Origin: Aquabacterium sp.
GTDB lineage: Bacteria > Pseudomonadota > Gammaproteobacteria > Burkholderiales > Burkholderiaceae_C
Direction: 5' to 3'
Assembly (NCBI RefSeq): GCF_021768455.1
Contig: NZ_JAIZVX010000016.1
Coordinates: 1-40,730 of the forward strand
DNA length: 40,730 nt
Shown piece by piece: positions 1 to 40,730 of this stretch (the first letter of the stretch is position 1; each line of letters starts with the position of its first letter). Below the pieces are notes generated by a model. It did no database searches. It worked only from the letters and a program-made list of their open reading frames with translations, and had not been told where the DNA came from. A program made the position numbers and the translations under genes.

Positions 1-240
1 GCCCCGCGCCCGCCCCAGGCCCGCCAGGGCGCGCAGGACCGTGGTCTTGCCGCAGCCCGATGGCCCAAACAGCACCGTGACGCCCTTGCCGGGCAGTTGC
101 AGGTCCACGTCGAGCTCAAACCCGGGGTGAGCCAGGCTCAGGCGGGCGTGGATGGCGCCAGGCAGCCCCACAGCCATGGCCTGCACGGCCCGATCCGAAC
201 GGCCCCTCAGGGCTTGCCAGGGTGCCATCCAGTCAGGCAT
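1..240 (-). CDS. modC: Molybdate ABC transporter ATP-binding protein ModC (partial, N-terminal 80 residues)
   Basis: This is the start of the ATPase that powers molybdate import; the gene runs off the left edge of the window. The visible 80 residues contain the Walker A motif GPSGCGKTT at about residues 59-67, preceded by a short beta-rich stretch typical of ABC ATPases. The ATG at 240 overlaps the modB stop codon by 8 bp (ATGCCTGA), implying translational coupling. The assignment to ModC rather than another ABC ATPase rests on its place directly after modA and modB. About 20 extra residues precede the usual ABC start, so a slightly later start is possible. Confidence 0.85.
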
Positions 241-931
241 GGTGTGCCCCCCTGGCCGACATGGGCCCGCGGCCGGAGACAAGGTAGAGCAACCACATCA
301 CTGCAAATCCAAAGGCCACCATGCCCGCGGCAAGCCACTGCGCCTCGTTCACTTCATTGGCCTCCACATGGCCGTACAGGGCGATGGACAACACCCGGGT
401 CGCGCCAGGGATGTTGCCGCCAATCATCAGCACCACGCCGAACTCGCCCACCGTGTGGGCGAAACCCAGCACCGCGGCGGTGAGGAAGCCCGGTTTGGCC
501 AGCGGCAGGGCGACGGTGACGAAACGGTCCCAGGGACCGGCGCGCAAGGTGGCGGCCACCTCCAGCGGACGCGGGCCCAGGGCCTCGAAAGCCTGCGTCA
601 GCGGCTGCACCACAAAGGGCAGCGAATGCAGCACCGAGGCCACGACCAGCCCCTTGAAGGTGAAGGGCAGCAGCCCCCAGCCCAGGCTCTGCGTGAACTG
701 GCCCACCAGGCCATTCGGCCCCATGAGCAGCAGCAGGTAAAAGCCGATGACCGTGGGTGGCAGCACCAGCGGCAAGGCCACGACCGCGGCCACCGGCCCT
801 TTCCAGGCCGAGCGCGTGTGGGCCAGCCACCAGGCCACCGGCGTGCCCAGCACCAACAGGATCAGGGTGGTGAGCGAGGCCAGTTCGGCGGTCAGCACCA
901 GTGCCTGCACGTCTTCGGCTTGCAGGGGCAT
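233..931 (-). CDS. modB: Molybdate ABC transporter permease ModB
   Basis: Inner-membrane permease of the high-affinity molybdate importer. The 232-residue length is normal for ModB. The protein shows several hydrophobic segments and the conserved cytoplasmic-loop region that contacts the ATPase ([20 protein letters not shown], about residues 124-143, an EAA-type loop), followed by a [15 protein letters not shown] segment characteristic of ModB/CysT-type permeases. It begins 3 bp after the modA stop codon and its end overlaps modC, so modABC is one operon. Its place beside the nif genes fits the molybdenum demand of nitrogenase. Confidence 0.93.
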
Positions 932-934
932 CGC

Positions 935-1717
935 TCAGAGCCCGTAGCCGTAGGACTTGATCACCGCCTTGGCTGCATCCCCACGCAGGTAGGCCATCAG
1001 GGCCTTGGCGGCGGGATTGGCGGCCCCTTTGCTCAGCAAGACCGCATCCTGCTGGATGGGTGTGTACAGCTTGGGCGGCACCAGCCAGTAGGAGCCGACC
1101 ACGGGCTTGTCAGGCGGGGCCACCTGCGCCAGGGCCACAAAGCCCAGTTCGGCATTGCCCGTGGCCACGAACTGCTGGGCCTGGGCAATGTTGTCGCCCT
1201 GCACGATCTTGGGCGCCACCGCCTCGTACAGTCCAAGGGCCTTCAGCGTCTCGACGCCCGCCGCACCATAGGGCGCCACCTTGGGGTTGGCCAAGGCCAG
1301 GTGCTCGAAGCTGCCCTTCTTCAGCACGGCGCCCTGGTCATCGACCAGGCCGGGCTTGGCGCTCCACAGCACCAGCTTGCCGATGGCGTAGGTGAAGGCC
1401 TCGCCTTTCACGCCCAGCCCTTCTGCGATCAGCTTTTGGGGTGTTTCGTCGTCGGCCGCGATCAGCACCTCGAACGGTGCCCCCTGCTGGATCTGCGTGT
1501 AGAACTTGCCGGTCGAGCCCGTGGCCACCACGGCCTTGTGGCCGGTCTGGGCTGCGAATTCGGCCGCGATCTTCTGGAAGGGCCCGGCAAAGTTGGCCGC
1601 CACCGCCACCTGAACCTCACCGGCCAGGGCAGCCATCGAGGGCAAGACGCCCAGAGCTGAGACCAGACAGGCCAGCACCCCACGCCGACGCAAGACACCC
1701 CACGACAAAACCGACAT
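935..1717 (-). CDS. modA: Periplasmic molybdate-binding protein ModA
   Basis: Periplasmic substrate-binding protein that captures molybdate for ModBC. I chose the ATG at 1717 (260 residues) because AGGAG lies 8 bp upstream and the protein then begins with a signal peptide: a twin-arginine-like basic stretch (LRRRG), a hydrophobic core and an AxA cleavage region (MAALAGEV). An ATG-proximal start at 1756 would put 13 residues before the signal peptide and lacks this support. The mature protein starts with EVQVAVAANFAGPFQKIA and contains the family motifs ATGSTGKFYTQIQQGAPFEVLIAADDE and NPKVAPYGAAG that line the oxyanion site. First gene of modABC, downstream of modE. Confidence 0.94.
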   Translation of the reverse strand: MSVLSWGVLRRRGVLACLVSALGVLPSMAALAGEVQVAVAANFAGPFQKIAAEFAAQTGHKAVVATGSTGKFYTQIQQGAPFEVLIAADDETPQKLIAEGLGVKGEAFTYAIGKLVLWSAKPGLVDDQGAVLKKGSFEHLALANPKVAPYGAAGVETLKALGLYEAVAPKIVQGDNIAQAQQFVATGNAELGFVALAQVAPPDKPVVGSYWLVPPKLYTPIQQDAVLLSKGAANPAAKALMAYLRGDAAKAVIKSYGYGL

Positions 1718-1792
1718 TTCGCACACTCCTGTTGAGACAAAACGATCAAACATCACAAGGCTTTGCTCCCCCCGACAAAGGGCGAGCCGCCC

Positions 1793-2629
1793 TCACCCCA
1801 GCACAGACAAGATCACGCTGGATGACTTGAACACCGCACAAGCCCGGGCACCGACACTGAGCCCCAAGGCTGTGACCGATTCCTGCGTCACCACCGAGGT
1901 GACCGACTTGCCTCCGCCCAGGTCGAGCGTGACCTCGGTGTTCACCGGCCCGTCCAGCACCCGCGACACCGTGCCCCAGAGCTGGTTGCGCGCACTGGTT
2001 CGCAGGCGCTCGTCGGTCAAGAGCAGCACCGCCGGGGCCTTGATCAGGGCCACCACCTCGGTACCGATGGCCATGCCCAGGGATTCGGCCGACTCGCGGG
2101 TGATGACGGCCACCAGCTCCTGTCTGCCATCCAGCCGCAGGAAGACCTCGTAATCGACCTCACCGGCGCGCAGGCCACTGACGGTGCAGGCAAACTGGTT
2201 GCGCGCGCTCGTGCGCATGGCCATGCGCCGCATGAGCTGCTGCACGCCCCGCACATTGCCCTGCTCGACCTCACCCCAGCGGGCCGTGAGCCGGTCCAGC
2301 GCCGCCTGGTATTCGGCCTCCATGGCGCGGTAGAGGGCCACGACTTTCTGACCCTGCTCGGTGAGCACCGTGCCACCGCCGTGTTTGCCACCGGTGGTGC
2401 GGGCAACCAGGGGCGCTTCGGACAGGTTGTTCATCGCGTCCACAGCGTCCCAGGCGGCCTTGTAGGACAAGGGCACGTGTTTTGCTGCCTGGGAAATCGA
2501 CCCGTGCCGGGCAATGGCCTCCAGCAGCCGGATGCGGGTGTCGCCCAGGAAGGCGCCCATTTCGGTGGACACCTCCAGCTTGCCCGTCAGGCGGGGGCCG
2601 CTCACCCCTTGGGTCTGCAACGCCGACAT
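1793..2629 (-). CDS. modE: Molybdate-responsive transcriptional regulator ModE
   Basis: Transcription factor that binds molybdate and controls modABC and often nif genes. The 278-residue protein has an N-terminal winged-helix domain (about residues 10-115, with the typical IARHGSISQAAKHVPLSYKAAWDAVDAMNN) followed by two molbindin (Mop) domains starting TSARNQFACTVSGL and TSARNQLWGTVSRV. The ATG at 2629 has GGGAG 8 bp upstream and gives the usual N-terminus; longer forms run into the divergent promoter region. It reads in the same direction as modABC, 75 bp upstream of modA, and is divergent from mop. A short GC hairpin (1779-1793) overlaps its stop codon but has little U-run. Confidence 0.94.
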   Translation of the reverse strand: MSALQTQGVSGPRLTGKLEVSTEMGAFLGDTRIRLLEAIARHGSISQAAKHVPLSYKAAWDAVDAMNNLSEAPLVARTTGGKHGGGTVLTEQGQKVVALYRAMEAEYQAALDRLTARWGEVEQGNVRGVQQLMRRMAMRTSARNQFACTVSGLRAGEVDYEVFLRLDGRQELVAVITRESAESLGMAIGTEVVALIKAPAVLLLTDERLRTSARNQLWGTVSRVLDGPVNTEVTLDLGGGKSVTSVVTQESVTALGLSVGARACAVFKSSSVILSVLG

Positions 2630-2668
2630 CGGTCCATCTCCCACTAGACTGGGGCCACACCACGCGCC

Positions 2669-2692
2669 CCTTGTATACGCAGAACCATAGCG
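2669..2692. promoter_or_regulatory. Candidate ModE (Mo) box in the modE-mop intergenic region
   Basis: Between the divergent modE and mop starts, the minus strand reads CGCTATGGT, six bases, then TATACAAGG. Compared with the ModE operator consensus as I remember it (ATCGCTATATA-N6-TATATAACGAT), 13 of the 18 inner half-site positions agree and the spacing is identical. Position and spacing make autoregulation of modE and molybdate control of mop plausible, but the right arm is weak. Confidence 0.45.
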
Positions 2693-2730
2693 CAAATGCC
2701 GTGCCAGCGCGTCGCGCCCGAGGAATCCCC

Positions 2731-2943
2731 ATGAACATCAGCGCCCGCAACACCTTTGAAGGCCAGGTCGTCGCCATCCGCCTGGGCACCATCAACGCCG
2801 AGGTCGAAGTCGCCCTTGCCGGAGGCCAGACCCTCGTGGCCATCGTCACCGCCGACAGCGTCAGCCGCCTGGGCCTGAAGGTGGGTGGCACGGTCACCTC
2901 GGTCATCAAGGCCAGCGACGTGCTGCTGGCCACATCCGCCTGA
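2731..2943 (+). CDS. mop: Molbindin (Mop-type molybdate-binding protein)
   Basis: A 70-residue cytoplasmic protein made of a single Mop domain: MNISARNTFEGQVVAIRLG, then a middle strand region and a C-terminal VTSVIKASDVLLATSA. Mop proteins form hexamers that bind and buffer molybdate. The start has GAGGA 6 bp upstream. The sequence resembles the two Mop domains of the adjacent ModE, which begin with the same SARN motif. It is divergent from modE and convergent with the small unknown gene ending at 2957 (13 bp gap). It probably serves as a molybdenum store for FeMo-co synthesis. Confidence 0.93.
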   Translation: MNISARNTFEGQVVAIRLGTINAEVEVALAGGQTLVAIVTADSVSRLGLKVGGTVTSVIKASDVLLATSA

Positions 2944-2956
2944 GCCGCTCACCCGC

Positions 2957-3367
2957 TCAACGCGGCATGCGCTCGCTGAGCGAATAGAAACTGTACGACG
3001 TAGGCCGCTCAGCCTGGCTGAGGATCTCGCGGTGAATCACCCATCGGCCATCGCGCAGCAGCCAGGCGGTCAGGTCCTCGCAGTAGGACAAGCGACGGTC
3101 CGGCTCGCCGGGCTGCACCTCCTGGCGCGAGATCACGAAGCGGTAGCGGCAGTAACAGGGCTGGTCGTCCTCGTTGTAACCCATCCAGCGCTCCGCCCCC
3201 ACATCGTGGTCACGGTGCACCTGGACCCACAAGGGCCCCACCACTTGGTCCTTCCAGTTGGGCGGCAGGCGGGCCTGCCAGTCCATCTCGTGGGCCAGGT
3301 GCGTGGCCCGCTTGGCCTTGCGGGCTCGCCCATCGTTATAGCCAGATATATACAGCGTATGGTGCAT
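2957..3367 (-). CDS. Unknown protein, 136 residues, possible NTF2-like fold
   Basis: I do not recognise this gene with certainty. The ATG at 3367 is preferred because GGAGAG lies 6 bp upstream; two in-frame ATGs at 3385 and 3373 have no suitably spaced site. The soluble protein has no signal peptide, is rich in Trp, Tyr and His, and ends with alternating strands (CRYRFVISRQEV, LSYCEDLTAWLLRDGRWVIH) that look like the C-terminal sheet of the NTF2/SnoaL fold, as in the small subunit of ring-hydroxylating dioxygenases. That is a weak structural inference. It lies after the fdxB terminator, so it must have its own promoter; a ModE-box-like sequence falls within its first codons (3333-3360). Confidence 0.6.
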   Translation of the reverse strand: MHHTLYISGYNDGRARKAKRATHLAHEMDWQARLPPNWKDQVVGPLWVQVHRDHDVGAERWMGYNEDDQPCYCRYRFVISRQEVQPGEPDRRLSYCEDLTAWLLRDGRWVIHREILSQAERPTSYSFYSLSERMPR

Positions 3368-3396
3368 GCGCATCTCTCCATCCATCGCGGAGCGAC

Positions 3397-3424
3397 AAAA
3401 AAACGGAGGGCTTCAGGCCCTCCG
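3397..3424 (-). terminator. Rho-independent terminator after fdxB
   Basis: On the minus strand an 8-bp GC stem (CGGAGGGC / GCCCTCCG) with a 5-base loop is followed by seven T residues. It starts 11 bp after the fdxB stop and closes the nifE-to-fdxB operon. Confidence 0.9.
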
Positions 3425-3434
3425 CCTCAGGGGA

Positions 3435-3740
3435 TCAGACCGTGGCCGCGCCGTGCGTGTAGCACTTCTTGGGGCAGATCTTCGAGCAGGCAGTACAGCC
3501 GATGCACATCTCCTGATGGGCGATCGTCATGACCTTCTTTTCGTACTCTTCGTCATCGTCCTCGTCGTCCGAGACCTTGACGCGCTCGCCCTCGTCATTG
3601 AGGCCGACCAGCTCCAGCACACCACGCGGACAGACCTTGAAGCAGCGGCCACAGCCAATGCAGGTGTCTTCGTTGATGTTCTGAACGAACTTGGGTTCCC
3701 AGGTCTCGCCACTGGGCAGGGTGACGGAAAACGTGCTCAT
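3435..3740 (-). CDS. fdxB: Nif-specific ferredoxin III, 2[4Fe-4S]
   Basis: A 101-residue ferredoxin of the FdxB type, a low-potential electron carrier encoded in many nif clusters. Two cluster-binding sets are visible: C27, C30, C33 with C37 followed by Pro, and C79, C82, C85 with C89 followed by Pro. Between them lies a strongly acidic insert ([10 protein letters not shown], about residues 58-67), a usual trait of this family. The start has AGGAG 9 bp upstream. It is the last gene of the nifENX operon and is followed by a clear terminator. Its partner may be NifEN or nitrogenase reductase; the sequence does not decide which. Confidence 0.93.
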
Positions 3741-3753
3741 CTCACCCTCTCCT

Positions 3754-3945
3754 TCAGGCGGCGGCCGCGGCGGCCTTGCGGGCTTCCATCAAGGCGGCAT
3801 GCGTGTCATGGGCGCGCTGGGCCACCTCCAGGATCTTCTCCCAGTTGGTGGGCAGCTCTTCCGACAGGTCGTGCAGGTCCATCTTGGCCTGCGTGGCCTG
3901 GGCGTTCAGCTTCTTGAGCTTGGCTTTGAGTTCGTCGGCGTCCAT
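3754..3945 (-). CDS. Small DUF683 (CCE_0567-type) nif-associated protein
   Basis: A 63-residue, almost wholly helical protein ([19 protein letters not shown] at the start, then a [22 protein letters not shown] segment) matching the small coiled-coil family commonly found between the nifX-associated gene and fdxB in nif clusters. Family members form a two-helix hairpin and have been proposed to bind metal. The ATG at 3945 is one base before the stop codon of the upstream gene, so the two are tightly coupled. The end is a run of alanines. Role in FeMo-co assembly is inferred from context only. Confidence 0.85.
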
Positions 3946-3946
3946 C

Positions 3947-4438
3947 TCAGGCTCCGTAGTTCGCGACTTCGGGGTACTGGCGCACCATGGCCACCCCTTC
4001 ATTGAAGAACTTGCCGCCCTGCTCGGCCAGCTTCTGCAACGAGGCAAAGCCGAAGCGATGCACGTCGCGCAGCTGCTTGTTGAACACGACCAGGCGGCCG
4101 GCCAGCAGCACCAGGCGGCCAAAGCCTTCGTGGCTCATCTTCATCATGGGCGAGACCATGTTGCCGGTTTCGCGCTCGATGGCCACACCCACGGCGTTGT
4201 AGAACAGCTCCATGCGCCAGAGGATTTCCGGGTCCGGGTCACCGATGATGGGCAGTTCGCGGCGCTGTTCCGCCGTGAGGATGAAAGGGTCGAGCAGGGT
4301 GCGGTCGCTCTTGCCTTCCCAGGTGCCGTGGGTGTCCTGGGCGCGCAGCACCTTGACCAGCTCACGCACAAAGGGCGTGGCCATCAGTTCTTCTTCGGTG
4401 GGCGCGGCGGGCGCGTCAAGGGTGGCAGCATCAGCCAT
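3947..4438 (-). CDS. NifX-associated nitrogen fixation protein (DUF269)
   Basis: A 163-residue cytoplasmic protein of the family that follows nifX in most molybdenum nif clusters. Recognisable segments are [22 protein letters not shown], a conserved [30 protein letters not shown], and the C-terminal [18 protein letters not shown]. The ATG at 4438 (GAGGT 6 bp upstream) overlaps the nifX stop by 8 bp. A start 8 codons earlier would lie deeper in nifX and lacks a good ribosome site. The family is thought to help FeMo-co synthesis or storage, but its biochemical role is not settled. Confidence 0.9.
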
Positions 4439-4850
4439 GGTTGACCTCGTCTTCGTCTTCAAAGTTGGGGGCGGTGGCGGCCTGGTCCTTCATCAGGGCC
4501 TTGCGCAACCAGGGAGGCGGGGTGCCCTTGAGCACCTCCTGCAGTTTTTCCAGGATGTCCAGGATGGCTTCGGGTTGCGGCACCTTGATCGGGTGGATCT
4601 TGGCGGCCACCACGCGGGCTGCGGCCGAACCACCGATGGCGGCCACGTACAGGATGGCGCAGTCCTTGATGGCCTCCAGCTTGGGCGCGAGCTTGTCCTC
4701 GTCGCCGTCTTCTTCGAGCTTGCCGCCGAACTCGAGGTTCTCGATGAAGGTGTAGCTGTCGGGCGTGACCTCGTAGATGGCCAGGTTCTTGGCCCAACCG
4801 AAGTGCGCGTCAACGCGTTCCTTGTCCTGGGTGCTGAAGGCGATTTTCAT
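4431..4850 (-). CDS. nifX: Nitrogenase cofactor carrier NifX
   Basis: A 139-residue member of the NifX/NifY/VnfY family that binds NifB-co and FeMo-co precursors and shuttles them to and from NifEN. The opening [28 protein letters not shown] is the family signature, and the HFG motif is shared with the C-terminal domain of NifB in this window. An acidic loop (EEDGDEDK) and an acidic tail ([10 protein letters not shown]) are present. The ATG overlaps the nifN stop by 4 bp (ATGA), and its own stop overlaps the next gene by 8 bp, so the operon is translationally coupled. Confidence 0.94.
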
Positions 4851-6328
4851 GGGGAGACTCCGTCCGCGGCTGTGGTGTGATTGGTGCTGAGGTCGGCGGC
4901 CTGCGGCGCGCTGGCACCGGCAGGGGCCACCTTGGGCCAAGGCAGCTCGGCCACCGCAGGCAGCGGCTGGGCCACGCGCTGGGCGGCCTCCGGCAGCGGC
5001 CAGGTGTCCGGCTCGGCATGGGGGATGTGGGCCATCATCAGGTTGGCCACCTCGAAGATGAACTGGCGTGTGCCGCGGTAGCCCACCATCACGCGGTGGG
5101 CGTTGCCGATGCGGTCGAAGATGGGGAAACCGATCCGGAAGAAAGGCTTGCCCAGGCGCTCGGCGGCCTGGCGGCCGTGCGAGTGCGTCATCATCAGGTC
5201 GCACGCCTTGGCGCCGGTCTCCAGGTCTTCCAGGTCACCCAGCAGCGCGGTCTCGGCAGGCAGCTTGTCCAACACGGCCGATTTGGTCGTGGTGATGCAG
5301 CACGTCAGCTCGGCGCCCATCTCGTGCAGGATCGAACCGGCCGCATACAGCAGGTCGGGCTCGGCACCGATGGCCACCTTCTTGTGGCCGAGGTAGAAGT
5401 GGCCGTCCAGCATGGCGTCCAGCAACTGGCTGCGCTGGCGGCGGTACTTCTGTGGCACAGGCTGGCCGCTCAACTGGCTGAGCGTCATCAGGAAGGCGTC
5501 GTTGCACTCCAGGCCAGTCAGGCGGTCGAACAGGTGGTAAGGCACACCCGTGCGCTGCTGCATCGCCTCGGCCGCATCGCGCATCTGCTCGCCAATGGCC
5601 AGCGTGGCGATGGAGCCGCCCATGCGGGCGATGTCGTCGTGCCGGCTGCCGCCCAGCGTGGTGCCACGCCAATCTGGCGGAATGTGCCCGTCCAGCGAGC
5701 CCGACACATCGGGCAGGGTGATGGCGCTCAGGCCGAAGTCATCGAGGATGGTCTTGATCTCTTCGAGGTCGCCCGGCGTGAGGTGGCTGCCCGGCAGCAG
5801 GTTGACCTGCGTGGCCACCTTCTCGGGTGCAGCTTGCTCGGGCGTCACGTCCGGCACCAGGTGCTCGATGATGCCCTTCACGGCCACGCGCCAGCCATCT
5901 TCGAACGCACCCACGTAGTCGGGCGTGGAGATGTAGACCAGGGCCGTGTCGTCCAGCTCCGGCTTGCGTTTGCGGGCCATCTGCAGGTAGCCGTCGACGT
6001 CGTCGCCCTTGGTCTCCGTGAGGCCGGTGGAGCAGATGGCAATGATGCGGGGCGCGGCGCGCTTGCGGATGTTGAGCAGGGCCGCTTCGATGTTCTCGTA
6101 GCCACCCAGGATGGTGGTCACCTCGTTCATCGCCGTGGTCTGCAGCGGGATCGCTTCCTTGAAGTGGCGCACGAACAGCACCAGGCCGAAAGAGGTGCAG
6201 CCCTGCGAGCCATGCATCACGGGCATGCAGCTGTCCAGGCCCAGGAAGGCGTAGCTGGCCCCCAGAGGCTGGCTCATCTTCAGCGGATTGACGGTGCAGG
6301 CTTTTTTGGACTCGACGGTCTTGGCCAT
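4847..6328 (-). CDS. nifN: FeMo cofactor scaffold subunit NifN
   Basis: Beta-like subunit of the NifEN scaffold on which the FeMo-co precursor matures. The 493-residue protein is homologous to NifK: the conserved cysteines C34 and C44 fall in LDSCMPVMHGSQGCTSFG, followed by LVLFVRHFKEAIPLQTTAMNE and CSTGLTETKGDD. The C-terminal 40 residues or so (rich in Ala, Pro and Thr) extend past the usual end of the family and look disordered. It follows nifE by 12 bp and overlaps nifX by 4 bp. AGGGG lies 8 bp before the ATG. Confidence 0.95.
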   Translation of the reverse strand: MAKTVESKKACTVNPLKMSQPLGASYAFLGLDSCMPVMHGSQGCTSFGLVLFVRHFKEAIPLQTTAMNEVTTILGGYENIEAALLNIRKRAAPRIIAICSTGLTETKGDDVDGYLQMARKRKPELDDTALVYISTPDYVGAFEDGWRVAVKGIIEHLVPDVTPEQAAPEKVATQVNLLPGSHLTPGDLEEIKTILDDFGLSAITLPDVSGSLDGHIPPDWRGTTLGGSRHDDIARMGGSIATLAIGEQMRDAAEAMQQRTGVPYHLFDRLTGLECNDAFLMTLSQLSGQPVPQKYRRQRSQLLDAMLDGHFYLGHKKVAIGAEPDLLYAAGSILHEMGAELTCCITTTKSAVLDKLPAETALLGDLEDLETGAKACDLMMTHSHGRQAAERLGKPFFRIGFPIFDRIGNAHRVMVGYRGTRQFIFEVANLMMAHIPHAEPDTWPLPEAAQRVAQPLPAVAELPWPKVAPAGASAPQAADLSTNHTTAADGVSP

Positions 6329-6340
6329 GGTCGTGTCCCC

Positions 6341-7840
6341 TCAGGCGTGAGCGTGCTCGTGACCATGACCCTGGTCGTGACCGTGGCCACCACCGCCCTG
6401 CCCTTCGGCCTTGACCGGCTTCACGAAGGGATCGGCCTGCAGCATGCCGGCATCGACCTCGTCCCACGGTGCGGGGATGCGCACCTGCTGCCACACCGGG
6501 TTGTAGAGTGCCTTGTCGATCTCTTCGACCAGTTCCACCATGCCCTCGTAGCCACCGTAGGCGTGGTGGCGTTCCTGGTTGATGTCCAGCCAGGGCATGC
6601 GGGCCTTGAGCGCGATGAACTGCGAGCGGCCGCCCGAGAGCATGATGTCGGCCTTGGCGTCGCGCAGCATGGCGTACATCTCGCGCGGCGTCATGTCGTC
6701 GATCATGTGGGCGTCGTCGCCCATGATCTCCTTGATCTTTTCCTTGTCTTCCTTGGTGGACTTCTTCACCGAGGTGCCGACGATCTCCATGCCCACTTCC
6801 TGCAGGGCCGAGACCACCGACCAGCTCTTCACGCCGCCGGTGATCAGCAGCACGCGCTTGCCCTTGAGGCGCTCCTTGTACTTCTCCAGCCGCTTCCAGG
6901 CGCGGGCCTCTTCTACCTCGATCAGGCGCTCGGTGCGGTCGATCAGGTCGGCGCCGGCGCCCTGCTTCACCAGCAGGCGCGCGATCTGGCGCAGGGTGTC
7001 GCTCATGTCGCCGATGCCGTAGAAAGAGCCCTCGAAGTACGGGATCCCCCAGTTCTTCTCCATGCGCGTGGCGATGTTGATCATCGACTTGCTGCACACC
7101 ATCATGTTGACCTTGGCGCGGTGGCTGCTGGCCACCTCGTGGTAGCGACCGTCGCCCGAGATGCAACTCAGGATGCGCACGCCCAGGGCATCGAGCAAGG
7201 GCTTGATCTGCCAGAGCTCACCCGACAGGTTGTACTCGCCGATGATGTTGATGTCGTAAGGCGTCGTGTATTCGGGCTCTTCGGTGCCGATGACGTAGTC
7301 CAGGATGGACTCGCCGCCCAGCTTGTTGCCCAGGTTCTTGGGGCCGGCAAAGCCCGGGCTGTTGACGGGGATCACCGGCTTGCCGAACTTCTCCGAAGCC
7401 TTCTTGCACACCGCTTCGATGTCGTCTCCGATCAGCGCCGTGACACAGGTCTGGTAGACGAAAACCGCCGGCGGGTTGTACTTCTCGATGATCTCCCGGA
7501 CCGACTTGAACAGGCGCTTCTCGCCGCCATAGACGACGTCGAGCTCGTTGATGTCGGTGGTGAAGCCCGTGCGGTAGAGCTGCGAGCCAGACGAGGCGCT
7601 GTGCCGGTTGTCCCAGCTGTTGCCCTCGCAGGCGATGGGGCCGTGCACCAGATGGGCCACGTCCACGATGGGCTGCAGCGCGATCTTGGCGCCGTCGAAG
7701 GCGCAGCCCCCGGCAGCGGCGCCGGGCGACAGCTGCTTGGTGCAGCCCTTCTTGCGTTCCTTCTCGCTCTTGCCCTGGTTCTTGTCGCAACCAGGTTCGT
7801 CAAAGACTTCGGCAATCTTCTGTTTGAGCGATGCGGCCAT
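6341..7840 (-). CDS. nifE: FeMo cofactor scaffold subunit NifE with a His-rich tail
   Basis: Alpha-like subunit of NifEN. The 499-residue protein has the family features GGCAFDGAK (C46), GPIACEGNSWDNR (C71) and YQTCVTALIGDD (C132), corresponding to the P-cluster-type ligands of NifD. The last 20 residues are unusual: a Gly/His-rich tail (GHGHDQGHGHEHAHA) with seven histidines, reminiscent of metal-binding tails on nickel chaperones and absent from textbook NifE. CGGAG lies 7 bp before the ATG. First gene of the cofactor operon; a sigma-54 promoter and an IHF site lie 34-80 bp upstream. Confidence 0.95.
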   Translation of the reverse strand: MAASLKQKIAEVFDEPGCDKNQGKSEKERKKGCTKQLSPGAAAGGCAFDGAKIALQPIVDVAHLVHGPIACEGNSWDNRHSASSGSQLYRTGFTTDINELDVVYGGEKRLFKSVREIIEKYNPPAVFVYQTCVTALIGDDIEAVCKKASEKFGKPVIPVNSPGFAGPKNLGNKLGGESILDYVIGTEEPEYTTPYDINIIGEYNLSGELWQIKPLLDALGVRILSCISGDGRYHEVASSHRAKVNMMVCSKSMINIATRMEKNWGIPYFEGSFYGIGDMSDTLRQIARLLVKQGAGADLIDRTERLIEVEEARAWKRLEKYKERLKGKRVLLITGGVKSWSVVSALQEVGMEIVGTSVKKSTKEDKEKIKEIMGDDAHMIDDMTPREMYAMLRDAKADIMLSGGRSQFIALKARMPWLDINQERHHAYGGYEGMVELVEEIDKALYNPVWQQVRIPAPWDEVDAGMLQADPFVKPVKAEGQGGGGHGHDQGHGHEHAHA

Positions 7841-7873
7841 GGTTCGACTCCGGTGGGCGGGTTGAACCAGGTA

Positions 7874-7890
7874 TTGCAGCTTCGGTGCCA
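7874..7890 (-). promoter_or_regulatory. Sigma-54 promoter of nifE
   Basis: The minus strand reads TGGCACCGAAGCTGCAA, with GG and GC separated by exactly 10 bp, as required at -24/-12. Transcription would begin about 25 bases before the nifE ATG. Confidence 0.85.
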
Positions 7891-7907
7891 GCTCGCGATT
7901 CTTTTGG

Positions 7908-7920
7908 AATCAAGCACTTA
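7908..7920. promoter_or_regulatory. IHF site upstream of nifE
   Basis: The plus strand reads AATCAAGCACTTA, a full match to the IHF consensus WATCAANNNNTTR. It starts 18 bp from the sigma-54 element, the same distance as at nifB and nifH. The identical 13 bases occur upstream of nifB. Confidence 0.7.
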
Positions 7921-7922
7921 AG

Positions 7923-7950
7923 CAAAAGGGCCCACCGCAGTGAGCCCTTT
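7923..7950 (-). terminator. Terminator after cphA
   Basis: An 11-bp stem (AAAGGGCTCAC / GTGGGCCCTTT on the minus strand, one G-T pair) with a TGCG loop runs into a short T run. It lies about 50 bp after the cphA stop and separates cphA from the nifE promoter. The A/T-flanked stem could work on both strands. Confidence 0.75.
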
Positions 7951-8001
7951 GTGTTTCGCACAAACCCGACAGAAGGCTGTCAGGAATGCTTCAAGCGCCG
8001 A

Positions 8002-10584
8002 TCAGGGCGTCGGCACCACGCCGTCGGCACAGCGCTGAGCCAGATGGGCCAGGGCCTCTTCAACCTGGTCGACCAGGACCAGGCAGAGGTCACCAGGCTG
8101 CAAGCGCGACAAGGCGGTGTCGATGGCGATGAACTCGCCCCGGATCTCGTCCACACGCTGCACACGCTGGGCCTTGCTCAGGCCTTCGCGCAACAGGGCC
8201 AGCACCTCGCCGTCCTCGCGGCCACGCTGGCAGGCGTCCTGGAAGAGGATCAGGTCATCGAAGGCCTCACCCAGGATGGCGGTCTGCTCGCGGATGTCTT
8301 CGTCGCGGCGGTCGCCCGCGCCACTGATCACCACCGAGCGGCGCTTGCCCGGCAGCGCGTTCACGGCCGACACGAGGGCGCGCATGGCATCGGGGTTGTG
8401 GCCGTAGTCGGCGATCACGGTGGCCCCGCGGAAGTCCATCACATTGAAGCGGCCGGGGGCGTTGTCGGCGTCGTTCACGAAACTGGCCAGGCCGTTGCGG
8501 ATGCTGTCCCAGTCCAGGCCCGAACTCCAGGCTGCGCCCACCGCGGCCATGACGTTGTCGACCTGGAAGCCGATGCTGCCACCGCGGGTGATGGGGATGT
8601 CGCGCAGAGGCAGGGTTTCGCGCCAGCTGCCTTCGCACACCACGATGGCGTCGCCATCGACCGAGATGGTGCGCTTGCCCTGCGCACGGTGGGCCGTGAG
8701 CACGGGGTTGTGCGAATCGGCCGCGAAGAAAATGACACCGCCAGGGCACTTGGGCGCCATGGCCACCACGATCGGATCGGTGGCATTGAGCACGGCGTAG
8801 CCCGTGGGCGCCACGTTCATGACGATCACGCGCTTGAGCACGGCCAGGTCTTCGACGGTGGTGATGTAGTTCAGGCCCAGGTGGTCACCGGCGCCGATGT
8901 TGGTCACCACCGCGGTCTGGCATCGGTCGTAACCCAGGCCTTCACGCAGGATGCCGCCACGGGCGGTCTCGAAGACGGCCGCATCCACATCGGGGTGCAT
9001 CAGCACGTTGCGGGCGCTCTTGGGGCCGGAGCAGTCGCCACTGTCGATCTGGCGGCCGTTCACGTAGACGCCATCGGTGTTGGTCATGCCCACGCGCAGG
9101 CCACTGGTGGCCAGCAGGTGCGCGGTCAGGCGGGCGGTGGTGGTCTTGCCGTTGGTGCCGGTCACGGCCACCACGGGGATGCGACCATCGTCACCCGGCT
9201 TGTAGAGGTTGGCCACCATGGCCTCACCCACGTTGCGGCCCTTGCCGAAGGACGGCGAGAGGTGCATGCGCAGGCCGGGCGCGGCGTTGACTTCGACGAT
9301 GCCACCGTTCTGCTCTTCGAGGGGCTTGTGCACGCTCTCGGCCAGCACATCGACCCCGCAGATCTCCAGGCCAATGCACTGGGCCGCGGCGATCGCACGG
9401 GCGGCCACCTCGGGGTGAACGTCGTCGGTCACATCGGTGGCGGTGCCGCCGGTGGAGAGGTTGGCGTTGTTGCGCAGGATGACGCGGCGGCCCTTTTCGG
9501 GCACGGAACTCGGCTCCAGACCCTGCACTTCCAGGCGCGCGATGGCGATGTCGTCGAAACGGATCTTGGTGAGCGAGGTGGCGTGGCCTTCGCCACGGCG
9601 CGGGTCGGCGTTGACCTTGTCGACCAGTTCGCGCACGGTGTGCACGCCGTCACCGATCACGTGCGGGGGATCGCGGCGGGCGGCAGCCACCAGCTTGTCG
9701 CCCACCACCAGCAGGCGGAAATCGTTGCCTGGCAGGTATTTTTCAACCATGACCTGGCCGATTTCGGCCGCGGCCTTGTAGGCAATGGCCAGGTGCTCGC
9801 GGCTGACGATGTTGACCGTCACCCCCTTGCCCTGGTTGCCGTCCTGGGGCTTGCAGACCACGGGCAGGCCGATCTCCTGGGCCACGACCCAGGCGTCGTC
9901 CACGTCCGTCACCGGGCGGCCGATGGGCACAGGCACGCCAGCGGCGGCCAGCAGGCGCTTGGTGAGGTCCTTGTCCTGCGCGATGGACTCGGCCACGGCA
10001 CTGGTGGTGTCGACCTCGGCGGCCCAGATGCGGCGCTGCTTGGCACCCCAGCCGAACTGCACCAGGCTGCCCTGGGTCAGGCGGCGCCAGGGGATGCCGC
10101 GCGCGGCAGCAGCGGTCACGATGGAACCGGTGCTCGGGCCCAGGCGGACGTCTTCATCGAGCTCGCGCAAGGCGGCCAGCGAGGCCTCGACATCGAAGCT
10201 GCCGTCGTTCAAGGCCGCATCGACGAGGGCGCGGGCCTGCTCGAACGCCAGCTTGCCCACGGCCTCTTCGCTGTACTCGACGACCACCTGGTAGATGCCG
10301 GCTTCCACCGTGGCCGCGGTGCGGCTGAAGGTGACCGGGCAACCGGCCTGGGCCTGCAGGGCCAGGGTGGCGGCCTCCAGCACATGGGCCAGCGAGATCT
10401 GCCCCGGGCGACCATCCGGGCGCAGCGGGCCCAGGGTGGGGAAGAGTTTGCGCAGGCGCACCTCGAAGCCATCGAGCAGGCTGAGCTCGCGCTCGGCCGG
10501 CTCGCAGGCCACCACGGCTTCGATCGCCGTGTGGCGGCTCCAGAGGTTGGGACCACGCAGGGCCCGGATACGGGAAACGTCCAT
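8002..10584 (-). CDS. cphA: Cyanophycin synthetase CphA
   Basis: Enzyme that polymerises aspartate and arginine into cyanophycin, a nitrogen store, using ATP. The 860-residue length and layout match the family: an N-terminal domain starting RIRALRGPNLWSRHTAIE, an ATP-grasp domain (about residues 190-440, with LPVVCKPQDGNQGKGVTVN and VEKYLPGNDFRLLVVG), and a Mur-ligase-like domain with intact P-loop GTNGKTT at residues 476-482, plus a full C-terminal domain (VIADYGHNPDAMRALV). The ATG at 10584 gives the usual N-terminus; the ribosome site is modest. It lies 55 bp downstream of cphA' and should be co-transcribed with it. Both ATP sites look functional. Confidence 0.95.
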   Translation of the reverse strand: MDVSRIRALRGPNLWSRHTAIEAVVACEPAERELSLLDGFEVRLRKLFPTLGPLRPDGRPGQISLAHVLEAATLALQAQAGCPVTFSRTAATVEAGIYQVVVEYSEEAVGKLAFEQARALVDAALNDGSFDVEASLAALRELDEDVRLGPSTGSIVTAAAARGIPWRRLTQGSLVQFGWGAKQRRIWAAEVDTTSAVAESIAQDKDLTKRLLAAAGVPVPIGRPVTDVDDAWVVAQEIGLPVVCKPQDGNQGKGVTVNIVSREHLAIAYKAAAEIGQVMVEKYLPGNDFRLLVVGDKLVAAARRDPPHVIGDGVHTVRELVDKVNADPRRGEGHATSLTKIRFDDIAIARLEVQGLEPSSVPEKGRRVILRNNANLSTGGTATDVTDDVHPEVAARAIAAAQCIGLEICGVDVLAESVHKPLEEQNGGIVEVNAAPGLRMHLSPSFGKGRNVGEAMVANLYKPGDDGRIPVVAVTGTNGKTTTARLTAHLLATSGLRVGMTNTDGVYVNGRQIDSGDCSGPKSARNVLMHPDVDAAVFETARGGILREGLGYDRCQTAVVTNIGAGDHLGLNYITTVEDLAVLKRVIVMNVAPTGYAVLNATDPIVVAMAPKCPGGVIFFAADSHNPVLTAHRAQGKRTISVDGDAIVVCEGSWRETLPLRDIPITRGGSIGFQVDNVMAAVGAAWSSGLDWDSIRNGLASFVNDADNAPGRFNVMDFRGATVIADYGHNPDAMRALVSAVNALPGKRRSVVISGAGDRRDEDIREQTAILGEAFDDLILFQDACQRGREDGEVLALLREGLSKAQRVQRVDEIRGEFIAIDTALSRLQPGDLCLVLVDQVEEALAHLAQRCADGVVPTP

Positions 10585-10639
10585 CAGCCTATCTCTCTCA
10601 ATGCTTTGCTCAAAGCGTATCGGTGCGCCAGCCAGGGGC

Positions 10640-12859
10640 TCAGCGCGCAGCGCGCGGTGCGGGGTCGTAGGTTTCCAGACCGGCGGCAATCAGCTCGGGC
10701 GAAATGCCCAGGGCCCAGGCCGCGGCCACGGCGGCCAGCAGGTAACGCACGGTGGCGCCCGGCACCGACTGGTCGGCGCCACCGGCCACCATGCGGCGGG
10801 CGGCGTGGCCATTCAGGTCGGCACAGCGAACCGGGCTGTGCCCGTTGTGGCTCAGCAGCACGTGGTGGCCGTCCACCGACACCGTGCGACCGCCCTTCTC
10901 GCGATGGGCCACCAGGACGGGGTTCTCGTGGTCCAGGTCATAGAAGATCACGTCGCCATCGCACAACTCGGCCATCTCGACCAGTCGCTCGTCGGCGGCG
11001 TTCAGCACGGCCACGCCATCGGGCAGGACCACGTCCACCTGGGTGCGCAGCACCTTGAACATCTGCCCAGCCTCGTGGATGTCGTGCTCGGCCAGGGCCG
11101 GTGCCACGGGGGCTTCGGAACCCAGCAGATCCGTCACCACGCCCACGGCGCAGCGGTCGTAGGCCAGGCCATCATTGAGGATGCTGGCGGCGCTGTTTTC
11201 GAGCACCACGGCATTGACCTCGCGGTTCATCAGCAGGCGCTGACCCGAGGCCCAGTTGGCGCGGTCGCCCGCTTCCACCTTGCGGCTGCCCAGGAAAAGG
11301 CCTTCGCGGCAGGCCAGGCCCACGTGGCGGCCACTGAGGTGCAGCAGCCAGGCCGTGAGGCGGGCGATGTTGGCCGTGCCCTGCGAACCCGCGACCCCGA
11401 TGATCGGGATGCGGCCGGACTCGTCTTCGGCAAACAGGTTGTCGACGATGGCCTTGCCCACCGGACGCGGCAGGCCCTCGGCCGGCTTGAGGTGCATCAG
11501 CAGGCCCGGGCCGGCGTTGACCTCGACCACGGCGCCGCGCTGCGGGCCCAGCGGCTTGGAGATGTCTTCCACCACCAGGTCGATGCCGGCAATGTCCAGG
11601 CCCACCACGCGGGCGGCCAGCGAGGCGGCAAAGGCCACGTCGGGGTGGACATCGTCGGTGCAGTCGATGGCCACGTTGCCATTGCGCTGCACCAGCACGC
11701 GCTGGCCGTCGGCCGGCACGGAATCGCCATTCAGGCCCTGGCGCTCCAGCAGCAGGCGCATGGCGGGCTCGCGCTCCAGCACGATGGTCTCGAGCGGGAA
11801 TTCCTCGGCCTCGCCACGGCGGGGATCCGAGTTGAGCTGGCTGTCGATCAGCTGGACCACGGTGTCGCGGCCATTGCCGGTGATGTGCAGGCTTTCGCCA
11901 CGCGCCGCCGCCACGACCTTGCCGCCAACCACCAGCACGCGGTGCTCGTCGCCCGGGATGAAGCGCTCGACGATGACCTCGCTGCCCTCCTGTTCCGCGA
12001 TGCGGTAGGCGGCTTCAATGTCTTCGCGGGTGCTCAGTTCCAGCGACACCCCCCGGCCATGGTTGCCGTCCAGCGGCTTGACCACCACCGGCAGGCCGAT
12101 GTCCTCGGCCGCATCCCAGGCGGCTTCGGGGCTGTCGACCACCTCGCCCTCGGGCACGGGCACGCCGCAAGACTTGAGCAAGGTCTTGGTCAGGTCCTTG
12201 TTGCCGGCGATGCCTTCAGCGATGGCGCTGGTGCGCTCGGTCTCGGCCGTCCAGATGCGACGCTGGGCGCTGCCATGGCCCAACTGGACGAGGTTGCCAT
12301 CGTTCAGGCGGATGTGGGGGATGCCCCGGTCGGTGGCGGCGCCCACGATGGCCGCGGTGGAGGGGCCCAGGTAGCAGTCGTCGATCTGGGTGCGGATGGC
12401 GTCGACCGCCGCTTTCACGTCGAAGGGCGTGTCGTTGATCGCGGCCATGATCAGGGCGTGGCCCTGTTGCAGCGCCACACGCGCCACCTGTTCGTCACGC
12501 GCACGGAACACCATGCGGTAGACGCCGGGCTGGCTGGTGGAGCGCGTCTGGCCAAAGCCCGTGGCCATGCCGGCCAGGTTCAGCAGCTCGATGACGATGT
12601 GCTCCAGCACATGGCCGGCCCAGGTGCCTTCCTGCAGGCGGGCCAGGAAACCACCCCGCTCGCCAACACCGCAGTGGTGTTCGATCAGGGCTGGCAGCCA
12701 GGCTGTGAGGCGTTCATTGAAGCCCGGGAGCAGGTTGGAGGGGAAAGCTTCCAGCTCACCCAGGTCCAGCCAGACTTCCAGCACCGGACGGTAGGTCCAG
12801 ATGTTCGGGCCACGGAGGTAATTGATGCGCTGCAGCGCGATGTCGTTCTTTTGGGTCAT
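10640..12859 (-). CDS. cphA': Second cyanophycin synthetase-like protein CphA'
   Basis: A 739-residue paralogue of CphA. The N-terminal domain (RINYLRGPNIWTYRPVLEVWLD) and ATP-grasp domain (LPVVVKPLDGNHGRGVSLEL, VERFIPGDEHRVLVVGG) look intact. In the Mur-ligase-like part the P-loop is changed to GSQGTAN (residues 491-497), with Thr at the position of the catalytic lysine, and the protein ends without the C-terminal Mur domain that CphA has. So one of the two ligase reactions should be lost. Known CphA2 proteins of cyanobacteria have a similarly reduced C-terminal half and polymerise beta-Asp-Arg dipeptides; a like role, or a helper role beside CphA, is an inference. The ATG at 12859 has only a weak ribosome site. 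Confidence 0.9.
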   Translation of the reverse strand: MTQKNDIALQRINYLRGPNIWTYRPVLEVWLDLGELEAFPSNLLPGFNERLTAWLPALIEHHCGVGERGGFLARLQEGTWAGHVLEHIVIELLNLAGMATGFGQTRSTSQPGVYRMVFRARDEQVARVALQQGHALIMAAINDTPFDVKAAVDAIRTQIDDCYLGPSTAAIVGAATDRGIPHIRLNDGNLVQLGHGSAQRRIWTAETERTSAIAEGIAGNKDLTKTLLKSCGVPVPEGEVVDSPEAAWDAAEDIGLPVVVKPLDGNHGRGVSLELSTREDIEAAYRIAEQEGSEVIVERFIPGDEHRVLVVGGKVVAAARGESLHITGNGRDTVVQLIDSQLNSDPRRGEAEEFPLETIVLEREPAMRLLLERQGLNGDSVPADGQRVLVQRNGNVAIDCTDDVHPDVAFAASLAARVVGLDIAGIDLVVEDISKPLGPQRGAVVEVNAGPGLLMHLKPAEGLPRPVGKAIVDNLFAEDESGRIPIIGVAGSQGTANIARLTAWLLHLSGRHVGLACREGLFLGSRKVEAGDRANWASGQRLLMNREVNAVVLENSAASILNDGLAYDRCAVGVVTDLLGSEAPVAPALAEHDIHEAGQMFKVLRTQVDVVLPDGVAVLNAADERLVEMAELCDGDVIFYDLDHENPVLVAHREKGGRTVSVDGHHVLLSHNGHSPVRCADLNGHAARRMVAGGADQSVPGATVRYLLAAVAAAWALGISPELIAAGLETYDPAPRAAR

Positions 12860-12996
12860 GTCCAGCTTGATTACTGCGCCCGGTCGGACCAGCTGGTGAA
12901 AAGCGAGAACGCGATTGTGAGGCCGGCATCGGTCAAAATGCCACACCTTGCACCAGGGGTCGCGGAGTCGAGACCCAGCCGGGCCATACCATCACC

Positions 12997-15306
12997 ATGC
13001 ACCATCATCACTCCGTCGACGCCTCCGGGCGTCAGGCCGTATCCGAACAATCCAGCGCAAATCTGTCGCTGGCACCAGGGGAGAACGTTCTGGCCAGCCT
13101 GGAGGTTGACCTGAACGCTCAACTTCAATTCTGCGCCATCCCGCTGGTGCTGACCACCCGGCGCCTGGCAAGTCGGCCTGAAACCGCGGCCCCCTGGGCC
13201 GAGTGGGCACTGACCGCCGACCTGGCCCTGCACCAGCACGACCACGCTGGCGTCGGGGTGTTGACCCTGCAAAACAGCCAGCAACGCCTGGCCGTCTGGC
13301 ATTTCACCCTCGAAGCCCAGGCCCAGGTTCTGCGCCTGATCGAGCAGTTCAAGCGCCACCAGGCCGCCCTCGCCACCGGCGACGCCGCCCAGGCCGAAGA
13401 CGCCAGCCTCTGCCCCAGTTGCAAGGCCCAACTGCCGCCCGACAGCGAGGAATGCCCGGTCTGCCACCGCGAGCTGCAAACCCCGCCCTCGACCTGGGTG
13501 CTGCTGCGCCTGTGGCGTTTTGCCAAACCGTATCAGGGCAAACTGGCCGCCGGCTTCGGGCTGACCCTGGCCTCCACGGCCGCGACACTGGTGCCGCCCT
13601 ACCTCACCATGCCGCTGATGGACGAGGTGCTGATCCCCTTCCAGAACGGGCAGACCATCGACCAGCACAAGGTCACCCTGCTGCTGGGCGGGCTGCTGCT
13701 GTCGGCCCTGCTGGCCTGGAGCCTGGGCTGGGCCCGCACCTACCTGCTGGCCCTGGTGTCCGAGCGCATCGGCGCCGACCTGCGCACCACCACCTACGAA
13801 CACCTGCTGCGCCTCTCGCTGGACTACTTCGGCAGCAAGCGCACCGGCGACCTGATGAACCGCGTGGGCTCCGAGACCGACCGCATCAACGTCTTCCTCT
13901 CGCTGCACGCGCTCGACTTCGCCACCGACGTGCTGATGATCGCCATGACGGCGGCCATCCTGGTCTCGATCAACCCCTGGCTGGCCCTGGTCACCCTGGT
14001 GCCCCTGCCCTTCATCGCCTGGCTGATCCACCTGGTGCGCGACCGCCTGCGCACCGGCTTTGAGAAGATCGACCGCGTCTGGGGCGAGGTCACCAACGTG
14101 CTGGCCGACACCATCCCGGGCATCCGCGTGGTCAAGGCCTTTGCGCAAGAGCAGCGCGAAGCCAACCGCTTCAAGGCGGCCAACCAGTACAACCTCGAGG
14201 TCAACGACAAGCTGAACAAGACCTGGTCTCTGTTCACACCCACCGTCTCCCTGCTGACCGAGATCGGCCTGCTGGTGGTCTGGGCCTTCGGCATCTGGCT
14301 GGTGTCGCACCACGACATCACCGTGGGCGTGCTGACCGCCTTCATCGCCTACATCGGGCGCTTCTACGGCCGGCTCGACTCCATGAGCCGCATCGTCTCG
14401 GTCACGCAAAAGGCCGCGGCCGGTGCCAAGCGCATCTTCGACATCCTCGACCACGTCTCCAACGTGCCCGAGCCCGTCAACCCGGTCAAGCTGCCGCCGC
14501 TGCAAGGCGGCATCACCATGGAAAACATCGGCTTCCGCTACGGCAGCCGCTCGGTGGTGCGCAACCTGAGCCTGGACATCCGCCCCGGCGAAATGATCGG
14601 CCTGGTGGGCCACTCAGGCTCGGGCAAGAGCACCCTGGTCAACCTCATCTGCCGCTTCTACGATGTGAGCGACGGGGCCATCAAGGTCGACGGCGTCGAC
14701 ATCCGCCGCATCGCCGTGGCCGATTTCCGCCGCCACATCGGCCTGGTGCTGCAGGAGCCTTTCCTCTTCTTCGGCACCATTGCCGAGAACATCGCCTACG
14801 GCAAGCCGGGCGCCACCCGCGACGAGATCGTGGCCGCCGCCCGCGCTGCCCACGCGCACGAATTCATCCTGCGCCTGCCTCAGGGCTACGACTCGCTGGT
14901 GGGTGAACGGGGTCAGGGCCTGTCGGGCGGTGAGCGCCAGCGCATCTCGATTGCACGCGCCCTGCTGATCGACCCGCGCATCCTCATCCTGGACGAGGCC
15001 ACCTCGGCGGTCGACACCGAGACGGAAAAGGAAATCCAGCGCGCGCTCGACAACCTGGTCAAGGGCCGCACCACCATCGCCATCGCCCACCGTCTGTCGA
15101 CCCTGCGCAAGGCCGATCGCCTGGTGGTGATGGACCGCGGCGAGGTCGTGGAAGTGGGCCCGCACGACGAGCTGATGGCCCTGCAAGGGCACTACTGGCG
15201 CCTGTACGAAGCCCAGGCGCGCAAGGCCGAGCAGGACGCCCTGCTCGACGCCGAGCCCCTGGACCACACCGCCCTGCCCGCAACGCCCCCAGCCATCCAG
15301 GGATGA
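12997..15306 (+). CDS. Cyanophycin-associated ABC transporter (fused permease and ATPase)
   Basis: A 769-residue half-transporter of the exporter type. From the N-terminus: an MHHHH start, a beta-rich domain resembling a PH-like fold (about residues 25-120), a zinc-ribbon with C139, C142, C153 and C156 (CPSC...CPVC), a six-helix membrane domain (about 165-470), and an ATPase with Walker [10 protein letters not shown] near residue 540, signature [16 protein letters not shown] and Walker [13 protein letters not shown]. Proteins of this layout occur beside cphA in proteobacteria and are named cyanophycin metabolism-associated; the substrate is not known. Divergent from cphA' (137 bp apart) and 4 bp before the DUF1854 gene. 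No clear ribosome site precedes the ATG. Confidence 0.88.
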
Positions 15307-15310
15307 CCCC

Positions 15311-15781
15311 ATGAGCACACCCGACTTCACCCTGGCCCGCGATGCCTTCGGCAAGCTGGTGTTCACCGGCACCGATGGCGTGGCCCATGTGGGCGCCGTG
15401 CCCGTGCGCGCCTTCCCCATCGCCGCGCCCGACGAAGGCCTCTCGCTCATCGGCCCGCAAGGCCATGAACTGGCCTGGGTGCCACGCCTGAGCGCCCTGC
15501 CTGCGGCCCAGCGCGAACTGATCGAGGCCGAACTGGCGCTGCGGGAGTTCACGCCCGTGATCGAACGCATCCGCGAGGTCTCGACCTTCTCGGTGCCCAG
15601 CACCTGGACGGTCGACACCGACCGCGGCCCCACCCACTTCGTGCTGAAAAGCGAAGACGACATCCGCCGCCTCGGCAACGGCCGCCTGCTGATCGCCGCC
15701 AGCCAGGGACTGAGCCTGAGCGTGCGCGACATGGGTGCACTCGACAAGCACTCGCGCAAGCTGCTGGAGCGTTTCCTCTGA
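15311..15781 (+). CDS. DUF1854 family protein linked to cyanophycin metabolism
   Basis: A 156-residue soluble protein of the DUF1854 family, which regularly follows the ABC transporter next to cphA. Characteristic parts are the [18 protein letters not shown] stretch, [29 protein letters not shown], and the closing [19 protein letters not shown]. It begins 4 bp after the transporter stop, so the two are co-translated. No catalytic motif is apparent. A link with cyanophycin rests on gene neighbourhood. Confidence 0.88.
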
Positions 15782-15789
15782 GTGCTCAA

Positions 15790-15823
15790 GCGGGCTCAAG
15801 CAGGCTGGCGAGCTGCTGCCCGC
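15790..15823. terminator. Hairpin between convergent genes
   Basis: GCGGGC and AGCAG on the left pair with CTGCT and GCCCGC on the right, with a 3-base bulge and 9-base loop. It fills the 43-bp gap between the DUF1854 gene and the YkgJ-type gene. There is no T run, so termination efficiency is doubtful. Confidence 0.4.
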
Positions 15824-15824
15824 G

Positions 15825-16568
15825 TCAATGGGCCTGCTTGATGGCGTCGAAGGTCTGGGCCATTTCAGACTCGCTGACCTCTTCCAGGCGCGCTGCGGCC
15901 AGCACGTCCTCTCCGGCCAGCCAACGTGCCTCGAGCGAGGCATCGCGCAAGGCCAGGGTGAGCGACTGGTTCAGCTCGTAACTGCCCCAAGGCAACTGGG
16001 CATCCCGCAGCGCCGACTGCATGGCGTTCTGCACCAGGCTGCGCACGTTCATGTGCGGTTCTGAATAGGGGATGCTGTCACTGCGACCCGATGCAGCCTG
16101 TGCACAGGCGCGCTTGTCGTACGAGGCCAGGCCCCTGCAGGCCAGCGGCCGAACCTGGTACACCACGCAGACGCCCTGTGCGATGAAGGGGCAACGCTGG
16201 CGGGCCTTGACCCGCTCGGACTCGCTCAGTCCCTGGGTGCGGGCATCGGCCTGGGCAATCTGGCCCGGCAGGTCCACACCACGGGCCTGCAGACCCGGGT
16301 CCACCGCCCGGATGAACCGCGCCATCAAGAACACCTCCGGGGCGGTGGCACTCACACGCAGCGTGCAACAGGTGGCGCACCCCCGGCCGCAATCGACCTC
16401 GGGCAGCCCTTCTGACTGCACGGCCACGTTGGCATCGAAGCTGCCAAAGGCCAGGCTCAGCAGGCCTTCGATCAAGGCTGGCTGCCCGGGCCGCTCGCGC
16501 AAAACCTGGGCATAGGCCCCATGCAGATGCTGGAAGTAAGCCAGCGACGACAGCTGCGGCGCCCCCAT
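15825..16568 (-). CDS. YkgJ-type cysteine-cluster protein (putative Fe/Zn-binding)
   Basis: A 247-residue protein whose central part matches the YkgJ (CxxxCxxCC) family: C60, C64, C67 and C68 in DCGRGCATCC, then C126, C134 and C144 in CPFIAQGVCVVYQVRPLACR, and C155. Such proteins are thought to bind iron or zinc; the function is unproven. The ATG at 16568 lies 4 bp after the previous stop with GGAGA 9 bp upstream. It is the last gene of the four-gene group behind nifK and probably shares its transcript. A role in Fe-S or metal handling for nitrogenase is plausible from context. Confidence 0.78.
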   Translation of the reverse strand: MGAPQLSSLAYFQHLHGAYAQVLRERPGQPALIEGLLSLAFGSFDANVAVQSEGLPEVDCGRGCATCCTLRVSATAPEVFLMARFIRAVDPGLQARGVDLPGQIAQADARTQGLSESERVKARQRCPFIAQGVCVVYQVRPLACRGLASYDKRACAQAASGRSDSIPYSEPHMNVRSLVQNAMQSALRDAQLPWGSYELNQSLTLALRDASLEARWLAGEDVLAAARLEEVSESEMAQTFDAIKQAH

Positions 16569-16572
16569 GGGT

Positions 16573-17082
16573 TCAGTTCTCCGCCACCACTTCCAGGGCC
16601 AGCAGCTGTTCGCGCAAGGCATGCAGGGCGCGCCAGCCATTGGCCTGCTCATAGAAAGGCTCGATGGTCTCGGTGGCCAGCACGGCCTCCGGATCGCTCC
16701 AGTAAATGCGCACATCGCGCAAAGGCCCTTGAGCGGAGTCTGCGGCCACGCGGGCCCGCAAAGCCGCCTCGCAAGCGGCCTCGACGCTCACCGGTTCGGG
16801 CTGGTAGGCCCCGCGACCCAGTTGGTGGTCGGCACGGTAGAGGTCGGTGTCCCAGCCGTGCTCATCCCCCAGACTGCAGATGCCGGGGAAGGCCTCTCGG
16901 GCCGCATCCGGCTCGCCGTCATGCCCCACCAGGTCCAGCAGCTCACGGGCCGTCGTGACGTCGTGGATCTCCCACTCGTCCAGCGGATCGGCCGCGGCCA
17001 CCTTGCGAAAGAAATCTTCCGCATCGAAAGCGAACCAGGCTGACGGGTCGCCCTCGTGGGGCAGTTCGACGACGTAGATCAT
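16573..17082 (-). CDS. Unknown nif-cluster protein, 169 residues
   Basis: I do not recognise this protein. It is acidic, rich in Trp and Ala, has no signal peptide or membrane segment, and has one cysteine near the middle (FPGICSLGDEHGWD) and a second in the helix around residue 100. It opens with MIYVVELPHEGDPSAWFAFDAEDFFRKV. Its ATG overlaps the stop of the eight-cysteine gene (ATGA) and it is followed 4 bp later by the YkgJ-type gene, so it is part of a coupled group. The context suggests an accessory role in nitrogen fixation; nothing in the sequence shows an activity. Confidence 0.7.
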   Translation of the reverse strand: MIYVVELPHEGDPSAWFAFDAEDFFRKVAAADPLDEWEIHDVTTARELLDLVGHDGEPDAAREAFPGICSLGDEHGWDTDLYRADHQLGRGAYQPEPVSVEAACEAALRARVAADSAQGPLRDVRIYWSDPEAVLATETIEPFYEQANGWRALHALREQLLALEVVAEN

Positions 17083-17324
17083 GCGCCCGCCGAAGGGCGC
17101 GGATCGCCCATGAGGCTGCGAATGAAGCCCACGGCTTCCGGTGCCAGCAGCTCACGCTTGCCCACGGCACCGCACTTCACGCACTTGCCAGACGCGTCAA
17201 AACCCTGGTTGGTGCACAGCTCGGGCTTGTTCTGAGTGCAGCCGATTTCGCCGCACACGCATTTGTAGAGAGAGCCGTTGCACAGCATCTTGTAGCCCGC
17301 ACGGGCGCCATCACATCGAACCAT
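17079..17324 (-). CDS. Small eight-cysteine protein (81 residues)
   Basis: A short protein with eight cysteines at positions 4, 15, 22, 24, 29, 37, 48 and 51 (KCVCGEIGC and KCVKCG being the densest), likely to bind zinc or an Fe-S cluster. The ATG at 17324 has a strong AGGAGA site 5-6 bp upstream, which makes the small size credible. The last 30 residues lack cysteines. The stop overlaps the next ATG by 4 bp. I do not know a named family for it. The pattern is not the CxxCxxCxxxCP of bacterial ferredoxins, so a zinc-ribbon-like or novel metal site is more likely. Confidence 0.75.
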   Translation of the reverse strand: MVRCDGARAGYKMLCNGSLYKCVCGEIGCTQNKPELCTNQGFDASGKCVKCGAVGKRELLAPEAVGFIRSLMGDPRPSAGA

Positions 17325-17337
17325 GGTGATCTCCTGT

Positions 17338-17655
17338 TTACTCGACGCCTTCGGCCTGGGCCTTGGCCCAAACCACCTTGCGGAAGCGTTCCGCGATGGC
17401 GACGGGGTCGTCTGAAAAGGTGCGCTTGGCCACGTCCATGGCCCCTTGGGCGATGGCGGCCTCGTCATGGCGCAGGGGAATGCGCCCGCCCATGTGCGTC
17501 GCGCCAGGCACGGCCCGCTGGATGGCCTGGCGATTCGGATGCTCGATCAAGGGCACCAGGGTGTCGGCTTCCACCACACCATTGAGGCAGAGCTTGCCGT
17601 CGATCACTTCGACCGTGCGGCCGTCCATCGTGGTCTTCACAAACGTTGCAGGCAT
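17338..17655 (-). CDS. Unknown nif-cluster protein, 105 residues
   Basis: Not recognised. The ATG at 17655 (GGAG 8 bp upstream) gives MPATFVKTTMDGRTVEVIDGKLCLNGVVEADTL, a small beta-rich start, followed by a helical region with HPNRQAIQRAVPGATHMGGRIPL and a C-terminal helix. An upstream TTG is in frame but has no support. It is the first gene after the nifK terminator, 13 bp before the eight-cysteine gene. Whether it is expressed by readthrough from nifK or from its own promoter cannot be told; I saw no sigma-54 element in the 100 bp upstream. Confidence 0.68.
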   Translation of the reverse strand: MPATFVKTTMDGRTVEVIDGKLCLNGVVEADTLVPLIEHPNRQAIQRAVPGATHMGGRIPLRHDEAAIAQGAMDVAKRTFSDDPVAIAERFRKVVWAKAQAEGVE

Positions 17656-17755
17656 CGCGTCACTCCAGGCCAATCAGGCATCGAGACAGAGGGGACAAAT
17701 CGAGGGTGGGGCAAAGAGCAGGTGAAAGGGCGACAAAGAACGAAGCAGACAGGGC

Positions 17756-17786
17756 AAAAAAAGGGGCAGCCCACGCCGCCCCTTTT
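17756..17786 (-). terminator. Terminator after nifK
   Basis: On the minus strand AAAAGGGGC pairs with GCCCCTTTT across a 10-base loop and runs into a stretch of T residues. It begins 10 bp after the nifK stop and ends the nifHDK transcript, at least in part. Confidence 0.85.
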
Positions 17787-17795
17787 CGCCAGACA

Positions 17796-19352
17796 TCAGC
17801 GGATGATGTCGTAGGAGTAGTCGGTCTTGCCCGGGATGATGGTGTTGGCATCCAGGGTTTCGAAGTACTCATCCAGCAGCTGGACCAGCACGCGCAGACC
17901 GCCGTCGTAGCCCCAGATCGGGTAACGGTGATAGTGGTGACGATCGAAGATCGGGAAGACCATCCGGATCAGCGGGGCGCCGGTGTCGCGCTCCAGGTAC
18001 TTGCCGTAGGTGTTGCCGATCAGGAAGTCGACGGGCTCGGTGTGCAGCAGCGAGCGCATGTGCCACAGGTCGCGCTTGGGGTAGACCTTGCAGCCTGCGC
18101 CGTAAGGCGAGCTGTCGAACAGGGCTTGCACCTTGGCGGCCCACTTTTCGTCGCCGTTGGTGGCCAGCACGTGGGCGGGTTCGGCTCCCAGCTCCAGCAG
18201 GAACTGCGTCAGGCCCAGCATCTCGTCGGGGTCACCGTACATGGCGTAGCGCTTGCCGTGCAGGTGGGCCTGGCTGTCGGCCATGGCGTCGAGCAGCTGG
18301 CCACGTTCCTTCTCCAGCTCGGCAGGGATGGGCTTGCCCGTGGCTTCAGACACGGCCATCAGGAAGGCATCGGTGCCGGCAACACCGATCGGGCTGTTCA
18401 GCACGATCACGTTGTGGCCCTTTTCCTTCAGGTACTTGATGGTCTTCTCGGCGCTGTACTCCTGGAAGACGATCGTGGTCTTGGCGTTGAGGGCGCGGAT
18501 CACCGTTTCCTTGGACGTGCCACCTTCGTACATGCGGAACTCGCCATCGGTGGGGGTGTTCCACACTTCGGACGGGTCGCAGATGATGTTGTAGTCCAGG
18601 CCGAACAGGCCCAGGATGCGCTTGATTTCCTTCATGTTGCCCACGACGTAACCGTCGAAGCCGCCGATGAAGTTGATGGTGTCGTCGGGCACGCGCTCCA
18701 GGGCGGGCACGGTGCCGGCCTTGCCGTCCCAGAAGTGCTGCAGGATGCCCAGCAGCGCGTTGTCGTAGCCGGTGATGTGGCTGCCGACGAAGGCCGGGGT
18801 GTGGGCGAAGGGCACGTCGAACTCGGCAGGCACCGAACCCTTTTCCTTCGAGGTCTTGATGAAGGCGTTCAGGTCGTCACCGATCACCTCGGCCATGCAC
18901 GTGGTCGAGACGGCGATCATCTCGGGCTTGTACAGGTTGAAGGTGTTGGCCAGGCCGTCGATCATGTTGTTGAGGCCACCGAACACGGCTGCGTCTTCCG
19001 TCATCGAGGACGACACGCAGGACGTGGGTTCCTTGAAGTGACGCGAGAAGTGCGAGCGGTAGTAGGCCACGCAGCCTTGCGAACCGTGCACGAAGCTCAT
19101 GGTCTTGGCAAAGCCATTGGCCACGAAGACGGCACCCAGCGGCTGGCAGGCCTTGGCGGGGTTGACCACCAGGGAGTCACGCTTGAAGTTCTTCTCTTTG
19201 TAGTCTTCGGTCTTGGTCCACTCGACGATCTGCTTGATCTTCTCGTCGGCGTGGTTGAACTCGAAGGCCTTCTTGCCTTCCAGCATCTCTTGGTATTCCG
19301 GCTCGCGGAACAGGAATTCGTGGTCAAGGACCTTGTCTGCGCTTTGCGGCAT
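17796..19352 (-). CDS. nifK: Nitrogenase MoFe protein beta subunit NifK
   Basis: Beta subunit of dinitrogenase. The 518-residue length is normal for the long NifK group. P-cluster cysteines are C69 ([10 protein letters not shown]), C94 ([19 protein letters not shown]) and C152 ([12 protein letters not shown]), with Ser188-equivalent region present. The C-terminal [22 protein letters not shown] is typical. TAGGAGAG lies just upstream of the ATG. It follows nifD by 98 bp, with a strong intergenic hairpin, and is followed by a terminator. Confidence 0.97.
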
Positions 19353-19396
19353 GGTGGCTCTCCTAGATAACGATGGTCAACTCAAGTGGTTCTCTG

Positions 19397-19428
19397 GACG
19401 CCGGCCGTCCCCAGGACGGGCCGGCGTC
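19397..19428 (-). other. Intergenic stem-loop between nifD and nifK
   Basis: GACGCCGGCC(C)GTCC pairs with GGACGGCCGGCGTC with a small loop and one bulge. The stem is too GC-rich and lacks a T run to be a usual terminator; it more likely blocks exonucleases or tunes the amount of nifK message. Confidence 0.65.
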
Positions 19429-19450
19429 TTGTGCGCTGGGATCCGGTGGA

Positions 19451-20911
19451 TCAGGCGGCCTTCTTCCAGGGCGCCTTGGTCAGGCCCCAGATCGGGCTGC
19501 TGATGGCCATGTCCATGTCACGGGCGAAGATGGCGAAGCCGTCGTAGCCGTGATAAGGGCCGGAGTAGTCCCAGCTGTGCATCTGACGGAAGGGCACGCC
19601 CATCTTCTGGAAGACGTACTTTTCCTTGATGCCCGAGCCCACCAGGTCAGGCTGGACCTTCTCGACGAACTGCTCGAACTCGTAGCCGGTCACGTCGTCA
19701 TAGATCAGCGTGCCGTCCTTGACGTAGTGCGTGGTGCGCTGGTAGTCGTCGTTGTGGCCGAATTCGTAGCCGGTACCGACCACGTCCATGCCCAGGTCTT
19801 CATAAGCACCGATCACATGACGGGGGCGCAGACCACCCACGAACAGCATGACCTTCTTGCCTTGCAGGCGAGGCTTGTACTTGGCGATGACGGCTTCCAT
19901 CAGCGGCTTGTACTTGGCGATGACTTCTTCGGCCTTGGCCTTGATGCTGTCGTCGAAGTGAGCGGCGATTTCGCGCAGCGACTTCTCGATCATCGAGGGG
20001 CCAAAGAAGTTGTACTCGACCCATGGCACACCGTACTTCTCTTCCATGTGACGGCTGATGTAGTTCATCGAGCGGTAGCAATGGAGGACGTTGAGCTTGG
20101 CCTTCGGGGTGTTTTCCAGCTCGGCGATGGTGCCGTCACCCGACCACTGGGCGATGACGCGCAGGCCCATCTCTTCCAGCAGGATGCGGCTGGACCAGGC
20201 ATCGCCACCGATGTTGTAGTCGCCGATGATGGCCACGTCGTAAGGCGTGGATTCGAAGACGTGTTCCTTCTTCGTCTTGCCGTCAAACACCCAGTCTCGG
20301 ATGGCGTCGTTGGCGATGTGGTGACCCAGCGACTGGGACACGCCACGGAAGCCTTCGCAACGCACCGGCACGATGGTGTGGTTGTTGTGTTCCTTGGACT
20401 TCTTCTTCGACACGGCTTCGATGTCGTCACCGATCAGACCGATCGGGCACTCCGATTGCACCGAGATGCCCTTGTTCAGGGGGAAGAGTTCCTGGATTTC
20501 GTCGACGATCTTTTCCAGCTTCTTGTCGCCGCCGAAAACGATGTCCTTTTCCTGGAAGTCGGACGTGAACTGCATGGTCACGAAGGTGTCCACGCCGGTC
20601 ACGCCGATGTAGTAGTTGCGGCGGGCAGCCCACGAATACTGGCCACAGCCCACGGGGCCGTGCGAGATGTGGATCATGTCCTTGATCGGGCCCCACACCA
20701 CGCCCTTGGAGCCGGCGTAAGCGCAGCCACGGATGGTCATCACACCGGGCAATGACTTGATGTTGGATTTGACGCCGCAGTCAGGCTTGCCTTCTTCAAA
20801 GGTGCCGAGGTGCTTGGCGCGACGCTTGGCCATCTTCTCGGGATAGGCCTTCAGGACTTCATCGATCAAGGCCTTGTTCTGGGCCTTGCGCTCTTCAACG
20901 GTCATGCTCAT
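19451..20911 (-). CDS. nifD: Nitrogenase MoFe protein alpha subunit NifD
   Basis: Alpha subunit of dinitrogenase, carrying FeMo-co. In the 486-residue form, P-cluster ligands are C63 (IRGCAYAG), C89 (PVGCGQYS) and C155 ([12 protein letters not shown]); FeMo-co ligands are C278 ([10 protein letters not shown]) and H445 ([15 protein letters not shown]). The substrate-channel histidine lies in [10 protein letters not shown] (about residue 197). CGGAG lies 7 bp before the ATG at 20911; an ATG two codons later is also possible. It is the molybdenum type, not VnfD or AnfD, judging by length and context. Preceded by nifH (145 bp) and followed by nifK. Confidence 0.97.
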
Positions 20912-21028
20912 GGTGCGACTCCGTGTGTGGATTCAGAGGGTTCCGGGAGGTCTTGCTTTGGTCTTCTTGGTGTGATCGTCAGCAGCCTCTGGTCTGGTCC
21001 ACCCGGGCAGGCGAGCGTGGTGACCACG

Positions 21029-21046
21029 CCCACCCGACCGGGTGGG
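21029..21046 (-). other. Stem-loop after nifH
   Basis: CCCACCC and GGGTGGG form a 7-bp stem with a 4-base loop, 11 bp after the nifH stop. A second small palindrome (GTGGTGACCAC) is adjacent. No T run follows. Such hairpins commonly protect the abundant nifH message. Confidence 0.6.
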
Positions 21047-21056
21047 GAACCGGCTG

Positions 21057-22148
<1,092 letters not shown>

Positions 22149-22166
22149 CTAGCCCCCCTGACGCCA

Positions 22167-22182
22167 TGTGGGAAAGGTGACA
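22167..22182. promoter_or_regulatory. NifA binding site (UAS) between nifH and the divergent gene
   Basis: TGTGGGAAAGGTGACA is an exact TGT-N10-ACA site. It lies about 80 bp upstream of the nifH -24 element and about 115 bp upstream of the plus-strand sigma-54 element, so it can serve both. Confidence 0.85.
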
Positions 22183-22241
22183 AAAGCCCACACGACGTCG
22201 CGAACAACACAGGCCTGTCGTTTGGCAGAGTGGGCCCACAG

Positions 22242-22258
22242 CCCCGATGGCATCGGGG
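22242..22258. repeat. Perfect 8-bp inverted repeat in the nifH divergent region
   Basis: CCCCGATG and CATCGGGG flank a single base. It lies 40 bp upstream of the plus-strand sigma-54 element. It could be an operator or a hairpin; no known binding site fits. Confidence 0.5.
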
Positions 22259-22297
22259 TTCCCGGGCAATGCCCCTTCAATCCCGAGCATCCGCTTC

Positions 22298-22313
22298 TGG
22301 TATGGGGATTGCA
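22298..22313 (+). promoter_or_regulatory. Sigma-54 promoter of the unknown gene divergent from nifH
   Basis: TGGTATGGGGATTGCA has GG-N10-GC spacing and TTGC at -12, a good match to the consensus with T for C at one -24 position. Transcription would start about 45 bases before the ATG at 22369. Confidence 0.75.
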
Positions 22314-22368
22314 GAAATGGGCTCACGCGTGCGCGCACGTTCCACCCCTGTCACCCAAGGACTTCACC

Positions 22369-22977
22369 ATGACCGTCACACTGGACAAAACCACCATCGA
22401 CCAGACCGCCTTTGCGGCTCTCGATGCCGCCAAACGTCTCCAGAACCCGGTGCTGAAAGCACCCACGCACAAGCCGGGTCGCTTCGGTTTCCGCGGTGAA
22501 CTGGCGCTGCGCTTTTCACAGCAGATGGCCGACGAGGCTCGCCCTCCCGAGCTGACCTGTGACCAGGTCATGGCCATCGCCCAGGCCGGCGAAACCACCA
22601 TCCCCTTCTTCACCGGCTACCTGCTCTCCTTCGAACACCTGAAGGATGTGGCCGAGGCCTTGGGCAGCACCCTGACCGCTGGTGGCAAGTACTTCCTGTT
22701 CTGCAACAACATGGACATCAGCAAGAAGTACCAGGTGCCCTTCAAGGGCGCGATGTTCTATGTGCTGCCGATCGACGAGGCGACGGTCTACAACGAACTG
22801 CTCGATCTGCTCTACCTGGAGAAGAACGAACTCAAGAAGCTCGACACGGCCGCCAAGCTCGATGCCATCGCCGATGCGGCCATGAAATTCGACGTGACCT
22901 TCGACATGATCACGTACAGCGAAGGGCTGGAGCTGATGGGCCCGGTGCGCAACCCGAACGAGAACCGTCCGGTCTGA
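22369..22977 (+). CDS. Unknown protein under apparent NifA/sigma-54 control
   Basis: A 202-residue soluble protein that I do not recognise. It has no signal peptide or membrane segment and three scattered cysteines at most. It opens with MTVTLDKTTIDQTAFAALDAAKRLQ; the middle contains FTGYLLSFEHLKDVAEALGSTL and GGKYFLFCNNMDISKKYQVPFKGAMFYVLP, and the end is helical with paired Lys/Leu (YLEKNELKKLDTAAKLDAIADAAMKF). The ATG at 22369 follows a plain AAGGA site about 8 bp upstream. The clear sigma-54 promoter and the NifA site shared with nifH imply expression together with nitrogenase. Candidate roles are nitrogenase protection or regulation, but no motif supports one over another. Confidence 0.85.
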   Translation: MTVTLDKTTIDQTAFAALDAAKRLQNPVLKAPTHKPGRFGFRGELALRFSQQMADEARPPELTCDQVMAIAQAGETTIPFFTGYLLSFEHLKDVAEALGSTLTAGGKYFLFCNNMDISKKYQVPFKGAMFYVLPIDEATVYNELLDLLYLEKNELKKLDTAAKLDAIADAAMKFDVTFDMITYSEGLELMGPVRNPNENRPV

Positions 22978-23009
22978 AGTGCCGTGAAGCGCCGCCAGGG
23001 CTCGCCAAT

Positions 23010-23038
23010 GGGGTCGACCGCGCCTTGAGGGTCGCCCC
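23010..23038 (+). terminator. Possible terminator after the 22369 gene
   Basis: GGGG-T-CGACC pairs with GGTCG-CCCC across a 10-base loop, followed only by TTA. It lies 32 bp after the stop. The rest of the 235-bp gap to 23213 shows no other clear element. Confidence 0.4.
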
Positions 23039-23212
23039 TTAGCCCTGACAGGAAATCGCTCCCAGCGTTTTCCCGCAATCAGGCCGAATTCCGTGGATTC
23101 CAGCCGTTTCGCCCCTTCAGACAGGGGGGATTCGGTAAATGGGCGCCGGTGCACGATTAACACCACACCAACACGACACGCCACAGGCCTGTCACCGCCC
23201 ACAGGAGTTCAC

Positions 23213-23902
23213 ATGACTTTCGCCTCCCCGCTGATCCGATCCCTGGTTGTCTCTGCTGGCCTGGTCGTCGCCAGTGCCACGGCTTCGGCCGCCGGCCTGA
23301 CCATCCCCGCGGCCGGCATCCAGGCCAACTCGGTGCTCGACTTCTCCGACGACGCGCTGAAGTCCTTCAACCTGCGCTTCATCAGCGTATCCATCGAGGC
23401 CAAGGGCAACGCCACGGTGCTCGACAAGACGCTGGGCACCTACAACATGCCGATCACCAGCATCTCGGTGAGCTCCTCGCTGAAGGTGGCCGGGGGCCAG
23501 GCCAGCGGCTCGGCCTTGCTGATCACCCGCGCCAACGACGATGACGTGACCGTTGGCATGACCCTGGCCAACTTCACCATCAATTACGAGACCAAGCAGG
23601 TGCTGGCCGACGCCACCCCGCTGCATGGCGCCACCGTCCCGCAGATGCCGCTGTACAACTTCAACGTGGCCACGCCGCTGGCCCTGAAGTACAAGTTCCC
23701 CCTGACCATCACCGGTCACGAGGTGCTGGACAAGCTCTTCCTGACGCCGGAAGCCAAGGCCTTCTTCATGTCCTCGCTGGAACTGCCCGCTGTGGCCACC
23801 GGCCTGCTGGACACGACCGATTTCGGCACCCTGACCCAGGACATCAGCACCAAGGCCCGCAAGCCGGCCGTGCCGACCGCAGCCTACGTGCCCGCACCCT
23901 GA
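23213..23902 (+). CDS. Secreted protein of unknown function, paralogue 1
   Basis: A 229-residue protein with a Sec signal peptide: a short start, hydrophobic LIRSLVVSAGLVVASATA and a cleavage site near ASAAG (about residue 26). The mature part is beta-rich with alternating hydrophobic residues and no cysteines, and ends with TDFGTLTQDISTKARKP and a Pro/Ala tail. It is clearly homologous to the next gene, with the last 110 residues about three-quarters identical (shared INYETKQVLAD and KYKFPLTITGHEVLD). A strong ACAGGAG site precedes the ATG. I know no named family; secretion to the periplasm or surface is the only supported statement. Confidence 0.85.
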   Translation: MTFASPLIRSLVVSAGLVVASATASAAGLTIPAAGIQANSVLDFSDDALKSFNLRFISVSIEAKGNATVLDKTLGTYNMPITSISVSSSLKVAGGQASGSALLITRANDDDVTVGMTLANFTINYETKQVLADATPLHGATVPQMPLYNFNVATPLALKYKFPLTITGHEVLDKLFLTPEAKAFFMSSLELPAVATGLLDTTDFGTLTQDISTKARKPAVPTAAYVPAP

Positions 23903-23923
23903 ACCTTGTGCGCCAGGCCCTGA

Positions 23924-23953
23924 CGGGATAACCCGACACCTCGCGTTATCCCG
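23924..23953 (+). terminator. Hairpin after secreted paralogue 1
   Basis: CGGGATAAC and GTTATCCCG form a perfect 9-bp stem with a 12-base loop, 21 bp after the stop. There is no T run, so it may be a weak terminator or an RNA stabiliser. Confidence 0.5.
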
Positions 23954-24039
23954 CACCTGATTCAGGGGAAAGCCTCCTTGGGGCAACCCTGGGTTTGGCG
24001 CTTTTTGTTCCAGGTCGGCACGCTCGTCCCTCCACCTCA

Positions 24040-24059
24040 GGGGGGCGGGGGGCGGGGGG
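24040..24059 (+). repeat. Three consecutive six-G runs
   Basis: Three runs of six G separated by single C residues lie 69 bp upstream of the second secreted paralogue. Each run is long enough to be split, so a G-quadruplex is possible in the plus strand. Confidence 0.8.
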
Positions 24060-24127
24060 CTGCGCGATGATGAAGCCATGTCCACCCGGGCTGGCTTCAA
24101 CCGGCCCGTTCAACCCAGGAGCGCCCC

Positions 24128-24811
24128 ATGCTGTCGATGTCCTTCCGTTCGTTTGCCGTCTCTGCCGCCCTGGTGGCCGCTTCCGCTTCGGCCACCGCCA
24201 CCGGTCTGACCATCCCCGTCAACGCCCTCACTGCGGACTCGGTGCAGGCCTTCTCCGACGCTGCCCTGAAGTCCTTCGCCCTGAAGTTCATCGGCGTGAC
24301 CGTCACCCCCAAGGGCACGGCCACCGCCTCGGCCAGCACCACGGGCGCCTATGTGCTGCCCATCACCCACATCACGCTGAAGGGCCTGAAGATCGCCAGC
24401 GGCCAGGCCCGTGGCGCCGCCCTGGTCATCAGCCGTGAAAACGACGATGGCGAGGTCGTGGGCTTCACCCTGGCCAACTTCTCCATCAACTACGAGACCA
24501 AGCAGGTGCTGGCCGACACCACCCCGCTGGGCAGCACCGTGACCGTGCCGCAGCTGCCGCTGTACAACTACAACGCCCTGGCACCCCTGGCCCTGAAGTA
24601 CAAGTTCCCGCTGACCATCACCGGTCACGAAGTGCTCGACCAGCTCTTCCTGACACCCGAAGCCAAGGCCGTGTTCATGGATTCGCTGCAATTGCCGGCC
24701 GTGGCCATCGGCCTGCTGAACACGACCGACTTCGGCACCCTGACCCAGGACATCAGCACCAAGTTCCGCAAGACCCCGGTGCCGAACAAGCTCTACGTTC
24801 CTGCGCCCTGA
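24128..24811 (+). CDS. Secreted protein of unknown function, paralogue 2
   Basis: A 227-residue paralogue of the preceding gene, also with a signal peptide (FRSFAVSAALVAASASATAT, cleavage near residue 25). Similarity runs over the whole length and is strongest in the second half, where long DNA stretches are nearly identical, showing a tandem duplication. Main differences are in the first 100 residues of the mature part. AGGAG lies 6 bp before the ATG at 24128; an ATG three codons later is also possible. No cysteines and no known motif. The pair sits inside the nif island on the opposite strand, so a link to nitrogen fixation is unproven. Confidence 0.85.
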   Translation: MLSMSFRSFAVSAALVAASASATATGLTIPVNALTADSVQAFSDAALKSFALKFIGVTVTPKGTATASASTTGAYVLPITHITLKGLKIASGQARGAALVISRENDDGEVVGFTLANFSINYETKQVLADTTPLGSTVTVPQLPLYNYNALAPLALKYKFPLTITGHEVLDQLFLTPEAKAVFMDSLQLPAVAIGLLNTTDFGTLTQDISTKFRKTPVPNKLYVPAP

Positions 24812-24868
24812 TCGCTGTTCCCTTTGTGAGTTTTGCGCCAGTTCCAGCCTGGCGCCCCACATCCTGAT

Positions 24869-24884
24869 CCGGCACGCGTGCCGG
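24869..24884. repeat. 16-bp perfect palindrome between 24811 and 24934
   Basis: CCGGCACGCGTGCCGG is followed at once by a second small hairpin (GGGAGCC-TC-GGCTTCC). Together they may end transcription of the secreted paralogue, though there is no T run. Confidence 0.45.
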
Positions 24885-24933
24885 GAGCCTCGGCTTCCGG
24901 TAGGCTGCCGGATCTGCCTTTTCTGCTTCGCAC

Positions 24934-25668
24934 ATGATCATCCAGCAAGACACCCCTCTCTGGAAGCGGCTCGCCCTGCCGGTTTCCCTTGCCCTTGTGG
25001 CGATCGCGGCCTACGCCATCTGGTCTCACGGCCCTGAGGACGGGCCTGCGGCCAACGACACAGCCGCTTCGGCCTCCGCCGGCGGCGCCCAGGGCAATGT
25101 GCCCAGCCCCTTCGGCAGCATGGCCACCCACCAGGCACCTGCCCCCGACGGCAAGCCCGCGACCATCTCGCAGGAAGACTGGGACGCCCTCAAGGCCGCC
25201 ACGGCGCGCTTGCCCCAGGGTGCCGCCGAGGCCCAGCGCATCGTGAGCTACCTGGGCTACCAGCACGACTTCGAGTTCTGGCAATCCACCATCGACTCCA
25301 GGAACGTGGAGAGGCGCCACCAGATGGCCCGCGCCCTGCTCGACCAATTGCCAGAAAGAGTGGCCAAGGGTGAGTTCACCGGCCCTGAAGGCACGCTCAT
25401 GGGCACCGTGCTCCTGGGGGACCTCATCGCCGAAGAAGCCAAGCGAGAAAAAGCCATTGAAGAATGGACCCAAAAGCTCAACACGGCCGCACCGCAGCCC
25501 AGCGACGAAAAACTGCTGTCCGACCGCGACCGGATGACCGAGCTGATGCGCCGCCGCGCCGTGGCTTACCTGGAGTGGCAGGCGAAAGCACCGTCCGAGC
25601 GCAAGGCGGGCGAACTGGACAAGGCCTTTGACGACGCCCAGCGCTGGTTCGCCAGCGGAGCCCCCTGA
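24934..25668 (+). CDS. Membrane-anchored protein of unknown function
   Basis: A 244-residue protein with one N-terminal membrane segment (LALPVSLALVAIAAYAIW, about residues 13-30), then a Pro/Ala/Gly-rich spacer to about residue 80 and a helical, charged periplasmic domain (EEAKREKAIEEWTQKLN, RDRMTELMRRRAVAYLEWQ). The N-in arrangement fits the positive-inside rule. The layout recalls membrane-tethered chaperones or accessory proteins, but I do not recognise a family. No strong ribosome site is visible. It is 122 bp after the secreted paralogues and 108 bp before the hemerythrin gene. Confidence 0.7.
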   Translation: MIIQQDTPLWKRLALPVSLALVAIAAYAIWSHGPEDGPAANDTAASASAGGAQGNVPSPFGSMATHQAPAPDGKPATISQEDWDALKAATARLPQGAAEAQRIVSYLGYQHDFEFWQSTIDSRNVERRHQMARALLDQLPERVAKGEFTGPEGTLMGTVLLGDLIAEEAKREKAIEEWTQKLNTAAPQPSDEKLLSDRDRMTELMRRRAVAYLEWQAKAPSERKAGELDKAFDDAQRWFASGAP

Positions 25669-25776
25669 CCCGGGGCGCACGGCGGCCTTGACCTGGGACA
25701 AGGCCCGGCTCGGGCAGGTGTTCAGAATGGATTCAGACACACAGACCACCGATCCACCTGAAGCCAGGAGAGCACC

Positions 25777-26322
25777 ATGCCAGCCCTCGCCACCGCCCCA
25801 CGCACCACGTCGCCCCGTGGCATCCAGCCCTTTGACGTGCTGGACGCCTGTCACCAGCAGATGGTCACGGCCCTGCACCAGCTCGCTACCCTGGTTGAGC
25901 ACCTGCGGGAGCGCGGTGTGGACGGCAAGGCCCAGGAGATGGCCCGCAACATCTTCAACTTTTTCATGACCACGGCCCGCCAGCACCATGAAGACGAAGA
26001 AAAGCACATCTTCCCTGCCCTGCTGCGCAGCGACGACGACAACCTGATCCGCCAGACCCTGCGCCTGCAGCAGGACCACGGCTGGATCGAAGAAGACTGG
26101 CTGGAACTGGCACCGCAGATCGAGTCCATCGCAGCCGGCTACAACTGGTTCAACCTCGAACAGCTGGAACTCGGCATCCCGGTGTTCACCGCGCTCTACC
26201 AGGACCACATGGCGCTGGAAGAATCGCTGATCTACCCGGAGGCCAAGGCGCGCATCGGGGCATGGGACCTCCAGGGCGCAGGACGCGAGATGGCCGAAAG
26301 GCGGCGCGTCAACAAGCGCTGA
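25777..26322 (+). CDS. Hemerythrin domain protein
   Basis: A 181-residue four-helix protein with the di-iron HHE pattern: H26 (ACHQQM), H70-H71 with E74/E75 and H77 (RQHHEDEEKHIFP), H101 (QQDHGWIEEDW) and H144 with E148 (YQDHMALEESLIYPEAK). Such proteins bind O2 or respond to NO or iron. AGGAGAG lies close before the ATG. In a diazotroph with oxygen-sensitive NifA and nitrogenase, an oxygen-scavenging or sensing role is attractive but inferred. A strong terminator follows. Confidence 0.9.
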   Translation: MPALATAPRTTSPRGIQPFDVLDACHQQMVTALHQLATLVEHLRERGVDGKAQEMARNIFNFFMTTARQHHEDEEKHIFPALLRSDDDNLIRQTLRLQQDHGWIEEDWLELAPQIESIAAGYNWFNLEQLELGIPVFTALYQDHMALEESLIYPEAKARIGAWDLQGAGREMAERRRVNKR

Positions 26323-26332
26323 GCACACCGAC

Positions 26333-26356
26333 AGAGGCCCCGAGGGGCCTCTTTTG
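26333..26356 (+). terminator. Terminator after the hemerythrin gene
   Basis: AGAGGCCCC and GGGGCCTCT form a 9-bp stem with a GA loop followed by TTTTGTTGTG. It lies between convergent genes and points to the plus strand. Confidence 0.92.
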
Positions 26357-26374
26357 TTGTGTGGCGCTCAGCGT

Positions 26375-26680
26375 TCAGACGCCCGATTTGAAGCCCAGCA
26401 GCTCAACGGTCACCGGCTCTTCGCCCAGGGTGGCCTGACAGGCCAGGCGCGACTTGGAGCCCACACCCACGATGGTGTCGAGCATCTCGTTTTCGGTGCG
26501 CTGGATCTTCGAAATGCCCTTGCGGCCTTCCTGCACAAACAGATGGCAGGCGCCACATTTGCCCTGGCCTTCGCACTTGGTCATCAGGGCCACGCCGGCT
26601 GCCTTGATGGCAGCCAGCAGGCTCATGCCAGGGGTGGCCTCGAAGGTGATGCCTTGGGGCAGGATGGTGAGTGCGGTCAT
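26375..26680 (-). CDS. [2Fe-2S] ferredoxin in the nif cluster
   Basis: A 101-residue ferredoxin with the cluster ligands C36, C42, C45 and C81 (CEGQGKCGAC and RLACQ), the C-x5-C-x2-C-xn-C spacing of the adrenodoxin/Isc group rather than the plant type. It has an N-terminal strand pair (TALTILPQGITFEATPG) typical of the fold. GGAGA lies 7 bp before the ATG. It is the last gene of the nifB-to-ferredoxin run. It may carry electrons for cluster assembly or to nitrogenase; this cannot be settled from sequence. Confidence 0.88.
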   Translation of the reverse strand: MTALTILPQGITFEATPGMSLLAAIKAAGVALMTKCEGQGKCGACHLFVQEGRKGISKIQRTENEMLDTIVGVGSKSRLACQATLGEEPVTVELLGFKSGV

Positions 26681-26732
26681 GGTGTGTTCTCCGTGTCAAT
26701 CAAAGCGAGGAATGCAAGGGAAATGCGGCCAG

Positions 26733-27608
26733 TCAAGCCGCGGTGATCAGCCCGGCCACGTCGGCCAAAGGCATGGGGATGCGCGTGACGTTGTATTCGT
26801 CCAGGAAGCGCTGCTCCATGCGGGTGGGCTCTTCGGGCAGCACGGCCCAATGGCGATCGCTGGAGCGCTTCATGATCTGGCGCGCGAAAGTGCGGGTGAG
26901 CTGGTCGTTGAACCGGCACCCCAGGAAAAGGAAACTGCGCCCCTCGCGGATGCGCTGCACGTCCATCGGGATCGGGGTCTGGATGTCGATCTCGGTCAGG
27001 ACCTCGACGTAGTCGGTATCGGACACCAGGTAGTTGCCCGCCGGCTGGTGACCACCAATGGGGCGGTAGACCAGCGAAGCCCACGAGGCAGGCAAAGCCG
27101 CATCGGTGACCAGTTGGCTCTGTGCGTCGTAGAAGGCCGTCCAGGTGCCGAAGTGTTCGGACTGCGACAGGCCCTGCACCTGGCCCCAGTCGCCCTGGGG
27201 GCGAACCTGGGCGTAAGCGGCGGTCAGGGTGTCGTCGTACCAGCTCTCGACCACCATGGGTGGCGCCACCTTGGCGAGCCAGAGGTGCAGCGGGCTGGGT
27301 GTGGGCGTGGCAGCAAAGGCCTCGTTCATCAGTTGCACCACGCTCTTGCGGTGCTTGAAGTTTTCGATGAACTGGGCGGCCTGCGTCAGGCGGTTGCGGA
27401 TCTTGTGCGGCACGGTGGCCTTGGCCGTGAGCTGGCCAACCAGCACCTCGGGTGAGGCCGGCACGGGCAGATCAGGGATCAGGCTGAGCACGCCCGGGCC
27501 AAGGTAAGGCAGCACGCGGCCTTCCTTGAGGCCGGTGATCAGGCCCTGGATGTCGGCCAGCACGTCTTGCGACTGTGCAACGGCTTCGGGAGAGGCGACG
27601 TCGGTCAT
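26733..27608 (-). CDS. SIR2-like domain protein
   Basis: A 291-residue protein resembling the SIR2_2 group of Rossmann-fold proteins. Three segments fit: an N-terminal nucleotide-binding loop VLPYLGPGVLSL (about residues 32-43), a central VYRPIGGHQPAGNYLVSDTDYVEVL (the usual Leu-His-Gly ... Asp-Tyr region, with His replaced by Gly-Gly-His), and FLFLGCRFNDQLTRTF (the usual GYSxxD region). The catalytic histidine position is uncertain, so NAD hydrolase or deacetylase activity cannot be assumed. AAGGA precedes the ATG. It follows the DegT-like gene by 45 bp and precedes the ferredoxin. SIR2-like proteins also occur in anti-phage systems, but nothing else of that kind is seen here. Confidence 0.75.
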   Translation of the reverse strand: MTDVASPEAVAQSQDVLADIQGLITGLKEGRVLPYLGPGVLSLIPDLPVPASPEVLVGQLTAKATVPHKIRNRLTQAAQFIENFKHRKSVVQLMNEAFAATPTPSPLHLWLAKVAPPMVVESWYDDTLTAAYAQVRPQGDWGQVQGLSQSEHFGTWTAFYDAQSQLVTDAALPASWASLVYRPIGGHQPAGNYLVSDTDYVEVLTEIDIQTPIPMDVQRIREGRSFLFLGCRFNDQLTRTFARQIMKRSSDRHWAVLPEEPTRMEQRFLDEYNVTRIPMPLADVAGLITAA

Positions 27609-27653
27609 GGTGTTTCCTTGGGTTCTGAACAGGGGTGGCTCAGCCTGTGAGCC

Positions 27654-28814
27654 TCAGTAGATGGCTGCGCCCGCACCCACGTTGACGGAGGCGTCCTTCA
27701 GCGTCTTGACGATGAAGTGCACCTCGTCTTCATCGAGGTGGACGTGGAATGGGAGGGCCAGGGAACGGTCACCGATGCGCTCGGTGTTGGGCAGCTGGCC
27801 ATTGCCACGCTTGTGGCCCATGGCCTGGTAGTGGAACTGCTGGTTCAGGGGCAGGCAGTAGGCCGCGGTCTCGACGGCGTTGCTGTCCATGTCCTCGATG
27901 ATCTGGTTGCGGGCGCTGGCGGTGAAGCGTTTGCCCAGGTGGATCTTGTAGACCATCCAGTGCACCTCGTCGACATCGTCGGCCAGGTAAGGTGGCTTGA
28001 TGCCCTCGAAGCTCTGCATCTCGGCCGTGTACCAGGCTTCCACCTTCTTGCGCTTGGCCAGGATCTCGTCGATGCGCTGCAGTTGGGCCAGGCCCACGGC
28101 CGCGTCCAGTTCGCCCATGGTGGCGCCCCAGGGCACGCGGCTGCCCACGGACACCGAGGCGCGGTCGCTGACCTTGCGTTCGCGCAGGTAGGCCACTTCG
28201 CTGGCCACCTTGGGGCTGTTCGTGACGACCATGGCCCCCTGACCACAACACAGGGCCGAAGGCTGGCTGAAGTCGAAGATGGCGACGTCACCGAAGCTGC
28301 CCACCATCTGGCCCTGGTAGCGCGATCCGATGGCTTCGGTGCTGTCTTCGATCAGCACGAGGTTGTGCTGGTCGGCCAGGGCGCGCAGGGCCTGCCAGTT
28401 GGCCGGATGGCCGTTGACGTTGGAGGCCAGGATGGCGCGGGTGCGCGGCCCGATCTTGCTGGCCGCCTGGGTGGGCTCCAGACAGCCCGACCAGTAATCG
28501 ATGTCGGCCAGAACGGGCGTGGCACCCACCAGGGAGATGCCATGCGCGATCTGGTGCCAGGCATAGCCCGTGGTGATGACTTCGTCACCCGGGCCAATGT
28601 CCAGCGCCTTGAGCGTGAGCGCCATGCCCTGGATGCCGCTGTTGAGGGCGACCGCATGCGGCCGGCCCAGCCAGATGGCAAAGGCCTGCTCGAAGGACTC
28701 GACCATGACCCCGGACGACAGCTGGGTGCTGCGCAGGGTCATGACCACGTTCTCCAGTTCGGCCGGGGTGATGTCCGGGTCGGACAGGGTGATCAGGTCG
28801 ACTTCTTCTTCCAT
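27654..28814 (-). CDS. DegT/DnrJ-family protein lacking the PLP lysine
   Basis: A 386-residue fold-type I protein of the DegT/DnrJ/EryC1/StrS family. Typical parts are LSSGVMVESFEQAFAIWLG, HAVALNSG, LDIGPGDEVITTGYAW and LIEDSTEAIGSRYQG (the Asp that binds the pyridine ring, about residue 157). Where the family has the Schiff-base lysine (FSFHxxK...GEGG), this protein has FDFSQPSALCCGQGAMV (residues 180-196), with Ser or Pro at the lysine position and Gln for the Glu. It is therefore unlikely to be a normal aminotransferase. The ATG at 28814 has AAGGTG upstream. It sits between the small gene after nifT and the SIR2-like gene. Confidence 0.85.
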   Translation of the reverse strand: MEEEVDLITLSDPDITPAELENVVMTLRSTQLSSGVMVESFEQAFAIWLGRPHAVALNSGIQGMALTLKALDIGPGDEVITTGYAWHQIAHGISLVGATPVLADIDYWSGCLEPTQAASKIGPRTRAILASNVNGHPANWQALRALADQHNLVLIEDSTEAIGSRYQGQMVGSFGDVAIFDFSQPSALCCGQGAMVVTNSPKVASEVAYLRERKVSDRASVSVGSRVPWGATMGELDAAVGLAQLQRIDEILAKRKKVEAWYTAEMQSFEGIKPPYLADDVDEVHWMVYKIHLGKRFTASARNQIIEDMDSNAVETAAYCLPLNQQFHYQAMGHKRGNGQLPNTERIGDRSLALPFHVHLDEDEVHFIVKTLKDASVNVGAGAAIY

Positions 28815-28869
28815 GGGGCACCTTTTGATCGCTGGGTTGGAACGTGGGGAGGACGAGGGCGGTGCAGGC

Positions 28870-29145
28870 TCAGCCCTGGGTGAGCACAAGGGCCGAGGCC
28901 TGGAGCGGGTCACGCGTGACCGTCCAACAATGGCCATCGGTGCTCATCATGTAGAGCGCCCGCTCGGGGCCCTGGGTGGTCGGCACGTGGACGGCGGGCT
29001 TTTCCCCACGCATGTCGAAGGCATCGAGCACCAGCGTCTTGAGCGGCGAGAGGCGCTCGCGCAAGGTGACCGCGGCGGCGCGCACGGTCTCGGCCTGGGA
29101 CACGATCTGGGCGGCCTGGGTGAGTTGTTCGGCGGTGATGGCCAT
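28870..29145 (-). CDS. Small unknown nif-cluster protein, 91 residues (possibly DUF6129-like)
   Basis: A short protein starting MAITAEQLTQAAQIVSQAETVRAAAVTLRERL, helical at first, then a strand-rich end with LYMMSTDGHCWTVTRDPLQASALVL. This layout recalls the DUF6129 proteins found near nifT and nifZ in other clusters, which I offer with low confidence. GGGAG lies 8 bp before the ATG at 29145. It is 38 bp after nifT and 55 bp before the DegT-like gene, so it is in the same operon. Confidence 0.65.
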   Translation of the reverse strand: MAITAEQLTQAAQIVSQAETVRAAAVTLRERLSPLKTLVLDAFDMRGEKPAVHVPTTQGPERALYMMSTDGHCWTVTRDPLQASALVLTQG

Positions 29146-29183
29146 GGTGTGGGCTCCCTTGGGATTCGGCTGGGTGTGCGGGA

Positions 29184-29405
29184 TCAGTCGTCGTTGCCGC
29201 CCGAGATGCGGCGGGACTCGACCGTGATCGGCAGCGTCGTGCCTTCGGGCATGTCGGGCAGGCTCATCAGCCAGCCATTGCCCAGGGTGACGTTGCCGCC
29301 CCACATGCCGGGGCGCTCCATGGAGACGATGGGCTCCTCCAGGTCCTTCTTGGGGACGTAGAGGGACAGCGTGCCCTTGCCGTCTTTGCGGATCATGACT
29401 TTCAT
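29184..29405 (-). CDS. nifT: Nitrogen fixation protein NifT
   Basis: A 73-residue protein of the NifT/FixU family. The MKVMIRKDGKGTLSLYVPKKDLEEPIV start and the WGGNVTLGNGWLMSLPDMPEGTTLPITVE core are diagnostic. Its function is not known; mutants in other species have little phenotype. Its ATG overlaps the nifS stop by 4 bp (ATGA), and AGGAG lies 7 bp upstream. The Asn-Asp-Asp end is short and acidic. Confidence 0.93.
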   Translation of the reverse strand: MKVMIRKDGKGTLSLYVPKKDLEEPIVSMERPGMWGGNVTLGNGWLMSLPDMPEGTTLPITVESRRISGGNDD

Positions 29406-30613
29406 GCAAACACTCCTGGTGAGGTAACGGAATCGGGATGCGGGTGCGGCAGGGGTGCGGTGGACTCGGCCATGAGGCCACCAATCTCCCGCGGCAGGTG
29501 AGCCAGAACGTGGTCGATCTGGGCCTCGGTGGTGTCGGCCGACAGGCTCAGACGCACGGCACAGAGCGCCTCGTTGCGCGGCACCCCCATGCCGGTGAGC
29601 ACGGTCGAGGGCTCGTTGCCACCGGCTGAGCACGCCGAGCCAGAGGAGGCCTGCACCCCCAGCCGCCCCAGCTTGTTGAGGACCAGGTCGGCATGCAACA
29701 GGCCAAACCGCAGGAAGCTGGTGTTGGGCAGGCGCGGCGAGAGTTGGCCGTAGACCTCGGTTCCGGGCAAGGCTCGTTGCAGGCCTTGCTCGAGCCGGTC
29801 GCGCAGCGTGGCCATGCGGGCGCTGTGGGTCAGCCAGTCGTCAGGACTGAGGGTGAGGCGCTCGGCGGCCGCGGCAAAGCCCGCGATGCCGGGCAGGTTC
29901 TCGGTGCCCCCACGGCGCCCTCGCTCCTGAGAACCGGGGAAGAGCACGGGCCAGTTCAAACCCTGGCGTACGAGCAAGGCCCCTACCCCTTTCGGGCCGT
30001 GGAACTTGTGGGCCGAGACCGAAACCAGATCGGCCCCGGACTTGCCGAAATCGAAGGGCAGCTTGCCCACCAGCTGGGTGGCGTCCACATGCAGCATCGC
30101 ACCCTGGGCATGGGCCAGCCGGGCGATCTCGCCAATCGGCATCAGCACACCCGTTTCGTTGTTGGCCGCCATGACGGAGACCAGCGCCACCCGGTCGGTG
30201 ATCAGGCTGCGGGCCTGGGCCATGTCCAGCGTGCCATCGGACAACAGACCGATGAACGCCACGTCGCCACCAGGCTGCTGCGCCAGTTGGCGGGCGAGCT
30301 TCTGCACCCCGGCGTGCTCGGCCGCGCTCAGGACCAGGCCGCTTCGGCCATTGAAGCCCACCGCCCCGCGCAGGGCGATGTGGTTGGCCTCGGTGGCACC
30401 ACTGGTGAAGACGACCTCGGCCGGCTTGCAGCCCAGGAAGCGCGCCACCTTGACACGGGCTTGCCCCAGCATCTGCTTGGCGTCCTGGCCTGCGTCGTGG
30501 TTGGACGAGGCATTGGCCCAGTTCTCGCGCAAGGCCTGCAGCATGGCGTCAACCGCCTCGGTTGCCGGCGGCGTGGTGGCGTTGTGATCGAGGTAAATCC
30601 AGTCGGGGTGCAT
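29402..30613 (-). CDS. nifS: Cysteine desulfurase NifS
   Basis: PLP enzyme that releases sulfur from cysteine for nitrogenase Fe-S clusters. The 403-residue protein has the start YLDHNATTPP, the PLP lysine K203 (SAHKFHGPKG) and the catalytic loop cysteine C328 (SSGSACSAGG), all typical of NifS/IscS. AGGA lies 9 bp before the ATG at 30613. It overlaps nifT by 4 bp. No nifU lies beside it in this window, so the scaffold may be the IscA-type protein here or a gene elsewhere. Confidence 0.95.
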   Translation of the reverse strand: MHPDWIYLDHNATTPPATEAVDAMLQALRENWANASSNHDAGQDAKQMLGQARVKVARFLGCKPAEVVFTSGATEANHIALRGAVGFNGRSGLVLSAAEHAGVQKLARQLAQQPGGDVAFIGLLSDGTLDMAQARSLITDRVALVSVMAANNETGVLMPIGEIARLAHAQGAMLHVDATQLVGKLPFDFGKSGADLVSVSAHKFHGPKGVGALLVRQGLNWPVLFPGSQERGRRGGTENLPGIAGFAAAAERLTLSPDDWLTHSARMATLRDRLEQGLQRALPGTEVYGQLSPRLPNTSFLRFGLLHADLVLNKLGRLGVQASSGSACSAGGNEPSTVLTGMGVPRNEALCAVRLSLSADTTEAQIDHVLAHLPREIGGLMAESTAPLPHPHPDSVTSPGVFA

Positions 30614-30636
30614 GGTGGGTCCTGTGCAAGATGGGC

Positions 30637-31074
30637 TCAGGGCCAGAAGACGCGATCGGGGTCGAGGCAGACCTCTTCCAGCAGGGGCTGCATGTGGGGT
30701 GCCTCGTCGTGCTGGAGCCACTGACCGGTGTCGTGATCGTGCGAACACAGCAGCCAGCCGCCACCCTCCAGGGGAGACAGAAGCGCGATGTTGATCACGC
30801 CGCCGTCGGGGTCGACGTTGCGCGAGCAGCAAGGGCTGGTGATGAGGTAGGCCTCACCTTCTCGCAGCACGGTGGGCTTGACGTAGCGGTAGCGCACGCG
30901 TTGAGCCAGTGCCCGCTCGATGCGGGCGCAGCCCAGGTCATGCAGGCTGGCGCGCGGTTGGCTGAGGGTGGCGGCCATGCGTCGGCTGCTGCGGCGGGTT
31001 CGACCGGGCTCGCTGCTCGGAAGCGATGGATCCGACTCGGAACTGCGTTCGCGGCGGGCGGGTGGCTTGCTCAT
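30637..31074 (-). CDS. Unknown nif-cluster protein, DUF3024-like, 145 residues
   Basis: The first 35 residues are Arg/Ser-rich and look disordered (RRERSSESDPS, RTRRSSRRMAA). The rest resembles the DUF3024 layout: RIERALAQRVRYRYVKPTVL, a CC pair in LITSPCCSRNVDP, then GGGWLLCSHDHDTGQWLQH and an acidic PLLEEVCLDPDRVFW end. That assignment is tentative. The ATG at 31074 overlaps the stop of the second nifZ (ATGA). An internal ATG at residue 33 would drop the disordered start. Role unknown. Confidence 0.68.
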   Translation of the reverse strand: MSKPPARRERSSESDPSLPSSEPGRTRRSSRRMAATLSQPRASLHDLGCARIERALAQRVRYRYVKPTVLREGEAYLITSPCCSRNVDPDGGVINIALLSPLEGGGWLLCSHDHDTGQWLQHDEAPHMQPLLEEVCLDPDRVFWP

Positions 31075-31385
31075 GTGCCCACCGGCGTGCTCTCTGACAA
31101 GAGCGGCAACTGCCCCCTTGCCTTCTCGGCCAGATCGGCCAACTCCTGAAAGAGCATGATTTCCGCTTCCAGGCAGCCCACGACCATGCCGCTGAAATCG
31201 ACCATGTAGACCGGCATGTTGGCCTCTTCGTGGTGACCGATCTGCACGATCTCACCCTCGGCGCCCATGGGCACGACCACGGCATCCAGCGGGTGCTCGG
31301 GGTAGGTGCCATCGTTGATCAGGTCTTCCAGGGCCACGACGCGCTGGCCCCACTGGTAGATGGCTTCACGCGGTTCGATCATCAT
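31071..31385 (-). CDS. nifZ: NifZ-like protein (second copy)
   Basis: A 104-residue protein with one NifZ domain: YQWGQRVVALEDLINDGTYP, GAEGEIVQIGHHEEANMPVYMVDF and VVGCLEAEIMLFQ. It is shorter and more divergent than the neighbouring NifZ. NifZ helps form the second P-cluster of NifDK in other species. AGGAG lies 7 bp before the ATG. The 42-bp gap to the first nifZ and the 4-bp overlap with the next gene show one operon. Confidence 0.85.
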   Translation of the reverse strand: MMIEPREAIYQWGQRVVALEDLINDGTYPEHPLDAVVVPMGAEGEIVQIGHHEEANMPVYMVDFSGMVVGCLEAEIMLFQELADLAEKARGQLPLLSESTPVGT

Positions 31386-31427
31386 GTTGGGGCTCCTGAT
31401 TCAAGGCAGTCAAAAAAGGGGGGCGGG

Positions 31428-31763
31428 CTAACGCAGCTCGTTGAGGCTCTTGGCCTTGTCGCCAAGCTGCGCGAGGATGTCCTCGGGCAGGTTGTCCAGC
31501 GTCATCAGTTCCTTGGCGCGCATGCCCACGCGGTAGCCGTGGTCGGTGAACTCCACCGCATAGATGTAGAACTGCTGCAGGAAGGTGCCGATGGAGACCA
31601 CGTAGCCCACATCGCCCTTCTTCACGAGCACCTCGCCGATGTCCTTGCCGTTGAAGGTGCCGTCGTTGCGCACGATGCTGCGCGCCACGACGCGCTCGCC
31701 GAAGTGGAAACGGGGCGGGTCGGCGACCTCGATGCTGTCGTCGTCACGGTTGATGTCACCCAT
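31428..31763 (-). CDS. nifZ: P-cluster assembly protein NifZ
   Basis: A 111-residue NifZ with the family core FHFGERVVARSIVRNDGTFNGKDIGEVLVKKGDVGYVVSIGTFLQQFYIYAVEF compressed here to its key parts: RNDGT, GE-LV-KG, G-fLQ and YAVEF, then VGMRAKEL. NifZ acts as a chaperone in maturation of the second P-cluster of NifDK. The ATG at 31763 has AGGAG 6 bp upstream and overlaps the LRV gene stop by 8 bp. Confidence 0.93.
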   Translation of the reverse strand: MGDINRDDDSIEVADPPRFHFGERVVARSIVRNDGTFNGKDIGEVLVKKGDVGYVVSIGTFLQQFYIYAVEFTDHGYRVGMRAKELMTLDNLPEDILAQLGDKAKSLNELR

Positions 31764-32550
31764 GCGGAGCTCCTGTGTCGTAGAGACGTTGGTGGACGGC
31801 CGCCCGCACTTCGGTGTCGGGGTCGTCCTGCATGCGTTGCAGCAGATCGGGCTGGGCGCGCTGGCTGACTTCCCAGCGCACGAGCAGGTCTTCGTCGAAG
31901 GCAAGGCGGTCGAGCAGGCCCATGGGCAGGCGCTGGGCCACGATCCGGCGGACCTCGGGTGCCCGGTCGTCGACCAGGCGCAGCAGGGCCGGCATCTCGA
32001 TGCGCTGGGCCACCTCCTGGCGGACCTGGCTTTCGGGGTCGGACGCCATCAGGGGCAAGAGCGCCACGGTGAGCCGACGGGCCACCCATTGGCGCACGCC
32101 GTAGTCGGGGTCCTGCACCATGGACGGCAACTGCTCGGCCTCCAGGCGCTGCGCCACCCGGATGCGGACCTCGCGGTGCGGGTCGTCGCGCATCTTGAGC
32201 AGCGAACGCTGGGGCAGGCGCAAGGCCAGCTGCAGGCGCACGGTCTCGTCCGGGTCGGCGATCATGCCGGGCAGGTGGAAGACATCGGCATAGCGCGCGG
32301 CGATGGCGCGCACCTCGAAATAGGGGTGGGCCAGCTGTTCCTTGGCCAGATCCGGGTGCCAGCGGAAGAAGCGGTCGATGCGGCGGGCATATCCGTCCTG
32401 CATGCAGGCGTGGCCGATCTCGCAACCCCCAGGCCCCTCAATGCCCTTCAAGGCCACATAGGGGCAGGCCTGGCAATCGATGGCGGCACCTTGCCAGTCC
32501 ATCGCGACGATGTCGCCAGCCGGGGCACGGGCGGTGGGCAGGCTCATCAT
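31756..32550 (-). CDS. 4Fe-4S leucine-rich repeat variant (LRV) protein
   Basis: A 264-residue protein of the nif-linked LRV type first described in Azotobacter. The N-terminus carries a cysteine cluster, C26 and C29 (CQAC), C43 and C49 (GGCEIGHAC), which binds [4Fe-4S]. It is followed by eight or so helical repeats of about 24 residues, each with a DPxxxVRxxVAxRL pattern (for example DPHREVRIRVAQRL and DPDYGVRQWVARRL). Likely a protein-interaction scaffold; its role in nitrogen fixation is unclear. The start at 32550 overlaps the previous stop by 4 bp; an ATG at 32562 is an alternative. Confidence 0.92.
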   Translation of the reverse strand: MMSLPTARAPAGDIVAMDWQGAAIDCQACPYVALKGIEGPGGCEIGHACMQDGYARRIDRFFRWHPDLAKEQLAHPYFEVRAIAARYADVFHLPGMIADPDETVRLQLALRLPQRSLLKMRDDPHREVRIRVAQRLEAEQLPSMVQDPDYGVRQWVARRLTVALLPLMASDPESQVRQEVAQRIEMPALLRLVDDRAPEVRRIVAQRLPMGLLDRLAFDEDLLVRWEVSQRAQPDLLQRMQDDPDTEVRAAVHQRLYDTGAPHG

Positions 32551-33203
32551 GGCTGGCCCCATCCACGGTGTGGCAGGCGACCTTCTGCCAGGGCTTGCTT
32601 GTCGTAGTCGCGCTCGGGCTCGTCGTCCGGGTCGCCGCCTTCGGCACGGGCCAGGACCACGGCCAGCACGGCACCGCCCACGCGGTCCTGCGGGTCGAGC
32701 TCGCGCAGTTCGGCCAAGGCCGCACGCCCGGTGTCGAGGTCACCCAGGCGCAAGCTCAGGTAGGCATAGCCCTTGAGCGAAAACAGGTAGAAGCGCACCG
32801 CCGCATCGAAGCGGGCCTGCTCGTCGGTGATGCGCGGCAGGGGCTCGGTGGCGGGGTGGCTGGCCTGCGGCAAGAGCGCCGCGCGGGCCACGGCCAGGGC
32901 CTCGGTGGCCACCTCGCGCGCTTCACGCAGGCGGTGGCCATAGAAATGGAAACGGTAGAGCGCAATCAAGGTGGCCGGGTGCGTGGGCGCCAGGGCCTTG
33001 GCCTTCAGCAGCAAAGGCTCGGCCAGTTCACGCTGGCTGCGCACCAGGCCGGCCTGGGCGATCAGCGACTCCACCTCCGGGGCCAGGCCCTGACCCAGCA
33101 CCGCGGTGTCAAAGCCCATGCCATCGGAGGCCGGCGCGCCCTCGCCTGCCGCCATGCCGGTGGCCAAGGCGTCAGGGTGGGGTGAGGTCGCAGCCGGGCT
33201 CAT
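32547..33203 (-). CDS. TPR-like helical protein in the nif cluster
   Basis: A 218-residue all-helical protein with TPR-like repeats (for example LAEPLLLKAKALAPTHPATLIALYRFHFYG, then AREVATEALAVARAAL and GDLDTGRAALAELRELDPQD). Such genes lie between iscA and the LRV gene in related clusters; the role is unknown but protein binding is likely. The ATG at 33203 has AAGGA 7 bp upstream, while an in-frame GTG at 33209 sits too close to it. The acidic C-terminus ends DDEPERDYDKQALAEGRLP. Confidence 0.75.
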   Translation of the reverse strand: MSPAATSPHPDALATGMAAGEGAPASDGMGFDTAVLGQGLAPEVESLIAQAGLVRSQRELAEPLLLKAKALAPTHPATLIALYRFHFYGHRLREAREVATEALAVARAALLPQASHPATEPLPRITDEQARFDAAVRFYLFSLKGYAYLSLRLGDLDTGRAALAELRELDPQDRVGGAVLAVVLARAEGGDPDDEPERDYDKQALAEGRLPHRGWGQP

Positions 33204-33214
33204 GCTCACGTCCT

Positions 33215-33628
33215 TCAGCGAGGCGTGGCCGACGGGGCCATCTTGATCGAACCGATCTCGATGCGCGACACCGCAGGCGGTGCGGCGCTGGCCGCGTCAC
33301 CACTGCTGCTGCAGGCGCAAGGGGCGGCACCCGGGTTCACGAAGGTGAGGCCCGACTTGGTCGGGGTGTCGGCGAAGTCCACGATCACGCCGTCCATCAG
33401 CGTGCCGGTGTCGGCGGGCATGAAGACCTTCACGCCATTGACGTTGGCCACCACATCGCCGGCCTGGGGCTCGGCTTCCACCGTGAACTCCGAGTTGTAG
33501 CCAGAGCAGCCACCAGGGGTCACGGTGAGTCGGAAGCCTGCGGTGGCGGGCAGGCCGGAGAACATCACCATCCGACGGATGAACTTCTCTGCAGCGGGGG
33601 ACACGGTCCAGTTGGGCAGCATGGTCAT
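33215..33628 (-). CDS. iscA: A-type iron-sulfur carrier, nif-specific (IscA/HesB family)
   Basis: A 137-residue A-type carrier. The three conserved cysteines are C41 (PGGCSGYNSEF), C104 and C106 (PCACSSSG, a C-x-C rather than the common CGCG). After them comes a 30-residue extension rich in Ala and Pro. It probably delivers Fe-S clusters to nitrogenase proteins, as IscA-nif does in Azotobacter. It follows fdxN by 9 bp. Two in-frame ATGs (33628 and 33622) are possible; the site GAGG is close to the first and better spaced for the second. Confidence 0.9.
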   Translation of the reverse strand: MTMLPNWTVSPAAEKFIRRMVMFSGLPATAGFRLTVTPGGCSGYNSEFTVEAEPQAGDVVANVNGVKVFMPADTGTLMDGVIVDFADTPTKSGLTFVNPGAAPCACSSSGDAASAAPPAVSRIEIGSIKMAPSATPR

Positions 33629-33637
33629 GGTCCTCGC

Positions 33638-33832
33638 TCAAGCCTTGACGATGCAGCCGTCAACCGGGCAGACCGCCACGCACTGAGGCGAATCGAACTG
33701 GCCTTCGCATTCGGTGCACTTGTTGGGGTCGATGATGAAGGTGCCGCCCTTTTCGCGGATGGCAACGTTCGGGCACTCGGGCTCGCATGCGGAACAGCCG
33801 GTGCAGGTGGAGGCGATGATCTTCAGGGCCAT
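33638..33832 (-). CDS. fdxN: 2[4Fe-4S] ferredoxin FdxN
   Basis: A 64-residue bacterial-type ferredoxin downstream of nifB. Cluster ligands are C10, C13, C16, C20 ([12 protein letters not shown]) and C39, C42, C51, C55 ([18 protein letters not shown]); the eight-residue insert in the second set is the usual mark of nif FdxN proteins. It is thought to supply electrons to NifB. AGGAG lies 7 bp before the ATG at 33832. The gap to nifB is 77 bp and to the iscA gene 9 bp. Confidence 0.94.
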
Positions 33833-33909
33833 GGTGCTTCTCCTTTGAGTCAAGCGTGGGTGGGGAAACTGGAGGCAAGGGAGCCCATGCCCCCTTGCCC
33901 GTCCGCGGA

Positions 33910-35493
33910 TCAGGCCGCGGCTTCAGAGGTGTAGGCGCCTTGACGGATCGAGGCGTCGCCGCGGGCCTGGTGCACGATCTGACCGCTGGCGATGCGGTTG
34001 CAGTAATCGGCAAACCAGCTGAGGGCGGCCTTCTCGATGAACTCGTGGGCGTAGGCGTCGATGGGCTCGATGCCAGCGGCCTTGAGCTCGTCACGCGGGC
34101 AGGCACCGATCTTGGCGACCAGCACGGCATGGCAGTCGTTGATTGCCCGCACGATGGACGGCAGTTGCTCGTCTTCTCCGTAGCCACCCTGGCAGTAAAG
34201 GTCGACACGGCGGTGGCCCACGAACAGCGCTTCGGCGGCCGAGACCTCGAAGATCTGGAACTCGGTGGCGTGACCGAAGTGCTGGTTCACACGGCCATGG
34301 CCTTCGGTGGCCACGGCGACCAGCACTTTCATGTTCGGGTCGACCTCGGGCATCGACGCCTTGGCGCTTTCCAGTGCCTCGACCTTGGCCGCATGCTGAG
34401 ACTGGCGCTCCAGCTCGACCTTGTCCTGGTAGGTCTTGCGCTTGTCCAGGTCGTAGACGATTTCCATCTCTTCGATCTTGTCGAGCGTGAACTCTTCGGA
34501 ACGGTCTTCACCCAGCAGGCCGACGGCATCGGCGCGGCACTGACGGCAGTGGCGCATCAGGTTGGCGCCGCCCATGCAGGCGTCCTGCACGGCCTTGAGT
34601 TCCTGAGCGGTGGGGCCACGCTGGCCGGTCAGACCAAACACCGTGCCGTGCTCGGCTTCCGAGATCAGCGGCATGATGTTGTGAAGGAAGGCACCGCGCT
34701 TCTTGACCTCGCGGTTCACCTCGATCAGGTGCTCGTCATTGATCCCGGGGATCAGCACAGAGTTGATCTTGGTGAGCACGCCTCGGGCGGTCAGCATTTC
34801 CAGGCCCTTCATCTGCTGCTCATGCAGGATGCGGGCGGCCTCGATGCCGGTCACGCGCTTGTGGTCCCAGAAGATCCAGGGATAGATCTTGGCGCCCACT
34901 TCCGGATCCACCATGTTGATGGTGATCGTGACGTGGTCGATGTTGTACTTGCAGATCTCGTCGACCAGGGCCGGCAGGGCCAGGCCGTTGGTGGACAGGC
35001 ACAGCTTGATGTCCGGTGCGCTTTCCTGAAGCATGCGGAAGGTGTCGAAGGTCTTCTTCGGGTTGGCGAGCGAATCACCAGGACCGGCCACACCCAGCAC
35101 CGTCATCTGCGGGATCTCGCTGGCCACGGCCAGCACCTTCTTCACGGCCTGTTCGGGCGTGAGCTTCTGCGACACCACACCGGGCCGCGACTCGTTGGAG
35201 CAGTCGTACTTGCGGTTGCAGTAGTTGCACTGGATGTTGCAGGCCGGGGCCACGGCCACGTGCATGCGGGCGTAGTGGTGATGGGCTTCTTCGGAGTAGC
35301 AGGGGTGGTTCTTCACCTTGTCCCAGATCTCCTGTGGCATGTCGTCCGGGCCCCCGGAGGTGCCGCAGCTGGCTTTGCCTTCGCCGCCTGAAGTCCCGCA
35401 GCCACTGTGGCTGGCAGGGTCGGGTGCAGCCCCCAAGGGCTTGATTTGGCCGATGCCGATGAAGGCCGTCGGTGCAAGTGTTGAAGCGTCCAT
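33910..35493 (-). CDS. nifB: NifB radical SAM FeMo-co core synthase
   Basis: Makes NifB-co, the 8Fe core of FeMo-co. The 527-residue protein has the radical SAM motif C85-x3-C89-x2-C92 ([16 protein letters not shown]), the other nif-specific cysteines, and a C-terminal NifX-like domain ([30 protein letters not shown], from about residue 388). The N-terminal 50 residues carry two CGTSGG repeats, which are unusual. The ATG at 35493 has GGGGGA 6 bp upstream; an upstream in-frame start would precede the promoter elements. First gene of a long run that includes fdxN, iscA and nifS. Confidence 0.96.
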
Positions 35494-35538
35494 TCGATTC
35501 CCCCGGCTATGGGCACGATGCCCAGACGAGAGCCGCTT

Positions 35539-35554
35539 TGCCATTTCCGTGCCA
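35539..35554 (-). promoter_or_regulatory. Sigma-54 promoter of nifB
   Basis: The minus strand reads TGGCACGGAAATGGCA with GG-N10-GC spacing. It lies 46 bp before the nifB ATG. Confidence 0.85.
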
Positions 35555-35571
35555 CATTTTTGAGCGTTCAA

Positions 35572-35584
35572 AATCAAGCACTTA
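35572..35584. promoter_or_regulatory. IHF site upstream of nifB
   Basis: AATCAAGCACTTA on the plus strand, identical to the 13 bases upstream of nifE and again 18 bp from the sigma-54 element. Confidence 0.7.
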
Positions 35585-35649
35585 GCGATTGATCTGGCGC
35601 AAGGTCAGGCAGGCTTGGCAGCTTTGACACAGCCCTTGTCGGCCAAGGC

Positions 35650-35665
35650 TGTCAGGGTTCTGACA
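35650..35665. promoter_or_regulatory. NifA binding site (UAS) upstream of nifB and nifQ
   Basis: TGTCAGGGTTCTGACA is an exact TGT-N10-ACA site with added symmetry. It lies about 100 bp upstream of the nifB -24 element and about 87 bp upstream of a possible nifQ promoter. Related TGACA and TGTCA half-sites flank it. Confidence 0.85.
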
Positions 35666-35751
35666 AAGCTGACAGCGCGGGCGATGGCCCTTGTCGCGAT
35701 GGCCAGAAGGCATGCTGGGTTGCTGGTCTCACCGCGCAGGCAAAGGCCCGA

Positions 35752-35767
35752 TGGCATGGGACTTGTA
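35752..35767 (+). promoter_or_regulatory. Weak candidate sigma-54 promoter of nifQ
   Basis: TGGCATGGGACTTGTA fits the -24 box and TTG at -12, but GT replaces the GC. It lies 51 bp before the nifQ ATG. The 324-bp gap between nifB and nifQ holds this, the NifA site, the IHF site and the nifB promoter, and no gene. Confidence 0.4.
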
Positions 35768-35817
35768 TGGACAGGCCGCATCGGCCCTTCCTGGCCGCTT
35801 CTGCGCGAGGTGTGGCA

Positions 35818-36177
35818 ATGAACGATCAACTGCCCGTCAACGTCCTGCTGGCCGAGGAGATCGCCGACGTGGCCGCCCTGCTCACGGAGCACGCCGCGGA
35901 TGACAGCCCCGAGACGCAGGCGCTGATCTGGCGCATCGCCGAATCCAGCATGGGCCCGAACCACCTCTGGCAAGACCTGGCCCTGCCCGACCGGGCCGCC
36001 CTGGGCGAGCTGATGCAGCGTCATTTCCCCGCCCTGAAGGCCCGCAACAGCAAGCAGATGCGCTGGAAGAAGTTCCTCTACCGCGAGATCTGCGCCAAGG
36101 CCGACGTGCTGATCTGCAAGTCACCGCATTGCGAGGCTTGCGACGAGGTGCACGTGTGCTTCGCGCCGGAGGAATGA
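35818..36177 (+). CDS. nifQ: Short NifQ (molybdenum donor for FeMo-co)
   Basis: A 119-residue protein matching the C-terminal two-thirds of NifQ. The metal motif C100-x4-C105-x2-C108-x5-C114 (CKSPHCEACDEVHVC) is exact, and the preceding GPNHLWQDLALPDRAALGELMQRHFPALKARNSKQMRWKKFLYRE region is typical of the family (key parts HLW-DL-LPDR and MRWKKFLYRE). Usual NifQ is 160-190 residues, so the N-terminal part is missing. GAGGTG lies 6 bp before the ATG, and no upstream frame supplies the missing part. NifQ carries a Mo-Fe-S cluster to NifEN. Divergent from nifB, convergent with nifA. Confidence 0.88.
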   Translation: MNDQLPVNVLLAEEIADVAALLTEHAADDSPETQALIWRIAESSMGPNHLWQDLALPDRAALGELMQRHFPALKARNSKQMRWKKFLYREICAKADVLICKSPHCEACDEVHVCFAPEE

Positions 36178-36194
36178 CGCCCATCGAAACCCCC

Positions 36195-36227
36195 AAAAAA
36201 ATGGGTGGCTCATCGACTGAGCCACCC
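36195..36227 (-). terminator. Terminator after nifA
   Basis: GGGTGGCTCA and TGAGCCACCC form a perfect 10-bp stem with a 5-base loop, followed on the minus strand by seven T residues. It lies 33 bp after the nifA stop and may also slow nifQ transcripts. Confidence 0.93.
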
Positions 36228-36259
36228 TCCTCCTTGCACTGCACCGCGATGACAGCGTT

Positions 36260-37945
36260 TCAGAACTTGCGGACCTCGATGTCGTACTTCTGCAAGGCAT
36301 AGCCCATCTGGCGGGGCGTGATGTTGAGCAGGCGTGCCGCCTTGGCCTGCACCCAGCCGCAGCGCTCCATGGCCCACACCAGGCGCTCACGTTCGCCATC
36401 AGGCTTGTCGTCGTGGCGTTCACCCTGCGGGGCGTGCACAGGCTGCCCAGGTCCCCCCACCGCGGCGTAGTCCCCATCCGCCATGCCGTGGGTCTCGCGG
36501 GGACGGCCCGGCACCTCGGCGATGGGAATGTGGATGGGCTTGCCTGTCATGGGCCGCACGGCGTCGTCGCGCTCGATGTGGTGCAGCACCTGGGTCAGGC
36601 AGCGGTTGTCGTGGCAGGGGAAGCTCAGGTCACTGAGCTCTTCGCCCATGGCCATGGTGGCGGTGCGCTCAACGCAGTTCTCGAGCTCGCGCACATTGCC
36701 CGGCCAGTAGCAGCTGGTCAGCACCTTCATGGCCTTCGGGCCCACGCGCACCTTGCGGCCGTTCTCGCGGTTGAAGCGCTGCATGAAGTGCTCGACCATC
36801 AGCGGGATGTCTTCGCGGCGCTCGCGCAGTGGCGGCAGGAAGATGCTGACCACGTTGATGCGGTAGTACAGGTCGGCGCGGAACTCGCCTGCGGCCACCA
36901 TCTTCTCCAGGCTGCGGTTGGTGGCCAGGATCAGGCGCACATCGACCTTGATGGGGTGGGTGCCCCCCACGCGTTCGAACTCCTTTTCCTGCAGCACGCG
37001 CAGCAGCTTGGCCTGGAAGGAAGGCGAAATGTCGCCGATCTCGTCGAGGAAGAGCGTGCCACCGTGGGCCAGTTCAAAGCGCCCCTTGCGCATGCCGACC
37101 GCGCCGGTGAACGCCCCCTTCTCATGACCGAAGAGTTCGGATTCGAGCAGGGACTCGGTGAGCGCCGCACAGTTCACACGGATGAAGGGCTGGTCTTGAC
37201 GCGGCGAGAGGTTGTGCACGGCCCGCGCGATCACTTCCTTGCCGGTGCCGCTTTCTCCGCGCAGCAGCACGGTGGTGCGGGCCGGCGCCACCTGATGGAC
37301 CTCGGAAAACACCTCCTGCATGCGCGAGGACTGGCCAATGGCCGTGTCGAGCTTGTAGGTGGGCTTGAGGGCCTTGGACAGGCGGCGAGACTCGTCATTG
37401 AAGCGCTCGTGTTCGGCCTGCACACTGCGGTGCAGCAGCAGGTTCTGCCCCATGAGGCTGGCCACCATGGAGAGCAGACGGGCGTCTTCATCGAACACGG
37501 GCGAGCGCTCCCCCACAGCACGGTCCATGGTGAGCACGCCCAGGGTGCGGCGATCGGCCTTGATCGGCGTGGCGATGTAGGCGATGGGCGAGTCGCCCAT
37601 CTGGTCGGCCGCGCCCGTTCGATTGAGGAAAAGCGGCTCCTGCGCGATGTCGGGCACGACCATGGGGATGCCGCTGGCGAACACGCGACCGACGATGCCC
37701 TCGCCAACCGCAAACTCCAGTCGCCGCGTTTCTTCGCGCGAAAGGCCCACGGCACACAGGCCGCACAGCACGCCATCGTCGGTGTTGAGCACGACCGCGC
37801 TGCGTCGCCAGCCCATCATCGAGACCATCACATTGAGGGCCTCACGGAATGTCTTGTGGATGTCGAGCGACGAACCCAGGATCTTGCTGACCTGGTACAT
37901 CGTCATCAGCTCGATGCTTGCTCGTTCGTGGTGCGCACTGACCAT
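36260..37945 (-). CDS. nifA: Nif-specific transcriptional activator NifA
   Basis: Sigma-54 activator of nif promoters, 561 residues. From the N-terminus: a GAF domain (about 20-170), an AAA+ domain with Walker A GESGTGKE (230-237), the sigma-54 contact loop GAFTGA (277-282) and Walker [11 protein letters not shown], and a C-terminal Fis-type helix-turn-helix (about 518-561). The cysteines C412, C424, C444 and C449 have the exact C-x11-C-x19-C-x4-C spacing of oxygen-sensitive NifA proteins. The linker after them is long and Pro/His-rich. No nifL is seen in the window, which agrees with direct oxygen sensing. A terminator follows; two inverted repeats lie upstream. Confidence 0.96.
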
Positions 37946-38111
37946 GGCCTGTCACCCCTGCTGTTGCATTCAGGCAGCCCCACACCCCTGTGCTCCCCGC
38001 TTTGGTTCAGCTTGTGGCTGCTCGCGGTGCACAAGGCCCGGGGAAGGGCTGTACCGCAGAGGGGGCAGCAAAAAACAAGCCCATGAGCCGCATTCGCGTC
38101 CGGAAACATGT

Positions 38112-38125
38112 CAGTCAGATGACTG
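38112..38125. repeat. Inverted repeat upstream of nifA (a)
   Basis: CAGTC-AGAT-GACTG lies about 170 bp before the nifA ATG. A small operator-like dyad of unknown use. Confidence 0.4.
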
Positions 38126-38136
38126 TGCGACGCTTC

Positions 38137-38154
38137 GTTTGACAAATGTCAAAC
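38137..38154. repeat. Inverted repeat upstream of nifA (b)
   Basis: GTTTGACA-AA-TGTCAAAC is a perfect 8-bp dyad about 195 bp upstream of nifA. The minus strand holds a TTGACA, so it might overlap a -35 box, but no clear -10 box follows. The 243-bp gap between nifA and the kinase gene contains no gene. Confidence 0.5.
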
Positions 38155-38188
38155 CGCCTCCTCTGCCGCCTTGACGGACAACCCAGCC

Positions 38189-40543
38189 TCAGGCGGGAAG
38201 GGCCTGCGGATGCCCCCACTTCGCCACGATTCGCACCAGCAGGGCATGGTCAACGGGCTTGGTGATGAAGTCGTCCATGCCCGCATCCAGTGCCGCTTGC
38301 CGATCCCTGGCCATGGCATGGGCCGTCATGGCGATCACGGGCAGGCTCGACCAGGTCTGGTGCGCCCGGATGCGGCGTGTGGCCTCGTGGCCGTCCATCA
38401 CCGGCATCTGGATGTCCATGAGTACCACGTCCACCGGCTGCACGGCAAGCTTTTGCAAAGCCACGGCCCCGTTGTCGGCCACGATGACCTCGGCGCCAGC
38501 CAGGCCCAGCATTTCGCTGGCCACCTGCTGGTTGAGCGCGTTGTCTTCCACCAGCAGCACACGCAGCCCCTGCAAGGGCGAAGTACCGGCGGGAGGAGGG
38601 ACCACGACGGCCGCACGCGGCTCGGCTTGCGGCGCATCCGGGAGGGCGGTCGGCAGGCGACGCGTCGATTCAAGGGACAGGTCAAGGGGCAGATCGAGCA
38701 CCACCTCGAAGCGACTGCCCTGCCCCACCTCGCTGCGGACACCCAGCTGCCCGCCCATCAGGCGCACAAGCTGGCGACAAATGGCCAGCCCCAGGCCGGT
38801 GCCGCCGTGGCGTCGCGTGCTGGAGGCGTCGACCTGCGTGAACGGCTCGAAGAGCTGCGACTGGGCCGCCAGGCTGATGCCGGGCCCCGTGTCTGACACA
38901 GCCAAGCACAGGCGCCCCAGACCCGCTGCAGCCCCTGGCAGGCACCGTGCCTGCAGCACCACCTCGCCCTGTTCGGTGAACTTCACGGCATTGGCCGCCA
39001 GGTTGACCAGAACCTGACGCAGCCGCATGGCATCACCTCGCCAGGCCGTGGGGAGGTCGGACGGCACGTCCAGCCGAAAGTGCAGGCCCTTGGCCTTCGC
39101 CTGGGCGGCCAGCAGGTCCATGACCTCCTGCAGCACGGCGGGCAGCGAAAACGGCTGGTTCGCCAGGCTGAGTTTGCCCGCGTCCACGGCGGAGAAATCC
39201 AGCACATCGTCCACGATGCCCAACAGGGACAGGGACGCCTGCAGCGTCTTCTCGAGGTAGTCGCGCTGAACAGGGTTCAGGGGCGTGCGCAGGGCCAGCT
39301 CGGTCAGGCCGATGATCGCGTTCATGGGCGTGCGCACCTCGTGGCTGACGTTGGCCAGAAAGGCGCCCCGTGCGCGCGAGGTCTCGAGGGCGGCCTCCCG
39401 CGCGTCGATCAAGGCGCGCTCGGTCTCGCGCCGCTGGCTGAGGTCCCGCAGCACAATCTGGATCCGCCCGGGCTGACCGGCGACCACCGTCTGGATGCGC
39501 GACAGGCTGGCCTCGACGGGCAGCGTGCGGCCATCCAGGCAGCGCAAGGCCATCTCGACCGACAGCAGGCGCCCCCCTTGCGCGTCCAGACGGCGTACCA
39601 GGGAGGGCCATTCGGGCGACTGCAGCCAGGCGCCTCCGCAGCCCTGCAGCGCCTCCGGCCCCTGGCCTGCCGCCACCATGCCCACCCAGGCCGGATTCGC
39701 CAGGCAGATGTGGCCGGCTTCGTCGAGCAGGCCCGCGCCATCGGCCATCTGGTAAAGCACATCGTCCAGCAATTGCTGCTGCCGGGCCAGCAGGCTGTCG
39801 AGCCGGTCGCGCTGCGACAGCAGTTCAGCGGCGGCCTGTTCCCGGTGCAGCAACTGACCCTGCAGGGCCGCCTGCAAGGCGGTGATGCCGCGTGCCAGAC
39901 GATGCAGCTCGTTCTCGGGGCCCAGGGCGGGCTGGGGCGCTGGCTGGCCAAGGGCGCCCGCGCCCAGGCCCGTCACATGGGCAGAAAGCGCCTCGACGGG
40001 CTCGGTCACCCGCCGCTTGACCAACCAGAACACCAGCGCGGCCATGAGCAACAACTGCGGCACCATCAACAGGACGAAGTAACGCACCTGGGCCATGACC
40101 TGCTCGCGCAACAGCCCTTCGTCCAGGGTGATGCGCCAGTGCGCCACGACCTGCCTGCCATCCGGGCTCATGAGGGGCACACTGACCATCCCTCCTGGCG
40201 AAAGGAGCCCCTGAGACACCCCCGCCATGGGGGCCGCCGCCCCCTTGCGGTAATGCTGCGCCAGACCCGAGCCCTCCACCTCGGCAGACTGCACCACCGG
40301 GAAATGCTTCAGACCGTCGAGCTGGGCGGCCAGTGCCTCGTCGTCCAGGGCCCAGGCTGCCTGGGCCAGACCATGTCGGTAGGCTGCCACCACCGCTGCG
40401 AGCTCCTGTTGCTGTTGCGCCGTCTCGCGTCCATGGCTGATGCGCGCCGCGATGAAGCCGCCCAGCAGCGAAAACACGAGGCTGAAGCCCACCACCCGCC
40501 AAAGGAGGTGACGAGACAAGGTGTCTCGGTTCGCGTCGCTCAC
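38189..40543 (-). CDS. Hybrid sensor histidine kinase/response regulator
   Basis: A 784-residue membrane sensor. Two membrane helices (about residues 14-34 and 155-175) flank a periplasmic domain of some 115 residues; then HAMP (EPVEALSAHVTGLGAG), a PAS-like domain (about 255-370), a HisKA domain with H401 (FLANVSHEVRTPMNAIIG), an ATPase domain (VSDTGPGISLA and GGTGLGLAI) and a receiver domain with D710 (VLMDIQMPVMDG). There is no HPt domain, so a separate partner is needed. The GTG at 40543 overlaps the preceding gene's stop by 4 bp. The layout with an upstream binding protein recalls TorT-TorS. Its signal and its link to nif are unknown. Confidence 0.9.
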   Translation of the reverse strand: MSDANRDTLSRHLLWRVVGFSLVFSLLGGFIAARISHGRETAQQQQELAAVVAAYRHGLAQAAWALDDEALAAQLDGLKHFPVVQSAEVEGSGLAQHYRKGAAAPMAGVSQGLLSPGGMVSVPLMSPDGRQVVAHWRITLDEGLLREQVMAQVRYFVLLMVPQLLLMAALVFWLVKRRVTEPVEALSAHVTGLGAGALGQPAPQPALGPENELHRLARGITALQAALQGQLLHREQAAAELLSQRDRLDSLLARQQQLLDDVLYQMADGAGLLDEAGHICLANPAWVGMVAAGQGPEALQGCGGAWLQSPEWPSLVRRLDAQGGRLLSVEMALRCLDGRTLPVEASLSRIQTVVAGQPGRIQIVLRDLSQRRETERALIDAREAALETSRARGAFLANVSHEVRTPMNAIIGLTELALRTPLNPVQRDYLEKTLQASLSLLGIVDDVLDFSAVDAGKLSLANQPFSLPAVLQEVMDLLAAQAKAKGLHFRLDVPSDLPTAWRGDAMRLRQVLVNLAANAVKFTEQGEVVLQARCLPGAAAGLGRLCLAVSDTGPGISLAAQSQLFEPFTQVDASSTRRHGGTGLGLAICRQLVRLMGGQLGVRSEVGQGSRFEVVLDLPLDLSLESTRRLPTALPDAPQAEPRAAVVVPPPAGTSPLQGLRVLLVEDNALNQQVASEMLGLAGAEVIVADNGAVALQKLAVQPVDVVLMDIQMPVMDGHEATRRIRAHQTWSSLPVIAMTAHAMARDRQAALDAGMDDFITKPVDHALLVRIVAKWGHPQALPA

Positions 40544-40730
40544 GGTGAGGGGCCTCTCGGGGTGTGCAACGTGGCGCCCGTGAGCACCAGCACGTCGCTG
40601 CGCTCGCCGGCGGCCAGGCGCTTCATGGTGAGGTAGGCCTGGCGGCCCATTTCGTGGAAGTCGATGGCGGCGATCCCGCCGATGAGCCCCTCATCGAGCA
40701 GCGCCTGCTGCGGCGCCGACACCTGCCCTG
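40540..40730 (-). CDS. Periplasmic binding protein, C-terminal part (partial)
   Basis: The last 60 residues or so of a protein that continues beyond the right edge. The sequence (LLDEGLIGGIAAIDFHEMGRQAYLTMKRLAAGE, then VLVLTGATLHTP) has the ending seen in type I periplasmic binding proteins of the ABC-sugar group. Its stop overlaps the kinase GTG, so it probably makes the ligand-binding partner of the kinase. The family call is an inference from a short piece. Confidence 0.6.
   Translation of the reverse strand, partial: GQVSAPQQALLDEGLIGGIAAIDFHEMGRQAYLTMKRLAAGERSDVLVLTGATLHTPRGPSP

Follow-up and report, generated by a model that had tools for sequence, protein, structure and literature searches.

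OrfX, a probable nitrogen-fixation accessory protein without a named family, encoded divergently from nifH

The nifH–OrfX locus and its paired promoters

The window is the whole 40,730-bp stretch of Aquabacterium sp. DNA that was analysed. It carries nifHDK on the minus strand. An open reading frame of 202 codons, here called OrfX, faces away from nifH across a gap of 430 bp (Table 1). The frame begins with ATG and ends in a stop codon. A GTG at 22168 would start a longer frame, but it was not favoured, as the family aligns from the methionine at 22369. In the first alignment, this start region is occupied by residues in 15 of the 16 rows. Two genes that are related to each other lie 3′ of OrfX on the plus strand (23213–23902 and 24128–24811); their starts resemble signal peptides, and Pfam gave no match for either. 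We rejected these secreted-protein genes as operon partners: among the loci compared, a relative outside the window was seen only at locus L002.

Table 1. Features of the nifH–OrfX region, in window positions
Feature	Position	Strand	Remark
OrfX	22369..22977	+	202 aa; soluble acidic protein, pI ~5.0; nif-linked family without a name
AAGGA, likely ribosome-binding site of OrfX	22357..22361	+	read from the sequence
OrfX -24/-12 (sigma-54) element TGGTATGGGGATTGCA	22298..22313	+	0 mismatches
NifA upstream activator site TGT-N10-ACA, TGTGGGAAAGGTGACA	22167..22182		between the OrfX and nifH promoters
nifH -24/-12 element TGGCACGGCAGTTGCG	22071..22086	-	1 mismatch
nifH, divergent neighbour of OrfX	21057..21938	-	

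An earlier, sequence-only reading of the window had placed a −24/−12 element 56–71 bp before the OrfX ATG, and had described a single exact NifA site in the gap, lying between the two promoters. Both are present as described. The OrfX element is the sole zero-mismatch match to TGGYRYR-N4-TTGCW in the window; at one mismatch or fewer there are 13 matches, against a shuffle mean of 6.2. The NifA site is separated from the OrfX element by 115 bp and from the nifH element by 80 bp. A perfect −24/−12 element with a NifA site 115 bp upstream is what is expected of a member of the NifA/sigma-54 regulon. Taken alone, the NifA site of the window proves nothing, because exact TGT-N10-ACA occurs three times in the window, below the chance expectation of 5.1.

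The chance explanation for the OrfX promoter is removed by the conservation of the paired promoter across gaps. We compared 85 distinct nifH–OrfX gaps (101 loci tried, less 12 duplicates and 4 without nifH) with 20 rounds of dinucleotide shuffling. With the pattern TGGYDYR-N4-TTGCD, which was settled after sites had been seen, a sigma-54 element facing OrfX or globin–OrfX is present in 82 of the 85 gaps (shuffles average 0.7). An exact NifA site is present in 83 of the 85 (shuffles average 8.85). The two occur together, 60–200 bp apart (median 93), in 80/85 gaps, compared with 0.0 in the shuffles. The corresponding nifH-facing pair, scored with a looser pattern, is found in 83/85. Among the 85 gaps, no strict sigma-54 element was found at L081, L153 and L155, and no exact NifA site at L122 and L140 (P. 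phymatum).

The window genome holds a 60% paralogue of OrfX on another contig, C283. There, a truncated haemoglobin gene is followed by the OrfX paralogue and then by nitroreductase, rhodanese, ankyrin and ArsC-like genes (locus L022, 8538–12938). This cassette has an exact NifA site at L022:8538 and, as judged by eye, a one-mismatch sigma-54 element, AGGTACAACAGTTGCG, approximately 110 bp beyond it. No nif gene was seen in the 15 kb examined around the cassette.

Occurrence with nitrogenase and gene neighbourhood

In the genus of the window (42 genomes), nifH is above the cut-off in 16 genomes. OrfX is found in the same 16 and in none of the other 26. For the other samples, a genome was scored as nifD-positive at E up to 1e-120. 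The 146 genomes of a Bradyrhizobium-like genus include 97 with OrfX, 98 with nifD and 96 with both, so that OrfX occurs in 96/98 nifD-positive genomes versus 1/48 nifD-negative ones. Two genomes of this genus have nifD without OrfX (G840 and G865). G849 alone has OrfX without detected nifD; its relative is full-length, with 36% identity, and lies on a 10-kb contig without a nif gene in an assembly that is 89% complete. In a class sample of 369 genomes, the family is present in 11/32 nifD-positive versus 0/337 nifD-negative genomes. An order sample of 165 genomes gave 21 matches, of which 19 are full-length and all of these fall among the 26 nifD-positive genomes (0/139 nifD-negative genomes have a full-length match). 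In one genome of this sample, G991, the match is short and falls within a long frame that is unrelated. In another, G996, which has no detected nifD, a broken remnant lies next to a globin gene and looks like decay following the loss of nif. In a phylum sample searched with a narrower alignment, OrfX was found in 11/398 genomes. Fisher P values for the association with nitrogenase range from 6e-12 to 1e-34, for genomes that are non-independent and samples that overlap. The OrfX remnant of G996 (L186, ~6430–7334) adjoins a truncated haemoglobin gene that looks intact.

OrfX is nevertheless dispensable for nitrogen fixation in general, because 21/32 nifD-positive genomes of the class sample and 7/26 of the order sample are without a detectable copy. 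Homologues widespread away from nif genes, the outcome that the sequence-only reading had named as contrary to it, were not seen. Among nifD-negative genomes there are only the full-length gene of G849 and the remnant of G996. Among ten relatives from the class sample, four (L154, L156, L160 and L162) lack a clear nif gene within ~9 kb, but their genomes bear nifD.

These four loci and G849 would suit a gene that is regulated by NifA, has some other function at low oxygen or low nitrogen, and simply travels with nif islands. The correlation seen between the OrfX and NifD trees is what such co-travel would produce. However, OrfX is kept almost without exception by the nifD-positive genomes of the Bradyrhizobium-like genus, is lost or broken where nif is absent, and survives rearrangement to differing nif neighbours. 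We therefore consider a mere passenger improbable.

How often the gene stands beside nifH, a survey that the sequence-only reading had proposed, was counted among the best 80 of 221 relatives, which are Burkholderiales-type or named only to phylum, class or family. In 76 of the 80 loci nifH is present and always divergent from OrfX. In the remaining four, the contig extends just 29 to 2334 bp ahead of OrfX. A group II truncated haemoglobin gene lies between nifH and OrfX, directly upstream of OrfX and in the same direction, in 46/80 loci. Farther along the OrfX strand there are zinc-ribbon (63/80), ArsC-like (45/80) and rhodanese (24/80) genes, and ankyrin genes too.

The haemoglobin is a frequent operon neighbour, though a protein unrelated to OrfX. 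OrfX could load, reduce or anchor it, and the globin would then buffer O2 or NO. A globin gene also stands by OrfX in Methylococcus and beside the 60% paralogue of the window genome. However, 34 of the 80 loci and the window have no globin gene at that place. On trees of 71 loci, which were chosen for having OrfX, the globin gene is gained or lost at least 14 times, whereas the promoter and OrfX are constant. Since OrfX also has no redox ligand, a dedicated globin partner seems quite unlikely. Because the gene is absent from 30 of the 76 gaps with nifH and from the window, and switches so often, any link of OrfX to oxygen is not obligate.

Other members of the family have other nif neighbours. 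OrfX is divergent from iscN-nifU-nifS on two Bradyrhizobium plasmids and at L135, L137 and L174–L176, and distant forms lie near nifB, NifO-like ArsC and NifQ at L129, L132 and L133. Most members of the distant branch were seen in nif clusters (L023, L024, L129, L131–L133 and L157–L159). Such neighbours suit a protein that acts beside NifU/NifS/IscN, NifB or NifQ in delivering Fe-S clusters or FeMo-cofactor just as well as they suit protection of nitrogenase. Nevertheless, the partner in Burkholderiales is nifH and not the assembly genes, OrfX has no conserved metal ligand, and many nifD-positive genomes do without it. A role in maturation is thus conceivable, though we think it rather unlikely.

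Two of these loci have further features. L175 (7265–14022, genome G879) carries OrfX twice, in tandem blocks; both copies are divergent from a stretch like iscN-nifU/nifS, and one copy is apparently fragmentary. At L129 (5050–9170), the distant OrfX relative adjoins genes for a DraG-type ADP-ribosylglycohydrolase, an isochorismatase-type protein, nicotinate phosphoribosyltransferase and Fe-S biosynthesis.

Sequence conservation and predicted fold

The sequence-only reading recognised no family for the protein, and the searches agree with this. Pfam gave 0 families for 16/16 members at E up to 10. NCBIfam gave nothing above the cut-off for 45 members, and searches of PHROGs, PADLOC and PDB sequences likewise gave nothing above the cut-off. 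There was no globin match. Two weak leads were rejected as identities of OrfX: CofG (0.14) and DUF7684 (0.04, in one distant protein); DUF7684 had no match in 80 genomes, but none in the controls either, so that this comparison does not bear on the lead. All ten plasmid-borne relatives are "hypothetical protein" in public annotation, and in the papers and libraries covered by the searches the protein is indeed undescribed. The distant branch has 19–23% identity and was joined to the family by profile comparison (probability 98.9, E 4e-17, 169 columns).

Structure prediction, which had also been proposed, gave two confident models. The AlphaFold model of OrfX, from 39 sequences, has a pLDDT of 90.4 and a pTM of 0.88. 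That of a distant form, from 13 sequences, has a pLDDT of 91.6 and a pTM of 0.87. Both have the same order of elements: a helix, four strands, a helix, three strands, and three or four helices. Foldseek against the PDB listed no significant match, with 0/305 (OrfX) and 0/730 (distant form) listed matches at E ≤0.001. The best E values are 0.072 and 0.0061, and TM is at most 0.36 among the rows examined. McrC chains recur in both searches, at TM 0.26–0.36, which is too low for an assignment. No fold match was found among viral structure models.

R42, G43, N114 and K156 do not vary among 45 sequences. No histidine or tryptophan is conserved, and C64 and C112 are lost in the distant group. The lack of a conserved histidine and of retained cysteines speaks against a role that involves a metal or redox chemistry; the conserved Cys/His ligands of a redox carrier are not present. 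The C-terminal tail ENRPV (E198–V202) is invariant in the 38 core rows. The blocks of the tail have mean pLDDT values of 64 and 51, the lowest of the model. A tail that is conserved and yet not folded in the model suggests a docking peptide. The median dN/dS of 0.14 over 66 pairs indicates purifying selection.

NifW, CowN, NafY and FeSII-type proteins form a class of proteins that protect or stabilise nitrogenase. OrfX resembles them in being small, accessory, coexpressed with NifA-regulated or nif genes, and present in part of the diazotrophs. It differs in having no Pfam or NCBIfam match and no Fe-S ligands. The NifW, CowN, NafY-NifX and ferredoxin families are presumably modelled in these two libraries, and no profile match to them was found for 16 members in Pfam and 45 in NCBIfam. 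Given no match there, OrfX lies outside the families modelled in Pfam and NCBIfam. OrfX is most aptly described as a new family of a known kind, the nif accessory protein.

Published expression of orthologues and proposed role

Paraburkholderia phymatum STM815 has two OrfX copies (199/202 identical), each divergent from a nifH copy. These are orthologues of the window protein: Bphy_7807 is identical to it at 127/202 positions and Bphy_7752 at 62.9%. In nifA-mutant nodules the tabulated values are −11.54 for Bphy_7752 and −11.11 for Bphy_7807, the largest finite falls in a table of 142 genes of the symbiotic plasmid pBPHY02 (PMC8305402). The same table gives −7.40 for nifH and −10.05 for nifD, and enters as NA 11 genes without reads in the nifA mutant. 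The main text of that paper names Bphy_7752 once, in its expression table. In the rpoN study PMC5979394, Bphy_7752 does not appear in the main text, whose tables are selections. Among the open-licence papers found, OrfX orthologues occur only as table rows, and the two P. phymatum genes appear just in one expression table, under the name "hypothetical protein".

In Bradyrhizobium diazoefficiens, bll1754 is flanked by iscN (blr1755) and a Rieske-like gene (blr1753); OrfX of Bradyrhizobium sp. BWA-3-5 has the same position and orientation. The gene bll1754 was assigned as the counterpart of OrfX by synteny and locus tags alone. Its transcript changes by log2 −4.8 in nifA-mutant nodules, and no value is given for the nifH mutant (PMC4926349). 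Its protein is up by log2 6.2 at 0.5% O2 and its transcript is up 120.9-fold in bacteroids (PMC6515984). In the table of that paper, bll1754 is marked as outside the NifA+RpoN1 targets. Separately, Azoarcus azo0536, in a nif cluster, is listed with NifA and RpoN sites.

The co-expression with nitrogenase that the sequence-only reading had implied is supported by the paired promoters, by the occurrence of OrfX with nifD and nifH, and by the published NifA dependence of Bphy_7752 and Bphy_7807. This extreme dependence would be unusual in a protein that itself tunes NifA. Such a regulator, or one that switches off nitrogenase post-translationally, could be suspected from the response-regulator genes that adjoin OrfX in Methylococcus and at L153, L157, L189 and L023, and from the DraG-type and NAD-salvage genes beside the distant form at L129. 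However, the DraG neighbourhood occurs at one locus only, and no DNA-binding or catalytic domain was found in OrfX in the Pfam and NCBIfam searches. A regulatory role is therefore improbable.

OrfX is very probably a nif accessory protein that is coexpressed through NifA. NifA bound between nifH and OrfX would fire both promoters, so that OrfX would be made in step with nitrogenase. Its C-terminal tail may dock on the nitrogenase system, that is, on the Fe protein, the MoFe protein or a partner. The bound protein would then stabilise or shield nitrogenase at low but non-zero oxygen, and would be neither an electron carrier nor a core cofactor-assembly enzyme. The truncated haemoglobin, rhodanese, ArsC-like and ankyrin neighbours may belong to the same protective module. 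We put forward protection or stabilisation of nitrogenase tentatively, with somewhat less than even confidence. Microoxic induction, globin and sulfur/redox neighbours, the lack of ligands, and a patchy, nitrogenase-bound distribution are all consistent with it. A narrower form of this proposal is unlikely to hold in every part. It makes OrfX a stoichiometric guard, with a fold unlike solved structures, which docks by its tail on the Fe or MoFe protein. Such a guard, often together with a dedicated haemoglobin, would allow proteobacteria of aerobic or microaerobic habit, beta- and alpha-rhizobia among them, to operate nitrogenase close to oxygen.

It thus appears that a conserved protein which assists nitrogen fixation has been overlooked. 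Accessory parts of nitrogenase are a bottleneck in moving nitrogen fixation to new hosts, and OrfX would be a missing part in the working nif gene list of Burkholderiales and Bradyrhizobium-like groups.

The nif region of the window contains other genes of interest. Two adjoining cyanophycin-synthetase-like genes lie on the minus strand between nifE and nifK, inside the nif cluster (8002–12946), with the Pfam domains Cyanophycin_syn, RimK and Mur ligase. Their position suggests that fixed nitrogen may be stored as cyanophycin. Genes for a SIR2-like protein (SIR2_2) and for an aminotransferase of the DegT family, also on the minus strand, lie at 26733–27608 and 27654–28937, and a SIR2-type and aminotransferase-type pair that resembles them is found at L065.
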